Shown here: positions 1-64,000 of the stretch, in pieces
Numbering within the stretch: the first letter of the stretch is position 1
Layout: every line of letters begins with the position of its first letter
Assembly: GCF_902764455.1 (NCBI RefSeq)
Contig: NZ_CACWVY010000011.1
Coordinates: 1-64,000 of the forward strand
Direction of reading: 5' to 3'
Source: an uncultured Methanobrevibacter sp.
GTDB lineage: Archaea; Methanobacteriota; Methanobacteria; Methanobacteriales; Methanobacteriaceae
DNA: 64,000 bases
Translations under genes and position numbers: made by a program
Notes under the pieces: generated by a model
Told to the model about the DNA's origin: nothing
The model's database searches: none
What the model saw: only the letters and a program-made list of their open reading frames with translations

Positions 1-1540
1 GACGCTTGCATCATTTAAGCCAACAGAGACTTTTATTGTTTTATTTAAAGCTGCTGCATACTTATTATTGCCTTTAAATGAAACATTAACAACAGCAATG
101 CCTTGTTTAAGAGCAATAATCTTAGCATTTTCAACTTTAACAATACTTTCATCACTTGACTCATAAACCAACTCACCAGCAGGAGCATTTTTAGGATTTA
201 AACTAGCACCAACATCAACTTCCTCATTAACTTTCAAATCAAGAGTTTTATTTGCAATAATAATTTCAGTCTGAATTTTACTAACAGTAACATTGACAAC
301 AGTGGAATTTAATGCATATTCTTCATTATCACCAACAATTACAGTCACAGTTGCATTACCTTCACCTACAGCAACAATAAAGCCATTATCAACTGTGATA
401 ACGGACTCATCGCTTGATTTGTATGTTACATTCAAGTTATCCGGAGTTGTTGTGGCATAAATTGTGTAGTTTTCACCAACCTTCAAATCCACAGAAGAAG
501 CATCAACACTGACGCTAGCATCTTTTAAAGCACCTTCAACATTGACGGTGATTGTCTTATTCTTGGCAGCAAGATATTTTTCATTGCCTGCAAATGAAAC
601 TGTAACAGTAGCAGTTCCTTCACCGACAGCAACAATCTGACCGTTATTTATAATTACAACAGATTCATTGCTGGAAATGTATGTCGGATTACCCGCATCA
701 GAAGGTATTAAGCTAGCAGCAGAATCAGCAATACCTTTAACTTTCAAATTAAGTGTTTCATTTGCAATTTTAATTTCAACAGGAATTTTAGTCACTGTGA
801 CATTGACAGTAACAGAATCATATTTATAGACAATATTATCACCAACACTGACAGTAATTGTGGCATTACCCTCACCAAGAGCCATAATGTTTCCATCCAT
901 ATCAACAGATACAATATCATAATCATCGGTTGAGAAATTAACTTTTAAACTACCAGGTGTTGCGGTAGCATGAATGGTAGCATTATCACCCACATGCATA
1001 TAATACACATTCTTAGAAACATTTACACTTGCATCATTTAATCCAACTGAAACTTTAATTGTTTTATTTTCAGCAGCTGCATACTTATTATTGCCTTTAA
1101 ATGAAACAGTAACAACAGTGCTACCTTCACCAACAGCAATTATCTTAGAGTTTTTAATTTTAACAACATTTTCATCACCTGATGTGTAAATTAACTCATC
1201 AACAGGCGCATCTTTAGGATTTAAACTAGCACCAACATCAATTTCCTCAGTTACTTTTAAATCAAGTGTTTTATTTGTAATTTTAATTTCCGTAGGGACT
1301 TTAGCCACAGTAACATTGACAGTAACAGAATCATATGTATAGACGACATTATCACCAACACTGACAGTAATTGTGGCATTACCCTCACCTAAAGCTATAA
1401 TGTTTCCATCCTTATCAACAGATATGATGTCATAATCATTGGTTGAGAAGTTAACCTTTAAGCCATCAGGTGTTGCTGTAGCATGAACAGTGGCGTTTTC
1501 ACCAACAAAGAGATTGATTGCAGATTGATCAACACTGACA
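1..1540 (-). repeat. Repeated Big_2-like domain pairs
   Basis: The sequence at 1-60 and the sequence from about 1030 are close copies (gcatcatttaagccaac versus gcatcatttaatccaac, then ttgttttattt and gctgcatac in both). This gives a superrepeat of roughly 1030 bp holding two to four Big_2-like domains of about 85 residues. A diverged copy of the module lies between them near 530-600. The repeat probably continues beyond base 1. Confidence 0.75.
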
Positions 1541-4500
1541 TTTGCCTCGATTAAGTTAATAGTTATAGTGGCATTATTGATATTTACACCATCCAAACCA
1601 ATATATGAAGCATTAACCTCATAATCTCCAATGCTATCAAATGTATGAACCGCCCACCATGTTCCGTCAGAAGCACAAGTTGCATTAATTTCAGTGCAAT
1701 TTGGCAAGATAAATAGTAATTTACCTGGCATGACTTCAGGTTTAATATTTGATTTTGCAGTGATGTTTACAGTCTTGTTGGTGGTTGTCTGTGAAGTGAC
1801 ACTCACAGTGAATGTCATGTTTGAGATTGTTTTTTCAGCTTCTGTGTAGTATGAATCTGTATTGTGGCGAGCAGTAATGTAATAATTCTCACCAGCATTT
1901 ATGTCTAAAACAATTGTACCATTCTCGTCTGTGACTTTAACATCATTAAAAACAAGTTTGTCATTAACAATTACTGCAATGGTTATGTTTTGACCAGCTT
2001 CCTTATTGGATTGGAATAGCTCAATAGTTGAATTGCCAGAGTTTGTTTTTCCGTTTGCTCCCCAATAGGTCACATTAGTAAAATTAACATCTCCTTCAGA
2101 ATAAATTGCATTTAAAAGATTATTTTGACCAGTGAAAGTAATTGTAATATTATTATCATTTTTAACAACATCTAAAGTTTTATCATTTGCCCTATTGTTT
2201 AATAAAATAGAATTAGAAATAGTTAAAGTATTATCTGCTGAATTATATTTGTTGAAGTAAATTGCAGAACCAAAATTTGCTTTATTATCAGTAAAACTAC
2301 AATTTGTTACAAAACCAGAACCAAAACCGCTAAATTCGATAGCACCACCAAAGGTAGCAGTGTTATCAGTAAAACTACAATTTGTTACAAAACCAGAACC
2401 TCCAAAATAGATAGCACCATCCAACTGATTGTTAGTAAAATTACAATTTATTACATTACCAGTTGAATAGTCCTCGAAGATAATAGCACCAGCCCTTGCT
2501 GCCTGATTGTTAGTAAAATTACATTTTATTACATTACCTCCTTCAAAAAAGTAAATAGCTCCACCATATCTAGCAGAGTTGTTAATAAAATTACAATTTT
2601 CAACAGTACCATAAGAAATCCAAATAGCACCACCAAAACCACTACGGTTTGCAGAGTTGTTAGTAAAATTACAATTTCTCACATCACCATTACTTTTAAA
2701 ATTATTAAAGTAAACTGCACCACCATCACTGTTTGCAGAGTTGTTATTAAAATTACAATTTCTCACATCACCATTACTATTAAAGTAAACTGCACCACCA
2801 TCACTGTTTGCAGAGTTGTTATTAAAATTACAATTTAACACTTCACCATTATTATTGAAGTAAACTGCACCACCATCACTGTTTGCAGAGTTGTTATTAA
2901 AATTACAATTTAACACTTCACCAGTAGAACCCCCAGCAAAATAAATTGCACCACCATCATAATTTGCAGTGTTGTTAGTAAAATTACAATTTAACACTTC
3001 ACCATTTTTAAGGAAGTAAACTGCACCACCATAATTTGCAGTGTTGTCTGTAAAATTACAATTTAACACTTCACCAGTAGAATCACCAGCAAAATAAATT
3101 GCACCACCATCAAAATTTGCAGTGTTGTCTGTAAAATTACAATTTAACACCTCACCAGTAGAACCCACAGCAAAATAAATTGCACCACCATGTTTTGCAG
3201 TGTTGTCTGTAAAATTACAATTTAACACTTCACGATTAGAACCCACAGCAAAATAAATTGCACCACCATCATAATTTGCAGTGTTGTCTGTAAAATTACA
3301 ATTTAACACCTCACCAGTAGAATCACCAGCAAAATAAATTGCACCACCAAATGCCTCTGCTATGTTATTATTAAAATTACAATTTAACACTTCACCCTTA
3401 TTAAGGAAGTAAACTGCACCACCACCAGAGTTTGCAGTGTTGTCTGTAAAATTACAATTTGTTACAGTACCATCCCCATAGAAGTAAACTGCACCACCAA
3501 AACCACCAGAGTTTGCAGTGTTGTTATTAAAATTACAATGTGTCACTTCACCATTATTAAGGAAGTAAACTGCACCACCATGAGCAGTTGCGGAGTTATT
3601 AGTGAAATTACAATTTGTCACAGTACCTTCACTATTGAATCTTATAGCACCACCCTCAGAGGTTGCAGAGTTGTTAGTAAAATTACAATTTGTTACATCA
3701 CCATTACTATTAAAGTAAACTGCACCACCAAACTTAGCAGTGTTATCAGTAAAATTACAATTTGTTACATTACCATCCCCATAGAAGTAAACTGCACCAC
3801 CCTGACTATAATCTCCAGTTACTTTGTTATCAGTAAAATTACAATTTATCGCCATACCGGATTGGGCAAAATATACTGCTCCTCCGTCACCATTAAATTT
3901 AGCATTTTTAATAGTTAGATTTTCAATGATTACATCAGTTGCTTGAACGTTGAATACTCTTGATTTGCCTTTAGCATCAATAACAAAACCATTACCATTA
4001 ATTATAACCGGTATATTTATAATAATCCCTTCAGTTATACTATCAAATTCATTGTAAGTGTAGTTACGTGTTAAATTAATTACTAAAGATGTTGCATCAT
4101 CAATCAAATCCTGTAATCGATCAAAATCCCCTTTAATAACATAAAATTCAATAGTTACATATGAATCCATTATTTTTGCAGTTACACTAGCATTTCCTCC
4201 TCTAGTTGGAGTGAATTTAATATTTTCTCCAAATTTCGCAATATTTCTATCAACATTACCTTTTATTGCAGTAATTTTCAAATCAAGATTTTCAAATTCC
4301 GAATTATCATAGTCCAATATCCTTTGAGAAGTTAAATTATATAAAAACAACTTAAATAACACGTTTGGTGATTCAAAAGCTGTAATTGAACTGGAATTTG
4401 ATGTAGCATTTAAGAACAACCAATTATTTAAATTTATATTAGTGGTTTTTGGTTGGACATCATAATTGGTTGCATTATTTCCAAACCAGTTATAATCCAC

Positions 4501-7236
4501 ATTAGAATTACTATCAATTTCATCGAAAGAAATTTCACAAACACCATTATCTAAAAAGATATTGTTATTGATTTTCAAATTACTGTGTATGCCATCAGCA
4601 GTATCAAAATAGACAACACCCTCACCAGCAGAGTTATCCATAAAAATACAATTAGAAACAGAAACATTACTAGCATTAATTAATACAGCACCACCCCTAC
4701 CTTCTGAATTAGCATTCAGGAAAGTTATATTTTTTATTTCCACATTATCACAAGTAATGTTAAATATTCTTGATTTTCCTTTAGCATCAATTGCAAAACC
4801 ATTACCATTAATTGTAACAGGCTTATTAATTACAATTCCTTCAGTCATCCTATCAAAGAGATTATAATCATAGCTGCGTTCCAGATTAATAACCGGAGAT
4901 GTGGAATTATCTATTAACTCCTGCAATGCATCAAAGTCGCCTTTTACACCAATTTTGATTGTATAATATGCATTTTCTATTTTTGCAGTTACAAAACCGG
5001 GTTTCTTATTATCAGGAGTGAATTTAACAGTTTCTCCCAATTTAACAATACTTTTATTAACCTTACCATTTGATGAAGTTATTGTAAAATTAAGATGTTT
5101 AAATTGATCATTGTCATATTCAGATATCTTTCCAGAGAACCGATTATACCTGTATAATTTAAATAAAACATCAACAGTATTGGAACTTAAAAATGAACTG
5201 TAATCCAATGTAGCATTCAAGAACAACCAATCGGTAAATACAAAATTAGATTCAATTGGCCTTATATCATAATTGGACGCATTAGATCCAAACCAGTTAA
5301 AGTTTACATTAGAATAATCTAAAGCATTAAAATAAATTTTAGAATTATTATTATTTAAAAAAGTATTGTTATTTAATATTAAATTTAAGCAAACATAGGG
5401 AACACTTTCAATATAAACAATACCTCCTTTGGCATAGTTACCTATAAAATCACAGTTAGAAAAAATACTATCCCTAGCAACAATTGAATAAATGGCAGCA
5501 CCCACACCACTATTACCGGATATTCTATTCCCAATGAACTTAGCAGAAATAGCAGAATTTAATATACTTCCACTAAAGATTGCACCTCCTAATACCGTTG
5601 CTCTATTTTCGCTGAACTCACCAAAAATATCAGTACGGGAAATAATATCTATATTTATTGCACCACCACTTGCTTTAACGGAATTACTGTTAAATTTAGC
5701 AGAAATAGTAGAATCAATTATGCTTGTACAATAGACTGCCCCTCCATAATTCGCACGATTTGCATTAAATAGGCCAGTAATATTAATATGAGAAAGATAA
5801 AATGCATAAATTGCACCACCATCACCATTATTCGCCCTATTTTGTTCAAATCTAGCAGAAATATTGGAATTAGACATAACATCATAACTATAAATTGCTC
5901 CTCCATGAGCAGATGCAGAATTACTTTGGAAAAAACCAGAAAAACTAGTATTATCAGTTTTATTTATCAAGATTGCACCGCCTGCACCACCATACGCCTT
6001 ATTACTTCCAAAATTAGCAGAAATAATGGAATTTTGAAGGTCTTCGATGAAATAGAGTGCACCACCGGATTTACTTGCAGTATTACTAGTAAACTCACCA
6101 TAAACTTTAATATTATTGACAGGTGCAAGGAAACATATTGCACCAGCCCATCCGTCATTACCTAATGCTTTATTATTTGTAAATTTACCATTAATTGTAG
6201 TGTCAGAAACTGTGGAATTGAACATTATTGCTCCGCCAGCAGCTTCATCATCAGTAGCATTACCAGATACAGTATTTTCATCAAAATTAGCATTTATAAC
6301 AGAATTAGAAACTTCAGATCCGAAATAGATTGCACCACCATATTTTGCAGCATTCTTCTTAAAATACCCTCCAATTATAGTATCAGAAACTTTACCAACA
6401 AATGTTACTGCACCACCAACCTCAGAATATGCACCGTCCTTACCTGTAACACTATTTGAAATATTACATTTTTCAACATCGCCCCAAAACTGTAGAGCAC
6501 TACCATAAACTGCCTTATTATCAGTGAAGGCATTGCTTTTAATGGAACACATAGTAGCTTTACCTTTAAAGTTTACTGAACTGTAAGTGGATGATTTCGG
6601 GTCATTTTTTTTGAATTCACAGCCCTCAATTTTACAATTATAAGCATCCCCACTAAACCAGACTGCACATCCAACAGTATTTTCAAACGTGCACTCTTTA
6701 ATGGTAATAGAAGATACATTTTTAGTACAATTGATTGCTGCATATTTGCTGTTTTTAAAGTGAATATTCTGTAAAGTTACATCATTACAGTTAATTTCAA
6801 AAATCATGACTTCATTATCTGCATCGATAATATGCCTACCATTACCACCATCAATAGTTATTGCTTTATTAATTTCTATTTTTTTCAACTGGGGATCAAC
6901 TAGAAGCCCATATTTAAAATCAGATTTTAATTTCAAGGTTTCTCCTTCTTTAGTATCTTTAATAAGCGCATCCAACATGTAAAAACCAGGATCCACACCT
7001 AAAATATCCTTATCATCTTCCAAATTAACACCAATAATTTCATCACCACTTAAAGATGCATTATATGCATCATCACTAACCAAATCATTAGACTGGCCAA
7101 CAGGTTCATCGTTTATTATCTGATTATCTCCGCTAGCTGCTAAAGTATCATTCACATCGACGGCGCTTACGCAGGCTATGCTGAACAATGCTAAAACAAG
7201 CAGGGTAAAAATCAGTATGCTCTTCATGTATTTCAT
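1..7236 (-). CDS. Adhesin-like giant secreted protein, beta-helix plus Big_2-like domains (3' end outside window)
   Basis: The frame is open from ATG 7236 to base 1 (2412 codons) with no stop, so the C-terminus lies beyond the window. A GGTG ribosome-binding site precedes the start. The N-terminus is a Sec-type signal (MKYMKSILIFTLLVLALFSI, then ACVSA). Up to about residue 1740 there are parallel beta-helix repeats of the type NCNFTDNTAN..GGAIYF, in several blocks that each restart with an INGNGFAIDAKGKSRIFNI-like segment. From about residue 1890 onward there are Big_2-like domains (ATPDGLKVNFSTNDYDIISV, then GEGNATITVSVGDN). This is the architecture of Methanobrevibacter adhesin-like proteins. 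A surface location is inferred; the ligand is unknown. No cell-wall anchor is visible because the C-terminus is missing. Confidence 0.9.
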   Translation of the reverse strand, partial: MKYMKSILIFTLLVLALFSIACVSAVDVNDTLAASGDNQIINDEPVGQSNDLVSDDAYNASLSGDEIIGVNLEDDKDILGVDPGFYMLDALIKDTKEGETLKLKSDFKYGLLVDPQLKKIEINKAITIDGGNGRHIIDADNEVMIFEINCNDVTLQNIHFKNSKYAAINCTKNVSSITIKECTFENTVGCAVWFSGDAYNCKIEGCEFKKNDPKSSTYSSVNFKGKATMCSIKSNAFTDNKAVYGSALQFWGDVEKCNISNSVTGKDGAYSEVGGAVTFVGKVSDTIIGGYFKKNAAKYGGAIYFGSEVSNSVINANFDENTVSGNATDDEAAGGAIMFNSTVSDTTINGKFTNNKALGNDGWAGAICFLAPVNNIKVYGEFTSNTASKSGGALYFIEDLQNSIISANFGSNKAYGGAGGAILINKTDNTSFSGFFQSNSASAHGGAIYSYDVMSNSNISARFEQNRANNGDGGAIYAFYLSHINITGLFNANRANYGGAVYCTSIIDSTISAKFNSNSVKASGGAINIDIISRTDIFGEFSENRATVLGGAIFSGSILNSAISAKFIGNRISGNSGVGAAIYSIVARDSIFSNCDFIGNYAKGGIVYIESVPYVCLNLILNNNTFLNNNNSKIYFNALDYSNVNFNWFGSNASNYDIRPIESNFVFTDWLFLNATLDYSSFLSSNTVDVLFKLYRYNRFSGKISEYDNDQFKHLNFTITSSNGKVNKSIVKLGETVKFTPDNKKPGFVTAKIENAYYTIKIGVKGDFDALQELIDNSTSPVINLERSYDYNLFDRMTEGIVINKPVTINGNGFAIDAKGKSRIFNITCDNVEIKNITFLNANSEGRGGAVLINASNVSVSNCIFMDNSAGEGVVYFDTADGIHSNLKINNNIFLDNGVCEISFDEIDSNSNVDYNWFGNNATNYDVQPKTTNINLNNWLFLNATSNSSSITAFESPNVLFKLFLYNLTSQRILDYDNSEFENLDLKITAIKGNVDRNIAKFGENIKFTPTRGGNASVTAKIMDSYVTIEFYVIKGDFDRLQDLIDDATSLVINLTRNYTYNEFDSITEGIIINIPVIINGNGFVIDAKGKSRVFNVQATDVIIENLTIKNAKFNGDGGAVYFAQSGMAINCNFTDNKVTGDYSQGGAVYFYGDGNVTNCNFTDNTAKFGGAVYFNSNGDVTNCNFTNNSATSEGGAIRFNSEGTVTNCNFTNNSATAHGGAVYFLNNGEVTHCNFNNNTANSGGFGGAVYFYGDGTVTNCNFTDNTANSGGGAVYFLNKGEVLNCNFNNNIAEAFGGAIYFAGDSTGEVLNCNFTDNTANYDGGAIYFAVGSNREVLNCNFTDNTAKHGGAIYFAVGSTGEVLNCNFTDNTANFDGGAIYFAGDSTGEVLNCNFTDNTANYGGAVYFLKNGEVLNCNFTNNTANYDGGAIYFAGGSTGEVLNCNFNNNSANSDGGAVYFNNNGEVLNCNFNNNSANSDGGAVYFNSNGDVRNCNFNNNSANSDGGAVYFNNFKSNGDVRNCNFTNNSANRSGFGGAIWISYGTVENCNFINNSARYGGAIYFFEGGNVIKCNFTNNQAARAGAIIFEDYSTGNVINCNFTNNQLDGAIYFGGSGFVTNCSFTDNTATFGGAIEFSGFGSGFVTNCSFTDNKANFGSAIYFNKYNSADNTLTISNSILLNNRANDKTLDVVKNDNNITITFTGQNNLLNAIYSEGDVNFTNVTYWGANGKTNSGNSTIELFQSNKEAGQNITIAVIVNDKLVFNDVKVTDENGTIVLDINAGENYYITARHNTDSYYTEAEKTISNMTFTVSVTSQTTTNKTVNITAKSNIKPEVMPGKLLFILPNCTEINATCASDGTWWAVHTFDSIGDYEVNASYIGLDGVNINNATITINLIEANVSVDQSAINLFVGENATVHATATPDGLKVNFSTNDYDIISVDKDGNIIALGEGNATITVSVGDNVVYTYDSVTVNVTVAKVPTEIKITNKTLDLKVTEEIDVGASLNPKDAPVDELIYTSGDENVVKIKNSKIIAVGEGSTVVTVSFKGNNKYAAAENKTIKVSVGLNDASVNVSKNVYYMHVGDNATIHATATPGSLKVNFSTDDYDIVSVDMDGNIMALGEGNATITVSVGDNIVYKYDSVTVNVTVTKIPVEIKIANETLNLKVKGIADSAASLIPSDAGNPTYISSNESVVIINNGQIVAVGEGTATVTVSFAGNEKYLAAKNKTITVNVEGALKDASVSVDASSVDLKVGENYTIYATTTPDNLNVTYKSSDESVITVDNGFIVAVGEGNATVTVIVGDNEEYALNSTVVNVTVSKIQTEIIIANKTLDLKVNEEVDVGASLNPKNAPAGELVYESSDESIVKVENAKIIALKQGIAVVNVSFKGNNKYAAALNKTIKVSVGLNDASV
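2290..3870 (-). repeat. In-frame tandem repeats of 75-81 bp coding for beta-helix turns
   Basis: About twenty consecutive units each contain the plus-strand core aaattacaattt (NCNF) and gcaccacca (GGA). Successive units around 3041-3281 are 78-81 bp apart and almost identical. Those around 2730-2890 are 75 bp apart. Each unit codes for 25-27 residues, for example EVLNCNFTDNTAN followed by YDGGAIYFAGDSTG. Copy-number change would keep the frame. Confidence 0.9.
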
Positions 7237-7388
7237 GTAACTACACCAAAATTTTTTTTAGTTGATAGTTATTCTATTTAAAACCTAATATATTTGTTTG
7301 GATAATTTGAAATAATGCGAACAAAATTCAATCTTATCTAAAAAGATATGAATAATATTAAATCAGAAAAATAGTGGCATTTTAGCCC

Positions 7389-7425
7389 AAAAAAAATAAA
7401 AAAAAGGATAAAAAAAATAATCCTT
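7389..7425 (-). terminator. Intrinsic-type terminator downstream of the comA-hdr operon
   Basis: On the minus strand AAGGAT and ATCCTT pair around a T-rich loop and are followed by two T8 runs separated by one A. A second short hairpin (TACAGG/CCTGTA, 7468-7486) sits directly after the hdrA stop. Archaeal termination relies mainly on T-runs, so the run itself may be the signal. Confidence 0.6.
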
Positions 7426-7495
7426 AATATTTCAAGTTGTCGGATGAAAAATTCAAACAGTCACTTTTACAGGCACAATACCTGTATCGGCAAAA

Positions 7496-9805
7496 CTAGG
7501 ATTCGGCTTCATCCAACTCGGCAATTTTTTCGTCAAATTCTATGAATTTGCGGGCAAGGCCTGAGAAATATGGAATATAGACTTTTGAAAAAGTGATTCT
7601 TTCAGGGTCTTCTCCCAGCTCCTCAATTCTGTCCTTAACTCCCTGAATCTTGCGTTCAACCTCATCGTACATCAGGTCTCCAGGGAATTCTCCGATAAAT
7701 ACACCGTCTGCACCGTTGTCAAGTGCATATCTGATGTGTTCTGGTCTTACACGATTTACTGAGATAACTTTGATGATATGTATCGATTCGGGATATGAAA
7801 GTCTGTTTACTCCAATATTGTCTGCAGCAGTATATCCTATATTATCCAGAAATACCAGAATCATACGCTGGCCTTCCTGTTTTTTGGACAGTACTCCCTT
7901 AATTGTTGAGGTGATTTTCTCATCAATATTTCCGTTTACGGTAATTGCCCTCATACTGCATCCTACAAGACATTTTCCGCATCCTGTACAGCTCATAGGG
8001 TCAATGTAAATTTCATCATTTTGAATGCTCATTGACTTGTATTTGCAGCGGCTTATACAATCACCGCACAGATTGCATTTTTCCTTGTCAATCTCGGCAA
8101 TGAATGGTTCGATTTCAACACCGCCGTAATTATATTCTGAAACCTTTGATGCTGCGGCTGTCGCCTGCATTATCGAATCTGTTATGTCTTTCGGGTCATG
8201 TGCTGTTCCGCAGACAAATATTCCCTGAACATCAGTTGCTATCGGCTTGATTTTAGGATGTGATTCCTTGATAAATCCGTCTTCTGTTACTCCGACGTTT
8301 AAGATTTCCGCTACCTCGCGGGTGCCGTCTGAAGGCTCCATTGCTGTTGAAAGCACTACCATATCCGCTTCGATTTCTACAAATTCTCCTTTAAGAGTAT
8401 CTTCAGTTCTTACAATGAAGTTATCTCCTTTCTTAACAACTTCACCAGGTCTTCCACGAAGGAACCTTACCTCATTTTCCTGAGTGTGCTTGTAGTATTT
8501 TTCAAACATTCCAGGAGTCCTGATATCCGTATAGCAAATCAGAACATCAGTATCCGGATATTTGTGCTTTATGATATTGGCGTTTTTGAGCGCCACAGTG
8601 CAGCATATTTTTGAACAGTACCTGTGTCCGTCAGGCTTTTCATCACGTGATCCTACACACTGAATCATTACGACACGTTTTGGCACTTCGCCGTTTGATT
8701 TCAGGAGCTTTCCTTTGGTCGGACCGTTGACCCCTGTGATACGGCCAAGTTCAGATTGTGTTATTACATCATCATATCTTGTATATCCGTATTCAGGACG
8801 TTTATCCATGTCAAACAGCTTATGGCCTGTTGCAACAATGATTGAACCGACCTGTAGAGGAATTCTTTCAGATTTTCCTCTAAGTTTGATTGCCTTCATG
8901 GTACATACCTTAACGCAGTTGCTGCATTTATTACAGTTGTCCATGTCAATCACGTAGGCTTCAGGATATGACTGTCCGAAGGGTCTGTAGATTGCCTTTC
9001 TTGTGGAGAGGTTATCGTTCCAGTCGTTTGGAACTTCAACTTCACATGCTTCTGCACATTTTCCGCATGCAATGCATTTTTCTGTGTCCACATAGCGAGG
9101 GGATTTTTCCAGAATCAGATTATATGTTCCTGCCCGCCTTTCGGCTTCAATGACTTTGGTGTTTGTTAAAACTTCAATGTTTTCGTTCCAGACAAGTTCA
9201 TTAAGTATCGGATTTAGAAGACACATTCCGCATTCTTCGGCTATTTTGACAGGTGAGAAAACCTTTCCGATTTTTGCCATGTGTCCTCCTATTGAAGGTG
9301 ACTGTTCAATAAGAGTTACCTTTACTCCCTGTTTTGCAAGGGACAGTGCTGCATTCATTCCGGCAATTCCTCCGCCGATGACGGCAACTTCATCAGGAGT
9401 CTGACAGTAAATCGGGTCTACCGCATCGGACTGTTTTACCTTTTCGATTGATGCGTTGATTAAAGTTATAGCCTTGTGAGTTGCCTTCTGTTTGTCGTCA
9501 TGTACCCATGAGCATTGCTCACGGATATTTGCCATGTCCATCAGATAAGGATTTAGAGGTTTTATATAATCCTGAAAAGTCTTTTCATGACTTATCGGTG
9601 AACATGCCGCAACCACAACACGGTCAAGGTCATGGTCAAATATTGCATCACGAATGATTTTACGTCCGTTCAGGGAACACAGATTTTCAAACTGTCCTAT
9701 GAATTCAACGTCAAGTTCTTCTCTAACTTTATCCAAATCAACAATATCTGCAATATTTCCTCCACATTCACATAAAAACACGCCAACTTTTAAATCATCC
9801 CTCAT
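7496..9805 (-). CDS. HdrA-like flavin/Fe-S subunit fused to an MvhD-like domain without cysteines
   Basis: HdrA is the FAD subunit of heterodisulfide reductase, the site of flavin-based electron bifurcation in methanogens. Visible here are the N-terminal HdrA Cys region (C12, C14, C43, C68, C98), a GGGIAG FAD site at about 144-149, and ECGMC at about 191-195. Two 4Fe-4S motifs follow at 244-254 and 291-301, and two more near 600-635 (CNLCGDCISRC, CTGCGKCLVGC). From about 645 to the end there is an MvhD-like fold (YPESIHIIKV, GADGVFIGEFPGD). The MvhD cysteines are all replaced, so its 2Fe-2S cluster is probably absent. An AGGAGGT site precedes the ATG, which overlaps the hdrB stop by 4 bases. 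The operon context suggests coenzyme M synthesis rather than methanogenic energy conservation. Confidence 0.85.
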   Translation of the reverse strand: MRDDLKVGVFLCECGGNIADIVDLDKVREELDVEFIGQFENLCSLNGRKIIRDAIFDHDLDRVVVAACSPISHEKTFQDYIKPLNPYLMDMANIREQCSWVHDDKQKATHKAITLINASIEKVKQSDAVDPIYCQTPDEVAVIGGGIAGMNAALSLAKQGVKVTLIEQSPSIGGHMAKIGKVFSPVKIAEECGMCLLNPILNELVWNENIEVLTNTKVIEAERRAGTYNLILEKSPRYVDTEKCIACGKCAEACEVEVPNDWNDNLSTRKAIYRPFGQSYPEAYVIDMDNCNKCSNCVKVCTMKAIKLRGKSERIPLQVGSIIVATGHKLFDMDKRPEYGYTRYDDVITQSELGRITGVNGPTKGKLLKSNGEVPKRVVMIQCVGSRDEKPDGHRYCSKICCTVALKNANIIKHKYPDTDVLICYTDIRTPGMFEKYYKHTQENEVRFLRGRPGEVVKKGDNFIVRTEDTLKGEFVEIEADMVVLSTAMEPSDGTREVAEILNVGVTEDGFIKESHPKIKPIATDVQGIFVCGTAHDPKDITDSIMQATAAASKVSEYNYGGVEIEPFIAEIDKEKCNLCGDCISRCKYKSMSIQNDEIYIDPMSCTGCGKCLVGCSMRAITVNGNIDEKITSTIKGVLSKKQEGQRMILVFLDNIGYTAADNIGVNRLSYPESIHIIKVISVNRVRPEHIRYALDNGADGVFIGEFPGDLMYDEVERKIQGVKDRIEELGEDPERITFSKVYIPYFSGLARKFIEFDEKIAELDEAES

Positions 9806-10743
9806 TTTTCAACCTCCTTTAACTCCTTGATAACTGAATCTATCGGTACCGTATGTGCCTTAACACCGATTACCTTATCAAAATCACCGCCCATTGCAAG
9901 TGCAATGAACTGTGCAATATTTAAATGAATTGCTCTGAATTTTCTGCCTTCACGTTCTGAAATCAGATGCTGGTACCTGTCAAACTGAATGTGACAGTTA
10001 GGACATAAATGCACCAAAATATCCACGTCCTCATCACAGATTGCATTCATCTTATCTGCAGTAGCCGTAAATGACAGGTCAGGATTGGAATACCTCTGTC
10101 TGAATCCTGTTCCGCAGGTTGCTCTTTTGTGGTCATACCATCCGATTGTCTGGCATCCGCATTCAGCTATAATTTCATCCATGATATTCGGGTCCCTTAC
10201 TCCTCCGATAGTGTCCTCATAATGTACTTTACAGTAATGGCATCCGTGATGAGTGGCAATTGTATAATCGCTTAAATCATATTTGATATGTTTTTTAATC
10301 TCATCCTTTTTGCTGTAAAAAATATCGACAACGTGGAAAATGTTTTCAGTAGGTTTCAGGTCATCCTTTTCATATTTCAGGTGTGAAAGTCCGTTTTCAT
10401 CAAACAGTTCGTTAATGTGATTTCTCAAATCATCCTTTTTATTTAATAGTTTTACTGATTTTTTGTTGATTGCATAGCAGGTTGCACACATCATGACAAG
10501 ATTTGGCCTTCCTATGTCTTTTGCTATTCTGAAATTCCTTGCTCCAATAGCTGAGGTGTCAATCTGATTAAATACATCTGAGTAATGTCCAAGACCAGTA
10601 CAGCATGTCTGCTTTTCTGAAATAGCATAATCGATTCCCAGTTTATCGAAAACGAATTTTGTTGATGCCTCAACACCGGGATATTCCACACTTACAAGAC
10701 AACTCCTAAACAGTAAAATGTCCTTATCGGGAACCTGTTTCAT
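9802..10743 (-). CDS. HdrB-like subunit (CCG domain protein)
   Basis: HdrB carries two non-cubane 4Fe-4S clusters and reduces the CoM-S-S-CoB disulfide in the canonical enzyme. The proximal CCG set is complete here: C15, C47-C48, C86, C89. In the distal set C168, C210, C247 and C250 are present, but the expected Cys-Cys pair reads T209-C210 (RATCGTGF). One ligand therefore seems lost, although C195 or C197 could compensate. The gene overlaps hdrA by 4 bases and hdrC by 4 bases, and a GGAGG site precedes the ATG. At 313 residues it is close to the family length. The disulfide or persulfide substrate is not known. I infer a dedicated role in the comA operon. Confidence 0.85.
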   Translation of the reverse strand: MKQVPDKDILLFRSCLVSVEYPGVEASTKFVFDKLGIDYAISEKQTCCTGLGHYSDVFNQIDTSAIGARNFRIAKDIGRPNLVMMCATCYAINKKSVKLLNKKDDLRNHINELFDENGLSHLKYEKDDLKPTENIFHVVDIFYSKKDEIKKHIKYDLSDYTIATHHGCHYCKVHYEDTIGGVRDPNIMDEIIAECGCQTIGWYDHKRATCGTGFRQRYSNPDLSFTATADKMNAICDEDVDILVHLCPNCHIQFDRYQHLISEREGRKFRAIHLNIAQFIALAMGGDFDKVIGVKAHTVPIDSVIKELKEVEK

Positions 10744-11342
10744 TTTACATCCTCCTCAGTTGCTCTTATCTTTTCAATTTTATCTTTAAATCCGGTTATT
10801 GTCAGTATTGTGCTTACTTCATCAATGACTTCCTGAGACGGCATCAGAGGCGGGTCAAGTTCCAGCTCTTGTCTGATTTCATCCAGGTTCTGTCTGAAGT
10901 CCCACCATCCGGGAACGTCACGGTCAATGTCTTCGAAAAATCTTTCAGGAATTGCACCGATTGCAGCCGTAAAGTATGAATCTGCAAATCCCATGTATTC
11001 ATAAAGTTTATCGTAGCCTATCTCATTTTCGATGGCAATCTGTTTTAGTATTTGGTTTACTTCACATACGCTGTTTCCAACAGGACATACGCTGTGGCAG
11101 GTATAGCAATAAAAGCAGTTCCAGATGTTATCATCATTGAGGATTGTTTCATCGCCGTCCAAAACCCTTTCTATAATTTCTCGAGGATTGTAGTGTGAAT
11201 GGCGTGCTGCAGGACATGTGGATGTGCACATACCGCATTGAACGCATTTCAGAACTCCTTCATCCTTTGAGTTTTTGACATCACTAATGATTCTTTCTGC
11301 AAAATCAATTGGTGAGTCTGTAATCTTTTGCTGGTTTGACAT
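10740..11342 (-). CDS. HdrC-like Fe-S subunit
   Basis: A 200-residue protein with two complete 4Fe-4S motifs: C33-C36-C39-C43 (CVQCGMCTSTCP) and C76-C79-C82-C86 (CFYCYTCHSVCP). HdrC passes electrons between HdrA and HdrB. The helical remainder fits the family. A GGTGG ribosome-binding site precedes the ATG, 8 bases after the upstream gene ends, and its stop overlaps hdrB. The gene order hdrC-hdrB-hdrA in one transcript differs from the common separation of hdrA from hdrCB in Methanobacteriales. This argues that it is a second, specialised set. Confidence 0.87.
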   Translation of the reverse strand: MSNQQKITDSPIDFAERIISDVKNSKDEGVLKCVQCGMCTSTCPAARHSHYNPREIIERVLDGDETILNDDNIWNCFYCYTCHSVCPVGNSVCEVNQILKQIAIENEIGYDKLYEYMGFADSYFTAAIGAIPERFFEDIDRDVPGWWDFRQNLDEIRQELELDPPLMPSQEVIDEVSTILTITGFKDKIEKIRATEEDVK

Positions 11343-11350
11343 CTAACCAC

Positions 11351-12604
11351 CTATAATTTAAACTCTTTATTTTCAATCATTTTCTTTAATTTTAATGACA
11401 GTTTGTTTCCTCTTAATCTGTCTGACTGTCTGCATATAATAGGTATATTGACATTGCTGCCGTTAATGTTTAAATCGACGCTGCCTGTATCCATATCAAA
11501 TGCTGCGTTTGGACAGTAGTTAGCACACATTCCGCAGCCGAAACAGTGTGCAATGTTTAATCTCTGATTTTTGAATGCATTTGTAGGACATATCTCTTCT
11601 GCCACACAATTTTCACAACCAGAACATTTATCACGGTCGTATTGAGGTCTTAAGTCATAATCTCCCCATAATTCTGCATAATTGGTTTCACCAAGAGGCA
11701 GGTGACGCCCTTTAATGTCAGCTACAGGTATGCCTACCTCTTCATCGGTAACGAGCAGATTGTTATATATTTCCTCATTTAAAACAGGTATAGGAATAGC
11801 TACAGTATCATATATCTCTCCTCCCTGACCTGTTTTAAATCCGCCTATATAGTAGGGATCCATTTTTGTTAAATCAGCAGATAACATTAAGTTTGGTTTT
11901 TCAGGACTTGATCTTGTTCCGTCACCGAGAATATAACCCTGCGCTCCATTGATTAGAACCTTTGAGCCTTCCTTTATTGCATTGTGAGGAATGTCATTTT
12001 GAAGAGGGTTTAAATCTCCGCAGCCTGAAAATGTCAGCCCCCTTAAGTTTCCTTCAAGAGGTGTTGCTGCAAAAATTGACGGAACTGATTCTTTATTTGG
12101 ATTTGTAAATGCAGTATAGTTTTTAAATGCCATACGTGCTCCTATGATTTGTCCACGTGTAATATCTTCCATAGTTATTGTGTTTTCTATAGTCTTGCCG
12201 TCGACACTTTCAACCCGTACATTTACCTCTTTTCCTTCAAGAAGTTCTTTTAGTAAAAATCCTCCGCCGTAATTTTCATCATAAATGGAATGTGCTGTTC
12301 CGTGAAGTATCACATCAACTGAACCTAACCATTCATTCGGACACGGTCCTGCATATGCAGGTACGCCGTTTATGTAAACTTCACGTGCTCTTATGAATTC
12401 TCCTGGCTCGGATATAATGAAGTTTAAGATTGCAGCCGTTCCGCTCATAACTCCACATGTTCCTGTTGTTACCACATCAACGTCTTCAAAACTTGGAGTG
12501 TCCCCTTTTTTAATGAGTTTTTTGAATTCTTCAGCAGTGTAAATCTTTGCTTCGCCATTTTCGATTTTTTTGTTGATTTCGCCAACGGTTCTATTATTAG
12601 TCAA
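11351..12604 (-). CDS. COG1900/DUF39 sulfur-insertion enzyme fused to a 2x[4Fe-4S] ferredoxin
   Basis: The family converts aldehydes to thiols; members make homocysteine from aspartate semialdehyde. As I recall, a methanogen COG1900 paralogue was reported to convert sulfoacetaldehyde to coenzyme M. Visible here are an N-terminal DUF39 domain with Cys near 50, 88 and 195 (TGTCGVMSG, AYAGPCPNEW, FSGCGDLNP). A C-terminal ferredoxin follows with C-X2-C-X2-C near 327 and CFGCGMCANYCP near 354. The most likely start is TTG 12604, six bases after AGGTG; the GTG nine bases upstream lies inside that site. Sitting directly after comA and before hdrCBA, it is the best candidate here for the last step of coenzyme M synthesis. 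A homocysteine role remains possible. Confidence 0.8.
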   Translation of the reverse strand: MTNNRTVGEINKKIENGEAKIYTAEEFKKLIKKGDTPSFEDVDVVTTGTCGVMSGTAAILNFIISEPGEFIRAREVYINGVPAYAGPCPNEWLGSVDVILHGTAHSIYDENYGGGFLLKELLEGKEVNVRVESVDGKTIENTITMEDITRGQIIGARMAFKNYTAFTNPNKESVPSIFAATPLEGNLRGLTFSGCGDLNPLQNDIPHNAIKEGSKVLINGAQGYILGDGTRSSPEKPNLMLSADLTKMDPYYIGGFKTGQGGEIYDTVAIPIPVLNEEIYNNLLVTDEEVGIPVADIKGRHLPLGETNYAELWGDYDLRPQYDRDKCSGCENCVAEEICPTNAFKNQRLNIAHCFGCGMCANYCPNAAFDMDTGSVDLNINGSNVNIPIICRQSDRLRGNKLSLKLKKMIENKEFKL

Positions 12605-12616
12605 TTGGAACACCTT

Positions 12617-13387
12617 TTAAATTTTTCCTAATGTATCTCCCCTTAAACCCTGTCTTAATGTTTCAAGAGATGTTATGTCATCTGATGAAATATTTCCAAG
12701 ATTAACTGTATTTCCAAGTTTGAGTATGAAAAATACCTGCTGGTCCTTGTTTGGAGCTTCCCAGAGAATTTTGTTTCCGTCGAAATTATCGAGAATATAA
12801 TCTATCTCATCCTCTTTGGCATTTCCGGATTTATCAAATATTCCTATATTTTTTCCGCCTTCCCTTGCCTCCACAATGACAAGTGAAGATCCTGCATCCA
12901 GTTCCTCCTGCATATATTCTATTCTTTCATCCAGTGTGAGTTCCTTATCCAAATCAGGATTTTTTTTACCCACTTCAGAGAGAACTTCAAATCCGTTTTC
13001 TCTGGCCATGCTTATGCATTTGAGTTTTTCATCATGGGATATGCTGGTTGAACCGTCTGAAATTTCCACAGCAGGAAATCCTAAATTACGGGCTTCCTCA
13101 AAGAATTCGTCAAGTTTATCTGCCATGTAGGCCAACTCAAAAAGTGTTCCCCCTGTGTATGGAGTAATGTCATGGGCCTTATACATTTCAACTTTAGCTT
13201 TAATTATGTCCTGTTCATGAACTATGGATGTTCCCCATCCGAATTTAAGATAGTCCACATATTCTCCGGAAATATTCATCAGGCTTTCTGCTGTTTCAAG
13301 GCCCAGGCCTTTGTCCAAAACCATTGTGATTCCGCACTTTCTTGGTTTTGCTTCTCTTTTTTTTGATAAAAATTCAAAAGATTTCAA
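12617..13387 (-). CDS. comA: Phosphosulfolactate synthase ComA
   Basis: ComA adds sulfite to phosphoenolpyruvate, the first step of coenzyme M biosynthesis in this lineage. The 256-residue TIM-barrel protein matches the family in length and motifs: ITMVLDKGLGL near 20, YLKFGWGTS near 47, and AVEISDGSTSIS near 105. The first codon is TTG, preceded by GTGAT, which matches the archaeal anti-Shine-Dalgarno sequence; no nearer ATG keeps the conserved N-terminus. It is the first gene of a five-gene operon with a sulfur-insertion enzyme and Hdr-like subunits. Confidence 0.9.
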   Translation of the reverse strand: MKSFEFLSKKREAKPRKCGITMVLDKGLGLETAESLMNISGEYVDYLKFGWGTSIVHEQDIIKAKVEMYKAHDITPYTGGTLFELAYMADKLDEFFEEARNLGFPAVEISDGSTSISHDEKLKCISMARENGFEVLSEVGKKNPDLDKELTLDERIEYMQEELDAGSSLVIVEAREGGKNIGIFDKSGNAKEDEIDYILDNFDGNKILWEAPNKDQQVFFILKLGNTVNLGNISSDDITSLETLRQGLRGDTLGKI

Positions 13388-13433
13388 AATATCACGCGTG
13401 TTAATTTTTTTTAATTATAATTAATATGTAATT

Positions 13434-13444
13434 GTATAAATAAG
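13434..13444 (-). promoter_or_regulatory. Candidate TATA box of the comA-hdr operon
   Basis: CTTATTTATAC on the minus strand lies about 47 bases upstream of the comA TTG. This leaves room for a leader of roughly 20 bases that holds the GTGAT site. It was identified by motif only. Confidence 0.45.
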
Positions 13445-13509
13445 TTTTTAACACTTTGCTTTTAAAAAAAAAATTGGTTTCAAAAAAAAAGAAAAAAAGT
13501 TAAGAAAAA

Positions 13510-13797
13510 TTAGTCTGCCCTCATTTCATTTTCAGATCTTGTAACTAAATCTGCTAATGAATTTCTAACATTTTCCGGAATGGACTCGTTTTCCTTATCT
13601 GCAATTAATTGTGCAATAATCTTACATAAAACAAAAATAGCGTGTTTATGCTCAGCTTTGGTTTTGTGAATATGATGGGGACTAATTTTTAGGGAAATAT
13701 ATTCGCTGCAATCATTGGTAATCTGGTCATCTTCTGCTAAATATTTTAAAACATATACTAAAAATTGATGTAATTGTATCATTTCGTCTTTATACAT
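13510..13797 (-). CDS. UPF0058 family protein
   Basis: A 95-residue helical protein of a small archaeal family of unknown function. It starts MYKDEMIQLHQFLVYVLKYL and contains the His-rich stretch SPHHIHKTKAEHKHA near residues 56-70. It has no membrane segment and no metal-binding cysteine pair. It is monocistronic: T-runs follow the stop, and an inverted repeat lies just upstream of the start. Confidence 0.8.
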   Translation of the reverse strand: MYKDEMIQLHQFLVYVLKYLAEDDQITNDCSEYISLKISPHHIHKTKAEHKHAIFVLCKIIAQLIADKENESIPENVRNSLADLVTRSENEMRAD

Positions 13798-14115
13798 TAT
13801 ATCTAACCCAATTAACTAATTTTATGTTAGTTAAAAATTAACTCATTTTTTCTATAAAATAATATTAATTTTAATCATATTTAAATATTGCATTAAAAAA
13901 TAACTTACATATCTCCTTAATCAACTAAATTTAACATGACATTAAGGTTAAATTAATTAATTTTTCAAAATAATATTATGTGATTGTTACATGTAGATTG
14001 GTTCAGATGAAAAATATGATTGAATAATTAAAGTCAATAATATTGAAAATTTGATTTATTAAAGAGCAAGTGTATTAAAAAAATATCAGTTTAGTTAAAG
14101 CTTTCTTAATGTAAA
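13798..14115. other. 318-base AT-rich intergenic region
   Basis: It lies upstream of the UPF0058 gene and downstream of UPF0280. Apart from the inverted repeat at 13812-13834 I see no ORF with coding character, no tRNA and no long hairpin. It probably holds the UPF0058 promoter. Confidence 0.6.
13812..13834. promoter_or_regulatory. Inverted repeat upstream of the UPF0058 gene, possible operator
   Basis: TTAACTAA (13812-13819) and TTAGTTAA (13827-13834) are perfect 8-base arms separated by 7 bases, 15 bases before the UPF0058 start. It could bind a dimeric regulator or fold in the leader. The region is so AT-rich that chance is a fair alternative. Confidence 0.3.
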
Positions 14116-14832
14116 TCATAGGTTAAGATGAAATTCTTTGCTTTCTATGACTTTCGGGAGTTTTCCAATAGTTGCAACACTCCCGTCACAAATAATTAAT
14201 GCACCCTCAAAATAGGACCTGAACTCATCGGCGCACTCAAGAGCATTCATAACCTTATCCTCACTGGTATCGCCGTTGACACTGTTTGCAATTTTAGTTG
14301 AAAGCCCGTCGCAAACTGCAGGAGAATTTCCAATGACAGTAACGCTGTCAGACTCTCCAAAACTTATTGAATGACCGATTTTTCCAGAGGAAGTGCAGAT
14401 TCCAAGGGGTTTTTTACGTTTTTTGATTTCAAAGGCAATATTGTTTCCCAGAACATCATTGTTGGAATAAATTCCGCACAATACCTTCCGATCATTTATC
14501 ATTGCAATGTCGCCGCCGTTTTCTACAATTGAATAGAAAGATCCCAGCCGGATGAGATAATCCAGTGACATCTCAGAAATTGTTCCGGCCACACATGCCA
14601 TAGGTCCCACATCACAAATATCAGATGCTCCAATCATCTTTACTACAATGTCTGCCAAATTATCCTGGGGAATTTTAAGGGGACTCATGGAAATGAGAAA
14701 ATCATTGTTTCTTAAAATATAGTCTTTCAAATCCCTTCGGATATTGAATATAAATCTTTTCAGGTCATGATTTTCCAAATCTGTGGTAAGGCGGATATGA
14801 GTTTCATCCAAATCAATCTTTGTGAAATTCAT
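14116..14832 (-). CDS. UPF0280 family protein (ApbE-like fold)
   Basis: A 238-residue archaeal protein related to the ApbE flavin-transferase fold; its reaction is not established. Recognisable segments are MGPMACVAG-type (DVGPMACVAGTISE near 97-110), ENGGDIAM near 125 and GICTSSGKIGHSISFG near 143-158. The start at 14832 has no ribosome-binding site, which suggests a leaderless transcript. It is divergent from cpgS with only 44 bases between the start codons, so the two promoters must overlap. Confidence 0.8.
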   Translation of the reverse strand: MNFTKIDLDETHIRLTTDLENHDLKRFIFNIRRDLKDYILRNNDFLISMSPLKIPQDNLADIVVKMIGASDICDVGPMACVAGTISEMSLDYLIRLGSFYSIVENGGDIAMINDRKVLCGIYSNNDVLGNNIAFEIKKRKKPLGICTSSGKIGHSISFGESDSVTVIGNSPAVCDGLSTKIANSVNGDTSEDKVMNALECADEFRSYFEGALIICDGSVATIGKLPKVIESKEFHLNL

Positions 14833-14876
14833 ATTTAATAATTAAACTTTTTATTTATTAAAACAATAGTATTATC

Positions 14877-16256
14877 ATGAAAGCCTTAAACAAAATGCTT
14901 TGTTTAGTTGATGGTGAACACTACCTGCCAGTCACACAAGAAGCAATAGATACCTTAAACAATTTAGAACACATTGATATTATAGGTGCTGTTTTTATCG
15001 GAGGAACCGAAAAGCTAAGAGACGATTCCGAAGAATCTTACTCTGAAAAATTAGGAGTTCCGGTTCAGTTTGCAAAAGACAAGGACATTCCCTATGACAT
15101 TATTGTTGAAATGATTAAAAAATACGATGCTGATACAGTATTTGATTTAAGTGACGAACCTATATTGGATTATCCGAAAAGATTCAAGATTGCATGCAAG
15201 GTTTTAAATGAAGGAATTACCTATGAAGGACCTGATTTTAAATTCGAACCTACAAGCCAATATGAAATCATGGAAAAACCTTCAATAACAATTTTAGGAA
15301 CCGGAAAACGTATCGGAAAAACTGCAGTTTCAGGATTCGTATCAAGACTGATTGATAAAAACGGCTATGAACCATGCGTTATTGCGATGGGAAGAGGCGG
15401 ACCTGAAGAGCCTGAAATCGTGCATGGTGAAAAATTAAAAATCAATGCAGAGTTCCTGCTTGAACAGTCAGAAAAGGGTGTGCATGCAGCAAGTGACCAT
15501 TGGGAAGATGCACTGATGAGCAGAATTTTAACAATAGGATGCAGACGCTGCGGCGGAGGAATGGCCGGTGAAGTATTTATGACAAATATGAAAAAAGGAG
15601 CAAAACTAGCTAATGAAGTAGACTCCAAATTTGCCATATTTGAAGGAAGCGGAGCTGCAATACCTCCAATTAAAACAAATAAGAAAATAGTGCTTGTGGG
15701 AGCAAACCAGCCTATTGAAAACCTGACAACTTACTTCGGACCATACAGGATTGGACTTGGCGATCTGATTATCCTTACAATGTGTGAAGAGCCGATGTGT
15801 TCAGATGAAAAGATAGCTCAGATTGAAGAGTTTGTAAGTGAAGTCAATCCCGATGCAACAGTCATATCCACAGTGTTCAGGCCTAAGCCGCTTGACAATA
15901 TTGAAGGTAAAAAGGTACTCTTTGCAACAACCGCACCTGAGGCAGTTAAAGACAAGCTTGTGGAATATCTGGAAAGCAACTATAACTGTAAAGTTATAGG
16001 AACAACAGCTCACCTCTCCAACAGACCGCTTTTACGCCAGGACATGGAAAAATACATGGACAAGGCCGACGTCATGTTAACCGAGCTGAAAGCAGCCGCA
16101 GTTGATGTTGCAACCAAGGATGCGATAGCACACGGACTGGATGTTGTCTACTGTGACAATATTCCTGTAGCCATAAACGATAACTATCCCAAACTGGACA
16201 AGTCAGTTTTAAAAATAGTTGATAGTGCAATTGATGATTTTAACAAATCATCATAA
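14877..16256 (+). CDS. cpgS: Cyclic 2,3-diphosphoglycerate synthetase
   Basis: CpgS closes 2,3-diphosphoglycerate to the cyclic anhydride using ATP. The product is a large phosphate and potassium counter-ion pool in Methanobacteriales. The 459-residue protein starts [18 protein letters not shown], as family members do. It carries a P-loop-like [15 protein letters not shown] near 139-153 and a GRGGPEEPE segment near 172. No ribosome-binding site precedes ATG 14877, so it is probably leaderless. It is monocistronic and ends in a hairpin region shared with the convergent regulator gene. Confidence 0.88.
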
Positions 16257-16311
16257 CTATCATTTATAGGACTATGAAAAAATAAACAGCCAAAAATTTA
16301 AATTATTTCTG

Positions 16312-16336
16312 CAATTGATGATTAAATCATCAGTTG
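16312..16336. terminator. Hairpin between convergent cpgS and regulator genes
   Basis: CAATTGATGATT and AATCATCAGTTG form a 12-bp stem (one G-T pair) around a single A; in practice the loop will open wider. A similar sequence (caattgatgatttt...aaatcatcat) occurs at the very end of cpgS near 16228-16254, so the element appears duplicated. No strong T-run follows. Confidence 0.4.
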
Positions 16337-16394
16337 ACCTTTTGATTAAAAAATACGAATAATAATATTCAATATTGACATCATTAGAATAGAT

Positions 16395-16658
16395 TTAAAT
16401 ATATTTTAAAATTTCAAGACCCAAATCGGTGTTTTTATATAATCTACCTTTACGAGCATCCTCATTTAAACAAATAACAATATCTCGCTCTTTTAAATCT
16501 TTCAATACATTAGATACATGGTTTGTTCTCAAACCAATATCTTCAGCAATTGCAGATGGGATTTTAATATTCTCACCAATACTTTTAATAATATTGCACC
16601 TATACTGTGAAGCCATCACATAACCTACAATATCAAAAATCTCATCATTTTTACTCAT
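16395..16658 (-). CDS. Winged-helix transcriptional regulator
   Basis: An 87-residue ArsR/MarR-like DNA-binding protein: an N-terminal helix, then a helix-turn-helix (IPSAIAEDIGLRTNHVSNVL), then a basic wing (ARKGRLYKNTDLGLEIL). It has no ligand domain and no cysteines. ATG 16658 was chosen over an upstream TTG at 16676 because neither has a ribosome-binding site and MSKNDEIFDIV is the usual type of N-terminus. Its target is unknown. The nearest promoters are its own and that of mtxX. Confidence 0.75.
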   Translation of the reverse strand: MSKNDEIFDIVGYVMASQYRCNIIKSIGENIKIPSAIAEDIGLRTNHVSNVLKDLKERDIVICLNEDARKGRLYKNTDLGLEILKYI

Positions 16659-16788
16659 AATAGTTAATAACTTCAATCTATTATAAAAAATAAGTATATA
16701 ATTTATGCAATTTTATACACATTTTATGAATTTAAAATATTTTGTTAAAGCAAAAATTAATAAAAAACCAACATAAATATTATACATA

Positions 16789-17502
16789 ATGACAACAATA
16801 GCAATAGGAATAGGTAGAAATTTAAATATTTTAAAAGCTATCGAAATTTTTAAAAAAGACCATGAAATCGAAGTGAAACCGGTTCACAGTGATGATGAAT
16901 TGGCAAATTCAATACTCGATAAAAATATTGATGCCGTTGTTCGGGGTTCACTTGCCGCATCAGGCGTTATCAAAAAAGTCAAGAATGAATTTCCGGAAAT
17001 CTCAAGAGCAACATATGTAAACGGAGACGGACATGAATTTTTACTGACTCCAGTCGGAATCGATGAGGGAAATACAATTGAAGAAAAATTGAAAATAGCC
17101 AGAAACTGTGGAGAATTTTTAAAAAAACTTGGAAAAGAACCTAAAATTGCCGTTCTTGCAGATGGAAGAAAAGGAGACTACGGCAGAAGCGAAAAGATCT
17201 CACAGTCAATTGACGAGAGTGAAAAATTAACCGAGCTAATAAAAAATAATACTGATTTTGAAGTTAAAAACTATTATATTCTAATTGAACAGGCAATAGA
17301 AGACAAATGCAATGTCATAATTGCTCCTGACGGAATTATAGGAAATATAATATTCAGGACACTGGTTCTGGTTAATTCCTGGCCGAGCTATGGTGCAGTA
17401 ACATTTGGAATCGATGGAATATACATTGACACAAGCCGTGACCAAAGTGTCGAAGGATATCTCAGAAGCTTGATTTTTGCAAATAATTTAGCCAAACTTT
17501 AA
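16789..17502 (+). CDS. mtxX: Methanogenesis marker protein 4 / MtxX
   Basis: A 237-residue protein matching the methanogen-specific Mmp4/MtxX family, which has a phosphotransacetylase-like fold. Its role in methanogenesis is not established, and older annotations call it a methyltransferase-related protein. Recognisable segments are IAIGIGRN at the start, [16 protein letters not shown] near 47-62, [17 protein letters not shown] near 83-99 and [15 protein letters not shown] near 205-219. It precedes uppS by 52 bases and may be co-transcribed with uppS and tatD. Confidence 0.78.
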
Positions 17503-17554
17503 AAACTTTAAGCAATATAATATTAATTATTATAAAAATTTAAGGAATAAAAAA

Positions 17555-18319
17555 ATGGCAGAAAATATACTTTATAGACTATATGAATGGTATATTTCCA
17601 GAGGTCTGGTTCCGGAAAAAATGCCAAAGCATGTAGCTATAATTATGGATGGAAACAGAAGATATTCAAAACTCCAGGGAAATATAGATGTTCTTAAAGG
17701 CCATGAAATGGGAGTTGACACTTTAGAAAATGTTCTTGACTGGAGTGTTGAACTTGGAATAGAAATTGTTACTGCCTACGCATTTTCAACAGAAAACTTC
17801 AACAGACCAGAACATGAAGTTGAAGGATTAATGAAGTTATTCGTAATTAACTTCAAAAGACTAGTGAACCATGAAAAAATACACAAAAACGAAGTAAGAG
17901 TAAACGTTGTAGGCAGAACAGAATTACTGCCTGAAAGCGTACGTGAAGCAATTAGAGAAGCCGAAGAGGCAACAAAACATTACACCAAAAGAATATTCAA
18001 CTTAGCGATTGGTTATGACGGACGTTTGGAAATAGTCGATTCAATTAAAAAAATCATTGAAGATGTGGAAGCAGGAAAAGTTTCAATTGATGACGTTGAT
18101 GAAGACCTTGTAAGTAAAAACCTCTATACCGCAGGCCTTGCAGATCCTAACCTGATTATCAGAACAAGCGGTGAAGAGCGTTTGAGCGGATTTCTATTAT
18201 GGCAATCCTCATATTCAGAGCTTTATTTCTGTGAAACATTATGGCCCGAACTAAGGAAAGTTGATTTTATAAGAGCTATAAGATCCTATCAGGCAAGAGA
18301 CAGAAGATTTGGAGTATAA
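17555..18319 (+). CDS. uppS: cis-Prenyltransferase (polyprenyl diphosphate synthase, UppS family)
   Basis: It makes the long-chain polyprenyl diphosphate that becomes the lipid carrier for glycans, probably including pseudomurein precursors. Family motifs are all present: [14 protein letters not shown] near 25-40 with the catalytic Asp, [11 protein letters not shown] near 86-96, and [15 protein letters not shown] near 207-221. The length of 254 residues is normal. AAGGA precedes the ATG. Its stop is 3 bases before tatD. Confidence 0.93.
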
Positions 18320-18322
18320 ACA

Positions 18323-19084
18323 ATGATTGATACCCATTGCCACATTGATTTTGAAGATTTTGACAAAGACCGTAAGGAAGTAATAAAAAGAGCGCAGGAC
18401 AAACTTGACTATGTTGTTGCATCAGGATACAGCATTGACAGTAACCGTGACGTGTTAAACCTTTCCCAGGAATATAAAGGTTTTATATATCCTACTTTTG
18501 GTTTTCACCCTGTAAGCTCTCAGAACTGCAGCAATGAAGAGCTTGAAAATGCACACAAATATCTTATTGAAAATTTGGACAATATTGTTGCAATCGGCGA
18601 AGTTGGAATGGACTATTATTACGTAACAGACAAGGAGTTGCGGGAAAGACAGCAGGAAATCTTTAGAAGCTTTCTCGACATTGCAAACAAATATGAATTC
18701 CCGATTGTAATGCATGTAAGAGACTGTGAGAAAAAAGCGGTTAACATCATCGAAGACTATGATAATATTCCTTATTTTATTTTCCATTGCTATGGAGGCA
18801 GTTTAAAGACCGCCAAAAGAATCATGAACAGAAACGATTCATATATGAGCTTTTCTACAATGCTGTGCTATTCAAAACATCATCAGGATTTGATTGAAAA
18901 AATAGATCTTGACTATGTTTTAACTGAAACTGACAGTCCATATCTGGCCATGACAAAAGAAGAGCGAAACGAACCTGTTAATGTTGTCAATGCAGTTCAT
19001 AAAATTGCAGAAATCAAAGGCATTGACGTTAATGTTGTTGATGAGATAACCACCAACAACGCAAGAAAAATTTTTAAAATTTAA
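18323..19084 (+). CDS. tatD: TatD family metal-dependent hydrolase
   Basis: TatD enzymes are TIM-barrel metallohydrolases, in bacteria shown to act as DNases and D-aminoacyl-tRNA deacylases. Metal ligands are visible: DTHCHIDFEDFD at 3-14, GEVGMDYYY near 92, PIVMHVRDC near 129, HCYGG near 157, and TETDSPYLA near 208. Its 253 residues are full length. A GGAG site inside the uppS end suggests translational coupling. Its end overlaps the convergent gene at 19081 by 4 bases. Confidence 0.88.
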   Translation: MIDTHCHIDFEDFDKDRKEVIKRAQDKLDYVVASGYSIDSNRDVLNLSQEYKGFIYPTFGFHPVSSQNCSNEELENAHKYLIENLDNIVAIGEVGMDYYYVTDKELRERQQEIFRSFLDIANKYEFPIVMHVRDCEKKAVNIIEDYDNIPYFIFHCYGGSLKTAKRIMNRNDSYMSFSTMLCYSKHHQDLIEKIDLDYVLTETDSPYLAMTKEERNEPVNVVNAVHKIAEIKGIDVNVVDEITTNNARKIFKI

Positions 19085-19449
19085 AAGTGAAGTGTGAAAT
19101 TAAGATTAATTAACACATCATTATTTTCTTTTACCGCTTCGATTTCCAGTTCAAAATCTGTCATGTCTTTTTTTACTAAATTTATTAAATGCCAGTCCAA
19201 AAGAGAATCATTGAGATAAACTATAAACTGATTTCTATCAATTTTTACGGATTTTCTACAGAAGAGCTTAAAAGCATAGAGATATAACTCCAGCCTGAAT
19301 ATCAAATCCTGCCTGTCGCCCTTTCCGTTGATGAAAAATTCCTTCAAATCTTCCTGCAGGATTTTGCCTTCATCACCAGTATCAGCCTGAAATGTTTCCA
19401 TTTCTTTTAAATCATTCATCAACTGCTTTTTTTCCTCATCACTATACAT
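19081..19449 (-). CDS. Hypothetical protein
   Basis: A 122-residue soluble, acidic protein that I do not recognise. It starts with a helical region rich in Lys and Glu (DEEKKQLMNDLKEMETF) and ends in alternating hydrophobic strands (DVLINLNFTLHF). It is adjacent to the similar-sized gene at 19450, with no gap between stop and start. The C-terminal strand patterns are alike (LNFTLHF versus LKFVLKGV), so the two may be distant paralogues that act together. Confidence 0.6.
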   Translation of the reverse strand: MYSDEEKKQLMNDLKEMETFQADTGDEGKILQEDLKEFFINGKGDRQDLIFRLELYLYAFKLFCRKSVKIDRNQFIVYLNDSLLDWHLINLVKKDMTDFELEIEAVKENNDVLINLNFTLHF

Positions 19450-19746
19450 CTAAACACCTTTCAATACGAATTTTAATTTAATAAGACCATAATCGTTTGG
19501 CATAAATGAAATTTCAAATCTGTCAAAACTATCGTCCAGCTTTCTTAAGACGGAGAATTCCAAATCATCAGGAATTAAATGGAGAATGAATGAATCTTCA
19601 CTGATTTCAACATCCAAATCCTCCAGAAGAGGAATTTTCAACTCGGAAATGAACATATATTTATATACTATTAACTCGTAGTCGTTAACCTCTTTACCTG
19701 TTGAAATTATTTCAGCCAGCTCTTCCTGAAGTTTAAAGGAAACCAC
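19450..19746 (-). CDS. Hypothetical protein
   Basis: A 98-residue protein of unknown function, co-directional and abutting the 122-residue gene. It has an N-terminal helix (FKLQEELAEIISTGKEV), then beta-rich sequence (DVEISEDSFILHLIPDDLEF). There are no cysteines or membrane segments. The gene organisation (gap of 22 bases to the upstream carboxymuconolactone decarboxylase family gene) suggests one transcript. Confidence 0.6.
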   Translation of the reverse strand: MVSFKLQEELAEIISTGKEVNDYELIVYKYMFISELKIPLLEDLDVEISEDSFILHLIPDDLEFSVLRKLDDSFDRFEISFMPNDYGLIKLKFVLKGV

Positions 19747-19768
19747 GTCAAAAGTTTCTTTGCTAATC

Positions 19769-20152
19769 CTAATCCCTCACAGGCATCAGTCCACGTTCAG
19801 TGAATACCTCTTTAGCTGCCACAACCCCATTGATAGCTTTTGGAAAACCGCAGTAGGCACACATCTGCATGATAATCTCAACGATTTCAGTTGGGCTGTT
19901 GCCTACATTCAATGCTGCATTAATGTGGTCTTTAAGCTGAGGAACTGTTCCAAGAACAGTCAATGCAGCCACAGTGCATATTTCTCGAGTTTTTAAATCC
20001 ACTTCGTCCCTGGTGTAAATTTCAGAATATGGAAATTCAATTACAAATCTGGACAGATCAGGAGCAATGTCTTCAAGCTCACCAAATATCTCTTCAACTG
20101 ATCTTTGCTGAATATCTTCAATTACTTTTTTACCTTTTTCATATCTTGACAT
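19769..20152 (-). CDS. Carboxymuconolactone decarboxylase family protein
   Basis: A 128-residue AhpD/CMD-fold protein. The core LKTREICTVAALTVLGTVPQ near 66-85 and EIIMQMCAYCGFPKAINGV near 106-124 includes the CXXC pair (CAYC) that gives disulfide reductase activity in AhpD-like members. I chose ATG 20152 because MSRYEKGKKVIEDI is the usual start. The upstream possibility at 20203 would overlap the previous gene by 35 bases. The substrate is unknown; a redox or stress role is likely. Confidence 0.8.
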   Translation of the reverse strand: MSRYEKGKKVIEDIQQRSVEEIFGELEDIAPDLSRFVIEFPYSEIYTRDEVDLKTREICTVAALTVLGTVPQLKDHINAALNVGNSPTEIVEIIMQMCAYCGFPKAINGVVAAKEVFTERGLMPVRD

Positions 20153-20168
20153 ATTATTAACTATATAC

Positions 20169-20666
20169 CTAAACCCATTTAACATTAGCTGTTGTGAAAA
20201 CATAATGGGGTGAAAATACGGGATTGTACAATTTATTTGTTGAAGATGTTGAATTGAAACTGACCGCCAGTGATTTTCTTAAGTTATAGTTTATCCTATC
20301 CCCTATCGAGTCCAGCTCCTTTTTGGAAAAGTCTTTAGAGGAAGTTGCATAAACCTTGAACTGAATCTTTTTCTTGTCATAGTTATGGTCAATTCCTATT
20401 TCGGAATATGAAATATTGACTATTTCAACAGAATATGGACTTAATAAATCTTTTGCTGATTTATCATAATCCGAATAAGTCTGTTTCGGGTAAATTCCAC
20501 TTGATGATGATGCCGCACCATCATTAACGCCGTTTCTTGCTGCAGTCATTGCAATGTTCAGTTCCCGTTCGGAAGCGATGAAAATGGCTGAAAACATTAA
20601 AACAAATATCAAAACACCTGCAACAAGTAAATATTCTGCACTGATTTGTCCTCTGCTTTCTGTCAT
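20169..20666 (-). CDS. Class III signal peptide (pilin-like) protein
   Basis: A 165-residue protein starting MTESRGQISAEYLLVAGVLIF. The QISAEYLL segment (residues 7-14) fits the archaeal class III signal Q-X-S-X-E-Y-X-X-L, which is cut before Gln by an EppA-type peptidase. The hydrophobic helix that follows forms the filament core in such pilins. The exported part is Ser/Tyr-rich and beta-like. Its ATG overlaps the stop of the gene at 20663, so the two are co-translated. A minor pilin or surface filament subunit is likely. Confidence 0.8.
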   Translation of the reverse strand: MTESRGQISAEYLLVAGVLIFVLMFSAIFIASERELNIAMTAARNGVNDGAASSSSGIYPKQTYSDYDKSAKDLLSPYSVEIVNISYSEIGIDHNYDKKKIQFKVYATSSKDFSKKELDSIGDRINYNLRKSLAVSFNSTSSTNKLYNPVFSPHYVFTTANVKWV

Positions 20667-21058
20667 GTTATCACTATTTTGTCCTCATCCGTTTTGGAAA
20701 TCGTGTAAGTTTTGCCGCTGTAGAGATTATATTTTGAATCAATATTCGACAACGGAAACAATGTTTCTCCCTTTTTGCCATCATATTCTATCGTTAACTT
20801 GCTCTTTTCAACAGTTATTTTATAATATCCCACATCTGAAGGTAATGTGACTGATTTTGAGTAACCTTCACCATTGGAATTGACCTGACTTATTTCACTT
20901 GCAACAGTATCGAGAATAATCCTGTGTGCAATATTTTCATCAATATTAAAACTTGATTCGATAGCCGATTGAGATAAAAATAACAATGGAATAGCTATTA
21001 TTAAAATAACAAAGATTGAAAACAAGTATTTTATTGAAATAAAACCTTTATTATCCAT
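20663..21058 (-). CDS. Pilin-like protein with degenerate class III signal
   Basis: A 131-residue protein starting MDNKGFISIKYLFSIFVILI. The layout copies a class III signal peptide (Gly, X, I-S-X-X-Y-L, long hydrophobic helix). However, the expected Gln is Phe6 and the expected Glu is Lys10, so processing may differ or fail. The exported domain is a short beta-rich module (YYKITVEKSKLTIEYDGKK). It is the first gene of a pair with the typical class III protein; a paired minor subunit is the simplest reading. Confidence 0.7.
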   Translation of the reverse strand: MDNKGFISIKYLFSIFVILIIAIPLLFLSQSAIESSFNIDENIAHRIILDTVASEISQVNSNGEGYSKSVTLPSDVGYYKITVEKSKLTIEYDGKKGETLFPLSNIDSKYNLYSGKTYTISKTDEDKIVIT

Positions 21059-21155
21059 ATTTTTAAATTATCTTGAAGATTAATAAAGTTTACTCTAATC
21101 AAAAGTCAATTTTGATGCAAAATTATTAAATAATATTTTAAATAAAAAATTAATC

Positions 21156-21908
21156 ATGAAAGGAAAAGTAATATTCATAGGGGCAGGTCCAGGAGACCCT
21201 GATTTGATAACAGTTAAAGGAAGAAAAGTAATCGAAAATGCTGATGTAATTATTTATGCAGGTTCACTTGTAAACAAAGAAGTGTTGAATCCTGCAAAGG
21301 ACGAATGTGAAATTCACAACAGTGCTTATCTGAATTTAGAAGAAACAGATGCAATAATCACTGAAGCTGTTAATGAAGGCAAACTGGTTGCACGTGTGCA
21401 TACCGGAGATCCGTCCATCTACGGAGCCATCGGGGAACAGATTCGTGAACTTAAAAAACATGACATCGAATATGAAATCATCCCTGGTGTAAGTTCTCTA
21501 TTCGGAACTGCAAGTGTTCTTGAAGCCGAACTGACACTGCCTGAGATTTCACAAAGTGTCATCATAACCCATCCTGAAGGAAGAACACCTAAACCTGCCG
21601 GTGAAAGCCTTGCAAGTTTTTCCAAACACCATGCAACAATGTGTGTCTTTTTAGGAATAGGAATGATTGACAAGGTAGTTGATGAACTGCTTGAAGGTTA
21701 TGAAAAAACCACTCCAGTAGCTGTTGTGAAAAAGGCAACCTGGCCGGACCAGCAAATAATTAGAGGAACCCTCGAGGATATTGCACAAAAAGTTAAAGAT
21801 GCCAATATTACAAAGACTGCAATGATTGTAGTGGGAGATGTATTAGACCCTGGAGACTTTAATGCATCCAAGCTATATGACAAAAACTTCAAACACGAAT
21901 ATCGTTAA
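21156..21908 (+). CDS. cbiF: Cobalt-precorrin-4 C11-methyltransferase
   Basis: This SAM-dependent enzyme methylates C11 of the corrin ring in anaerobic cobamide synthesis; methanogens need cobamide for Mtr and methionine synthase. The motifs are GAGPGDPDLITVKG at 9-22, HTGDPSIYGAIGEQI near 83-97, and EIIPGVSSLFGTASVLEAEL near 111-130. A length of 250 residues is normal. It is a single gene, not in a cob cluster. No ribosome-binding site is visible, so it is probably leaderless. Confidence 0.93.
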   Translation: MKGKVIFIGAGPGDPDLITVKGRKVIENADVIIYAGSLVNKEVLNPAKDECEIHNSAYLNLEETDAIITEAVNEGKLVARVHTGDPSIYGAIGEQIRELKKHDIEYEIIPGVSSLFGTASVLEAELTLPEISQSVIITHPEGRTPKPAGESLASFSKHHATMCVFLGIGMIDKVVDELLEGYEKTTPVAVVKKATWPDQQIIRGTLEDIAQKVKDANITKTAMIVVGDVLDPGDFNASKLYDKNFKHEYR

Positions 21909-21978
21909 AAAAAAATAGGATTTTAAAATCACACCTGTTTGAAAATCATCACCATTATACAAGATTTTTTAAAAATAA

Positions 21979-22434
21979 TTATTCCACTTCCAGCTTGTGC
22001 TCATAGTGAATAGCTATATGACCAATGCCTAAAATTATAGCTGATATTACTAAAGGAATGTTTCTAGCTAAAATTCCCAGAAGCAAAAATGCAAAAACCG
22101 GAAGGGTTGCACCTGCAAGAGGAATTCCCAAAAAGCTGGAGAACATGTCCTGCATTGTTTTTGGACTTCTGAAGTACCGAATCCAGTACAGTTCATACAA
22201 AATCATTGATGCAAAAATGATGATTAAAATTGGATTTAAACTGAATTTAACACCACAGAATAGTGAAAATACAGTGACTAAAATTTCACCTAATCTTTCT
22301 AATGTTAAAAAAAGCTTATTTTCATTTTTTGAGTATTTTTCATAATCCTTAGGAGGATATCTGCTCCATAAAATGTTTGGAACAAAAAGCATTATAAGTA
22401 AAAGCAGAGCTACGAATGAAAACTCAAAATTCAT
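21979..22434 (-). CDS. Hypothetical membrane protein
   Basis: A 151-residue protein with about four transmembrane helices (residues roughly 3-22, 48-70, 66-85 region, 104-145). It starts MNFEFSFVALLLLIMLFVPN, has a short polar loop (YPPKDYEKYSKNENK), and the soluble tail ends HYEHKLEVE. I do not recognise the family. It follows the methionine synthase gene by 13 bases on the same strand and may share its transcript. Confidence 0.6.
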   Translation of the reverse strand: MNFEFSFVALLLLIMLFVPNILWSRYPPKDYEKYSKNENKLFLTLERLGEILVTVFSLFCGVKFSLNPILIIIFASMILYELYWIRYFRSPKTMQDMFSSFLGIPLAGATLPVFAFLLLGILARNIPLVISAIILGIGHIAIHYEHKLEVE

Positions 22435-22447
22435 AATATCATAAAAA

Positions 22448-23392
22448 TTAGCTGTATTTATCCTTAATTTGATTCATAAGCTGCAACTTTTTAAATGCAA
22501 CATCTTTAGGAGCTCTTCTTAAACCGCAATCAGGATCCAAAATCAAATTGTCTTTTCCAACAATATCAATAGCTTTAGTGACAAGATTTTCAATATCGTT
22601 AATGTCATCGACTTCATTGACGGATGAATCAACACATCCGAAACCAACTTTTTTATTTCCAAGAAGTGATGAATTCTTTTCCAAAACGCCAAGATTAACA
22701 TTATTTCCGGCAAATTCAAAATCAAGAATATCCACATTGAACTTTGCTATATCTGCAAATGAGTCATTTAAAAGACCGCAAACATGCATTGCCAATGGTA
22801 TTTCCAATCCTTCACGAAGAATATCAATGGCTTCACGGGCAGTCTTCATGTCAACCATGCCTGTTGAAAGGAAGGGTTCATCCACCTGAATATAAACCGG
22901 GTCTACTTTTTTAGCTATTGCATTTACCTCATGTTTTAAACTGTGAGCCAAATCAATAATTGCATCTTCCTTGTTTTTGTAGAAAAATTGAATTCTGGAA
23001 GAGTGTACAATAGTATTCGGCCCTGTAATTATTCCTTTTACACCTTTACCTTCAGGAATATTTCCACCATAATAATCTTTCATGACCTTTTTAGCATATT
23101 GCAAATCTTTGATTGAAATTTCCTGAACCGGACGTACGATTTTAGAAACAATTACAGTATTTCCATCTTCAATCTTCATTCCTGGAATATATTTTGTAAA
23201 AATAGAAACCATGTCCCCTCTTACCTGACCGTCTGAAATGATATCCACTCCTGCATCAAGCTGAGAGATAACACTGCTTTTGATGGCATCCTTAAAAGGG
23301 TCATGTGCTCCGAAGACACTCAATAATTTATCTTTTGTTGAAGATGGTCCTTTCACTTCAACTGGAAAACTTCCAACGACAGTTGATCTCAT
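22448..23392 (-). CDS. Folate-independent methionine synthase (archaeal MetE core, MesA type)
   Basis: It methylates homocysteine to methionine. Archaeal forms keep only the C-terminal MetE barrel and are thought to take the methyl group from a corrinoid rather than from folate. The 314-residue protein starts RSTVVGSFPVEVKG and has the zinc ligands H203-X-C205 (HVCG) and C289 (DPDCGLR). DEPFLS near 171 matches the family. It overlaps the DUF1894 gene by 4 bases, so it is translationally coupled to two proteins of unknown function. Confidence 0.88.
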   Translation of the reverse strand: MRSTVVGSFPVEVKGPSSTKDKLLSVFGAHDPFKDAIKSSVISQLDAGVDIISDGQVRGDMVSIFTKYIPGMKIEDGNTVIVSKIVRPVQEISIKDLQYAKKVMKDYYGGNIPEGKGVKGIITGPNTIVHSSRIQFFYKNKEDAIIDLAHSLKHEVNAIAKKVDPVYIQVDEPFLSTGMVDMKTAREAIDILREGLEIPLAMHVCGLLNDSFADIAKFNVDILDFEFAGNNVNLGVLEKNSSLLGNKKVGFGCVDSSVNEVDDINDIENLVTKAIDIVGKDNLILDPDCGLRRAPKDVAFKKLQLMNQIKDKYS

Positions 23393-23703
23393 TTTTTATT
23401 ACCCGTGTCTAATTTTCTAATATTTTCAACTTCTTCTTCATCAATCGGCAATTCAACAACTGAAGTTCCGTGACACGGTTTGGTATAAGGTAAAAGTACG
23501 GTTCCTTTTTCATGATTAAAACCTATTGGAATCGGCGGAATGCCAATTACTCTAACACCTAATACTTGATCTCCAGGTTTGATATAAACCAAATCATCTG
23601 CTTTAAATCTGATAATCATTGCACAATCTTTAAAACCTGCTTTTGAAGCATGAATTTCATAATTATCTGATTGTTGAAGATATGTATCTAAACAAAATGA
23701 CAT
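23389..23703 (-). CDS. DUF1894-like protein
   Basis: A 104-residue protein that resembles the small methanogen family DUF1894. It is beta-rich (KPGDQVLGVRVIGIPPIPIG near 45-64) with two Cys (near 4 and 28) and KPCHGTSVVELP near 75-86. I chose ATG 23703, ten bases after AAGGAG, over the TTG at 23733, which lies upstream of that site. It is sandwiched between methionine synthase and the DUF1890 gene with 1-4 base spacing. A helper role in methyl transfer is an inference from position. Confidence 0.65.
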   Translation of the reverse strand: MSFCLDTYLQQSDNYEIHASKAGFKDCAMIIRFKADDLVYIKPGDQVLGVRVIGIPPIPIGFNHEKGTVLLPYTKPCHGTSVVELPIDEEEVENIRKLDTGNKK

Positions 23704-23704
23704 C

Positions 23705-24163
23705 TTATTCAAACTCCTTAATAGCTTTGTCAAATTTAACTTTAATAGGTGAAGGATTATGGAAAGCTCTTACAGAGGCAATTTTAGCATTGCTTCCGCT
23801 TTCTTCAATCATATTAACAAATTCCGCAACTTCATCAGCATCTCTTGAAAAGACCAGTGCAAGAGACTTGGTCTGCAGTATTTGGTCAAATGTGACAAAA
23901 AATGATGCTGCCGCATCCTTGTGGACAAAACCGACCAGCAAATCAAAGTCGCCTTCGTTAATTTCACCCAATAATCTTTCCAAATCTACGAGATTGAGAT
24001 GATACAATTCTTCAGGATCTGATATTTTTACTAATTTTGAAGCAGCAGGGTTAGCTGCAATTGTTACATCATAACCCATTTTTGTTAATTTATTAAAAAC
24101 ATAAACAGCCATTGGAGTTTGTGATGGAGTCTCAGGACATCCAAGTAAAACTAAAGCTTTCAT
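23705..24163 (-). CDS. DUF1890-like protein (MTH777 family)
   Basis: A 152-residue Rossmann-like protein starting MKALVLLGCPETPSQTPMAV, which matches the methanogen family whose member MTH777 has a solved structure but no known function. GYDVTIAANPAA near 30-41 and LLVGFVHKDAAAS near 73-85 are visible. It lacks the D-X-H-X-X-G corrinoid motif. It is the first gene of the DUF1890-DUF1894-methionine synthase set, which I recall being in the same order in Methanothermobacter. Confidence 0.7.
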   Translation of the reverse strand: MKALVLLGCPETPSQTPMAVYVFNKLTKMGYDVTIAANPAASKLVKISDPEELYHLNLVDLERLLGEINEGDFDLLVGFVHKDAAASFFVTFDQILQTKSLALVFSRDADEVAEFVNMIEESGSNAKIASVRAFHNPSPIKVKFDKAIKEFE

Positions 24164-24178
24164 ATATACACCTTCAAT

Positions 24179-25261
24179 TTATTGTCTTGATTTGAGCGAT
24201 ACAGCATTAGCTAAAATTAATGCGCCCATAAATATGAATGTTAAAAGTGCCATACCGTTGATTGTTCTGTTAAATACAAACATACCGATTAAAGCCTGTG
24301 AACAGAATGCTGCTAATGCACCTGTCAATAATACTTCCCTTCCAAGGTATTTTTTATTGTTTTTCTCTCTTCTCTCACGATATATGGTTAAAATCTTAAA
24401 ACCTATCAGTATTGTACCAAGTACAAATACCATTAATCCTATAAGACCTACGTATCCAAAATCGAATCCGTAACCAAAGATACCCGGAAGCATATAATCG
24501 ATTGTATCCTTCTGGTTAACCAGTACACCGAAAAACATCGGGAAAGGTAAACCGAAGAACAGAACTAACTGCATCGGCAGTGTGATATAACCTTCAGCAA
24601 ATGCCGTTCCTTCAGCTCCCCAGTATGAAGCATCGGCACTGTGACCTATCAGTTGAATATTATTTAATACAGTTTTAATACTTGACAGTGAATATTGCTC
24701 AATTCTTGTCAATCTTAACACTGGAGAGAAAATTGTCATTCCGGATACTCTAGCAATTGCCTCCAGAAGCAAGAAACCACCTACACCGGCACCTAAAAGT
24801 ATTAATATTCTTTTACCTGTAATGAATGATTTTTCTCTGAAGGATTTTGAAATAATCAGATAACCTAAGAATAATCCTAATATCCATAATATTAAAAAAG
24901 ACCTGTGCATTAACCCTCCAAAGACTGTAATTCCAACAATGAATAAAATTACAAATCTTCTAAGTGGCCGTATGTCAACACCCGATTCTTTCATTACCTT
25001 CAGCGATGCTAAAGCAGCCACCGCCCCTAAAAGTGCAATCGGACCGAACGGGTGAGTAAATTCTGCCTGACTCGAAGAAATAACCAACAGAACAATATCC
25101 GCTCCAAAAATAACAGTGAACCCTCCGATAAGGAATAGTGATAAAAAAGTCACTACACTTAGGGAAAGTGGAATTAAGTTAAGAATAAAGACCAATGAAA
25201 CAAATAACATTAATCCCATTTCTACAATTAATTGTAAATGATTCTGAGCAATTAATAACAT
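24179..25261 (-). CDS. Polytopic membrane protein of unknown function
   Basis: A 360-residue protein with about nine or ten transmembrane helices and one longer central loop (LTRIEQYSLSSIKTVL, then GHSADASYWGAEG). The frame extends upstream through the tRNA-Ala gene, but ATG 25261 (MLLIAQNHLQLIVEMGLM) is the credible start because the extension is tRNA sequence. The general layout recalls O-antigen polymerase-like or wall-assembly proteins, but no diagnostic motif is visible. It lies between tRNA-Ala and the DUF1890 set. Confidence 0.7.
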   Translation of the reverse strand: MLLIAQNHLQLIVEMGLMLFVSLVFILNLIPLSLSVVTFLSLFLIGGFTVIFGADIVLLVISSSQAEFTHPFGPIALLGAVAALASLKVMKESGVDIRPLRRFVILFIVGITVFGGLMHRSFLILWILGLFLGYLIISKSFREKSFITGKRILILLGAGVGGFLLLEAIARVSGMTIFSPVLRLTRIEQYSLSSIKTVLNNIQLIGHSADASYWGAEGTAFAEGYITLPMQLVLFFGLPFPMFFGVLVNQKDTIDYMLPGIFGYGFDFGYVGLIGLMVFVLGTILIGFKILTIYRERREKNNKKYLGREVLLTGALAAFCSQALIGMFVFNRTINGMALLTFIFMGALILANAVSLKSRQ

Positions 25262-25298
25262 GATTAAATCACAATTTTTCTTTATTTTAAAAAATAAA

Positions 25299-25371
<73 letters not shown>

Positions 25372-25387
25372 ACAAAGATATAAAATT

Positions 25388-25412
25388 AATACCATATAAG
25401 ATATATGGTATT
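25388..25412. promoter_or_regulatory. Palindrome with TATA core upstream of tRNA-Ala
   Basis: Eleven-base perfect arms (aataccatata/tatatggtatt) flank three bases, 17-41 bases upstream of the tRNA 5' end. The TATATA core is at the expected distance for the tRNA promoter. It may also act as a hairpin behind the DUF354 stop. Confidence 0.4.
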
Positions 25413-25426
25413 TTTAATATAAAAAG

Positions 25427-26458
25427 CTATTTACCATTTTTGGCCAAATCATATAAATTATCAATTATGACCTGGAACAAATCATCAGTTTTCAAGTCAA
25501 TTTTTTCATGAGGATTTACAATATAGTCAAGTGCCTTATTTATAACCTCATCAGTATCAACTGACCTGTACATAAGACCATGATTAATATAAAACTGGTC
25601 TACAGATAATGTTTCACCAGGATAACATGAAATGACAGGAGTTTGCAGTAATGCCGCTTCCCTGTTCATTGTTCCACCGGCACCAATAACCAAATCACAT
25701 TTTTTAATTATACTTGAGGTATCAACCGGAGGCTTTAAGATTGAAACATTTTCAATGCCTTCAAAAATTTCTGCTTGTTCCTTGAATCTTGGAAGAACCA
25801 GAATGTTTGCAACATTTTTTAATTCATCCACAATAGGAGATAAAACAGATTTTCTACAATCTGCATCCAAGTAGGATGCAAGAGACGGTTCAGGTCTCAT
25901 TAAAATTGTTTTTTGATGTTTTAAATCCAAATCCAAATCATTGAAAACATTATCATTATATTTAAAACTTTTAAAGTGCATCAGTTCTGAGGTTCCATTA
26001 TATGAAATAATTGTATTCGGATCTGCTCCAAATTTCATAAGTTTCCACATGTCTATGATTTTTGGAGTAATAATTCTGTCACATAAGGGCAATGTTAATT
26101 TATTAGCTGCAAGAGCATGTTCGTTGTCTAAAACGTACAAACTAGGAATTCCTAAACCAAATGAGATTCTAGGAAGTTCTATAGAATGCTTGCTAAGGGC
26201 GACATCAACCCTTTCATCATGTATAATATCTACGAGATTATAAACCCTGGATGTGCTTTCCCTTAACTTGTCGTATAAGCTTACACCATGTTTTCCCACA
26301 GATATGAAGTCAATGTCATACATTTCCATCAATTTATGGATATCACCAAATTGTCTTGCTGTGACAATGACATCCTCACCTTCAGCTTCAAGATACTTAA
26401 TCACATCCTTGAAAAACCTTACGTGAGGTGCATTAGAAATATCAATCCAAACTTTCAT
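25427..26458 (-). CDS. DUF354 family protein (glycosyltransferase-like)
   Basis: A 343-residue archaeal protein starting MKVWIDISNAPHVRFFKDVI, the DUF354 signature. The fold is GT-B-like; GAGGTMNREAALLQTPVIS near 250-268 resembles the nucleotide-sugar binding region of UDP-GlcNAc epimerases and MurG-like enzymes. A role in sugar or wall metabolism is plausible but unproven. It follows hypB by 19 bases on the same strand. Confidence 0.8.
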   Translation of the reverse strand: MKVWIDISNAPHVRFFKDVIKYLEAEGEDVIVTARQFGDIHKLMEMYDIDFISVGKHGVSLYDKLRESTSRVYNLVDIIHDERVDVALSKHSIELPRISFGLGIPSLYVLDNEHALAANKLTLPLCDRIITPKIIDMWKLMKFGADPNTIISYNGTSELMHFKSFKYNDNVFNDLDLDLKHQKTILMRPEPSLASYLDADCRKSVLSPIVDELKNVANILVLPRFKEQAEIFEGIENVSILKPPVDTSSIIKKCDLVIGAGGTMNREAALLQTPVISCYPGETLSVDQFYINHGLMYRSVDTDEVINKALDYIVNPHEKIDLKTDDLFQVIIDNLYDLAKNGK

Positions 26459-26477
26459 AAAACCCCTCTTTAAAATA

Positions 26478-27131
26478 TTAGTTATTCATTGCATCTTCAA
26501 TAACCTTAATAATTTCATCCAATCCAGTACCTTGTTTTAAACTGGATTTAATAACTTTAACATTAGGATTTAATCTTTGAGCATCTGCAACCATCTTATC
26601 TGCATCTGCACCGACTGCATCAGCCAAATCAACTTTATTAATAACGACTACATCGGAGGTCTGGAAAATAATAGGGTGTTTTTCTACAGTGTCATCACCT
26701 TCTGTAACACTAACAACCACGATTCTTAAATGAGAACCAAGTTCAAAGTCCACAGGACAAATCAGATTACCAACATTTTCAATTATTACCATATCCAAAT
26801 CATCCAGCGGCAAGTCTTCAAGACCATGGCCCACCAAATGAGCATCCAAGTGGCACTCTTTGCCTGTATTTAATCCAACAACAGGAACATCATGCTTTTC
26901 AATACGTCCTGCATCAAATTTAGAGATTACATCTCCTGCAAGAACTCCAATTTTATAATCAGTATTGTCAATTATTTCTTCTACAAGAGTTGTTTTACCG
27001 GAACCAATTGCTCCTACAAAATCAACACAAAAAATATCCTTTTCTTCCAGGTTTTTTAAGTTTTTATCAGCTAATTTCTTATTAGCATCCATAATGTTTT
27101 TTTCCATTTCCACATCTGTAATCATATGCAT
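26478..27131 (-). CDS. hypB: Hydrogenase nickel incorporation GTPase HypB
   Basis: HypB is the GTPase that, with HypA, loads nickel into [NiFe] hydrogenases. The motifs are a P-loop GAIGSGKTTLVEE near 40-52, a Cys-His metal site (GKECHLDAHLVG near 90-101), ENVGNLICP near 117, and NKVDLADAVG near 165. A GGAGG site precedes ATG 27131, 18 bases after the hypA stop. The methanogen needs it for F420-reducing, Mvh and energy-converting hydrogenases. Confidence 0.95.
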   Translation of the reverse strand: MHMITDVEMEKNIMDANKKLADKNLKNLEEKDIFCVDFVGAIGSGKTTLVEEIIDNTDYKIGVLAGDVISKFDAGRIEKHDVPVVGLNTGKECHLDAHLVGHGLEDLPLDDLDMVIIENVGNLICPVDFELGSHLRIVVVSVTEGDDTVEKHPIIFQTSDVVVINKVDLADAVGADADKMVADAQRLNPNVKVIKSSLKQGTGLDEIIKVIEDAMNN

Positions 27132-27149
27132 AATAATTCCTCCGTAAAT

Positions 27150-27527
27150 CTAAATATCATCAGGTTTTTCAATAACAATATTTTTAACGACAATATCTTT
27201 TCCATTTAAAGTTTCAACTTTAAGGCTGCCGCACTCCGGGCACTTGACAAGCGGAGCATAATGATCACTATCATCCAAAACAGCTACACCATGGAAATTA
27301 CAATCTCCGCATTCAATTTCTGCAGGAATTTCTTCAAAATTGATTTTTGCATCTTCAATTATAGTATTTTCAATCAATACTCCTAAAATGAATTGTAACT
27401 GTTCAGGATTTATCATTGCAAGCCTGCCAACTTCAATACTAACTTCATTAACTTCAGTAGCATTATTTGCCTCAGCAGTTTCCAGAACTGCATTAATAAT
27501 ACCCTGAGCCATAGATAATTCGTGCAT
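27150..27527 (-). CDS. hypA: Hydrogenase nickel chaperone HypA
   Basis: It binds nickel through the N-terminal MHEL motif (His2) and has a structural zinc site formed by ECGDC near 72 and KCPECG near 94. It hands nickel to hydrogenase precursors with HypB. The 125-residue length is normal. AAGGAG precedes the ATG. hypA leads the hypA-hypB-DUF354 run and is divergent from the aldo-keto reductase gene. Confidence 0.95.
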   Translation of the reverse strand: MHELSMAQGIINAVLETAEANNATEVNEVSIEVGRLAMINPEQLQFILGVLIENTIIEDAKINFEEIPAEIECGDCNFHGVAVLDDSDHYAPLVKCPECGSLKVETLNGKDIVVKNIVIEKPDDI

Positions 27528-27647
27528 TTAACTACTCCTTAAAATCTTAATTATAATAAATATAGTTTTATTTATTAATAAACCTATTTGTAATATCTTA
27601 TCATTTTGAAATATAATTGAATTTTTAATCTAAATCAACAATAAACA

Positions 27648-27657
27648 AATATATAAT
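27648..27657 (+). promoter_or_regulatory. Candidate TATA box of the aldo-keto reductase gene
   Basis: AAATATATAA lies about 40-49 bases upstream of ATG 27697, with an AGGAAA site near the start. It was identified by motif only. Confidence 0.45.
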
Positions 27658-27696
27658 TACCAATCAAAAACATATTAACTATTAGGAAATAGTATT

Positions 27697-28845
27697 ATGA
27701 GTTATAAATCAAAATTCGGTTTTGGATGCATGAGACTTCCTCTAACCGATGAAAACAATCCCACATCAGTTGACCAGGAATTATTTGAAAAGATGGTCGA
27801 TACATACATGGAACATGGCTTCAACTACTTTGATACATCTTACGCCTACCATGGAGGAGTCAGTGAAACCGCCATTAGAAAGGCACTGGTTGAACGATAT
27901 CCAAGGGAATCCTTTCAAATCTGCGATAAAATGCCTACATGGGCACTGACCTGTGAAGAGGACAATGACAAATTTGTAAATGAAATGCTTGAAAGACTTG
28001 GAATTGAATATTTTGATGTATTTTTTATACATAACATTAATACTCCATGGTTTAAGCTGGCTGAAAACGCAAATAGTTTTGAGTATGTCAAAAAGATGAA
28101 AGAAAACGGCACAGCTAAAAAAATAGGTTTCAGTTTCCATGATACATCAGAACTGCTTGAAAAAGTCCTGGACAAATATGCTGACATCCTTGATGTTGTT
28201 CAACTACAGTTAAATTACCTTGACTGGGAAGATCCTGTAATTGAATCCAGAAAATGTTATGAACTGTGTGTAAAACATGGTCTTGACGTTTATGTTATGG
28301 AACCTCTGAAAGGAGGAGTTATAGTCAATGCTCCTGATGAAATTAAAAATGATTTTAAGAATTTCGACCCGGACAGGTCAATAGCTAATTTCGCCTTTAG
28401 ATTTGCGGCATCCCTTGACAATGTCAAGATTGTCTTAAGCGGAATGACTAAAATGGAAGATATGCTTGATAACATCAACACATTTGAGAACTTTGAAGTC
28501 TTAAATGATAAAGAATATGCATTTCTGGAAAAAATGGCTGAAAAATTAGATGAATCCGTTGCAGTGCAGTGCAGCGAATGCGGATACTGCGTTGATGAAT
28601 GTCCTGAAATGATTCCAATTCCCGAATATTTCAGCCTGTTTAATATAAGCAAAAACAGACCTGACGAGAACATTTACAAACTGTATTTTGATAAATTGGC
28701 TGATGAAAAGGTTCCTGCGGATAATTGTACTTATTGTGGAACCTGTCTGGACTACTGTACACAAAAAATCGATATTCCCGAAGAACTTGAAAAAGTTTGT
28801 GAAAACTTTGAAAATGGTTTCAGCCCTTATGAGGAGTTTGGTTAA
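27697..28845 (+). CDS. Aldo-keto reductase with C-terminal 2x[4Fe-4S] domain
   Basis: A 382-residue enzyme of the AKR fold: GFGCMRLPL at 8-16, FDTSYAYHGG near 45-54 (catalytic Asp and Tyr), and FSFHDTSE near 147. The C-terminus carries ferredoxin-type cysteines (CSECGYCVDECP near 289, CTYCGTCLDYC near 347). Such fused forms are common in anaerobes; they probably take electrons from ferredoxin or pass them on. The substrate is unknown. The gene is monocistronic, and its stop overlaps the convergent helicase stop. Confidence 0.85.
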   Translation: MSYKSKFGFGCMRLPLTDENNPTSVDQELFEKMVDTYMEHGFNYFDTSYAYHGGVSETAIRKALVERYPRESFQICDKMPTWALTCEEDNDKFVNEMLERLGIEYFDVFFIHNINTPWFKLAENANSFEYVKKMKENGTAKKIGFSFHDTSELLEKVLDKYADILDVVQLQLNYLDWEDPVIESRKCYELCVKHGLDVYVMEPLKGGVIVNAPDEIKNDFKNFDPDRSIANFAFRFAASLDNVKIVLSGMTKMEDMLDNINTFENFEVLNDKEYAFLEKMAEKLDESVAVQCSECGYCVDECPEMIPIPEYFSLFNISKNRPDENIYKLYFDKLADEKVPADNCTYCGTCLDYCTQKIDIPEELEKVCENFENGFSPYEEFG

Positions 28846-31721
28846 GCAACTCTCATTTTCAACTCTTTAACCATTTCACCATTTTTATTTATTTTTGAAG
28901 CCTTTTTATAATATTCCACTGCTTTTGGAAATATTCCTAACTGATAATAAACCAGCCCCATTAATGCCAATGCATCTGCATTTCTATCATCAAAGTCAAG
29001 GATTTTTTCAAGAATTTCAGAGGCTGTGCTTAAATCTCCCTGATAATACATGTCATATGCCTCTTCATACATAACATCAACATCATCCAGATTGTCCACT
29101 TTAACATCGGGAACGGTTTCATGAGATTTATTTGAAAGGAGCACATCAAGTTCATTGGCCATTTCATTGGATTTATCCAAGTTAAGCGCTTTTTTAACAA
29201 AATAAGCAGCTATATCATTTTGTTCCTGATTGTATAATATTTGAGCCATCAGAGCCAGTGAATCAACATGATATTTGTCAATGGAGATAATATTATTCAG
29301 GATGTCTTTGGATGCAGAATAATCTCCTGCATTATATAATTCCCAGGCTTCATTAAACATTACATTGACATCATCACCATCATTTTTGTCAACCTCTTCT
29401 TCAATTATTTCATGAGACTCCTCTTTCTTTTTAGAAATTAGTTCACACATGTAGCTGAGAATATATTTTGTTGCATTTTTGTGAAGAGGCTTGTTATCAT
29501 TTCCGCATTTTGGAGAATAGATACATGCCGGACATCCCCTTTTGCAGTTACAGTTTTCAAGAAGGTCAATTGTTGACTTAAGCAGATCGACAAATACATC
29601 AACTGCCTTTTCACATATTCCAATTCCTCCTTCATAACCGTCATAAATAAAAATTGTCGCTTCCTGAGTGTCTTCATGATAGTTTGTTGAAAGACCTCCA
29701 ATGTCAAATCTGTCACACATAGTATGAAGCGGAAACAGCCCAATTAAAGCATGTTCTGCACCATGAAGACCGCCTGCAAATACTTCCTCCTCATTTGGAA
29801 ACATGTCTTCAAGAGTATCGCTGACCTGTTTAGGTATTGTGAACCATAATCCCTTTGTTTTGAATTTCAAAGGAGGCAAGTCAAGAGGATATGTTCCGAT
29901 TGCTTTTGAAAACTGCATTTTCTTATATTTATAATAATCCTCACGGACAGTCAGCTCACCGAAATGAATGGTAAGATTGCCGTATTTTGTTTTTGACAAT
30001 TTCTTTTCAATGTTAATCTCGGTTTTGTTTAAAACCATTGTATGGTAGTCAACAGTCTTCTGGCTGACATTGACAAAACCGCTTTTGAGATTGACACTGT
30101 TTACAACATAGGTGTCTCCCTTGTTAATTAGAATAGCGCCTTCATGAGCTTCTCTGTATACCTGGGACCTTTCCATTGATTCCAAAAGCCTGCCGTTATT
30201 CATTACCTTGAATTCCTGACCGGAAATCTGGTCAAGAGAATGGTCAAGTGCAGGATTGTCATCATAAGGATACATATAATCCCCGCGGATATTTTTATGC
30301 AAATCCTTTTTTAAGACCAAGTCATCCAAAATATCCTCGTTAATGTTAAAGTACTTGTAGACCTCACCGCTCTTTATTGGCAATTCCTTGGCGGCACACA
30401 GAATATGTGCCTCCTGCAGAATCGGATTGCTAAGGTCAATGATTGCATTTTCATGAGGCTTGTCAAAGAAAAATGTCGGATTATTCATAAAATACTGGTC
30501 AAGCTGATTTTCAAAAGCAATTAGAATTGCGAGGGATTTCTGATTGCTTCTGCCTGCCCTTCCTGATTGCTGCCATGTGGAAATCATGGTTCCAGGATAT
30601 CCTGAAATGATAACCGCATCAAGAGAACCTATATTTATACCCAATTCAAGGGCATTTGTACATGTTACTCCAAGATATTTTCCGCTTTTAAGCCCTTCTT
30701 CAATTTCACGACGTTCATGAGCCTGATATCCTGCACGATAAGCTGCAATCCTATGAGCCAGTTTTCCTTTAATCTGGGTCATGTCCTTTTTGGCCCACAT
30801 AGCTATAAGTTCAGTTGTTTTTCTTGAAACTGTAAAACATAATGTCTGAATTCCCTTAAGCATCATGTACATGAAAATGCTTTCAGTTTCCATATGTACG
30901 GAAGGTGCATTTTGCATGTTGACCCTATTTCTTCTGTAATTTCTAAACGGATTATATAAAATGAAATCCTTTTCACCGCTTGGAGATGCATCCTTATCGA
31001 CCAAAACAAATTCTTCACCTGTCAGCCTATTTGCAAGTTCCAACGGATTTGCAAGAGTTGCAGAAGACAATATGAATTGAGGATAAGACCCGTAAAAATT
31101 GGCAATCCTCTTAAGCCTTTTAATCAGGAATGCCACATTTGAACCGAATACTCCTTTATAGTAATGTGATTCATCGATTACAATATACTTTAAATTTTTG
31201 TAGAATCGGCTCCACTGATGGTGCCATGACAAAATAAGATGCAACTGATACGGATTGGTTAAAACTATCCTTGATTTTTCCCTGATTCCTCTTTTTTCAT
31301 CCCTTGGAGTATCTCCGTCATATGTGCGGGGATTGATTTTAATATCAAGTTCCCTTTCAAGATTTTCCAGAACATGCAGCTGGTCATTTGAAAGGGCCTT
31401 TGCCGGATAAATGTAAAGGGCTGTAGCTTCACTGTCTTCAATCATTGTCTCCATAATAGGAAGATTGAAAGCCAGAGTTTTACCGGATGCAGTTGGCGTG
31501 GTGATTATGACATTTTCATCATTTTTAATCGCTTCATAAGCCTGAGCCTGATGAGTATAAAGCTTAACATCCTTTGAATCCAAATATTTTATGATTTTTT
31601 CATTCAAATTGTCAACTTTTTTAAAACTAGCTTTTTTTGCCGGTAATGTCTCAACATGTGCAATATTATCACGATAACGCACATCATTTTTAAACATATC
31701 AATATTGTTAGGCTCAGACAT
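28842..31721 (-). CDS. MrfA/Hrq1-type DEAD-box helicase with DUF1998 and C-terminal TPR repeats
   Basis: An SF2 helicase: Walker A TPTASGKTLAFNLP near 75-88, Walker B VIDESHYYKG near 172, SSATLANP near 217, and motif VI QQSGRAGRSNQ near 384. The domain after the helicase ends in the four-Cys cluster CNCKRGCPACIYSPKCG near 730. This is close to Bacillus YprA/MrfA, a repair helicase acting on mitomycin adducts. Unlike that protein (about 750 residues), this one has roughly 170 extra residues with at least four TPR-like units (AWELYNAGDYSASKDIL, AYDMYYQGDLSTASEILEKI, LALMGLVYYQLGIFPKAVEY). The TPR probably recruits a partner. It is divergent from the UvrD-like gene. Confidence 0.87.
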   Translation of the reverse strand: MSEPNNIDMFKNDVRYRDNIAHVETLPAKKASFKKVDNLNEKIIKYLDSKDVKLYTHQAQAYEAIKNDENVIITTPTASGKTLAFNLPIMETMIEDSEATALYIYPAKALSNDQLHVLENLERELDIKINPRTYDGDTPRDEKRGIREKSRIVLTNPYQLHLILSWHHQWSRFYKNLKYIVIDESHYYKGVFGSNVAFLIKRLKRIANFYGSYPQFILSSATLANPLELANRLTGEEFVLVDKDASPSGEKDFILYNPFRNYRRNRVNMQNAPSVHMETESIFMYMMLKGIQTLCFTVSRKTTELIAMWAKKDMTQIKGKLAHRIAAYRAGYQAHERREIEEGLKSGKYLGVTCTNALELGINIGSLDAVIISGYPGTMISTWQQSGRAGRSNQKSLAILIAFENQLDQYFMNNPTFFFDKPHENAIIDLSNPILQEAHILCAAKELPIKSGEVYKYFNINEDILDDLVLKKDLHKNIRGDYMYPYDDNPALDHSLDQISGQEFKVMNNGRLLESMERSQVYREAHEGAILINKGDTYVVNSVNLKSGFVNVSQKTVDYHTMVLNKTEINIEKKLSKTKYGNLTIHFGELTVREDYYKYKKMQFSKAIGTYPLDLPPLKFKTKGLWFTIPKQVSDTLEDMFPNEEEVFAGGLHGAEHALIGLFPLHTMCDRFDIGGLSTNYHEDTQEATIFIYDGYEGGIGICEKAVDVFVDLLKSTIDLLENCNCKRGCPACIYSPKCGNDNKPLHKNATKYILSYMCELISKKKEESHEIIEEEVDKNDGDDVNVMFNEAWELYNAGDYSASKDILNNIISIDKYHVDSLALMAQILYNQEQNDIAAYFVKKALNLDKSNEMANELDVLLSNKSHETVPDVKVDNLDDVDVMYEEAYDMYYQGDLSTASEILEKILDFDDRNADALALMGLVYYQLGIFPKAVEYYKKASKINKNGEMVKELKMRVA

Positions 31722-31819
31722 AATATCAGCAAAATTAAATTAATAAGTATATTTTAAATCGAAATAATATTTAAATTATTTGTTAATTTTGAAAAAAAAT
31801 TGATTTAAAATTAGAAAAA

Positions 31820-31880
31820 AGATGGTTAGGAAAAAGAATTCCTAACTATCTATGCATATTATGGAAAAGATTTTTTTCCA
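31820..31880 (+). ncRNA. Two adjacent hairpins in the helicase/uvrD intergenic region
   Basis: Stem 1 pairs 31820-31832 with 31839-31851 (13 bp, one G-T, loop AAAGAA). Stem 2 pairs TGGAAAA (31862-31868) with TTTTCCA (31874-31880). They lie between the divergent helicase and UvrD genes and upstream of the likely uvrD TATA box. They may be a small RNA or an operator; no known RNA family was recognised. Confidence 0.3.
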
Positions 31881-31902
31881 CTAATTATTATTATTCATTA
31901 AC

Positions 31903-31914
31903 TTTTATAAAAAG
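31903..31914 (+). promoter_or_regulatory. Candidate TATA box of the uvrD-nuclease operon
   Basis: TTTTATAAAAAG sits inside a palindrome (AACTTTT-ATA-AAAAGTT, 31900-31916). A start site about 25 bases downstream would fall after ATG 31926, which supports ATG 32019 as the real translation start. Confidence 0.45.
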
Positions 31915-32018
31915 TTTTCATTAACATGAATTTCCATTACTTATCAACCGCTCTCTCACTGCTTTTATTAATAATAAAAACAAATAAATTAATTATAATA
32001 CACTTTAAGGGGCAGAAT

Positions 32019-34493
32019 ATGATTTCATATGAAGAATTTGAAGACATTATTGTTAACACGCTTAAAAGAGACATATCTTCAAATCAAGATCAAAAAAAGG
32101 CAATAAATTCCGACAGCAACAAATCCCTTTTTATAGTTGCAGGGCCAGGTTCAGGTAAAACAACTGTTATGGTTCTTAAAATATTGAAATATATCTTTGT
32201 TGACGATATTGACCCCAGTGAGATTCTGGCTACAACATTTACAAAAAAAGCAGCTGCAGAACTTAGCTCCAGAATACTCGGATGGGGAGATGAAATAAAA
32301 AATCACCTCACAAGCGGGCTTGATGAAAGTGATTTCGGGGATATCGAAAAGATAATGAAAATCGAAAGAATAGATTTCAACCAGATTTATGTCGGTACCA
32401 CAGACAGTGTTGCTGAAGAGCTATTGCGAGACTTCAGACAGCCCGGAGAAACCCATCCTGTTGTGATTGAGGATTTTGTTGCAAACTCAGCAATGATTAA
32501 AATACTTATTGAAGATGAAAAATATCTTGACAAGGACCTTGTTGAATACCTCAAGAAACTGAGTGGAAGAGGAAAACTATCAGAACCTTCAAAGATGAGT
32601 GAAATTCTCATAGAAATAAAAAATAGAATTTACTATGACAAGATAGATTTTGAAGAGCTCTACAATCAAAGCAAAAGTGAAAACGGATTCAGACTTGCGC
32701 TTGACTGTATAAAAGAATATAAAGAAGTCCTGAAAAAAAGACATACCATCGATTTTGCAATGCTTGAAGCCAATTTTTTAGAAAAACTCAAAAACAACGA
32801 GCTTGAAGACTTTTTGGATGAAATTAAAATCGTCTTAATTGACGAATATCAGGACACAAACCTGATTCAGGAAGACATCTACTTTACTATAGCAAAATCC
32901 GCCATTGAAAATGACGGAAATATCACAGTTGTAGGTGATGACGACCAGTCATTATACCGGTTCAGAGGAGCAACCGTTGATTTATTTACTGATTATAAAA
33001 AAAGAGTCAAGGATGCATTGGGCCTTGATGTGGAAGAAATTAACCTCAGGACAAATTACCGGTCAAGTGAAAACATTATTGAACACTGCAACAGGTTTGC
33101 AGAACTTGACGGAGAATACCAGCATGCAAGAGTTAAAAACAAACCCAAAATTATTGCTCCTGATTTTGAAAGGGATAAAATGCCAGTTCTTGGAATGTTT
33201 AGAAACAATGTTGAAATGCTTGCAAATGACCTGGCAAAACTTATAAACAATCTGGTAAACAAAGGTGAAACAGAACAGAAAGTGCTGAAGGTTTTAAATG
33301 AGGATTACTACCGGAAAATGAACGGCAACATTAACATAGCACAGCTGCATCAGCAGAGACAGAAAAACATTCAGGAAGGAAAAAAGATGGAAAAAATCAA
33401 GCTTCAGCTGGACACAGAACACGGTTCGGCTTCCGATATTGCAATACTGTCATACTCACCTAAAGAAAGACAGTACAGTGCAAGGTCCTTTCTCCATCAT
33501 TTGAGGAAAAACCTGAAAAACCTAAAAAAACCTATTGAAATGTTCAATCCCCGTGGAATTGACCTTCAGGATGTTGAAATAGTTGCCATATTCTGCGGAT
33601 TGATTCTGGAGTGTATAGACCCTGAAGGAACAATACAAAAACTGGATAAAACCATTCCAAATCTGGCAAAAAGAAACATGATAAGATGGAGAGTAAAGGC
33701 AAAAGAATACATTAAATTAAACCCTGAACCAAGAGAGCCTATCTCATTGGATACTTTTGTAACACGCTGGCAGATTAGAAGACCATATCCTGAAACCGAC
33801 CAGAACGGAAACGATAACATGTGGCCGAAAACCGCAAGCCTGATGGAGCTTGCATATAAACTGACAACATGGATAGAGGATCTGCAGGACGATGTTGAAG
33901 GAATCGTATACCTTGAGGCCATTACAAAATCCATTACACAGACCGGATTTTTCAACGAATACCATTCAAACATATCATTCAGATCTCCAAAAGACGAAAG
34001 GGATTCTGTGCTAGAGGCAATCTGGAATATATTCATACCACTTTCAACAGGAGGAATCAGCATTGATGAATCACACCTCGAAACACTGCCTGAAGACAGA
34101 GTAAACGTCTTATCCATCCACCAGTCTAAAGGATTGGAATTTCCATTGGTTATTGTGGATGTAGGTTCCAGATTCAAGACTAATGATATTAAAACTCAAA
34201 GACTGAGATTTCCAAAGTCCATTAAGGATGAAACAACAATTGAAGATACAATCAGACAATACAGCTCTTTAGGTGAAAGCGAACGAAGCGAAAAAGACCG
34301 TTCATTTGACGATTTGACACGTCTTTATTTTGTTGCATTTTCAAGAGCGGAAAGCGTCTTGCTTTTGGTTGGCCTCAGTTCTGCCGTTGAAGGATATACC
34401 AAGAAAAATCAGCACTTCAACATACCGAACATCGCCCTTGGCTGGAGCAGAGATGAAAAATATGTCGGATTTAAAGAAATATATTTAATTTAG
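32019..34493 (+). CDS. UvrD/PcrA-like SF1 helicase
   Basis: An 824-residue ATP-dependent DNA helicase with the motif series GPGSGKTTVMVLK, TTFTKKAAAEL, LIDEYQDTN, GDDDQSLYRFRGA, LRTNYRSSENI, VLSIHQSKGLEFPLVIV and LYFVAFSRA. ATG 32019 follows AAGGGG. A longer reading from 31926 adds an unlikely hydrophobic stretch. The next gene, 10 bases on, is an Fe-S PD-(D/E)XK nuclease, so the pair looks like an AddAB/AdnAB-type helicase-nuclease for double-strand-break processing. An unusually long insertion (about residues 400-600) lies between the 1B/2B regions. Confidence 0.88.
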   Translation: MISYEEFEDIIVNTLKRDISSNQDQKKAINSDSNKSLFIVAGPGSGKTTVMVLKILKYIFVDDIDPSEILATTFTKKAAAELSSRILGWGDEIKNHLTSGLDESDFGDIEKIMKIERIDFNQIYVGTTDSVAEELLRDFRQPGETHPVVIEDFVANSAMIKILIEDEKYLDKDLVEYLKKLSGRGKLSEPSKMSEILIEIKNRIYYDKIDFEELYNQSKSENGFRLALDCIKEYKEVLKKRHTIDFAMLEANFLEKLKNNELEDFLDEIKIVLIDEYQDTNLIQEDIYFTIAKSAIENDGNITVVGDDDQSLYRFRGATVDLFTDYKKRVKDALGLDVEEINLRTNYRSSENIIEHCNRFAELDGEYQHARVKNKPKIIAPDFERDKMPVLGMFRNNVEMLANDLAKLINNLVNKGETEQKVLKVLNEDYYRKMNGNINIAQLHQQRQKNIQEGKKMEKIKLQLDTEHGSASDIAILSYSPKERQYSARSFLHHLRKNLKNLKKPIEMFNPRGIDLQDVEIVAIFCGLILECIDPEGTIQKLDKTIPNLAKRNMIRWRVKAKEYIKLNPEPREPISLDTFVTRWQIRRPYPETDQNGNDNMWPKTASLMELAYKLTTWIEDLQDDVEGIVYLEAITKSITQTGFFNEYHSNISFRSPKDERDSVLEAIWNIFIPLSTGGISIDESHLETLPEDRVNVLSIHQSKGLEFPLVIVDVGSRFKTNDIKTQRLRFPKSIKDETTIEDTIRQYSSLGESERSEKDRSFDDLTRLYFVAFSRAESVLLLVGLSSAVEGYTKKNQHFNIPNIALGWSRDEKYVGFKEIYLI

Positions 34494-34503
34494 GAGCTAT
34501 AAC

Positions 34504-35724
34504 ATGAAATTACCTTCAAGATCAAAATCATACATGATTCCGGAATACAGCTTAACTGGAGATTTATTATCCTACATTACATGCGGGCTGCAGTACAGAT
34601 ATCAAAACAAGGGAGCTCTTCCACCGTCAAAACCAGTACAGAGATGGTTTGGTGAATTCATCCATGGAGTAATGGAAGAATCATACAATGAATGGAAATA
34701 CGGCAAAAAGGAATTTCCATGGGACTGGAAGGAAGACATCAGACCTATAGAAGATTTAATAGATTTAAGACTGCAGGTCAGAGGATTGTATCCTCATGAT
34801 GAAGACCTGTTTTTCAGCATCAATCAGCCGGGAATGGAAATGACACTGGATGATTTGAATGAACATGACCATAAAAAACTGGCCAGTGCAAGAGCTGAAA
34901 AAGCAATAAACATTTGGGGAAAACACCTGTTTCCATTAATAGATGCATCGGAACTGCTGATTAAAGGAATTCGGCCAATGCCGAATCAGGACAAGCACAA
35001 AACCAGGTCAAATTATTATGGAATCAACGGGGTTGTAGACGTATTGACCTCAACCAAAATCAACAGAAACGATGAGCAAAGCAGCTTATACAACTATAAC
35101 AACAAGATTGTTCAGTTCATCAAAAATAATCTGTCTGAAAAAAGTGACTCAGACGATTATGAAATCATAATTGACTATAAGGGAATGAAACGCCCCCCAA
35201 CCAAAGTACTGAATCCGTTGAGCGAGGATAAATGGGAAAATCACAAACAGCAAATTTTAACATATTCATGGCTGAGATCAAAACAGGAAGATTCCAAAAA
35301 CATTTCTGCAGGAATCATTCTTTATCTAAATGAACTCGTTCCATCAAAAGAGGACCTTGTTTTAATAAAAGAAGAGATTAGGAATAATCTTACCGATGTT
35401 CCTGAAGGAATTGAATTTGACGAGGACATTCAGCTGATTGAAGAATGGGAAGAAGATGAAAAAGCTCCGAATTTATCTGAAGAATTCAAAATTGCCCGTT
35501 CAATAAGATTCATTTCCGTTAATGAAAAAGAACGTGAAAAAGCACTTGAAAAATTTGACAATGTTGTTGAAGATATTGAAAGTTCACTTCTAAAAGAGAT
35601 GAAGGGATGTAAAATTCAGGATGCATGGAAAGCAGAAGCAGACAACAGAACCTGTTTAGCATGCGATTTCAAGACATTTTGTAAAAATAACAGTGACATA
35701 ACAAAAGACTTTAAAATTCCTTAA
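34504..35724 (+). CDS. PD-(D/E)XK nuclease with predicted 4Fe-4S cluster (RecB/Cas4-like)
   Basis: A 406-residue nuclease. Active-site elements are GEFIHGVMEES near 50-60, GVVDVLTS near 176-183, EIIIDYKGMK near 220-229 (D-X-K), and QQILTYSW near 252. Four cysteines, C27 and C384-C387-C393, match the split Fe-S staple of AddB and Cas4. An AGGAG site lies within 15 bases of the helicase stop, so the pair is co-translated. No cas genes are near, so a CRISPR role is unlikely; DNA end processing with the UvrD-like partner is the best reading. Confidence 0.83.
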   Translation: MKLPSRSKSYMIPEYSLTGDLLSYITCGLQYRYQNKGALPPSKPVQRWFGEFIHGVMEESYNEWKYGKKEFPWDWKEDIRPIEDLIDLRLQVRGLYPHDEDLFFSINQPGMEMTLDDLNEHDHKKLASARAEKAINIWGKHLFPLIDASELLIKGIRPMPNQDKHKTRSNYYGINGVVDVLTSTKINRNDEQSSLYNYNNKIVQFIKNNLSEKSDSDDYEIIIDYKGMKRPPTKVLNPLSEDKWENHKQQILTYSWLRSKQEDSKNISAGIILYLNELVPSKEDLVLIKEEIRNNLTDVPEGIEFDEDIQLIEEWEEDEKAPNLSEEFKIARSIRFISVNEKEREKALEKFDNVVEDIESSLLKEMKGCKIQDAWKAEADNRTCLACDFKTFCKNNSDITKDFKIP

Positions 35725-35750
35725 AACAAATAATACAAATAGGCGATTCT

Positions 35751-36425
35751 ATGACAAATTTAGAAAAAAACAAAAAATACTGCGAAATTATCGAAAGTAA
35801 AATTAAACTTGATGCCAAACCTGTTGCAATGAAATTAATCAAGACAGAAGATGACCTTCCTGAAGGTTACGATTTAATTGATGAAAAAATCAGACATTGT
35901 GAAATGGTTAGAAAAGCATCTTTAGGAAGCAAATTTTACTCAACAATCGAAGAACAAATGTGTCTTGGTGGAGCAGGAGCTATCGGACTTAGAGATATGC
36001 CTGAAAAATTAGCAAACGGCGAAAAATACTTCTCCCTGGGAAGATTCCAAGATTTGGAAACTGCTAAAAAACTCACCAGTAAACTTTCAATAGTTAAAGA
36101 CATACATTGGGGAATGGTTTATGCACCATTGGATGAAGCTGACTTCGAAGCTGATGTTGTAGAAATTATTACCGAACCTGTTGGCGGAATGAAACTTGCA
36201 CAAAGTATCGTTTATAAAACAGGTGAAAAAATAAATCCTTCATTTGCAGGAATCCAATCATTATGCGGAGATGCATTTGCAAATCCATACATTGAAAATG
36301 GAGTTAACTTCACATTAGGTTGTGACGGTTCCAGAAAAGCAGCTGATATCAAAGACAATGAAATGACTGTCGGTATCAGTAAAGCCAAACTTGAAGAAGT
36401 TATTTCAGGACTTGAATCAATCTAG
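35751..36425 (+). CDS. DUF169 family protein
   Basis: A 224-residue protein of a family common in methanogens and other anaerobes, function unknown. Conserved features are KLDAKPVAMKLI near 18-29, CLGGAGAIGLRD near 71-82, and two later Cys-containing motifs (SLCGDAFANPY, TLGCDGSRKAA) that could bind metal or a cluster. It follows the nuclease by 26 bases but may have its own promoter. Its end overlaps the convergent transferase gene by 9 bases. Confidence 0.8.
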   Translation: MTNLEKNKKYCEIIESKIKLDAKPVAMKLIKTEDDLPEGYDLIDEKIRHCEMVRKASLGSKFYSTIEEQMCLGGAGAIGLRDMPEKLANGEKYFSLGRFQDLETAKKLTSKLSIVKDIHWGMVYAPLDEADFEADVVEIITEPVGGMKLAQSIVYKTGEKINPSFAGIQSLCGDAFANPYIENGVNFTLGCDGSRKAADIKDNEMTVGISKAKLEEVISGLESI

Positions 36426-37070
36426 AAGGTTTAAATAATCTTCGTAATGATTAATATTTAACAATTCTTTTTTATTTTTTTCTTTTATTCCATAAAATGT
36501 ATAACCATCAGAAAATATTTTCCTTAAAATCGGATTTAAATTATCATCCTCATTTTCCAGATATTTCATCAGGTTTAATCTAGGTGCTACAAATGGCATT
36601 CCCAGACCTTCAGCAGTATCCAACAAGCCAGTTTTTCTTCTCCTTAAAATTGATATAGTTTTGAATGGGTTTTCACTGTTTTGACTTACCTCAATCATTT
36701 TCTTAAAAGTTTCACAGGAGACTGTAGGCTGGTCTGCAGTTATACACAGTGCAAAATCAGAGTCTGTATTTGAAAGACCATTGTAAAGAGATGTTGATAA
36801 ACCTACATCAACAGGATTATTTTCTACAAATTTAACTTGATCTTTATAATTATCATAGATAACTTCTTTTATTTCACTAGAATAATGACCAAGTACCACA
36901 ATACATTCATCTATATTTAAGGATAATGCATTGTCTATAGTTGTCTCTATAACAGTCTTATCTCTAAATGGTAAAATCAGTTTATTTGTTAAATCAATAT
37001 TGCGGGCCAGCTGGTCTTTTCTCATTCGAGAATTTTTACCTGCCGCAGTAATAATAGTTGAGATTGACAT
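36417..37070 (-). CDS. MobA-like nucleotidyltransferase
   Basis: A 217-residue GT-A fold transferase: ITAAGKNSRM near 7-16 (nucleotide-binding loop, variant of LAAGxSxRMG), and CITADQPTVSCETF near 104-117 (metal Asp). It resembles MobA/MocA-type molybdopterin transferases. With moaE and molbindin elsewhere in the window, a molybdopterin role is possible, but sugar-nucleotide synthesis cannot be excluded. The expected M-G after the loop is replaced by R-K. Confidence 0.75.
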   Translation of the reverse strand: MSISTIITAAGKNSRMRKDQLARNIDLTNKLILPFRDKTVIETTIDNALSLNIDECIVVLGHYSSEIKEVIYDNYKDQVKFVENNPVDVGLSTSLYNGLSNTDSDFALCITADQPTVSCETFKKMIEVSQNSENPFKTISILRRRKTGLLDTAEGLGMPFVAPRLNLMKYLENEDDNLNPILRKIFSDGYTFYGIKEKNKKELLNINHYEDYLNLLD

Positions 37071-37086
37071 AAAAAAGAAAAAAAGG

Positions 37087-38280
37087 TTATGTGGAATTTG
37101 TTGGAATGTATCTGGTAATTTGACAATAAAGTCCCATTCCAGTACCGGAACCTTCAGACCACATATTAATTTTAACCGGATAATTATGAGTATTAGTCAC
37201 AGTAATACCGCTCGCCGGATTATAACCGAACAATACTGCATTTTCAGTACCGTCCATACCTACAGGCATTGCAAATCCTTCTGCAAGTACAGCTGCCCTT
37301 AAAGCCCTAGCTGAAGGACATACACCGTGTGCTGCACTTCCTCCAGGAGCTGCTGCATCACTAGCTGCTTCAAAGTACACATAGTCTTTACCTGAACTTG
37401 TTGAATTAGGTGGAATAACAGTACCGTTCCATGCTTCTACAAATTGTCTTGCATTAACTTCCCTGATTGAATCCCCATATTCCGGGTGAGAACCTAATGA
37501 AGTACTGTAGACTTCTCCTTTTTGTTCAGTGTAATTACCCGAATACAGCAGGATAGGCGAACCCGTTGGATATTCAGCAGCATAGTCTACTACATCCTGA
37601 CCAAAGATTTGAGGAACTTGTTGAGAACTGATGTTTGATCTTCCATCTGAAAATCCTACTATACCTTTATCCAATGTAAAAGTAGAACCTACACTAGCAT
37701 CGTAGTTATACCAGCTTACAATTGTATTGTTGTTATAATAATCATTACTATAGTTTAAATTTTTGATTTGATCTGTAGGGACAGATTCGATGACTTTACC
37801 GCCTTCAATAACATCTACCCCTGAATTAGTTTTACATAAAAGTTTATACGGAGCACTGTAACCCCATACATAATTTTCAGGTCCTTTAACCGCTAATTTA
37901 TCCCCCTCATAGGTTATATAACCTGGTCCTTCTATACCTTTTGCATTTCCATATGAATCAATACCCTCTCCAGCGACTACATCAAAATCAAATGGAACCT
38001 TACCCGTAGAAAGCGCCATGAAAATTCCTTGTAAATCAAATGCCATTAATTGGTGTGCTAAAAAACCAAAGTTACCTATTAAAGGAACTTCGATTGTTTT
38101 ATTTTGACCCAAAATTGACTGGCCATCAAAAATGGATTGACCAACAGAAATATTATAGGTATCTGCAACGCTTTCACCAGTATATGGGGTACTGCTTACA
38201 GCTGAAAATACAAATAATAATAAACATGCAAATAGCAATCCTAAAAATATTATTAATGATTTCCTTCTCCAATGTTTCAT
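37087..38280 (-). CDS. Secreted protein of unknown function, possible VanW-like C-terminus
   Basis: A 397-residue protein with a basic N-terminus and one signal/anchor helix (KSLIIFLGLLFACLLLFVFS at 8-27), followed by an exported region with many N-glycosylation-type sites. The C-terminal part AHGVCPSARALRAAVLAEGF, then NPASGITVTNTHNYPVKINM, follows the order of VanW-type domains (GGICQ.., then N-T..P-I). The similarity is weak and read by eye. Position after a Mur-type ligase suggests a wall-related role, but that is inference. Confidence 0.65.
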   Translation of the reverse strand: MKHWRRKSLIIFLGLLFACLLLFVFSAVSSTPYTGESVADTYNISVGQSIFDGQSILGQNKTIEVPLIGNFGFLAHQLMAFDLQGIFMALSTGKVPFDFDVVAGEGIDSYGNAKGIEGPGYITYEGDKLAVKGPENYVWGYSAPYKLLCKTNSGVDVIEGGKVIESVPTDQIKNLNYSNDYYNNNTIVSWYNYDASVGSTFTLDKGIVGFSDGRSNISSQQVPQIFGQDVVDYAAEYPTGSPILLYSGNYTEQKGEVYSTSLGSHPEYGDSIREVNARQFVEAWNGTVIPPNSTSSGKDYVYFEAASDAAAPGGSAAHGVCPSARALRAAVLAEGFAMPVGMDGTENAVLFGYNPASGITVTNTHNYPVKINMWSEGSGTGMGLYCQITRYIPTNST

Positions 38281-38379
38281 TTATTACACCTAACACTTAA
38301 TACAATATTAATTATATTAACACATATATAAAAATATTGGTATTGTTATATCAACACGCATATAAAAATATAGTTATCA

Positions 38380-39663
38380 TTATGAAAGTTTTTCAGAAAT
38401 CAGTTTAATTCTTTCTTGAATATCAATAATAGTATCTTGACCGTTTCCACCAATGAGTATTGCATCTTCATGAGAATATTCCGCCACCAGCTCAATAATC
38501 TCATCAAGTGAATTAACAGTGATAATATTTCCCATGTATCCTAAAGAATTAATCCTGTAAATTGCGATATCCAAAGTATCATCCAAACCAGGAAAGAGCA
38601 CAATTACTTCCGGATTATATTTTACCGCAACATCCAGAATGTCAAGCCTGTGGATTTCGTTGTGTCTTGGAGTTCCAATGAATATAGCATAAAAATCTTT
38701 TTCAGCTAAAATAGATGCGAGTGCATCTGAATTATCTGTTTTTCCAACATAAACCTGAGCATCATTAATTTTATAAACATCCAATCTGCCTTCAACGGCA
38801 TTGAAATCGGCCAAAGTTGATTTGATAACCTCCTTGGATACTTTAAGCTCACGAGTAATGGCAGATGCAAGACCTGCATTAAGCAGGTTAAACTTACCGA
38901 ACAATTTTAATTCATCCTGATACTCAAAATAGGGAATTGTCTTACTTGCAGATTCCTTAAAATCTGAGTTGAAATCCTGATTGAAAGCAGTGAATATTAA
39001 TGTATCTGAGAAAAATCTTACAAGTGAATTTTTATAGTTGGCAATTGTTTTGTGAACGTCCATATGGTCATTTCCGATATTTGTAAGACCGATCATGTCA
39101 AAATCAAAAGAATACTTGCAGAAGTCCAGTGTCATATCACAAACTTCAACAAGCAGTATATCATATTCACCTTCACTGGCTTCAAGAATCAAATCATAAT
39201 AACCTGAAAATCCTCCACCACCATTTCCGCCGACTAAAACTTTTTTACCGGCATTTTCCAAAATGCTTTTTATCATATGAACAGTGGTTGTTTTACCGTT
39301 TGTTCCTGTTATTCCAATTGTAAAAATATCCTTGTGCTTAGTTACAACATCACTTAAAAGTTCTCCATTTTCAAGCAATTTAGTTGCAAAGCTTCCCCCA
39401 TACATACTGGGACTTATAGCAACGGCATCACATTGTTCAATGGCATAAGGATTTGTAAAACCTAAATCCAAAGTAATATTTTCGCCAACTATTGAAACAG
39501 TCTGTTCATCATCCATTAAATCCATTGATAATAAAGGCAAATTTAAGCCCTCTAAATCAACATTAACATTTAAATCAGTTGCATAAACTTCCCAACCATG
39601 CTTTAAAAGGGAATTAACTGCTTTTTTTCCTTCTACTCCCAAACCTATTACTGCCGCTTTCAT
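38380..39663 (-). CDS. Mur ligase family protein (probable pseudomurein-type peptide ligase)
   Basis: A 427-residue ATP-dependent ligase: an N-terminal Rossmann-like domain (KAAVIGLGVEGKKAV), an ATP loop GITGTNGKTTTVHM near 117-130, LTNIGNDHMDVH near 189-200, and a C-terminal ligase domain (FNAVEGRLDVY). Mur-type ligases in Methanobacteriales build the peptide of pseudomurein. ATG 39663 (MKAAVIG) was chosen over the frame start at 39678, which adds only five residues and would break the usual start. It stands alone rather than in a wall gene cluster; the exact amino acid added is unknown. Confidence 0.82.
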   Translation of the reverse strand: MKAAVIGLGVEGKKAVNSLLKHGWEVYATDLNVNVDLEGLNLPLLSMDLMDDEQTVSIVGENITLDLGFTNPYAIEQCDAVAISPSMYGGSFATKLLENGELLSDVVTKHKDIFTIGITGTNGKTTTVHMIKSILENAGKKVLVGGNGGGGFSGYYDLILEASEGEYDILLVEVCDMTLDFCKYSFDFDMIGLTNIGNDHMDVHKTIANYKNSLVRFFSDTLIFTAFNQDFNSDFKESASKTIPYFEYQDELKLFGKFNLLNAGLASAITRELKVSKEVIKSTLADFNAVEGRLDVYKINDAQVYVGKTDNSDALASILAEKDFYAIFIGTPRHNEIHRLDILDVAVKYNPEVIVLFPGLDDTLDIAIYRINSLGYMGNIITVNSLDEIIELVAEYSHEDAILIGGNGQDTIIDIQERIKLISEKLS

Positions 39664-39781
39664 AAAAAACAATTCCAAAAAAAATATTTATCATATTAAC
39701 TTATTATTTTAAAACTAATAAATATTTTGCAATAACAATTATTTTATACTAGATTTTTAAAAATATTAGCAAGGTGATAAA

Positions 39782-40174
39782 ATGTTTGAAGATGAAAAAG
39801 ATGATAAGATTTATAATTTAATTATATCACATGGTACAGATTTAAAAAATGAATATGGACAGTTCACACAAAAATTATATGAAAAAGTGGATTTTTTATG
39901 GAAGGAATCTATTTCAGGTTCATATGAACATGCAAGCGAAGAGTTTTATTCAAAAGTAGACAGAATCATATTGCTTGCAGGCCTTTACAATGACAATAAG
40001 GAATTATTTGAAACATTATTAAATGCAGGTGAAAAATACAACATACCAATAGTTTTGGTAAGACCTTTAGGACTTGAAGAAGTTCCAGAAATATTAGAAG
40101 AAAAGGCTGCAACCATCGTCGGATGGAATGCAAACTGCATAATCGATTCTGTTAAAGATGCGGATTTAATGTAA
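39782..40174 (+). CDS. TIR-like protein (MTH538 / ThsB_TIR-type fold)
   Basis: A 130-residue single-domain protein. IYNLIISHGTDL near 11-22 is the first TIR strand and S-H motif; RIILLAGLYNDNKELFE near 61-77, IPIVLVRPLG near 88-97 and ATIVGWNANCIIDSV near 110-124 follow the order seen in MTH538-type TIR proteins. The helix that normally holds the NADase Glu has no clear W-X-X-E-X equivalent, so catalysis is uncertain. It ends 24 bases from the convergent rad50 stop. I recall MTH538 lying near the rad50/mre11 genes of Methanothermobacter, so the linkage may be conserved. No ThsA-type partner is present. Confidence 0.65.
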   Translation: MFEDEKDDKIYNLIISHGTDLKNEYGQFTQKLYEKVDFLWKESISGSYEHASEEFYSKVDRIILLAGLYNDNKELFETLLNAGEKYNIPIVLVRPLGLEEVPEILEEKAATIVGWNANCIIDSVKDADLM

Positions 40175-40198
40175 AAAAAATAATTAAAAAAATGATAT

Positions 40199-42946
40199 TT
40201 AAAATGAAACTTTTGAAATACCATTTTCTTTTTCAACTTTAATTAAATTGTCGGCAGCATTTTCCAGCTGACTTTCATGAGTTACAATTATCATTTGCGG
40301 TAAAACAGACATGTCCTTTAACAGATTGATAAGTTCATGTTTTCTTGAACTGTCCAAATGAATTGTAGGCTCATCCAATAAAATTGTATCCAGTTCTCCT
40401 TTAGACATTGCACGAGTAATACCAAGTCTTAAAGCCAGTGCAATAGCTATTTTTTCACCACCACTAACCATACTCATTGAAGATTCACCTTCAGGACCGT
40501 AAACAGTAACATCATACTCATCGTCCAATGTTAAATCGGAGTAATTAAAGTTGAATTCATTGAAGAATTCTTTTGTGTATTTTTGGATTAAAGGTTTTGA
40601 AATGCTTCTTAAATCCTTTTGAATACCATTTTTACTATACAGATTCCTGATATGACTTAACAAGTTAATATAATCTGAAATGTCATTATACTCTTGCTGG
40701 AACTTATCTGTGGTTTGTATTCTTTCTCTTAAATCTTTAAGATAATTAATTGATTCACGAGCTCTTCCTTTAAGTTCTGAAAGTTGAGTATTGAAGGCAT
40801 TTTGCTGTCTTTCATACATTTCAAAGCGATATACGATATGTTCATATCTTTCCTTGTCATAAATAGATGCTTCAATCTTGTTTTTGATAACTTCAATCTC
40901 ATTTATGCTGACACCAATATTCTCTTTTATAGTATCAAGCTGTGTCATCAAAGATTTCTTATTTTGAACAAAACCTTTAAGCTGGTTATATTCTTCATTT
41001 TTCTGTTTTAAATCTTCGATACGGTCTTGAAGCTCACTGGCACTGATGTCACCAGTCAAATGAGGGTCTTGCTCAATAGCACGCTTGATATTTTTAACAT
41101 GAGTGTCAATTTCATTTCTGACCTGTTTTAATTTAAATTGAGCATCAGTTTCACTGCCTAAAACTTCAAGTGCACCTTTAGCTTTATTATATGCATCATA
41201 AGAAGCTTTATAAGATTCACGATCAGATTTGATATTGGCTATAACTAAAATCAATTCACCTAGTTTATTGCTGATAAATTCTTTGGATTCAAGTCCTTCA
41301 TCAAGTTTATTTAATTTTGAAACTTCACCTTCAAGATGATTGACTTTTTGTTTGTATTCAATAATCTCTTTGGATAAATCATTGATAACAACAAGTTTTT
41401 CTTCAAGGCTTTTCTTATTTTTAGAAAGTAATTTTACATCTTCCTCATTTTGAGCAATTAACTTCTCATTATCTGCTATTTCAATTTCATAATTCTGAAT
41501 CAATTGTGATTTCTTTTTGTAATCAATTTCTGATTGACAGACAGGACATCTATTTTCAACATCAGCCAATTCCTTCAAAGGTTTTTGGGATGCTTTAATA
41601 TTCTGTTTGAATATTACAATGTCCTCGTTTTTGGAAATGATGTCATTAGACAAACTTTCGATTTTTTGTTTGATTTCATCTATAAACTTATTGGTTGCTT
41701 CTTCAAGATGGTTAAAGTCATCAATTGCATCGAGATCTTCTTGAGACATTCCGTTATCATCAAGTTTATCTTTTGCTTTTGAGAAGAAATCTCTGATATT
41801 GTTTCTTTCATCTTCAATGGATTTCAATAAATCTTTTTTATCTTGTTCAAGTTTGGCCATGGTAGCCAATTCTTTTTCATATTTAACTTTACGATTATCC
41901 AATTTGGATATTTCTTCATCGGATGCTAAAAATTTATTATAATCACTTTTTTTATCAGCAACGATTACTTTTTGATTGGCAATTGATTCCAATTTTTCAG
42001 TTATCTGTTTTTCTTCTTTTTTCAAGTTTTGAATTCCTACAACTGATTTTTCGAAATCAAGATAAACGTCTAATTTGGAAACATATTTTTCAAGTCTGGA
42101 AATTCTTTCCTCATCCTCTCTGATTTTATCAAGTTCTTCCTGAATAGAACGTTTACTTTCTTCAAGTTTGGAAAAATTGGCTTCTTCAATTTCCAGATTA
42201 GTTAACTGTTTATCATGGATTTGTTTTTCTCTTTCCATATCCCTTTTACTTTCAGAGATTTCCTGCAGTGAGGAGGTAACATCATTCAATTGGCTTTCAA
42301 GTTCATGACCCTTATCTTTCAAATCATCCAATTCATTTTTCTTTGTATCATATTCATCTTTCAGTTCTTTTGAATTGTATAGTTTACCCTTAAGTTCTGA
42401 AAGCCGATTTTCATAATCATTAATGAACGGCAATAAATTTTTCCATGACTTTTCAAGTGAATCAATACCTAATAGCTTTGCAATCAATAACTTTTTCTCA
42501 GCAGGTGTCTTATCCACCAAATCAGCAATTTCACCTTGCCTTATGTAAATGGCATTCAGGAACAAATCGGAATCAATATCCAAAATCTGGCGAATTTCAT
42601 CATTCACTTCCCTGTCACCTGTACAAATGTGGACAAAACCTCCTTCATTAGAAGTTTTTGTGTAAATGGAAGATTTCAGATTGGATTTCTTTTCACGGAC
42701 AATTTTATAATCTTTACCATTTGATGTGAATTCCAATTCAACAGCCATGTTATCGGCATTATTTCTAACTAAATCATCAATTTTTTTAGCAGTATGCTGT
42801 TTGAATAAAGCAAAACTAATAGCTTCCAGGATAGTTGATTTACCTGCACCGTTTTCACCAACTATAACACTTATTCCTTTATCGAATCCTATTATTGTGC
42901 TTTGATGTGATTTAAAATTAGTTAATTTTAATTTTTTGAAAATCAT
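40199..42946 (-). CDS. rad50: DNA double-strand break repair ATPase Rad50
   Basis: With Mre11 it tethers and processes broken DNA ends. The 915-residue protein has Walker A GENGAGKSTILEAISF near 32-47, long coiled-coil arms, the zinc hook CPVCQSE near 467-473, the signature SMVSGGEKIAIALALRLG, and Walker B LDTILLDEPTIHLDSS near the end. It overlaps mre11 by 4 bases (ATGA), so the two are translated in fixed ratio. Confidence 0.96.
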   Translation of the reverse strand: MIFKKLKLTNFKSHQSTIIGFDKGISVIVGENGAGKSTILEAISFALFKQHTAKKIDDLVRNNADNMAVELEFTSNGKDYKIVREKKSNLKSSIYTKTSNEGGFVHICTGDREVNDEIRQILDIDSDLFLNAIYIRQGEIADLVDKTPAEKKLLIAKLLGIDSLEKSWKNLLPFINDYENRLSELKGKLYNSKELKDEYDTKKNELDDLKDKGHELESQLNDVTSSLQEISESKRDMEREKQIHDKQLTNLEIEEANFSKLEESKRSIQEELDKIREDEERISRLEKYVSKLDVYLDFEKSVVGIQNLKKEEKQITEKLESIANQKVIVADKKSDYNKFLASDEEISKLDNRKVKYEKELATMAKLEQDKKDLLKSIEDERNNIRDFFSKAKDKLDDNGMSQEDLDAIDDFNHLEEATNKFIDEIKQKIESLSNDIISKNEDIVIFKQNIKASQKPLKELADVENRCPVCQSEIDYKKKSQLIQNYEIEIADNEKLIAQNEEDVKLLSKNKKSLEEKLVVINDLSKEIIEYKQKVNHLEGEVSKLNKLDEGLESKEFISNKLGELILVIANIKSDRESYKASYDAYNKAKGALEVLGSETDAQFKLKQVRNEIDTHVKNIKRAIEQDPHLTGDISASELQDRIEDLKQKNEEYNQLKGFVQNKKSLMTQLDTIKENIGVSINEIEVIKNKIEASIYDKERYEHIVYRFEMYERQQNAFNTQLSELKGRARESINYLKDLRERIQTTDKFQQEYNDISDYINLLSHIRNLYSKNGIQKDLRSISKPLIQKYTKEFFNEFNFNYSDLTLDDEYDVTVYGPEGESSMSMVSGGEKIAIALALRLGITRAMSKGELDTILLDEPTIHLDSSRKHELINLLKDMSVLPQMIIVTHESQLENAADNLIKVEKENGISKVSF

Positions 42947-44202
42947 TGCTGAACCTCCTTCTTAAATGTTACTTGAACATCTTTAGGTTGTTCTTCTGGA
43001 GTTTCTTCTTCAACCTCTTCAATTTCTTCTTTTTCTATTTTAAATTCAACATCATCTTTTACAGTATTGTAATGCTCTTGGAAAAATTGGTCAATAATAT
43101 CCTGTGAATCTTCAATGCGGTCCTTTGATAAATAGTCATACAGGTCAATAGCCAATTTATTGACATCACTATTGCCGTAGCCCTTTAGCTTTTCAACAAT
43201 TAATTCTTTAGGACCTACACGATTGTTTTCGTTGATAATTATATCAATAGATTCTTCTCCGACCATGTTAAAATTAGGTCGGATAATTAAAGACAATTCT
43301 CCCAATTCATCGTTAATCATTTCATAAACAAAGCTTGTATCAGATTCGACATTATTGATTTCCAAATTCAGTATTGGAGGTTTGTCAAAATCCTTAATGG
43401 TTTCTCTTATTCCTGCTATTCCGCTTCCCAGATTATTGTAGTCAAGAGACCTTTTGACAAAGGTACGTGAAATATCCACATTAACCCTTTTGACAACAGG
43501 TTTTGGACCATCCATATCAACAACGACAAAACCTTTTCCGTTTCTAGCATAATCTTCAAGCTCATCGGTTTTCCAAATTTCACTTGAACCCGGATAAACC
43601 AGTTTGCCTTTTCCAAAATCGTCACAGATATATTTATGGATATGGCCCATTGCATAATATGAGAAATTGTCAGGAATATCTCCAATTTCCAGCTCATACT
43701 GGTAACCGAAGTACTTGTCAATTCCCTGATGCAGCACCAAAATAGATTTATCATAGTCAGCTGCTTTTTTGGACAGTTCCGCTAATTTGGATTTTAAAAC
43801 TCTGGATTGTGAAGCAGGATAATATGGCAGTCCTGCAATAAATATGTCATCCTGCATGTAATTTGTATTGATTGGACTGATTACTTTCAATCCTAATTTC
43901 TTAAAAATCACCTGAGGAGGAATTGATCCTCTGCGGGCAACTGAATCATGATTTCCTGCTATTGCATAGACTGGAATTCCTGCACCCTTAAGTTTCAATA
44001 ATCCTTTTTGGAATTCTAAAAGTGCCATTGGAGATGGTTTTGCGGTTTCGAATAAGTCTCCACTATGTATTACAAAGTCTACATTTTCTTCAATAATTTT
44101 ATCTATAACTTTTCCAAACACTTCATAAAAGTCTTTTTCACGCTCAATTAAACCAAATTGGCGATAACCTAAATGAGTGTCTGCTAAATGTGCAAATTTC
44201 AT
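42943..44202 (-). CDS. mre11: DNA double-strand break repair nuclease Mre11
   Basis: A Mn-dependent nuclease of the Mre11-Rad50 complex. Phosphoesterase motifs are all present: ADTHLGYRQFG at 7-17, HSGDLFETAKPS near 47, AGNHDSVARRG near 82, LVLHQGIDKYFG near 157 and AMGHIHKY near 186. The C-terminal tail is very acidic (EIEEVEEETPEEQP). The family length is normal (419). An AGGT site precedes the ATG. Confidence 0.95.
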   Translation of the reverse strand: MKFAHLADTHLGYRQFGLIEREKDFYEVFGKVIDKIIEENVDFVIHSGDLFETAKPSPMALLEFQKGLLKLKGAGIPVYAIAGNHDSVARRGSIPPQVIFKKLGLKVISPINTNYMQDDIFIAGLPYYPASQSRVLKSKLAELSKKAADYDKSILVLHQGIDKYFGYQYELEIGDIPDNFSYYAMGHIHKYICDDFGKGKLVYPGSSEIWKTDELEDYARNGKGFVVVDMDGPKPVVKRVNVDISRTFVKRSLDYNNLGSGIAGIRETIKDFDKPPILNLEINNVESDTSFVYEMINDELGELSLIIRPNFNMVGEESIDIIINENNRVGPKELIVEKLKGYGNSDVNKLAIDLYDYLSKDRIEDSQDIIDQFFQEHYNTVKDDVEFKIEKEEIEEVEEETPEEQPKDVQVTFKKEVQQ

Positions 44203-44225
44203 TATATTACCTATTTTAATTTATT

Positions 44226-44233
44226 GTATATAA
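44226..44233 (-). promoter_or_regulatory. Candidate TATA box of mre11-rad50
   Basis: TTATATAC on the minus strand lies about 25-31 bases upstream of the mre11 ATG, spacing that fits a very short leader. It was identified by motif only. Confidence 0.4.
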
Positions 44234-44383
44234 CCAATTTAAACACTTTCACAGTATTTAACTAATTATAGTTTATACCATTTTATATTTAATTGTTTGC
44301 AAAGAGAGCATTTGATAAGAAATCAAAATTGATATTAAGTTAAAATTTTTTAAAAAAAAGAAAATAATGAATAAAAAAAGAAG

Positions 44384-45877
44384 TTAAGAAAGTTTCAGGA
44401 AATACATATCCTGATGCTTATAGACTTTCTTACCTGTTATATTATTTTCAAATTTGAAATTTTTATCCGGAAACGTATCAATCATATACACTTTTTTACC
44501 ATGATTTTCCTTCATGATAGTTGTCAGATTACTACCTGATTTGACGTCATCCAGCTTATAATCAAATCTGATGTCTTTCTGAGTAGCATACAGTTTAGCA
44601 TTGTCAACATAATCATGATAACAGACATATAAAAAGTCCTGATTAAATACTACAACATTGCTGTCATTGTTTAATTTATCCAATGCCGCAATCATCTCAC
44701 TTCCATCGTCTTTTATCTGATTATTTGTATCATAAGTAACAGCCAATCCGTAAGCACCCAATAGAAGTACTAAAATAATAGAAATCACTAAAATCTTCCG
44801 GTCTTTAATCTTTCCAATGACAATTGCACAGGACAGCCATAACAGTGAGATTACAGGTATCAGGTATCTGATTACTAACGGTTTATATGTTAAAACGATT
44901 GCAGTTACTCCTATAGCTAAAGTCAGTAAATATAATATAAAACCTGAAGAGATAAAATAATTTTCATTGAAATCTGTGCTTTTTGACTGTTTTACAAAAA
45001 TTATTATCATGAATACTAAAAAGAGTATTGCAAGGATTCTAAAACCGAAATCAACATAAGAAAAATCAGTAGTACTGTTTACTGCAAACCATGAAACATA
45101 ACTGAACAGATCATATAAATGTGGAAAATTCTTTTGATATTCCATGGTTTTACTTACCTGTTTCATTAAAACAAATATCCACGGGGCATATAAAATCACA
45201 GTGGAAATACTGGCCACTATCCATTTTTTCAGTTCCTCTTTTTTATCAATGCCATCATTATTGATGAAAATACGGATAAATAACATTAGATACATCAATG
45301 CAGAGCTAACCAATACGAAATAATGTGTATAAGCTCCGAGCAGTGTAAACAATATAAACAGTGCCCATGATTTTCTATCAGATTTTGCGATGACTTGCCT
45401 GAAATATAAAAAAGACATAAGAAGGAACAGTAAACTCCAGCTGTACATCCTAATTGTGGAATATCCTCTAAAGAAGAATGACATGGCTATAATTGAAAAT
45501 GTAAATATACCAACAGTCAGCCAGCCGTATTCTTTTCTTATTTTAGTTGCACTAATGCCCAAAACAATAAAATATGGAACAAATGAAATTATCTTTAAAA
45601 CAGATATCAAATCATATTGAATATGAAGAGCATTTAGAACATAACAGACCGTTTGAACTATCATGTAGTACAAAGGAGGATGAACATCCTTAATTGTTAT
45701 TTTCAAACATTCCAAAAAGGATGTTTTTATCAAAGCGACTGTCCACCATTCATCAATATGTATTAAAACATTGCTGATTGGTGAAAAAAACAAATAAATT
45801 CCAAGTAAAACACTAACGGCAAAAAATATTTTTCCGATATTGCTCTTTAAATCATCTTCTGAAAAATTTTTATTCAT
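44384..45877 (-). CDS. GT-C membrane glycosyltransferase (GT39/ArnT-like)
   Basis: A 497-residue protein with about eleven transmembrane helices. The first outer loop holds IDEWWT near 40-45 and DVHPPLYY near 63-70, matching the catalytic Asp/Glu and polyprenyl-sugar region of GT-C enzymes such as ArnT and PMT. The C-terminal tail is a soluble outer domain. GGTG five bases before ATG 45877 decides this start over a GTG two codons upstream. It probably transfers sugar from a lipid carrier to a surface protein or wall polymer. It sits between mre11-rad50 and herA-nurA without obvious functional link. Confidence 0.8.
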   Translation of the reverse strand: MNKNFSEDDLKSNIGKIFFAVSVLLGIYLFFSPISNVLIHIDEWWTVALIKTSFLECLKITIKDVHPPLYYMIVQTVCYVLNALHIQYDLISVLKIISFVPYFIVLGISATKIRKEYGWLTVGIFTFSIIAMSFFFRGYSTIRMYSWSLLFLLMSFLYFRQVIAKSDRKSWALFILFTLLGAYTHYFVLVSSALMYLMLFIRIFINNDGIDKKEELKKWIVASISTVILYAPWIFVLMKQVSKTMEYQKNFPHLYDLFSYVSWFAVNSTTDFSYVDFGFRILAILFLVFMIIIFVKQSKSTDFNENYFISSGFILYLLTLAIGVTAIVLTYKPLVIRYLIPVISLLWLSCAIVIGKIKDRKILVISIILVLLLGAYGLAVTYDTNNQIKDDGSEMIAALDKLNNDSNVVVFNQDFLYVCYHDYVDNAKLYATQKDIRFDYKLDDVKSGSNLTTIMKENHGKKVYMIDTFPDKNFKFENNITGKKVYKHQDMYFLKLS

Positions 45878-46031
45878 ATACACACCACAAAAATAAGAAT
45901 AAATTAAAATTATTCTAAAAAAATTTAATAAATCTATACTATTAGTTATTGATTAAATTAATTAATAAAAGTTATTATACAAATAATTAAAAAAAGAATT
46001 GAACAATAATATAATATTGTTCGTTCAAAAT

Positions 46032-47546
46032 CTAATAATCATAACCCATGTCCAAAGTCTCTTGTTCAGCTTCACGCAGTTCCTTTTCTTTTCTTTCCTT
46101 GATATCCTTAAAATAAGATACAATGTCCATGTCATCACCATGGCGACGACCTTTAAACTCATCGATTTTAACAAGAGTAGGAACTTTGCTCATTAAACCT
46201 AAAACTATTGCCTCTCCAACGTTCAAGGACGGAAGCTGGTTAACCAAATCTTGTGAGAGACTTTCACTTGCTGACTGGACATGCCTTTGGTCTTCAGGCT
46301 CAACAAGCCTTAGGATTATCATGTTATTCATTTGAGACAGAGCATCATGATCAACTGTTTTAGGAGATTGGCTTACAAGACATAATCCTAAACCAAATTT
46401 ACGCCCTTCCCTTGCAACTCTCTGTATCCATCTTTTAGAATCTGAATCACGCTTATTTGGAGCCAATATATGAGCTTCTTCTAAGATGAAAAATACAGAA
46501 TTGTTTAGCAGATCGGCTTTATTTCCACTATGAGCAGCATCTTTTGACCTTTGAAGTGAATTTCTTAAAATATGGCTGACAAGAACGGTAGCAACATATT
46601 CATCAACCTGACTTAAATCAAGGACATTTAAATATCCTGCCTTAATGTTGGATATGATGTTTGAAGCATTCTGATAAAATAGCTTGGAGTATTTAAGTTT
46701 CGAATCAGTAATCTTGTTCATCACGTCAACCATAGTCTTTTCAACCTTTGCATCCTCATCATTAATCCCTGATTTATCTTCAAGGTAATTATACATCAAA
46801 TCCAGGAAGTTTACTGTTTCATGAGTTCCTTCACTGAGTTTTTTAGTAGCATAATTGAATGCTTCTCTAAAGTATCTCTCCTGAATAACCGCATTATTCG
46901 GAATATTCATCAGACTCTTGATTTCATAAAATTCCATATATTTAGGATTGATTTGAGGTTTAATTACATTTACTTGCCCATTCGGGAACTGTGCATCCTT
47001 ATACTCACCGTGCATATCAAAAACAAAAACAGGAACATTATATGTTAACAGCTGGTCCATCAAAACAGACACAGTATTTGATTTACCTGCACCAGTCATT
47101 GCCAGAATAGCCAAATGTCTTGACAGAATCGGATTGGCATCAACATTAACATCCACATCACTCTGATTTACAAGACAACCTAACTTCAAAGCATTTTTAA
47201 CATCGAATATTTCCCTTAATACATCCTTATCGGCCAGTCTGATTTCAGTTCCGGGAAGCACTGGAGTTCTAGGCAGTTTTAAATTATCATTGACATCACC
47301 AAGAATTTTGACTTTACCCCTGATATAATTTTCATCAACGCCGATTCTTGAGATTTTTTGGATTGCTTTGAAATCGTTTATATCCACATTTAAAGCATCA
47401 TTTCCTCTTATCAGATTTTCAATCATGCCCAAAACCATTTTTCCGTCATATTCTATAGTAACATATTCTCCCACTTTAGGCATTTTATCTGAAATAAATG
47501 TAACTTCAGTCAGTGAAGTTTCACCGACACAAATTCCGACTACCAT
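46032..47546 (-). CDS. herA: DNA end-resection helicase/translocase HerA
   Basis: A hexameric bidirectional DNA translocase that works with NurA in end resection. The 504-residue protein has an N-terminal HAS barrel, Walker A MTGAGKSNTVSVLMDQL near 150-166, Walker B FFILEEAHILAPNKRD near 350-365 and the arginine finger region VAREGRKFGLGL near 376. It overlaps the nurA stop by 7 bases and follows it in the transcript. Confidence 0.94.
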   Translation of the reverse strand: MVVGICVGETSLTEVTFISDKMPKVGEYVTIEYDGKMVLGMIENLIRGNDALNVDINDFKAIQKISRIGVDENYIRGKVKILGDVNDNLKLPRTPVLPGTEIRLADKDVLREIFDVKNALKLGCLVNQSDVDVNVDANPILSRHLAILAMTGAGKSNTVSVLMDQLLTYNVPVFVFDMHGEYKDAQFPNGQVNVIKPQINPKYMEFYEIKSLMNIPNNAVIQERYFREAFNYATKKLSEGTHETVNFLDLMYNYLEDKSGINDEDAKVEKTMVDVMNKITDSKLKYSKLFYQNASNIISNIKAGYLNVLDLSQVDEYVATVLVSHILRNSLQRSKDAAHSGNKADLLNNSVFFILEEAHILAPNKRDSDSKRWIQRVAREGRKFGLGLCLVSQSPKTVDHDALSQMNNMIILRLVEPEDQRHVQSASESLSQDLVNQLPSLNVGEAIVLGLMSKVPTLVKIDEFKGRRHGDDMDIVSYFKDIKERKEKELREAEQETLDMGYDY

Positions 47547-48616
47547 GACATCACTTCCCTATTAGTTGTTTCGTAAATCTTAGCTATTTTTAATAATTCC
47601 TTAATATTTCTGTCTGTAATCACAACATCATTGTGCGCTTTATTCAATAGATACGGATAACCCTGAACTGACAGGACGTTGATTTTCTCGATTATCCTGA
47701 ACACTTCCTGTTTAGAAGCTTTATACGGCAATTCAACCTTCAGCACGTTTTTATTGTCCTGCAGCCTTACATAAAAAATCGTAAATGTCAATGCCTTGAA
47801 AAAATCATTGTAATACGGGAAAGCCGCTTTTTCATATACTTTAAAATCATCTTTAATTAATGAAATACCCTGTTTTTTGGTATTTTTATCCAAAAATGCA
47901 ATATCCGGAATATTCCAATGGAACAATGAATTATCAGAAGAGGTTTTTGAAATAGAAATAATCTTTTTTCTGTGTTGCAGAATTTCCTTTAAAAGAATAA
48001 TCTTTTCTATTGATGCTAAATGAAGATTATACTCTTCAATCTTATTTGAATTTTCACTTCTCGGCAATTCCATTAATTTCAGAGAATCTCTAATTTCCGG
48101 AAATGACAAGCCGTAACGATTAATCTTTAATCTTCTCTCAAATTCGTTTTTAAGTGAATCATCCAGATTTTCCCTTAATTTATTTGGCAGCTTGGCGCCT
48201 CTTGGAAATGCATTTTGAAGGTCTCCCAAAATGGATCCGTCAAACATATAGTAATCAACATCATATTCATTTAAAGCCCTTAGAGCGCATTTCAACTCAT
48301 ATATTGCCATGTAATTTCCTAAAAGTTCATCCAAAAAAGAAACATGGCCAATGTCAAAAATATCCGAGTCGTCAATTTTTTTGATTTCACCATCGTAAAT
48401 TATAGATTCAGCACCGACAGCACAGAAATTGGTTGTTAGAAATTTCTTTTTGTTGAAACTTCCGTCTCCTGCTGCAATAATGAATTCATCGGAACTTTCT
48501 TTGATATTTCTATCAAACCACCTTCCGTTCAATAAATCTTCAGGATTGGTTTCTGATTCAATATCATGGATAAATCCTCTTTTAGCGATGGCTTTTTCAT
48601 ATAGTGAATTTAACAT
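47540..48616 (-). CDS. nurA: DNA end-resection nuclease NurA
   Basis: A 358-residue nuclease that resects the 5' strand within the HerA channel. Metal ligands of the family are visible in AAGDGSFNKKKF near 48-59 and YYMFDGSILGDLQ near 121-133, with TDRN near the end. A TAGGAGAT site precedes the ATG. It forms a two-gene operon with herA; mre11-rad50 lies downstream on the same strand, separated by a glycosyltransferase gene. Confidence 0.92.
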   Translation of the reverse strand: MLNSLYEKAIAKRGFIHDIESETNPEDLLNGRWFDRNIKESSDEFIIAAGDGSFNKKKFLTTNFCAVGAESIIYDGEIKKIDDSDIFDIGHVSFLDELLGNYMAIYELKCALRALNEYDVDYYMFDGSILGDLQNAFPRGAKLPNKLRENLDDSLKNEFERRLKINRYGLSFPEIRDSLKLMELPRSENSNKIEEYNLHLASIEKIILLKEILQHRKKIISISKTSSDNSLFHWNIPDIAFLDKNTKKQGISLIKDDFKVYEKAAFPYYNDFFKALTFTIFYVRLQDNKNVLKVELPYKASKQEVFRIIEKINVLSVQGYPYLLNKAHNDVVITDRNIKELLKIAKIYETTNREVMSW

Positions 48617-48680
48617 AATATCTCCTAAACAATAATTATGTTAATGTTTTATAAAAAAATTTAGAGAGAGCAGTTGATAA

Positions 48681-49433
48681 CTACTCTAGTGAAGCTTTCT
48701 TAATAGCTCCGGTCAATTCCTGAATCTTAGCTTTGACATCAGTAACTTCTTCAACAACAGTGCCTGTTACAATTATGTCTCCGCCAGCTTTTGCTGCAGT
48801 ATAAGCTGCTTTAGCATCACGAATTCCTCCGCCAACAATAATGATTGTATTTGGAGCAGCTCCTTTGGAATATGCTACCATTTCCGGAGGAATCGGTTCA
48901 TCAACACCTGAACCCGCTTCAAGATAGAAGAATTTTATTCCGAACAGTTCAGCAGACATCGCATAAATCGCAGGTATTTTAGGTTTATTTCTTGGAACCA
49001 AATTTGCATCTCCGACCCACCCGACAGTTCCGCCAGGTGCTATTACAATATAATGCATTGATAAAATTTCCATTCCAGATGCTTTAACAGATGGTGCAGC
49101 AATTGCTTGAGCACCGTTAATCCAATAAGGATTTCTGGAATTCACATAACTCATATAAAAAATAGCATCAGCGTATTCACTTACACTGCTGGTGTTTCCT
49201 GGGAAAATAATAATTGGAACAGCAATATTTTCAGACAATATTTTACAAGTGTTATCTACATCATCGCCATCTACAGTAGACCCTCCAATCATAATACCGT
49301 CAGTTCCACCTTCAATAGCTTGAGTGGCTATTTCTAAAGCTTCCTCTGGAGATTGTTCATCAGGATCAATTAAAGTAAAATGAATTTTTCTTGTTTTTAA
49401 AATATCACGGATATAATTTTCAACGTTTTTCAT
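48681..49433 (-). CDS. Geranylgeranylglyceryl phosphate synthase
   Basis: It makes the first ether bond of archaeal membrane lipids from geranylgeranyl diphosphate and sn-glycerol-1-phosphate. The 250-residue TIM barrel has HFTLIDPDEQ near 18-27, GTDGIMIGGSTVDG near 43-56, IIIFPGNTSSVS near 73-84, YLEAGSGVDEPI near 170-181, and IIVGGGIRD near 198. This is full length. It is monocistronic; the L40e gene lies 76 bases upstream on the same strand. Confidence 0.93.
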   Translation of the reverse strand: MKNVENYIRDILKTRKIHFTLIDPDEQSPEEALEIATQAIEGGTDGIMIGGSTVDGDDVDNTCKILSENIAVPIIIFPGNTSSVSEYADAIFYMSYVNSRNPYWINGAQAIAAPSVKASGMEILSMHYIVIAPGGTVGWVGDANLVPRNKPKIPAIYAMSAELFGIKFFYLEAGSGVDEPIPPEMVAYSKGAAPNTIIIVGGGIRDAKAAYTAAKAGGDIIVTGTVVEEVTDVKAKIQELTGAIKKASLE

Positions 49434-49509
49434 AGAATAAGTTTTGTAAAAAATAATATATTAAAGTATTGTATTGAAAAAAATAATAAAAAAAGTAAAG
49501 AGAATAAAT

Positions 49510-49656
49510 CTATCCTCTTGGTTCTTTGGCTTTGTATCTTAAACCTTTGTAACCACATTTTCTGCAAGTAGTTGCACCAGCAGGGTTACGAGCATTACAT
49601 TTTAAGCAGATTTTTACATTGAACATTCTGTTTTCTGCTACTTCAAATCTTGCCAT
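49510..49656 (-). CDS. rpl40e: 50S ribosomal protein L40e
   Basis: A 48-residue zinc-ribbon protein of the large ribosomal subunit. The zinc ligands are C17-X2-C20 (CLKC) and C31-X2-C34 (CRKC) with a basic tail ending KAKEPRG. The start [13 protein letters not shown] is typical. A strong AGGAGGAG site precedes ATG 49656. Long T-runs follow the stop. It is shorter than usual ORF cut-offs and easily missed. Confidence 0.93.
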
Positions 49657-49887
49657 TAATAACTCCTCCTATAATCATGAAAATTCAGTAATAATAAAAA
49701 TGTTATGAAACTAAAAGCAATTATTCACTCTTCATAACTATTAATTAATTATTTTACTTTAATAGTATTTAAATGTTTAGTTAAAAATCCCTAAATTAAA
49801 GAAATTTATTCATTTAAAATATTTTTAACTGATATCATGATTTCAAAGAAGTTTTAGAAAATGGCATTGCGGAATTCCAATCCCGAG

Positions 49888-50358
49888 TTATTTTTGAACC
49901 ATTGGAATCAGTGTTCCATCAATAACACAGTCAAAATTAATCTTTTCCAACCATCCAAAGTCAGCAAACATGTTCATGAAGCAAACACCAATGATTTTAC
50001 CGTCTTTTTTTAGAATTTCATTGACCAGATTGACCAATTCATCTACATCCACATTAAACTCAGGCATAGCCAATCCACCCAATAGAACGACAATGTCAGA
50101 ATCATGAGGGTCTGAAACTTCACTATTAAGTGCCATACCATATGATTTTAATTCGAATTCATGACAGTCATCACAATCAAGCAAAGGAATAAAATGTGTT
50201 TGTTTGTCATTTACTCCATAACTCAGAAATTCTGCAAATGGTGTGCAAAGACCAGGACTTCCAATAAAAGTAATTTTAGATGCCTCGACTGCTTCTTTTT
50301 TGAATATTGTTAGTAAACCGTTAAGTCCACTGTTTTGATTTGAGCTTATATTAATCAC
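49888..50358 (-). CDS. DUF2124 family protein
   Basis: A 156-residue methanogen protein of unknown function with a Rossmann-like layout: ITFIGSPGLCTPFAEFLSY near 29-47, CDDCHEFELKSYGM near 62-75 with a CXXC, VVLLGGLAMPE near 90 and IIGVCFMNMFADFGW near 122-136. The CXXC suggests metal or redox chemistry. It is a single gene. Confidence 0.78.
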   Translation of the reverse strand: MINISSNQNSGLNGLLTIFKKEAVEASKITFIGSPGLCTPFAEFLSYGVNDKQTHFIPLLDCDDCHEFELKSYGMALNSEVSDPHDSDIVVLLGGLAMPEFNVDVDELVNLVNEILKKDGKIIGVCFMNMFADFGWLEKINFDCVIDGTLIPMVQK

Positions 50359-50445
50359 CTAATAATAAGTTTGTAAATTCAAGTAATAAAACTTGTGATT
50401 TAAACTTTAGGACATTCATTAAAAAAAATCAGAAAAAAATAAAGA

Positions 50446-50976
50446 TTACTCAACTGAATTAATGCCTTTCTCAGCGAGAAATTCATTTTGAACTTTAACA
50501 ACTTCAGCACTGGTGTCAACTTCACTATAAGCTTCAAGCAGTTCGTGATTTAGTTCTAAAAATGTATGGCCCCATTTATAACCATTCATTAAATCACGTG
50601 CCTCCTCTTTAAAACGAGTAATATAAAGTGTTGCACTTACTGCTTCAACTGTTGATAAAATGCAAGGTTTTCCATAATTTACAGGATTGGTTGCAATTAA
50701 GAAAGGTAATGATCGGTGGTATTTTGAAAGTGAAAAGAATTTTTTAGAACTTGACACTTCATTCCATGAACAGTCAAGTCCTACAATTCCTCTTCTATGG
50801 ACATATCTATAGTCTTCATATGATACAGCTTTCTCAGCATATGGATTTAAAACAATGGCTCCTGAAGGTATCTTATTTATATCATGAACCAGTCTGCACT
50901 TACCCATTTTTGACATCTTTATGGCAGTGCACCTTTTTTTATCACATTCATCTGCATGGAAAACTGTAATTTTCAT
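50446..50976 (-). CDS. tsr3: 16S rRNA aminocarboxypropyltransferase Tsr3
   Basis: Tsr3 (DUF367) transfers the 3-amino-3-carboxypropyl group of SAM to a conserved uridine or pseudouridine in small-subunit rRNA. The 176-residue protein has CDKKRCTAIKMSKMGK near 11-26, IVGLDCSWNE near 84-93, LPFLIATNPVNYGKP near 110-124 and LSTVEAVSATLYI near 127-139, all family marks. It is 3 bases from the membrane-anchored gene upstream. Confidence 0.9.
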   Translation of the reverse strand: MKITVFHADECDKKRCTAIKMSKMGKCRLVHDINKIPSGAIVLNPYAEKAVSYEDYRYVHRRGIVGLDCSWNEVSSSKKFFSLSKYHRSLPFLIATNPVNYGKPCILSTVEAVSATLYITRFKEEARDLMNGYKWGHTFLELNHELLEAYSEVDTSAEVVKVQNEFLAEKGINSVE

Positions 50977-50979
50977 ATT

Positions 50980-51636
50980 TTAACCTTCTAAAGCAGAGGT
51001 ATTACCTGCTTTATATTGATGAATCAAATCCATTTGTTTAGCAAATTCATCTTCACTTAGTCCATATTCTTCATTGATTTTTGGAACATTTTTACTTTCT
51101 TTTAGTGATATGCTTTTAAGCAAAGGCTCTATATACTCCTTATAAGCAGGAGAGAACATTTGACCTGATGCATTTACATCGGATTCGCCGTCGAATATTG
51201 CATATATAAGATATCCCTGTTTTTCACCTTGGTGCTGACAGATTATAATATTCATAGTCTTGTTAGTATTATTTGTGTCATTTCCAGGTACTGCCTGAGT
51301 AAAGTAGATGTTCCAGTCAACGCCATTGAATGATCTCTTTTCAGGGTTTGTAACACCTTGAAGTTCATATATTTCCATTAGTGCAGTTGAATTGTCCACA
51401 GTGGAAATGTTATATGTGATATGATGCTGTTTATCTTCATAGGAATGCATGAAGTTTTTTGAGTCATTTTCTAAACTTACATTACCTACAAAATTCCCTT
51501 CCATAAATTCTGTTTTTAATGGACTTGTTTGGGCAGGTCCATTGCCGTTTAACATTCCAGTAGCAAAAATATAACCTGCAATTGCAATAACTACAACAAC
51601 AGCTGCTAAAATTATAATTGTATATTTATCTTCCAT
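50980..51636 (-). CDS. Membrane-anchored protein of unknown function
   Basis: A 218-residue protein with one N-terminal signal-anchor helix (IIILAAVVVVIAIAGYIFAT at 7-26) and an exported domain of about 170 residues. That domain has a PsbP/lipoprotein-like strand pattern (NGVDWNIYFTQAVPGND near 104-120, GYLIYAIFDGE near 143). No motif gives a function. It is co-transcribed with tsr3 by spacing, but no functional link is apparent. Confidence 0.65.
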   Translation of the reverse strand: MEDKYTIIILAAVVVVIAIAGYIFATGMLNGNGPAQTSPLKTEFMEGNFVGNVSLENDSKNFMHSYEDKQHHITYNISTVDNSTALMEIYELQGVTNPEKRSFNGVDWNIYFTQAVPGNDTNNTNKTMNIIICQHQGEKQGYLIYAIFDGESDVNASGQMFSPAYKEYIEPLLKSISLKESKNVPKINEEYGLSEDEFAKQMDLIHQYKAGNTSALEG

Positions 51637-51773
51637 TATGAAAACTCCATAATTTGTTAATTTTATAATTTGTAAAAAGTCTTTAATATACTTTGTTTTG
51701 ATTAAAAAAGTATTTTAATTAATAATAACATAATTTTTGTATATTACTAATATGAATAATTTAGATTAATTAA

Positions 51774-52325
<552 letters not shown>

Positions 52326-52377
52326 CAATAGTTATTTATATTAATTTGACCAAAGTTTAATACTGGAGATGAAAATA

Positions 52378-52815
52378 ATGGTTGTAAGAGTTATTGAAGC
52401 AAAAGAAGATAAAATTACAACAGCAGATTTAATCGCTGAAATAAAGAAAAGTAGTAAAATTGATTATTCAGGAGCTATTTTTACATTTGAAGGAATAGTT
52501 CGTGGAAAAGAAGAAAACATGAACTTGAAAAAATTAATTTTAACTACACCTGACAAAGAAAAAACTCAAAAAGAGATTGAAAAAATTGTTGAAAATGCAA
52601 AAATAAAATATAATGTTAATGAAATATCCGTTGTTCACTATATTGGTGAATTTTATACAGGAGACATGTTATTTTTAGTTGCAGTTTTAGGAAATCATCG
52701 TGGCGAAACTCTTGATGCATTAAAAGAAGTTATTGAAACTGTAAAATATGAAGTAGAGTTTAAAAAAGAAGAGATTTCCGAAGAAGGAACTAAAACTATC
52801 CTTGCAGGAGGATAA
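52378..52815 (+). CDS. moaE: Molybdopterin synthase large subunit MoaE
   Basis: MoaE makes the dithiolene of molybdopterin together with MoaD-type sulfur carriers. The 145-residue protein has GAIFTFEGIVRGKEE near 32-46, VVHYIGEFYTGDMLFLVAVL near 85-104, and the Lys-Lys region EVEFKKEEIS near 128. The usual P-I-W-K-K-E is changed to V-E-F-K-K-E. GGAG nine bases before the second ATG (52378) supports this start over the one at 52369. It probably serves the Mo/W formylmethanofuran dehydrogenases. Confidence 0.88.
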   Translation: MVVRVIEAKEDKITTADLIAEIKKSSKIDYSGAIFTFEGIVRGKEENMNLKKLILTTPDKEKTQKEIEKIVENAKIKYNVNEISVVHYIGEFYTGDMLFLVAVLGNHRGETLDALKEVIETVKYEVEFKKEEISEEGTKTILAGG

Positions 52816-52888
52816 TTTTTAAGATTTATTTTAAAATCCGAAACCATTCTAAAAAAAGGTTTTGATTATTTTTGTGGTGTTAATACTA

Positions 52889-52934
52889 TTAGGAATAGCA
52901 GGATTTAAATCCTACTAACCTAACTAATTTTTTT
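52889..52934 (+). terminator. Intrinsic-type terminator downstream of moaE
   Basis: A perfect 14-base palindrome AGGATTT-AAATCCT (52900-52913) lies inside an outer TTAGG/CCTAA stem (52889-52893, 52919-52923) and is followed by a run of seven T at 52928-52934. Confidence 0.6.
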
Positions 52935-53002
52935 AATTAAGTCAGTACATTTTAAGATTTCTTAAGAAGTTATTATTTAAAAATCTCCCCAGACATTTAA
53001 AT

Positions 53003-53209
53003 TTATTTTCCTACAATAACTTCAGTTGATTTGATGATAGCAGTTACATCATCGCCTTCAGTTAAACCTAATTTTTCAGCAGATTCTTTAGTAATAACAG
53101 CAGTAATAACATTAGGTTCACTAATTTCAATTTTAACGTTAGCCATTACAGCACCAAGTTCAACATTTGTAATTTTACCTTCTAATTGATTTCTTCCACT
53201 AAGTTGCAT
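53003..53209 (-). CDS. mop: Molbindin-type molybdenum-pterin/oxyanion binding protein (Mop/TOBE)
   Basis: A 68-residue single Mop domain that binds molybdate or tungstate: LSGRNQLEGKITNVELGAV near 3-21, VITAVITKESAEKLGL near 34-49, and AIIKSTEVIVGK at the end. I chose ATG 53209 (MQLSGRNQ), which follows CGTGA and matches the usual Mop N-terminus; ATG 53224 would add five residues. It is convergent with moaE, so a Mo/W homeostasis neighbourhood is likely. A broken copy lies directly upstream. Confidence 0.85.
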   Translation of the reverse strand: MQLSGRNQLEGKITNVELGAVMANVKIEISEPNVITAVITKESAEKLGLTEGDDVTAIIKSTEVIVGK

Positions 53210-53224
53210 ATTTTCACGTCCCAT

Positions 53225-53335
53225 TTATTTTCCAATGATTACTTCAGTTGATTTGATGATAGCAGTTACATCATCGCCTTCAGTTAAACCTAATTTTTCA
53301 GCAGATTCTTTGGTAATAACAGCAGTAATAACATT
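53225..53335 (-). pseudogene. 3' remnant of a tandem mop duplicate
   Basis: The last 36 codons of a second mop gene (VITAVITKESAEKLGL to STEVIIGK and TAA) are nearly identical in DNA to the intact copy at 53003-53111, differing at a few positions only. Upstream of the Asn codon the sequence turns into unrelated AT-rich DNA; no start codon or N-terminal half is present. The TAA lies immediately before the ATG at 53224. This is probably a tandem pair partly deleted. Confidence 0.8.
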
Positions 53336-53555
53336 ATAAATAAGGCTTTTTAGAACGATTACCGAAAATGCTTCATATCGATATCAAAAATAAAAAAATA
53401 TTTTTTAAAAGCAATTAAAATTATTAAAATTAAATTCAAAATATTATAATAATATAAAAATAAAAATAAAAAAAAATATAATCTTTATAAATTATAATAT
53501 TAATTTATATTAGTTAATTTTAAATTCTATCGAAATTCATAAAATTCATTACATA

Positions 53556-53564
53556 ATATATAAA
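53556..53564 (+). promoter_or_regulatory. Candidate TATA box of trmO
   Basis: TATATAAAG lies 45-53 bases upstream of ATG 53609 in otherwise featureless AT-rich DNA. It was identified by motif only. Confidence 0.5.
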
Positions 53565-53608
53565 GCATCCAGAAAATTTTATTAAAAAACAAATCAAAAA
53601 TAATATAC

Positions 53609-54094
53609 ATGAATATCGAATTAGAATCAATTGGTACTATCCATACAGAATTTAATGAAATTGAAGGTATGCCAATTCAGCCAACCGGTGCAAAAGGAAT
53701 AAAAGGAACAATTGAAATTGAAGATAAATATGTTGAAGGACTTAAGGATTTGGAAGGATTTTCCCATATTCATTTAATTTACCTGCTTCACAAAGTGGAA
53801 GGATACATGCTTGAAGTAAAGCCTTTTATGGATAACAATACACACGGAGTATTTGCAACAAGATCACCAAAAAGACCAAACAGAATTGGAATGAGCGTTG
53901 TTAAAATAAATAAAGTAGAAGGCAATACAGTTTTTATTGAAAATGTGGACATTTTAAATGGAACACCGCTTTTGGACATCAAACCTTATGTACCCCAATT
54001 ATATGAGGATACAATAGACGAGTTAAGAATAGGATGGTTTGAAACAAAGCACCAAAAAGCAAAATCACAAAAAGCAGATGATAGATTCAAATAA
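53609..54094 (+). CDS. trmO: tRNA N6-threonylcarbamoyladenosine methyltransferase TrmO
   Basis: TrmO methylates t6A37 of tRNA using SAM. The 161-residue single-domain protein has ELESIGTIHTEFNEIEGMP near 4-22, GFSHIHLIYLLHK near 50-62, FATRSPKRPNRIGMSVVKI near 86-104 and LDIKPYVPQLYE near 123-134. All are family signatures. It is monocistronic. Confidence 0.9.
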   Translation: MNIELESIGTIHTEFNEIEGMPIQPTGAKGIKGTIEIEDKYVEGLKDLEGFSHIHLIYLLHKVEGYMLEVKPFMDNNTHGVFATRSPKRPNRIGMSVVKINKVEGNTVFIENVDILNGTPLLDIKPYVPQLYEDTIDELRIGWFETKHQKAKSQKADDRFK

Positions 54095-54493
54095 TCACTA
54101 TCTTTTGAAATGGAAGGAATTAAAAAATCAATTCTTCCATACATATTGTTTTTTAAGTTAATTCCAAAAAATATTAATTTAATTACATGTTACATTTCAA
54201 ATATTAGAATAAAACAAAAAATAAATTCAAACATATTATTTATACTTATTTTAAAATAGAATAATCTTTTTCTGAATTGTAATGTAAATAATAAAATTAT
54301 TGCAATTGGAAAATAAATAGTTCCAACTAAAATCAGAAAAAAATAAATAAGGTTTAATTATAGAAAAGCATGAGTAAATAATACACTTTCATTTATATCA
54401 TTAATTTTATCATTCCTCCATTCAACAATAACGCCACACCACCCCAAAAACCACATATTCCAGTCCCCCAAAAATATTTAAATTTGAAAAAAC

Positions 54494-54655
54494 ATGGAAA
54501 TATTCGCCACCCAGTATATACTGGACAATCAACATGGATTGATAGATTCAGACATTGCTGGAATGACGAAAGAAGTGATGCGTTTGATTCAACATGAATG
54601 TGAAGATGACATTATCATTGAGGTAATGTCTAAAAAAAAGAATGGTTGTAGGTAG
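54494..54655 (+). CDS. Small ORF, possible gene remnant
   Basis: A 53-codon frame: MEIFATQYILDNQ at the start and GMTKEVMRLIQHECEDDI in the middle look like real coding sequence, less AT-rich than the flanks. The last eight codons run into the hairpin of the terminator on the opposite strand, so the natural C-terminus may be lost. No ribosome-binding site or family was recognised. Confidence 0.3.
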   Translation: MEIFATQYILDNQHGLIDSDIAGMTKEVMRLIQHECEDDIIIEVMSKKKNGCR

Positions 54656-54667
54656 AGTTCTACCTAC
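54625..54667 (-). terminator. Terminator behind the truncated Ig-like gene
   Basis: GTAGGTAGA and TCTACCTAC form a perfect 9-bp stem (54648-54667). On the minus strand it is followed by a T8 run. It lies 9 bases after the stop of the gene remnant at 54676. Confidence 0.65.
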
Positions 54668-54675
54668 TTGAATAA

Positions 54676-55165
54676 TTAAACCATTCCACCATCTCTTCTA
54701 ATTTTTTCTTCAAATTCTTGCACTTCTGCTTTGGAAGAACCTTGAAATTGACGATCAATATACATATCCCTTTCATTATCATAAGTACCATGTTCATCAG
54801 TTGTGTATCTTTGGGAAACACTTGAAGAACTACTACTTGAAGTATCTGCCTGTGTTTCAACAACCTTTTCCTTAACTGTCAATTTTTGTGTTGTATTGTT
54901 GCCAGTATAATTTTCATTTCCACCATATGTTACAGTAACATTGTATTTTCCTTTCTTCAAATCCAAATCCAGTTTTGCTTTACCCTTCGAATCAGTTTTT
55001 ACAACATCGTCAACAACAACTTTGCCTTTACTATTGGTTACTGTAATGTTAACTACTTCTTTGGATAGTGGAGTTTTATTCAAATCTGTTAATTGTATGG
55101 ATAATTCTCCACCCTCATTCTGCTCTTTATCACTTGTAATTTTAATTTTTGTTGGTTCTTTTATA
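54676..55165 (-). pseudogene. 5'-truncated surface protein gene with Ig-like domain
   Basis: The frame holds one Big_3-like domain (DLNKTPLSKEVVNITVTNSK, then KGKYNVTVTYGGNENYTG) and a Ser-rich linker with a charged tail (DRQFQGSSKAEVQEFEEKI). Such domains in Methanobrevibacter normally follow a signal or membrane anchor. Here the frame upstream of about 55165 is only the terminator of the neighbouring adhesin gene (reads LLYFFSFFP from T-runs). No start codon or ribosome site belongs to it. It keeps its own terminator, so it is a 3' gene fragment left by deletion. Confidence 0.65.
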
Positions 55166-55166
55166 G

Positions 55167-55210
55167 GAAAAAAAGAAAAAAAGTAAAGTAACTGCCTAAG
55201 CAATTACTTT
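55167..55210 (-). terminator. Intrinsic-type terminator of the adhesin gene
   Basis: AAAGTAA-t-TGC-TTAG-GCA-g-TTACTTT folds into a two-part stem (55185-55210) that includes the adhesin stop codon. It is followed on the minus strand by two T7 runs at 55167-55182. Confidence 0.7.
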
Positions 55211-58200
55211 TTAATTATCGCAGTTTTCTTAACAGTATCTTTACTGTATGTTGCTTGGTAAGTTACTTTTTTGCCAACTTTAAGCTTTTTGAGGATACTT
55301 GATTTAATGGTTACTTTTGCAACACCTTTTTTATCTGTTTTTGCAGTGTATTTCTTACCGTTAAATTTGAAGGTAATCTTTTTGTTTTTAAGGTATTTAC
55401 CGTTGACTTTACCCAAAGTTGCTTGTAAAGTAAGCTTTTTCGCAGACTTTTTAACAGTAACAGATTTGAGTGTTACCAAATGTTTTACTGTTAATGTTTT
55501 TACAACTGACTTACCTAAAGCAGTTATGTTCATCTTGTATGTTCCAGGAACATTTGTTACTTTAAACCTAGCAACACCATTTGATGTAGTTAAAGTTTTA
55601 AAGGTTTTTCCTTTAACAGTGATAACTACTTTAACCCCATCTGCAAGTTCACCGTCAGTTCCATACACTTTTATTGTGTAATATTTTCCATTTGCATATG
55701 TCACTTTAACATTTGAGGCAGTAATTACTGGGTCTATTGCCGGAGCAACTTTATTTAAAGTTCCATTTGTAGTGAATGATGAGTACTTACTGTCTCCAGA
55801 GTAGGTAATTGTATATGGATAATTTCCATCGCCTAAATCAGGAATGATGATATTTGCAGCACCTTTCACCACAGCAAAGTAATACTCTTTACCATTAATG
55901 GTTAATGTTACTGTTCCTGTTGCATCACCAGGTAAGCTGATTGCAACTGATCCATCCTCTGAAGGTTCATCCAATGGAGGAATAACAACTTGAGGTGTTG
56001 GTTTGACATCTTCAGGTTTAGTAGTATTGACATTCACATTACCATTGGTAACAAATGAAGAATATTTACCATCACCAGAATAAGTTATTGTGTAATCATA
56101 ATTACCATTTTCCAGTTCAGGCAATTTAACATTAACAACACCATCTTTAACATCAAAAATATAATCCTTACCACCAACAGTCAAAGTAACAGTACCAGTA
56201 GCATCAGAAGGTAAAGTAACAACAACATTACCCTCTTCTGAAACATTATCCAAAGAAGGAATATCAATTTCAGGCTCAACAGTTTCATTAATGTCAGTTG
56301 TATTTTCTGATGTTTGATTTTCAACAGATTGGTTCATATCAACATCAACAATTTCTCCGACTGCATCTCCAACAACTGCAAAGAGTTTTCCATCATCCAC
56401 TGCGTATGAATTATTATAATCTTTTCCATAAACAACTTTTGACAATTCACCATTGTTGTTAATTAATACATCACCTATTGTCCAAGCGGCGTGTGGAGTG
56501 TAAATATTTCCATTAATATCATAGAAAGTACCGTTAATTACTGCATAGTCACTTCCATAGGACTCATCCAACAGATTTTCAATCAGTTCGTCGTTTAATG
56601 TGTAATATTTACCATTTACAATTTTATAATCAACATTTTGGATAGCTCTATTGAACATTGCTGTTGAAGCACCCATTGTTCCTGTAATCTTATAACATTC
56701 ACCATTTACAAGAGCATATTCCACAGCACCTGCATTTTCACTAAACGTTTTATATCCACTACCTACAATACGATAATACTCATTATCATAAACATTGTAA
56801 TCAGAATAGCCAATTACGTCTGTAATTTCACCATCTTTTACTGCATAATAAATTCCATCATGCTCAATATATCCATTCGGATTGAATGGTACTGCAAGTG
56901 AAGCGAAAGAAGGATTTTCACTTGAAGTTATAATTACATAGCCAATATTATCTAAAGTGAATGTAGAAAAGGTATAATTGACATACGGGTCATCATAATA
57001 CTCAGCAAGATATTCATCATAAACGGATACTGTTTTCACATTCCAAGTTATTTTATCAAATGGGATGTTAATGACGGATTTGTTTGTAATTAATGCAAAT
57101 TGGTAAGTATCATGTTGTGGAGGAACAATAACACTAAATTCCACAGATTTAGAAGTATTTATGTAATTTACATTATCAAGATAGGTTATTTCCCATATAT
57201 GTTCTCCTTCACTTAAATCAGCAATAAAACTAATTTGAATGTGATTGGTGTCTTCATCGTCATACATTATGCTAAAATCATGATTATGTTTAACACCGTC
57301 AATGAAAAGAATTAAATTATCTTCGTTAGTATTTTCATCTAAATTATTAATGTCAATGATGTAATCCTCACCAACCATTATTTCAGATTCATAAGCCACA
57401 TCTAAATCTAAATTATTCCAAGCTTTAAATGCTGTTGTTTTAATTAATGGATTAAAATTATTGTCACCTTTGTAAAATACTTCAATTGTATTTTCACCAA
57501 TCTTGAAATCAAACAGCTCTTTAACAATCATTCCATCAATCAATTGCCCATCATAAGTTTCAGTGCCCATTTTTATTTCAACACCACCAGTTGCTTGAGG
57601 AATATTTATTGTTAATGTTGCAGTATCACCAATGACAGCATCATCCACATTAAGAGTGATTGTAGGATCTATTTTTGAAACAGTGAATGTTGTATTTTTA
57701 TCAATAGTTAATAAATCCTCATCAGCATATTTTACATTAACACGATATTTAGATGCATTCAAACCACTTACTTCTTTAGTTATTGTTTTAGCAGCTTTTT
57801 GTGTGAAAATTTGCTCATAACCATTTTCACCAGTCACTTTAATAGTAACATCAGCATTCAGATAACCTGAGTCAATGTTGACTTTAACACTGGCATTTTG
57901 GCCGTAATTGATGTCACCAACCTCAACAGATATGATTGAATTGATGTCTGATACGATAACGACCTTATTGGTCATGTTCTCATCAGTTATTGTGTTAATT
58001 GATGTGATGTAATGAGCACCCATTGCAAGCTCAGTGTTTAGAATAGCTAAGCCATCAACATCAGTTGTAACCATTGTATCTTTTCCATCGACATTAAATA
58101 CAATACGGGTGTTTTTAAGAGGATTTGCAGTTTCATCTAAAAATCTAGCCTTGAATTTTGTGTCGCTTCCATACTCAATAATCATGCTTTCAGCATGAAC

Positions 58201-61200
58201 ACTGTGGAAAATCAATAACTTGTTTGTAGTTGATTCATCTAAAAGTGAAACAGAAGAAACATTATATTCACCTACATCCAAATCAACATCTAAAACAGCA
58301 ATACCTTCGGAGTTTGTTCTGATCGGATATTCAGTTCCATTTACGATAAATGAAACATATTTGTTTGCAAGTATCTCACCATATTCATCGTAGAATTTTG
58401 CCTGGAACTTCTTGTCTGTTCCATAAACAATCTGAGTGTCAACTGCTTCAATCGGATAGATAGTGAATACTCTAAATGAGAATTCTTTTTCAGATGAAGT
58501 AAAGTAAGTGTTTCCAGAATAGACAAGTCTGATTTTGTGCTGACCAATACTTGGTTTTGCTAAAGTGTAGCTTGATCCAACATTGATTGTTCTTTTAAGT
58601 TCCCCGTCAACATAAATACTGACAGTACCAGTTGCACCTTCAGCCAAATTTGGTTTTATTAAAAGATTTTCATCTTTCAAAATGTTGGAGATGTTTAAAT
58701 TCAAATTGAAATTCTTTAGATTAACTGTAATCTCCTTTGCAATGTAGATGTCATTGTATTTATCATCACCTGTGTAGTTGATGATTGCATTGTGTGTTCC
58801 GGCACCCAAATCAGTTACGGTAAAGTTGAATGAACCGTTGACTACATCACCTGAGAAAATGTTATCGTTAATGTTTACAGTGATAACACCATTGGCATCG
58901 CCATTTAAAGTGATTGGAATTGTAATGTACTTTTCAGAATCAAAAGTGCTTTCCATGCTGAAATTGGAGTTCAGTTTATTTACATAAAATTCAACTGTTG
59001 TCTCATTATATGAGAAGTATTCATCACCAGAATATTCAATAGTCAAATAGTGTTTACCTCCATTAATGGCGTTATATTTGAAACCATCGCCAAGAGAAAT
59101 GTTTGCTAGGCTAATGTTATCTAATAACAGATGAATGTTTCCAGTTGCACCATTTGGTAGTGTTGGTTTTAAAATTACATTATCTGACCAGTTGATTTCA
59201 GGAATGTCAATGCTGATTGGGGAATCCTTGTAACTGACCCAAATATAATCTGACTCATTCAGTGAATCATACCTGTCATCACCTGAATATTTTATAATAT
59301 ACTCAATCCATCCACCTTCAAGATTTGGAATAGTGAAATTCACTTCTCCATTGATTAATTGGCCGGTGAAATTATAATTACCTTTCCATACATCATTATT
59401 ATTATCATCCAAATCCCAGTATCCAAATGAGATGTTGACATTGCCTGTTGCATCCTCATCGAAAACCAGACTTATATTTGCATTTTTACCAGCACCACTA
59501 TCATCAATATAATAATCTGGAGTTAATTTATAAATTGTTAATTTAGTTGTATTTTCACAACTTGCAAAGTACTCATCACCATTATAAATTATTTTAATAG
59601 TATAATTTCCAACTTTTAACCCTTCTAATTCAATTTCACCCCCAACAGTAACATTTTTGATAAAAGTATCATTAGTATAAATACTAATTATACCTATTGC
59701 TCCAGAAGTAAGATTATAATCAATTGAAGCTATTTCACCAATGAAAACATTTTCTGAATAAATTACAAGATTTGTTTTTGATTTTATATTCAAATTAGTT
59801 AAAACTTTGCAAAATGAATTAAAATAATTATCCCCAGAATATTTTATTGTAACATTATACTTTCCCTCAAATAAATCATAAATACTAATTAAAACAAATC
59901 CATTTTCAATCTTCTCATTATATTTTTCATTATTTACCATAAGAGTTATATTTCCAGTAGCATCTTTATTTAAATAAAAGTAAAAACTAGTATTTCCAGC
60001 GATATCAATATGTGAAATAGATAAATTTAAATTAAGTTTATTCACTTTTATTATTGATTCATTTATGCTACTGGCATAATAATTATCTCCATTATAAATA
60101 ACTTTAATTGAATGATTACCTATGCTTAAATTATTAATGTCTATCATTTCATTTACAGGAATATTATTTATTAATACATCATCAATATATACGCTAATGT
60201 TTCCTGTAGCATTAGGTATAACTTCTGTTTTTAATTTAAGAATTTCACCAAAATCAATCATTTCAGGAAAATATGCATTTATAAAGGATTTATGAAATAT
60301 TTGGCATTTATCATTCACATAAGAATAATTACAATTAATAACTTGAACATATTTTATCCAAAAAATATCACTTTTCTTGTTATTTACAAATAAAGAATCA
60401 ATAACTTTATTGTTTTTTCCTTCACCAAGAATACCATTAGAGTTATTAGTGAAATTACAATTTGATATGCTACTATTATCACTATAACAATAAATACCAC
60501 CACCACTACGGTTTGCAGTGTTATCGACAAAATTACAATTAAAAATAGTGCCATTAAAACAGCGGTCATAAGAAGAATAATGATCCAGATAAGACCAATA
60601 AATTGCTCCACCATCATAATTTGCAGAATTATTAACAAAAATGCAATTAAAAACAAAACCATTATCAGATAACCAACAAATAGCTCCCGCAAATTTTGCA
60701 AAGTTGTTCACAAAACTACAATTAAAAACAACCCCTTTGCTTCCAGACCAGTAAACAGCACCACCATAAACATAATCTGAAAGATTATAATCAACAGAAT
60801 TATTCACAAAACTACAATTAAACACAGTTCCATTAGCACCACTCCAAGCTATTGCACCACCCGCAAATTTATCAAAGTTATTAATAAACTTACAATTAAA
60901 AACTGTCCCGTTAGCACCTCGCCAAGATATTGCACTTCCAGAATTATTTTTAAAAATACTATTAGAAACAACACCATTATCGCCACTATAACAAAAAATA
61001 GCACCACCATTTATCGCATAATTTTCCGTGAAAATGCAATTAAAAATAATTCCTTTGATTTTATACAAATAAATAGCACCACCGCGATCTGCAGAATTAT
61101 TCACAAAACTACAATTAGAAATTAATCCATAATAATGCCCCCAATAAATAGCACCACCCTCACTAGATGAACAATTAACAAAAGTACACCCAGTTAGAAT

Positions 61201-61668
61201 ACATGTATAACTATTACAATAAATAGCACCACCCTCGTCTGAAGAAAAACAATTAAAAAAAGAAATATTATTCAGAGTGACATTTTTATAATTAATTCTA
61301 AAACCACTTGCATTATTATTTCCATTTATTGAAAAACCTTTACCATTTATTGTAATTGATTTAGAAATTTTTATGCCATATTTATAATCTGAATCAACAG
61401 TACAATTATAAACATAATTTCTAGTTAAATTCAACTCATCATTAGCATTATCTATTTCATTTGCCAAATCTGTAAATGTTCCTGATGACACACCCAATTC
61501 ATCATCACTTTGATTTTCAACTTCAAGCAAATCAACATCTTGACTTTCCATTATCACTTGATTTTCACTTGCCACCGTTGTTTCATTTACATCACTAGCA
61601 CATACACTAGCAACACTAAACAAGCAAATAATCAAACAAATGAATATTAAACTCTTTTTATATCTCAA
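55204..61668 (-). CDS. Adhesin-like giant secreted protein, complete
   Basis: A 2154-residue surface protein. GGAGG seven bases before TTG 61668 decides the start; an ATG at 61713 upstream has no such site. The protein begins with a signal (RYKKSLIFICLIICLFSVAS), then about 350 residues of parallel beta-helix turns (NCSFVNNSADRGGAIYLYK type). About twelve Ig-like domains follow (GNHSIKVIYNGDNYYASS type; later NGEYPI.. and VYGTDKKFQ types). A region of short Y-X-X-NG-X-X-Y repeats lies at about 1640-1800, then two more Ig-like domains, and a basic C-terminal beta module (KKITFKFNGKKYTAKTDKKG). No transmembrane anchor is seen, so non-covalent wall attachment is likely. Its terminator overlaps the stop. 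Confidence 0.9.
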   Translation of the reverse strand: MRYKKSLIFICLIICLFSVASVCASDVNETTVASENQVIMESQDVDLLEVENQSDDELGVSSGTFTDLANEIDNANDELNLTRNYVYNCTVDSDYKYGIKISKSITINGKGFSINGNNNASGFRINYKNVTLNNISFFNCFSSDEGGAIYCNSYTCILTGCTFVNCSSSEGGAIYWGHYYGLISNCSFVNNSADRGGAIYLYKIKGIIFNCIFTENYAINGGAIFCYSGDNGVVSNSIFKNNSGSAISWRGANGTVFNCKFINNFDKFAGGAIAWSGANGTVFNCSFVNNSVDYNLSDYVYGGAVYWSGSKGVVFNCSFVNNFAKFAGAICWLSDNGFVFNCIFVNNSANYDGGAIYWSYLDHYSSYDRCFNGTIFNCNFVDNTANRSGGGIYCYSDNSSISNCNFTNNSNGILGEGKNNKVIDSLFVNNKKSDIFWIKYVQVINCNYSYVNDKCQIFHKSFINAYFPEMIDFGEILKLKTEVIPNATGNISVYIDDVLINNIPVNEMIDINNLSIGNHSIKVIYNGDNYYASSINESIIKVNKLNLNLSISHIDIAGNTSFYFYLNKDATGNITLMVNNEKYNEKIENGFVLISIYDLFEGKYNVTIKYSGDNYFNSFCKVLTNLNIKSKTNLVIYSENVFIGEIASIDYNLTSGAIGIISIYTNDTFIKNVTVGGEIELEGLKVGNYTIKIIYNGDEYFASCENTTKLTIYKLTPDYYIDDSGAGKNANISLVFDEDATGNVNISFGYWDLDDNNNDVWKGNYNFTGQLINGEVNFTIPNLEGGWIEYIIKYSGDDRYDSLNESDYIWVSYKDSPISIDIPEINWSDNVILKPTLPNGATGNIHLLLDNISLANISLGDGFKYNAINGGKHYLTIEYSGDEYFSYNETTVEFYVNKLNSNFSMESTFDSEKYITIPITLNGDANGVITVNINDNIFSGDVVNGSFNFTVTDLGAGTHNAIINYTGDDKYNDIYIAKEITVNLKNFNLNLNISNILKDENLLIKPNLAEGATGTVSIYVDGELKRTINVGSSYTLAKPSIGQHKIRLVYSGNTYFTSSEKEFSFRVFTIYPIEAVDTQIVYGTDKKFQAKFYDEYGEILANKYVSFIVNGTEYPIRTNSEGIAVLDVDLDVGEYNVSSVSLLDESTTNKLLIFHSVHAESMIIEYGSDTKFKARFLDETANPLKNTRIVFNVDGKDTMVTTDVDGLAILNTELAMGAHYITSINTITDENMTNKVVIVSDINSIISVEVGDINYGQNASVKVNIDSGYLNADVTIKVTGENGYEQIFTQKAAKTITKEVSGLNASKYRVNVKYADEDLLTIDKNTTFTVSKIDPTITLNVDDAVIGDTATLTINIPQATGGVEIKMGTETYDGQLIDGMIVKELFDFKIGENTIEVFYKGDNNFNPLIKTTAFKAWNNLDLDVAYESEIMVGEDYIIDINNLDENTNEDNLILFIDGVKHNHDFSIMYDDEDTNHIQISFIADLSEGEHIWEITYLDNVNYINTSKSVEFSVIVPPQHDTYQFALITNKSVINIPFDKITWNVKTVSVYDEYLAEYYDDPYVNYTFSTFTLDNIGYVIITSSENPSFASLAVPFNPNGYIEHDGIYYAVKDGEITDVIGYSDYNVYDNEYYRIVGSGYKTFSENAGAVEYALVNGECYKITGTMGASTAMFNRAIQNVDYKIVNGKYYTLNDELIENLLDESYGSDYAVINGTFYDINGNIYTPHAAWTIGDVLINNNGELSKVVYGKDYNNSYAVDDGKLFAVVGDAVGEIVDVDMNQSVENQTSENTTDINETVEPEIDIPSLDNVSEEGNVVVTLPSDATGTVTLTVGGKDYIFDVKDGVVNVKLPELENGNYDYTITYSGDGKYSSFVTNGNVNVNTTKPEDVKPTPQVVIPPLDEPSEDGSVAISLPGDATGTVTLTINGKEYYFAVVKGAANIIIPDLGDGNYPYTITYSGDSKYSSFTTNGTLNKVAPAIDPVITASNVKVTYANGKYYTIKVYGTDGELADGVKVVITVKGKTFKTLTTSNGVARFKVTNVPGTYKMNITALGKSVVKTLTVKHLVTLKSVTVKKSAKKLTLQATLGKVNGKYLKNKKITFKFNGKKYTAKTDKKGVAKVTIKSSILKKLKVGKKVTYQATYSKDTVKKTAIIKK

Positions 61669-61730
61669 AATCTTTCCTCCAAAATATTTATTTATTGATA
61701 TAAATTTATTCACAACATTGTATTAATATT

Positions 61731-61772
61731 TATGGTCGTAGATAAGTATTTGAATTCTTAATTATATGGTCG
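61731..61772. promoter_or_regulatory. Direct repeat TATGGTCG upstream of the complete adhesin gene
   Basis: The 8-mer occurs at 61731-61738 and 61765-61772, 34 bases apart, 63-104 bases before TTG 61668. A spacing of about three helical turns would suit a regulator, but the motif is short. Confidence 0.25.
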
Positions 61773-61879
61773 ATTATATTGTCAGATAAATCAATAATTA
61801 TGAAAATAATTAAGCATTTATGCAACCAAACAGGAGAGCCTATAAAAATAGATATATTCCTGATGACAAATTATACGAA

Positions 61880-61917
61880 AAAATAAAAAAATAGTAGTAG
61901 ATGCAGATTGCACCTAC
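61880..61917 (-). terminator. Terminator of the adhesin gene at the window end
   Basis: GTAGGTGC and GCATCTAC (61910-61917, 61897-61904) form an 8-bp stem with one G-T pair around five bases, followed on the minus strand by two T-runs. Confidence 0.65.
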
Positions 61918-61930
61918 ATTTCAATTTTAG

Positions 61931-64000
61931 TTATGGCCATACTGTAGCTTTAATTTTGTAAGCATTTAAAACATCATTATAACTTATAGACCTTGACCAC
62001 CAGTTTCCATCAACAGTTACAGATACTTGTTTACCTGAAGAAATACAAACAACATATTTTGCTTTAAAATCAGTCAATGGTTTTCCATTCTTATAAACAA
62101 GTATTTGTAACTTTGCATTTTTTCCACCATAATACAAATTGCTAATAAACTTACGTGTTGTGACTTTATAGATTCCATAAGATTTGCTAATTTTTTGATT
62201 AAGTTTTGTTGGAACTACGACTGTAAATGATGTTGTTTTTTTCTTTTTTGCTGATTTAACTGTTATTTTGAATTTTGTAGAACTACTGTAGATATCTTTG
62301 GTTCCAGCATAAGATGCTTTACACGTATATGTTTTTGCTTCTTTTGGTGCATTGATAGTTAATTTTGCAACACCATTTTTGATTTTTGCTTTGTAAGTTT
62401 TACCATTGACTTTAAACTTAATTACACCCGAAGTGAGTTTTTTTGTTCCCATTTTATAGTATACATTTGCTTTTAATGTGATTTTTGCTCCAGGTTTAAC
62501 TTTAGACATGTCGGAAACTATTACATCACAATCATATTTTATGACATCAACCAAGAATTTGCAGGAAGAAGGTTCATGAATATTGTCACCTTTAAAAGTT
62601 GCAGTAGCCCAATATTGCTTATATTTGGCTGGAACTTTAAATGTTACTTTACCAACCCCATTTTTCATATTGACATTATATGTATTGCCATTGAATTTCA
62701 CGGTCACTACGCCATTTACATCAGGATCTTCCTTTTTATTTTCATATAAAAATAGATATGTTGTTTCTTTAGAATTTTTAAATGCATATACATCATTTAC
62801 ATGAAGCTCAGTAGGAACTTTTTTTATAATAACAGATGATTGGGCAATGATTGTGTCGTTTTGATTCATAATTTTTAATGAATATGTGCCAACATCTTTT
62901 AATTCAGATGTGGAAATAGAATTAGAATAAATATCATATGTATAATTCTCATTAAAATATCTGGAATTGTCCAAAACGATGGTTTTAATTAATATGGATT
63001 CTTTGTATATCTTTAAAGACCCTTTAAAGAAACCATTCCAACCATAATTAATGGTTTTGTCAGTTCCGTAATATGTTGTTAAAGAATCAATGTGCATATC
63101 TTCATATTCATTATCAACATAAATAGGATGAATAATAATTCTGTTTGTACTGACAATTCCACAATATCGAGTTGTGATTGTATAATTTCCCGCTTTTAAA
63201 TGTGTTTTAAAACTTGCATAACCTTCTTCATCAGTTACACTATCATATGTTTTATCATCAAAGATAAAAGTAACCGTCAAATTAGATGTGAATATATTAT
63301 TTTCATTAGCGGCTCGTACTTTATATTCTATTAAATCTTTATAATCAGTTATTAAATCATCAACTTTGATTATTCTTTTTAAAATAGTTATTTCTTTTTC
63401 TAAAACTTCTCCCGTATAAGGATTTTTTAATGAAATATTATTGGTGCCGAATGGAACAAAAGTATAACCATGAACCCAAGATCCTTCATCAAAATATTCT
63501 AATGGGATTCGCATACCCCCGTCAACATAATATTTTTGTTTTTCTTTAAGAAGAATTGACGATTTATAACATATCCTAATAGTTTTTGTGCACGGAACAT
63601 ACTTGGACGATTTACCATTGTAAACAAAAACAATATCATGATAAGAATTGGGTGTGAAATTTAAAACAATATTACCGCTAGTAGCATTAAATTGATTAGT
63701 CGTATCATTATCAATATAATAATTAAATTGTTCATTTTTAATTAACCCATTTAATTCATTTAACAATTTAACATTTATCGATCCATAAACGGCACCATCA
63801 TAAGTCGTTATTGAAAATTTTGATTTTGAAGGACCAGAATTAGTTAAAGTACATTTACCTAATGTTGGCTTAAAGAAATAAACTGTTTTAAGACAAGTTG
63901 CATATTTCCCATTAGTGGAATAAGCTAATAGCAATGTATGTGCAGCATCAGATTCCAGACTAGTTGGAATGCCAATGGAATTACCTGAAAGTGTTTTTTG
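61931..64000 (-). CDS. Adhesin-like protein, C-terminal part (5' end outside window)
   Basis: The frame is open from base 64000 to the stop at 61931 (690 codons); the N-terminus lies beyond the window. Visible are Ig-like beta domains (IPTSLESDAAHTLLLAYSTN, YGTDKTINYGWNGFFKGSL, ATFKGDNIHEPSSCKFLV, KLTSGVIKFKVNGKTYKAKI). The last one matches the wall-region modules of other Methanobrevibacter surface proteins. A distinct C-terminal domain of about 95 residues follows (TKLNQKISKSYGIYKVTT, then GNWWSRSISYNDVLNAYKI). The end domain could be the wall-binding unit. Its terminator lies 14 bases on. Confidence 0.85.
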   Translation of the reverse strand, partial: QKTLSGNSIGIPTSLESDAAHTLLLAYSTNGKYATCLKTVYFFKPTLGKCTLTNSGPSKSKFSITTYDGAVYGSINVKLLNELNGLIKNEQFNYYIDNDTTNQFNATSGNIVLNFTPNSYHDIVFVYNGKSSKYVPCTKTIRICYKSSILLKEKQKYYVDGGMRIPLEYFDEGSWVHGYTFVPFGTNNISLKNPYTGEVLEKEITILKRIIKVDDLITDYKDLIEYKVRAANENNIFTSNLTVTFIFDDKTYDSVTDEEGYASFKTHLKAGNYTITTRYCGIVSTNRIIIHPIYVDNEYEDMHIDSLTTYYGTDKTINYGWNGFFKGSLKIYKESILIKTIVLDNSRYFNENYTYDIYSNSISTSELKDVGTYSLKIMNQNDTIIAQSSVIIKKVPTELHVNDVYAFKNSKETTYLFLYENKKEDPDVNGVVTVKFNGNTYNVNMKNGVGKVTFKVPAKYKQYWATATFKGDNIHEPSSCKFLVDVIKYDCDVIVSDMSKVKPGAKITLKANVYYKMGTKKLTSGVIKFKVNGKTYKAKIKNGVAKLTINAPKEAKTYTCKASYAGTKDIYSSSTKFKITVKSAKKKKTTSFTVVVPTKLNQKISKSYGIYKVTTRKFISNLYYGGKNAKLQILVYKNGKPLTDFKAKYVVCISSGKQVSVTVDGNWWSRSISYNDVLNAYKIKATVWP

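What the first reader, a model, noticed from the sequence alone, without database searches (positions are those of the whole stretch)
39782..42946. TIR-like gene next to rad50-mre11
A single-domain TIR-like protein (MTH538/ThsB_TIR type) is convergent with rad50, 24 bases from its stop. I recall MTH538 being near rad50 in Methanothermobacter, so linkage may be old. TIR domains make NAD-derived signals in defence systems. A TIR sensor tied to DNA-end processing would be new, yet the catalytic Glu is not obvious.
Basis: partly seen in the sequence, partly recalled or inferred. Interest (0 to 1): 0.6.

Follow-up and report, generated by a model that had tools for sequence, protein, structure and literature searches.

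The report
Dead TIR-like gene beside rad50
A small archaeal protein beside DNA-repair genes is built like an immune-signalling TIR domain but has lost that domain's catalytic site throughout its family, and although its position near rad50 is old, it looks inherited and changeable rather than a sign of a DNA-break alarm.

Summary
A 130-aa gene (39782-40174, +) is convergent with rad50 (40199-42946, -), 24 bases apart, beside nurA-herA-mre11-rad50. It belongs to the MTH538 family (PDB 1EIW), a distant but real relative of ThsB-type TIR domains, and is under strong purifying selection (median dN/dS 0.06). The linkage is old: 82 of 123 genomes have the two genes within 500 bases, and Methanothermobacter-like genomes keep them ~1 kb apart.

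The proposed function fails. The TIR catalytic Glu (9/9 in TIR relatives) is absent in 122/122 family proteins; the S-x-W and FISHSW motifs are gone too. In the early-branching genera the gene follows a korAB (2-oxoacid:ferredoxin oxidoreductase) operon and a transglutaminase-like gene separates it from rad50; direct contact in Methanobrevibacter is derived. In Methanosphaera it is convergent with nucS instead; a paralogue follows a second thiI. A foreign rad50-mre11-herA cassette replaced the native one in one genome without displacing the gene, and some lineages keep rad50 without it.

Best reading: a domesticated, catalytically dead TIR-fold protein, probably a binding/adaptor protein, conserved in Methanobacteriales, with inherited linkage to rad50. 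A non-enzymatic DNA-repair role (rad50, nucS) is not excluded.

The parts
39782..40174 (+). MTH538-family TIR-like gene (130 aa), predicted non-catalytic; ribosome-binding-like GGTGAT just upstream
40175..40198 (.). 24-base spacer between the convergent stop codons of the TIR-like gene and rad50
40199..42946 (-). rad50 (915 aa; AAA_23, zinc hook)
42943..44202 (-). mre11 (419 aa), overlaps rad50 start by 4 bases
46032..47546 (-). herA helicase (504 aa)
47540..48616 (-). nurA nuclease (358 aa)
38380..39663 (-). Mur-ligase-like gene (called murL here), divergent from the TIR-like gene; the other conserved neighbour of the locus

Best explanation
The gene encodes a domesticated pseudo-TIR of the MTH538 family: a single flavodoxin/TIR-like domain that descends from, or shares ancestry with, ThsB-type TIR domains. 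It has lost the NAD-cleaving site (Glu, the S-x-W before it, the FISHSW first-strand motif and much of the BB-loop segment) but kept a different surface, RPxGxExVP...VGWNxxCI with a nearly invariant Cys119. Shown: homology, loss of the catalytic residues, purifying selection, a tree consistent with vertical inheritance within Methanobacteriales, and old but mutable linkage to rad50. Inferred: it works without chemistry, as a small binding or adaptor protein through the retained C-terminal surface, in a housekeeping rather than abortive-infection role. Its place beside rad50 comes from an old gene block (murL | msrA-korA-korB-TIR | transglutaminase-like | rad50-mre11-herA-nurA) whose middle was deleted in the Methanobrevibacter clade.
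For: Homology: 1EIW E 2e-30; PADLOC ThsB 35/35 members; PF08937 21/35; tblastn with the Methanosphaera member returns annotated TIR-domain proteins. Model pLDDT 81.5; best PDB match 1EIW E 8e-8, TM 0.72; B. cereus TIR 8fz9 TM 0.64. Active site: Glu position E in 9/9 relatives and 0/122 in the family (L 88, H 15, I 12, V 4, others 3); Ser 9/9 vs 0; Trp 9/9, not among the common family residues; FISHSW lost. All examined TIR NADases need this Glu (PMC10022894). Invariant E99 and W115; C119 in 121/122, Ser in 9/9 relatives. dN/dS 0.06. Old block: msrA-korA-korB-TIR-TG-rad50 in eight Methanothermobacter-like genomes and in G141; this korB is in 14/151 genomes and not in the Methanobrevibacter clade.
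Against: No function is shown. Two genera place the gene codirectionally 8-170 bases downstream of rad50 (L044, L045, L048), which is what a functional link would give. The model was built from only 35 sequences, and its matches after 1EIW are weak and mixed (GTPases, CheY-like, TIR, nucleotide hydrolases), so the fold search alone does not single out TIR. An unrelated chemistry using E99 or C119 is not excluded. The ancestral block is inferred by parsimony; a later insertion of korAB is less likely but possible.
Confidence: 0.6

Rival explanations
1. A non-enzymatic accessory of DNA repair: it binds a repair protein (Mre11-Rad50, or NucS) or DNA ends and was kept next to such genes for co-regulation.
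For: Within 500 bases of rad50 in 82 of 123 genomes; codirectional just downstream of rad50 in g10 and g13; in 17/17 Methanosphaera-type loci convergent with nucS, at most 39 bases apart.
Against: Convergent, so not cotranscribed in most genomes. A foreign rad50-mre11-herA cassette displaced the native one in G138 and the gene stayed, 85% identical to its congener's. rad50 persists without the gene beside it in g2 and in several g13 assemblies. In the deepest lineages the codirectional partner is korAB.
Confidence: 0.13
2. An accessory of 2-oxoacid:ferredoxin metabolism or sulfur/redox handling, as suggested by the korAB operon in the early-branching lineages and the thiI2-TIR2 pair.
For: korB to TIR-like gene gap 36-114 bases, same strand, in eight Methanothermobacter-like genomes and G141; paralogue TIR2 lies 11-31 bases downstream of a second thiI in G047 and G078; nearly invariant Cys119.
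Against: The gene persists in over 100 genomes lacking this korAB, and most TIR2 loci examined show no thiI beside them.
Confidence: 0.15
3. An active TIR NADase or cyclase that makes an NAD-derived signal in response to DNA ends.
For: TIR/ThsB homology; old linkage to rad50.
Against: Catalytic Glu absent in 122/122, with the neighbouring motifs. No STALD (ThsA-type effector) domain found in the genome, though that search had no positive control.
Confidence: 0.02
4. A nucleoside 2-deoxyribosyltransferase-like or nucleotide-hydrolase-like enzyme rather than a TIR.
For: Weak profile matches to YtoQ (E 0.03; Pfam PF11071 in 4 members, best 0.016); MilB, Rcl and DNPH1 among low-ranking fold matches.
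Against: ThsB/TIR profile matches are stronger by orders of magnitude, and no catalytic Glu is conserved on the equivalent helix.
Confidence: 0.05

Closest known systems
MTH538 (PDB 1EIW), protein of Methanothermobacter thermautotrophicus with an NMR structure and no known function
   Same: Same family by profile (E 2e-30), same fold (TM 0.72), shared C-terminal motif RPYGLExVP..VGWNxxCI
   Different: About 16-19 residues longer, with more in the segment after the second strand; directly convergent with rad50, whereas Methanothermobacter-like genomes have a transglutaminase-like gene in between and korAB upstream
ThsB-type TIR proteins (Pfam PF08937; Thoeris), and the plasmid TIR proteins of L171-L178
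   Same: Homologous domain; PxGxE and V-x-W...[SC]I segments shared
   Different: Catalytic Glu, the S-x-W motif and FISHSW absent; BB-loop segment shortened; usually single-copy and order-wide rather than a mobile defence gene
TcpO-TIR of Methanobrevibacter olleyae (active archaeal TIR NADase, PMC10022894)
   Same: TIR domain, related host
   Different: A different protein whose activity needs Glu279, which has no counterpart here; not compared by sequence here

Membership tests
MTH538 family | Significant sequence similarity to 1EIW over the whole domain | tested here: met
   phmmer 7e-12; family profile 2e-30 over positions 10-128
MTH538 family | Same fold as the solved structure | tested here: met
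   Foldseek E 8e-8, TM 0.72/0.83
PF08937 ThsB_TIR | Score above Pfam's gathering cut-off | tested here: not met
   Window protein has no hit; some relatives pass it (30 and 21.7 bits against 21.2), so it is a divergent relative rather than a formal member
TIR NADase / ThsB | Catalytic Glu in S-x-W-x3-E | tested here: not met
   0/122 in the family, 9/9 in relatives
TIR NADase / ThsB | FISHSW-type first-strand motif and full BB-loop segment | tested here: not met
   Alignment
Thoeris system | ThsA-type effector encoded with the TIR protein | tested here: inconclusive
   No STALD domain in the genome, but the search rang in no control genome; none of the adjacent genes identified here is such an effector
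Part of the Mre11-Rad50-HerA-NurA machinery | Conserved cotranscription or strict co-occurrence with rad50 | tested here: not met
   Mostly convergent; lost or unlinked in Methanosphaera, g2, several g13 assemblies and g14
Part of the Mre11-Rad50-HerA-NurA machinery | Physical interaction or damage phenotype | not testable with these tools
   Needs bench work

The most novel reading that the evidence does not exclude
A catalytically dead TIR domain has been recruited as a non-enzymatic DNA-repair accessory in Methanobacteriales: next to rad50 in most genera, directly downstream of rad50 in two, and next to nucS (the mismatch endonuclease) in Methanosphaera.
Probability: 0.1. Interest if true: 0.6.

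Novelty: new member of a known kind. Interest (0 to 1): 0.32.

Why it matters
MTH538 has had a structure since 2000 and, in the papers I could search, no function. Showing that the whole family lacks the TIR active site turns the question from which signal it makes to what it binds, and warns against annotating these genes as Thoeris or TIR defence. The mapped contexts (korB, rad50, nucS, thiI2) give specific partners to test. The in-place replacement of a rad50 cassette with a leftover native tail shows that neighbourhood alone is weak evidence for partnership here.

Tried and rejected
1. NAD-signalling TIR sensor of DNA ends: rejected on the missing catalytic residues. 2. Chance neighbourhood: rejected; the linkage spans most of the order. 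3. Operon with rad50: not in this genome, since the genes are convergent; found only in g10 and g13. 4. Methanosphaera copy as the thiI-linked paralogue: not supported, since the tree keeps Methanosphaera apart from the TIR2 clade, although long branches meet there. 7. Literature on MTH538 in the open library: four papers with passing mentions by their counts, none opened beyond the search listing. 8. Two region requests and one alignment failed on coordinates; one search ended on a naming error after writing its alignment, which read; searches failed on a thread setting and were replaced.

Full report
OBSERVATION. The ORF at 39782-40174 (+) codes for 130 aa and ends 24 bases before the stop of rad50 (40199-42946, -). 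The neighbours are mre11, herA and nurA on the minus strand. A membrane-protein gene (44384-45883, probably a glycosyltransferase by its sequence; not searched against families) interrupts mre11-herA in this genome. On the other side is a divergent Mur-ligase-like gene, called murL here. The small gene is under strong purifying selection (median dN/dS 0.06 over 110 close pairs).

WHAT THE PROTEIN IS. It matches the NMR structure MTH538/1EIW (E 7e-12 alone, 2e-30 as a family profile). The window protein itself misses Pfam's ThsB_TIR, but 21 of 35 relatives hit it (best 7e-7) and all 35 hit PADLOC's ThsB model (best 1.7e-10). A Methanosphaera member used in tblastn returns annotated TIR-domain proteins from plasmids of haloarchaea, a cyanobacterium and enterobacteria, and one of these in turn matches 1EIW (E 2e-6) and, weakly, the B. 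cereus TIR 8fz9 (E 0.08). The AlphaFold model (pLDDT 81.5) matches 1EIW best (E 8e-8); the next matches are mixed and include 8fz9 at TM 0.64. It is therefore TIR-like by sequence chain more than by fold search.

THE ACTIVE SITE IS GONE. I aligned 122 distinct family proteins with nine plasmid TIR relatives. The catalytic Glu of S-x-W-x3-E is E in 9/9 relatives and in none of the family (Leu 88, His 15, Ile 12, Val 4, others 3). The Ser is 9/9 in relatives and not seen in the family; the Trp is 9/9 and not among the family's common residues; the FISHSW motif is not kept. All examined TIR NADases need this Glu (ThsB E85; PMC10022894). What the family keeps is E99 and W115 (122/122), G114, I120 and C119 (121/122 each); C119 is Ser in 9/9 relatives. 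This supports a non-catalytic role that uses the C-terminal surface; the role itself is inferred.

DISTRIBUTION. 132 of 151 genomes of the order have it, usually as one copy. A degenerate-pattern scan of 84,980 species kept 80 loci, all fitting Methanobacteriales; the patterns require family-specific motifs, so distant relatives would be missed. The tree separates the family from the plasmid TIR proteins with full support and puts the second copies (TIR2) in one clade within the Methanobrevibacter group.

LINKAGE. Over 123 genomes with a positioned hit, the gene lies within 500 bases of rad50 in 82 (79 convergent, 3 directly downstream on the same strand), at 0.5-6 kb in 6, at 6-20 kb in 4, far in 5, on another contig in 18, and with no rad50 found in 8 (positions, and for two genomes). 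The murL neighbour is conserved about as well and is sometimes kept where rad50 has moved away, so what is inherited is a block rather than a pair.

THE OLDER ARRANGEMENT. In eight Methanothermobacter-like genomes and in G141 the order is murL | msrA-korA-korB-TIR | transglutaminase-like | rad50-mre11-herA, with the gene 36-114 bases downstream of korB on the same strand. That korB is absent (E <= 1e-60) from the Methanobrevibacter clade and Methanosphaera (14/151 genomes have it). By parsimony, deletion of msrA-korAB and the transglutaminase-like gene brought the TIR-like gene into contact with rad50.

EVIDENCE THAT THE RAD50 LINK IS NOT A PARTNERSHIP. (1) In G138 a divergent rad50-mre11-herA cassette sits in the native locus and abuts a 106-aa tail of the native rad50, 98% identical over 103 aa to that of a congener; the TIR-like protein is 85% identical to the congener's. 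(2) g2 (G005) has rad50 directly next to murL with no such gene between, and three g13 assemblies (G131, G132, G134) have rad50 with none immediately downstream. (3) Methanosphaera keeps the gene elsewhere, convergent with nucS in 17/17 loci. (4) TIR2 in G047 and G078 follows a second thiI by 11-31 bases. Points 3 and 4 leave room for a repair or metabolic role but do not establish one.

VERDICT. The gene is a new member of a known, uncharacterised family.

Noticed in passing
L070 (G138:C1), 14581-19993: Divergent rad50-mre11-herA cassette in the native locus, abutting a 106-aa 3' remnant of the native rad50 (98% identical over 103 aa to the congener G139): footprint of recent in-place replacement.
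   Followed up: partly
L051, L061, L185-L190: Methanothermobacter-like genomes carry a divergent Rad50-Mre11-HerA type (about 25% identity to the window's) at the same locus, perhaps an older replacement.
   Followed up: partly
L047, L057-L059, L091-L103: In Methanosphaera-type loci the MTH538-family gene is convergent with nucS, at most 39 bases apart or slightly overlapping, in 17 of 17.
   Followed up: yes
L054 8873-10484; L056 9266-10845: A paralogue (TIR2) lies 11-31 bases downstream of a second thiI gene; these genomes also carry another thiI elsewhere.
   Followed up: partly
L051 8670-9535: korB is split into two ORFs (frameshift or sequencing error) in one Methanothermobacter-like genome (G150).
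   Followed up: no
L048 4878-5276: Fast-evolving copy in g13 (end branch 1.13) that has lost Cys119 and the VGWN glycine; other g13 assemblies have rad50 without the gene beside it: possible ongoing loss.
   Followed up: partly
window 44384-45883: A membrane-protein gene (probably a glycosyltransferase) lies between mre11 and herA here; several relatives have these two genes about 90-200 bases apart.
   Followed up: no
L095 and L119: One MAG (CAMNJW01) holds both a Methanosphaera-type and a Methanobrevibacter-type copy: probably a mixed bin.
   Followed up: no
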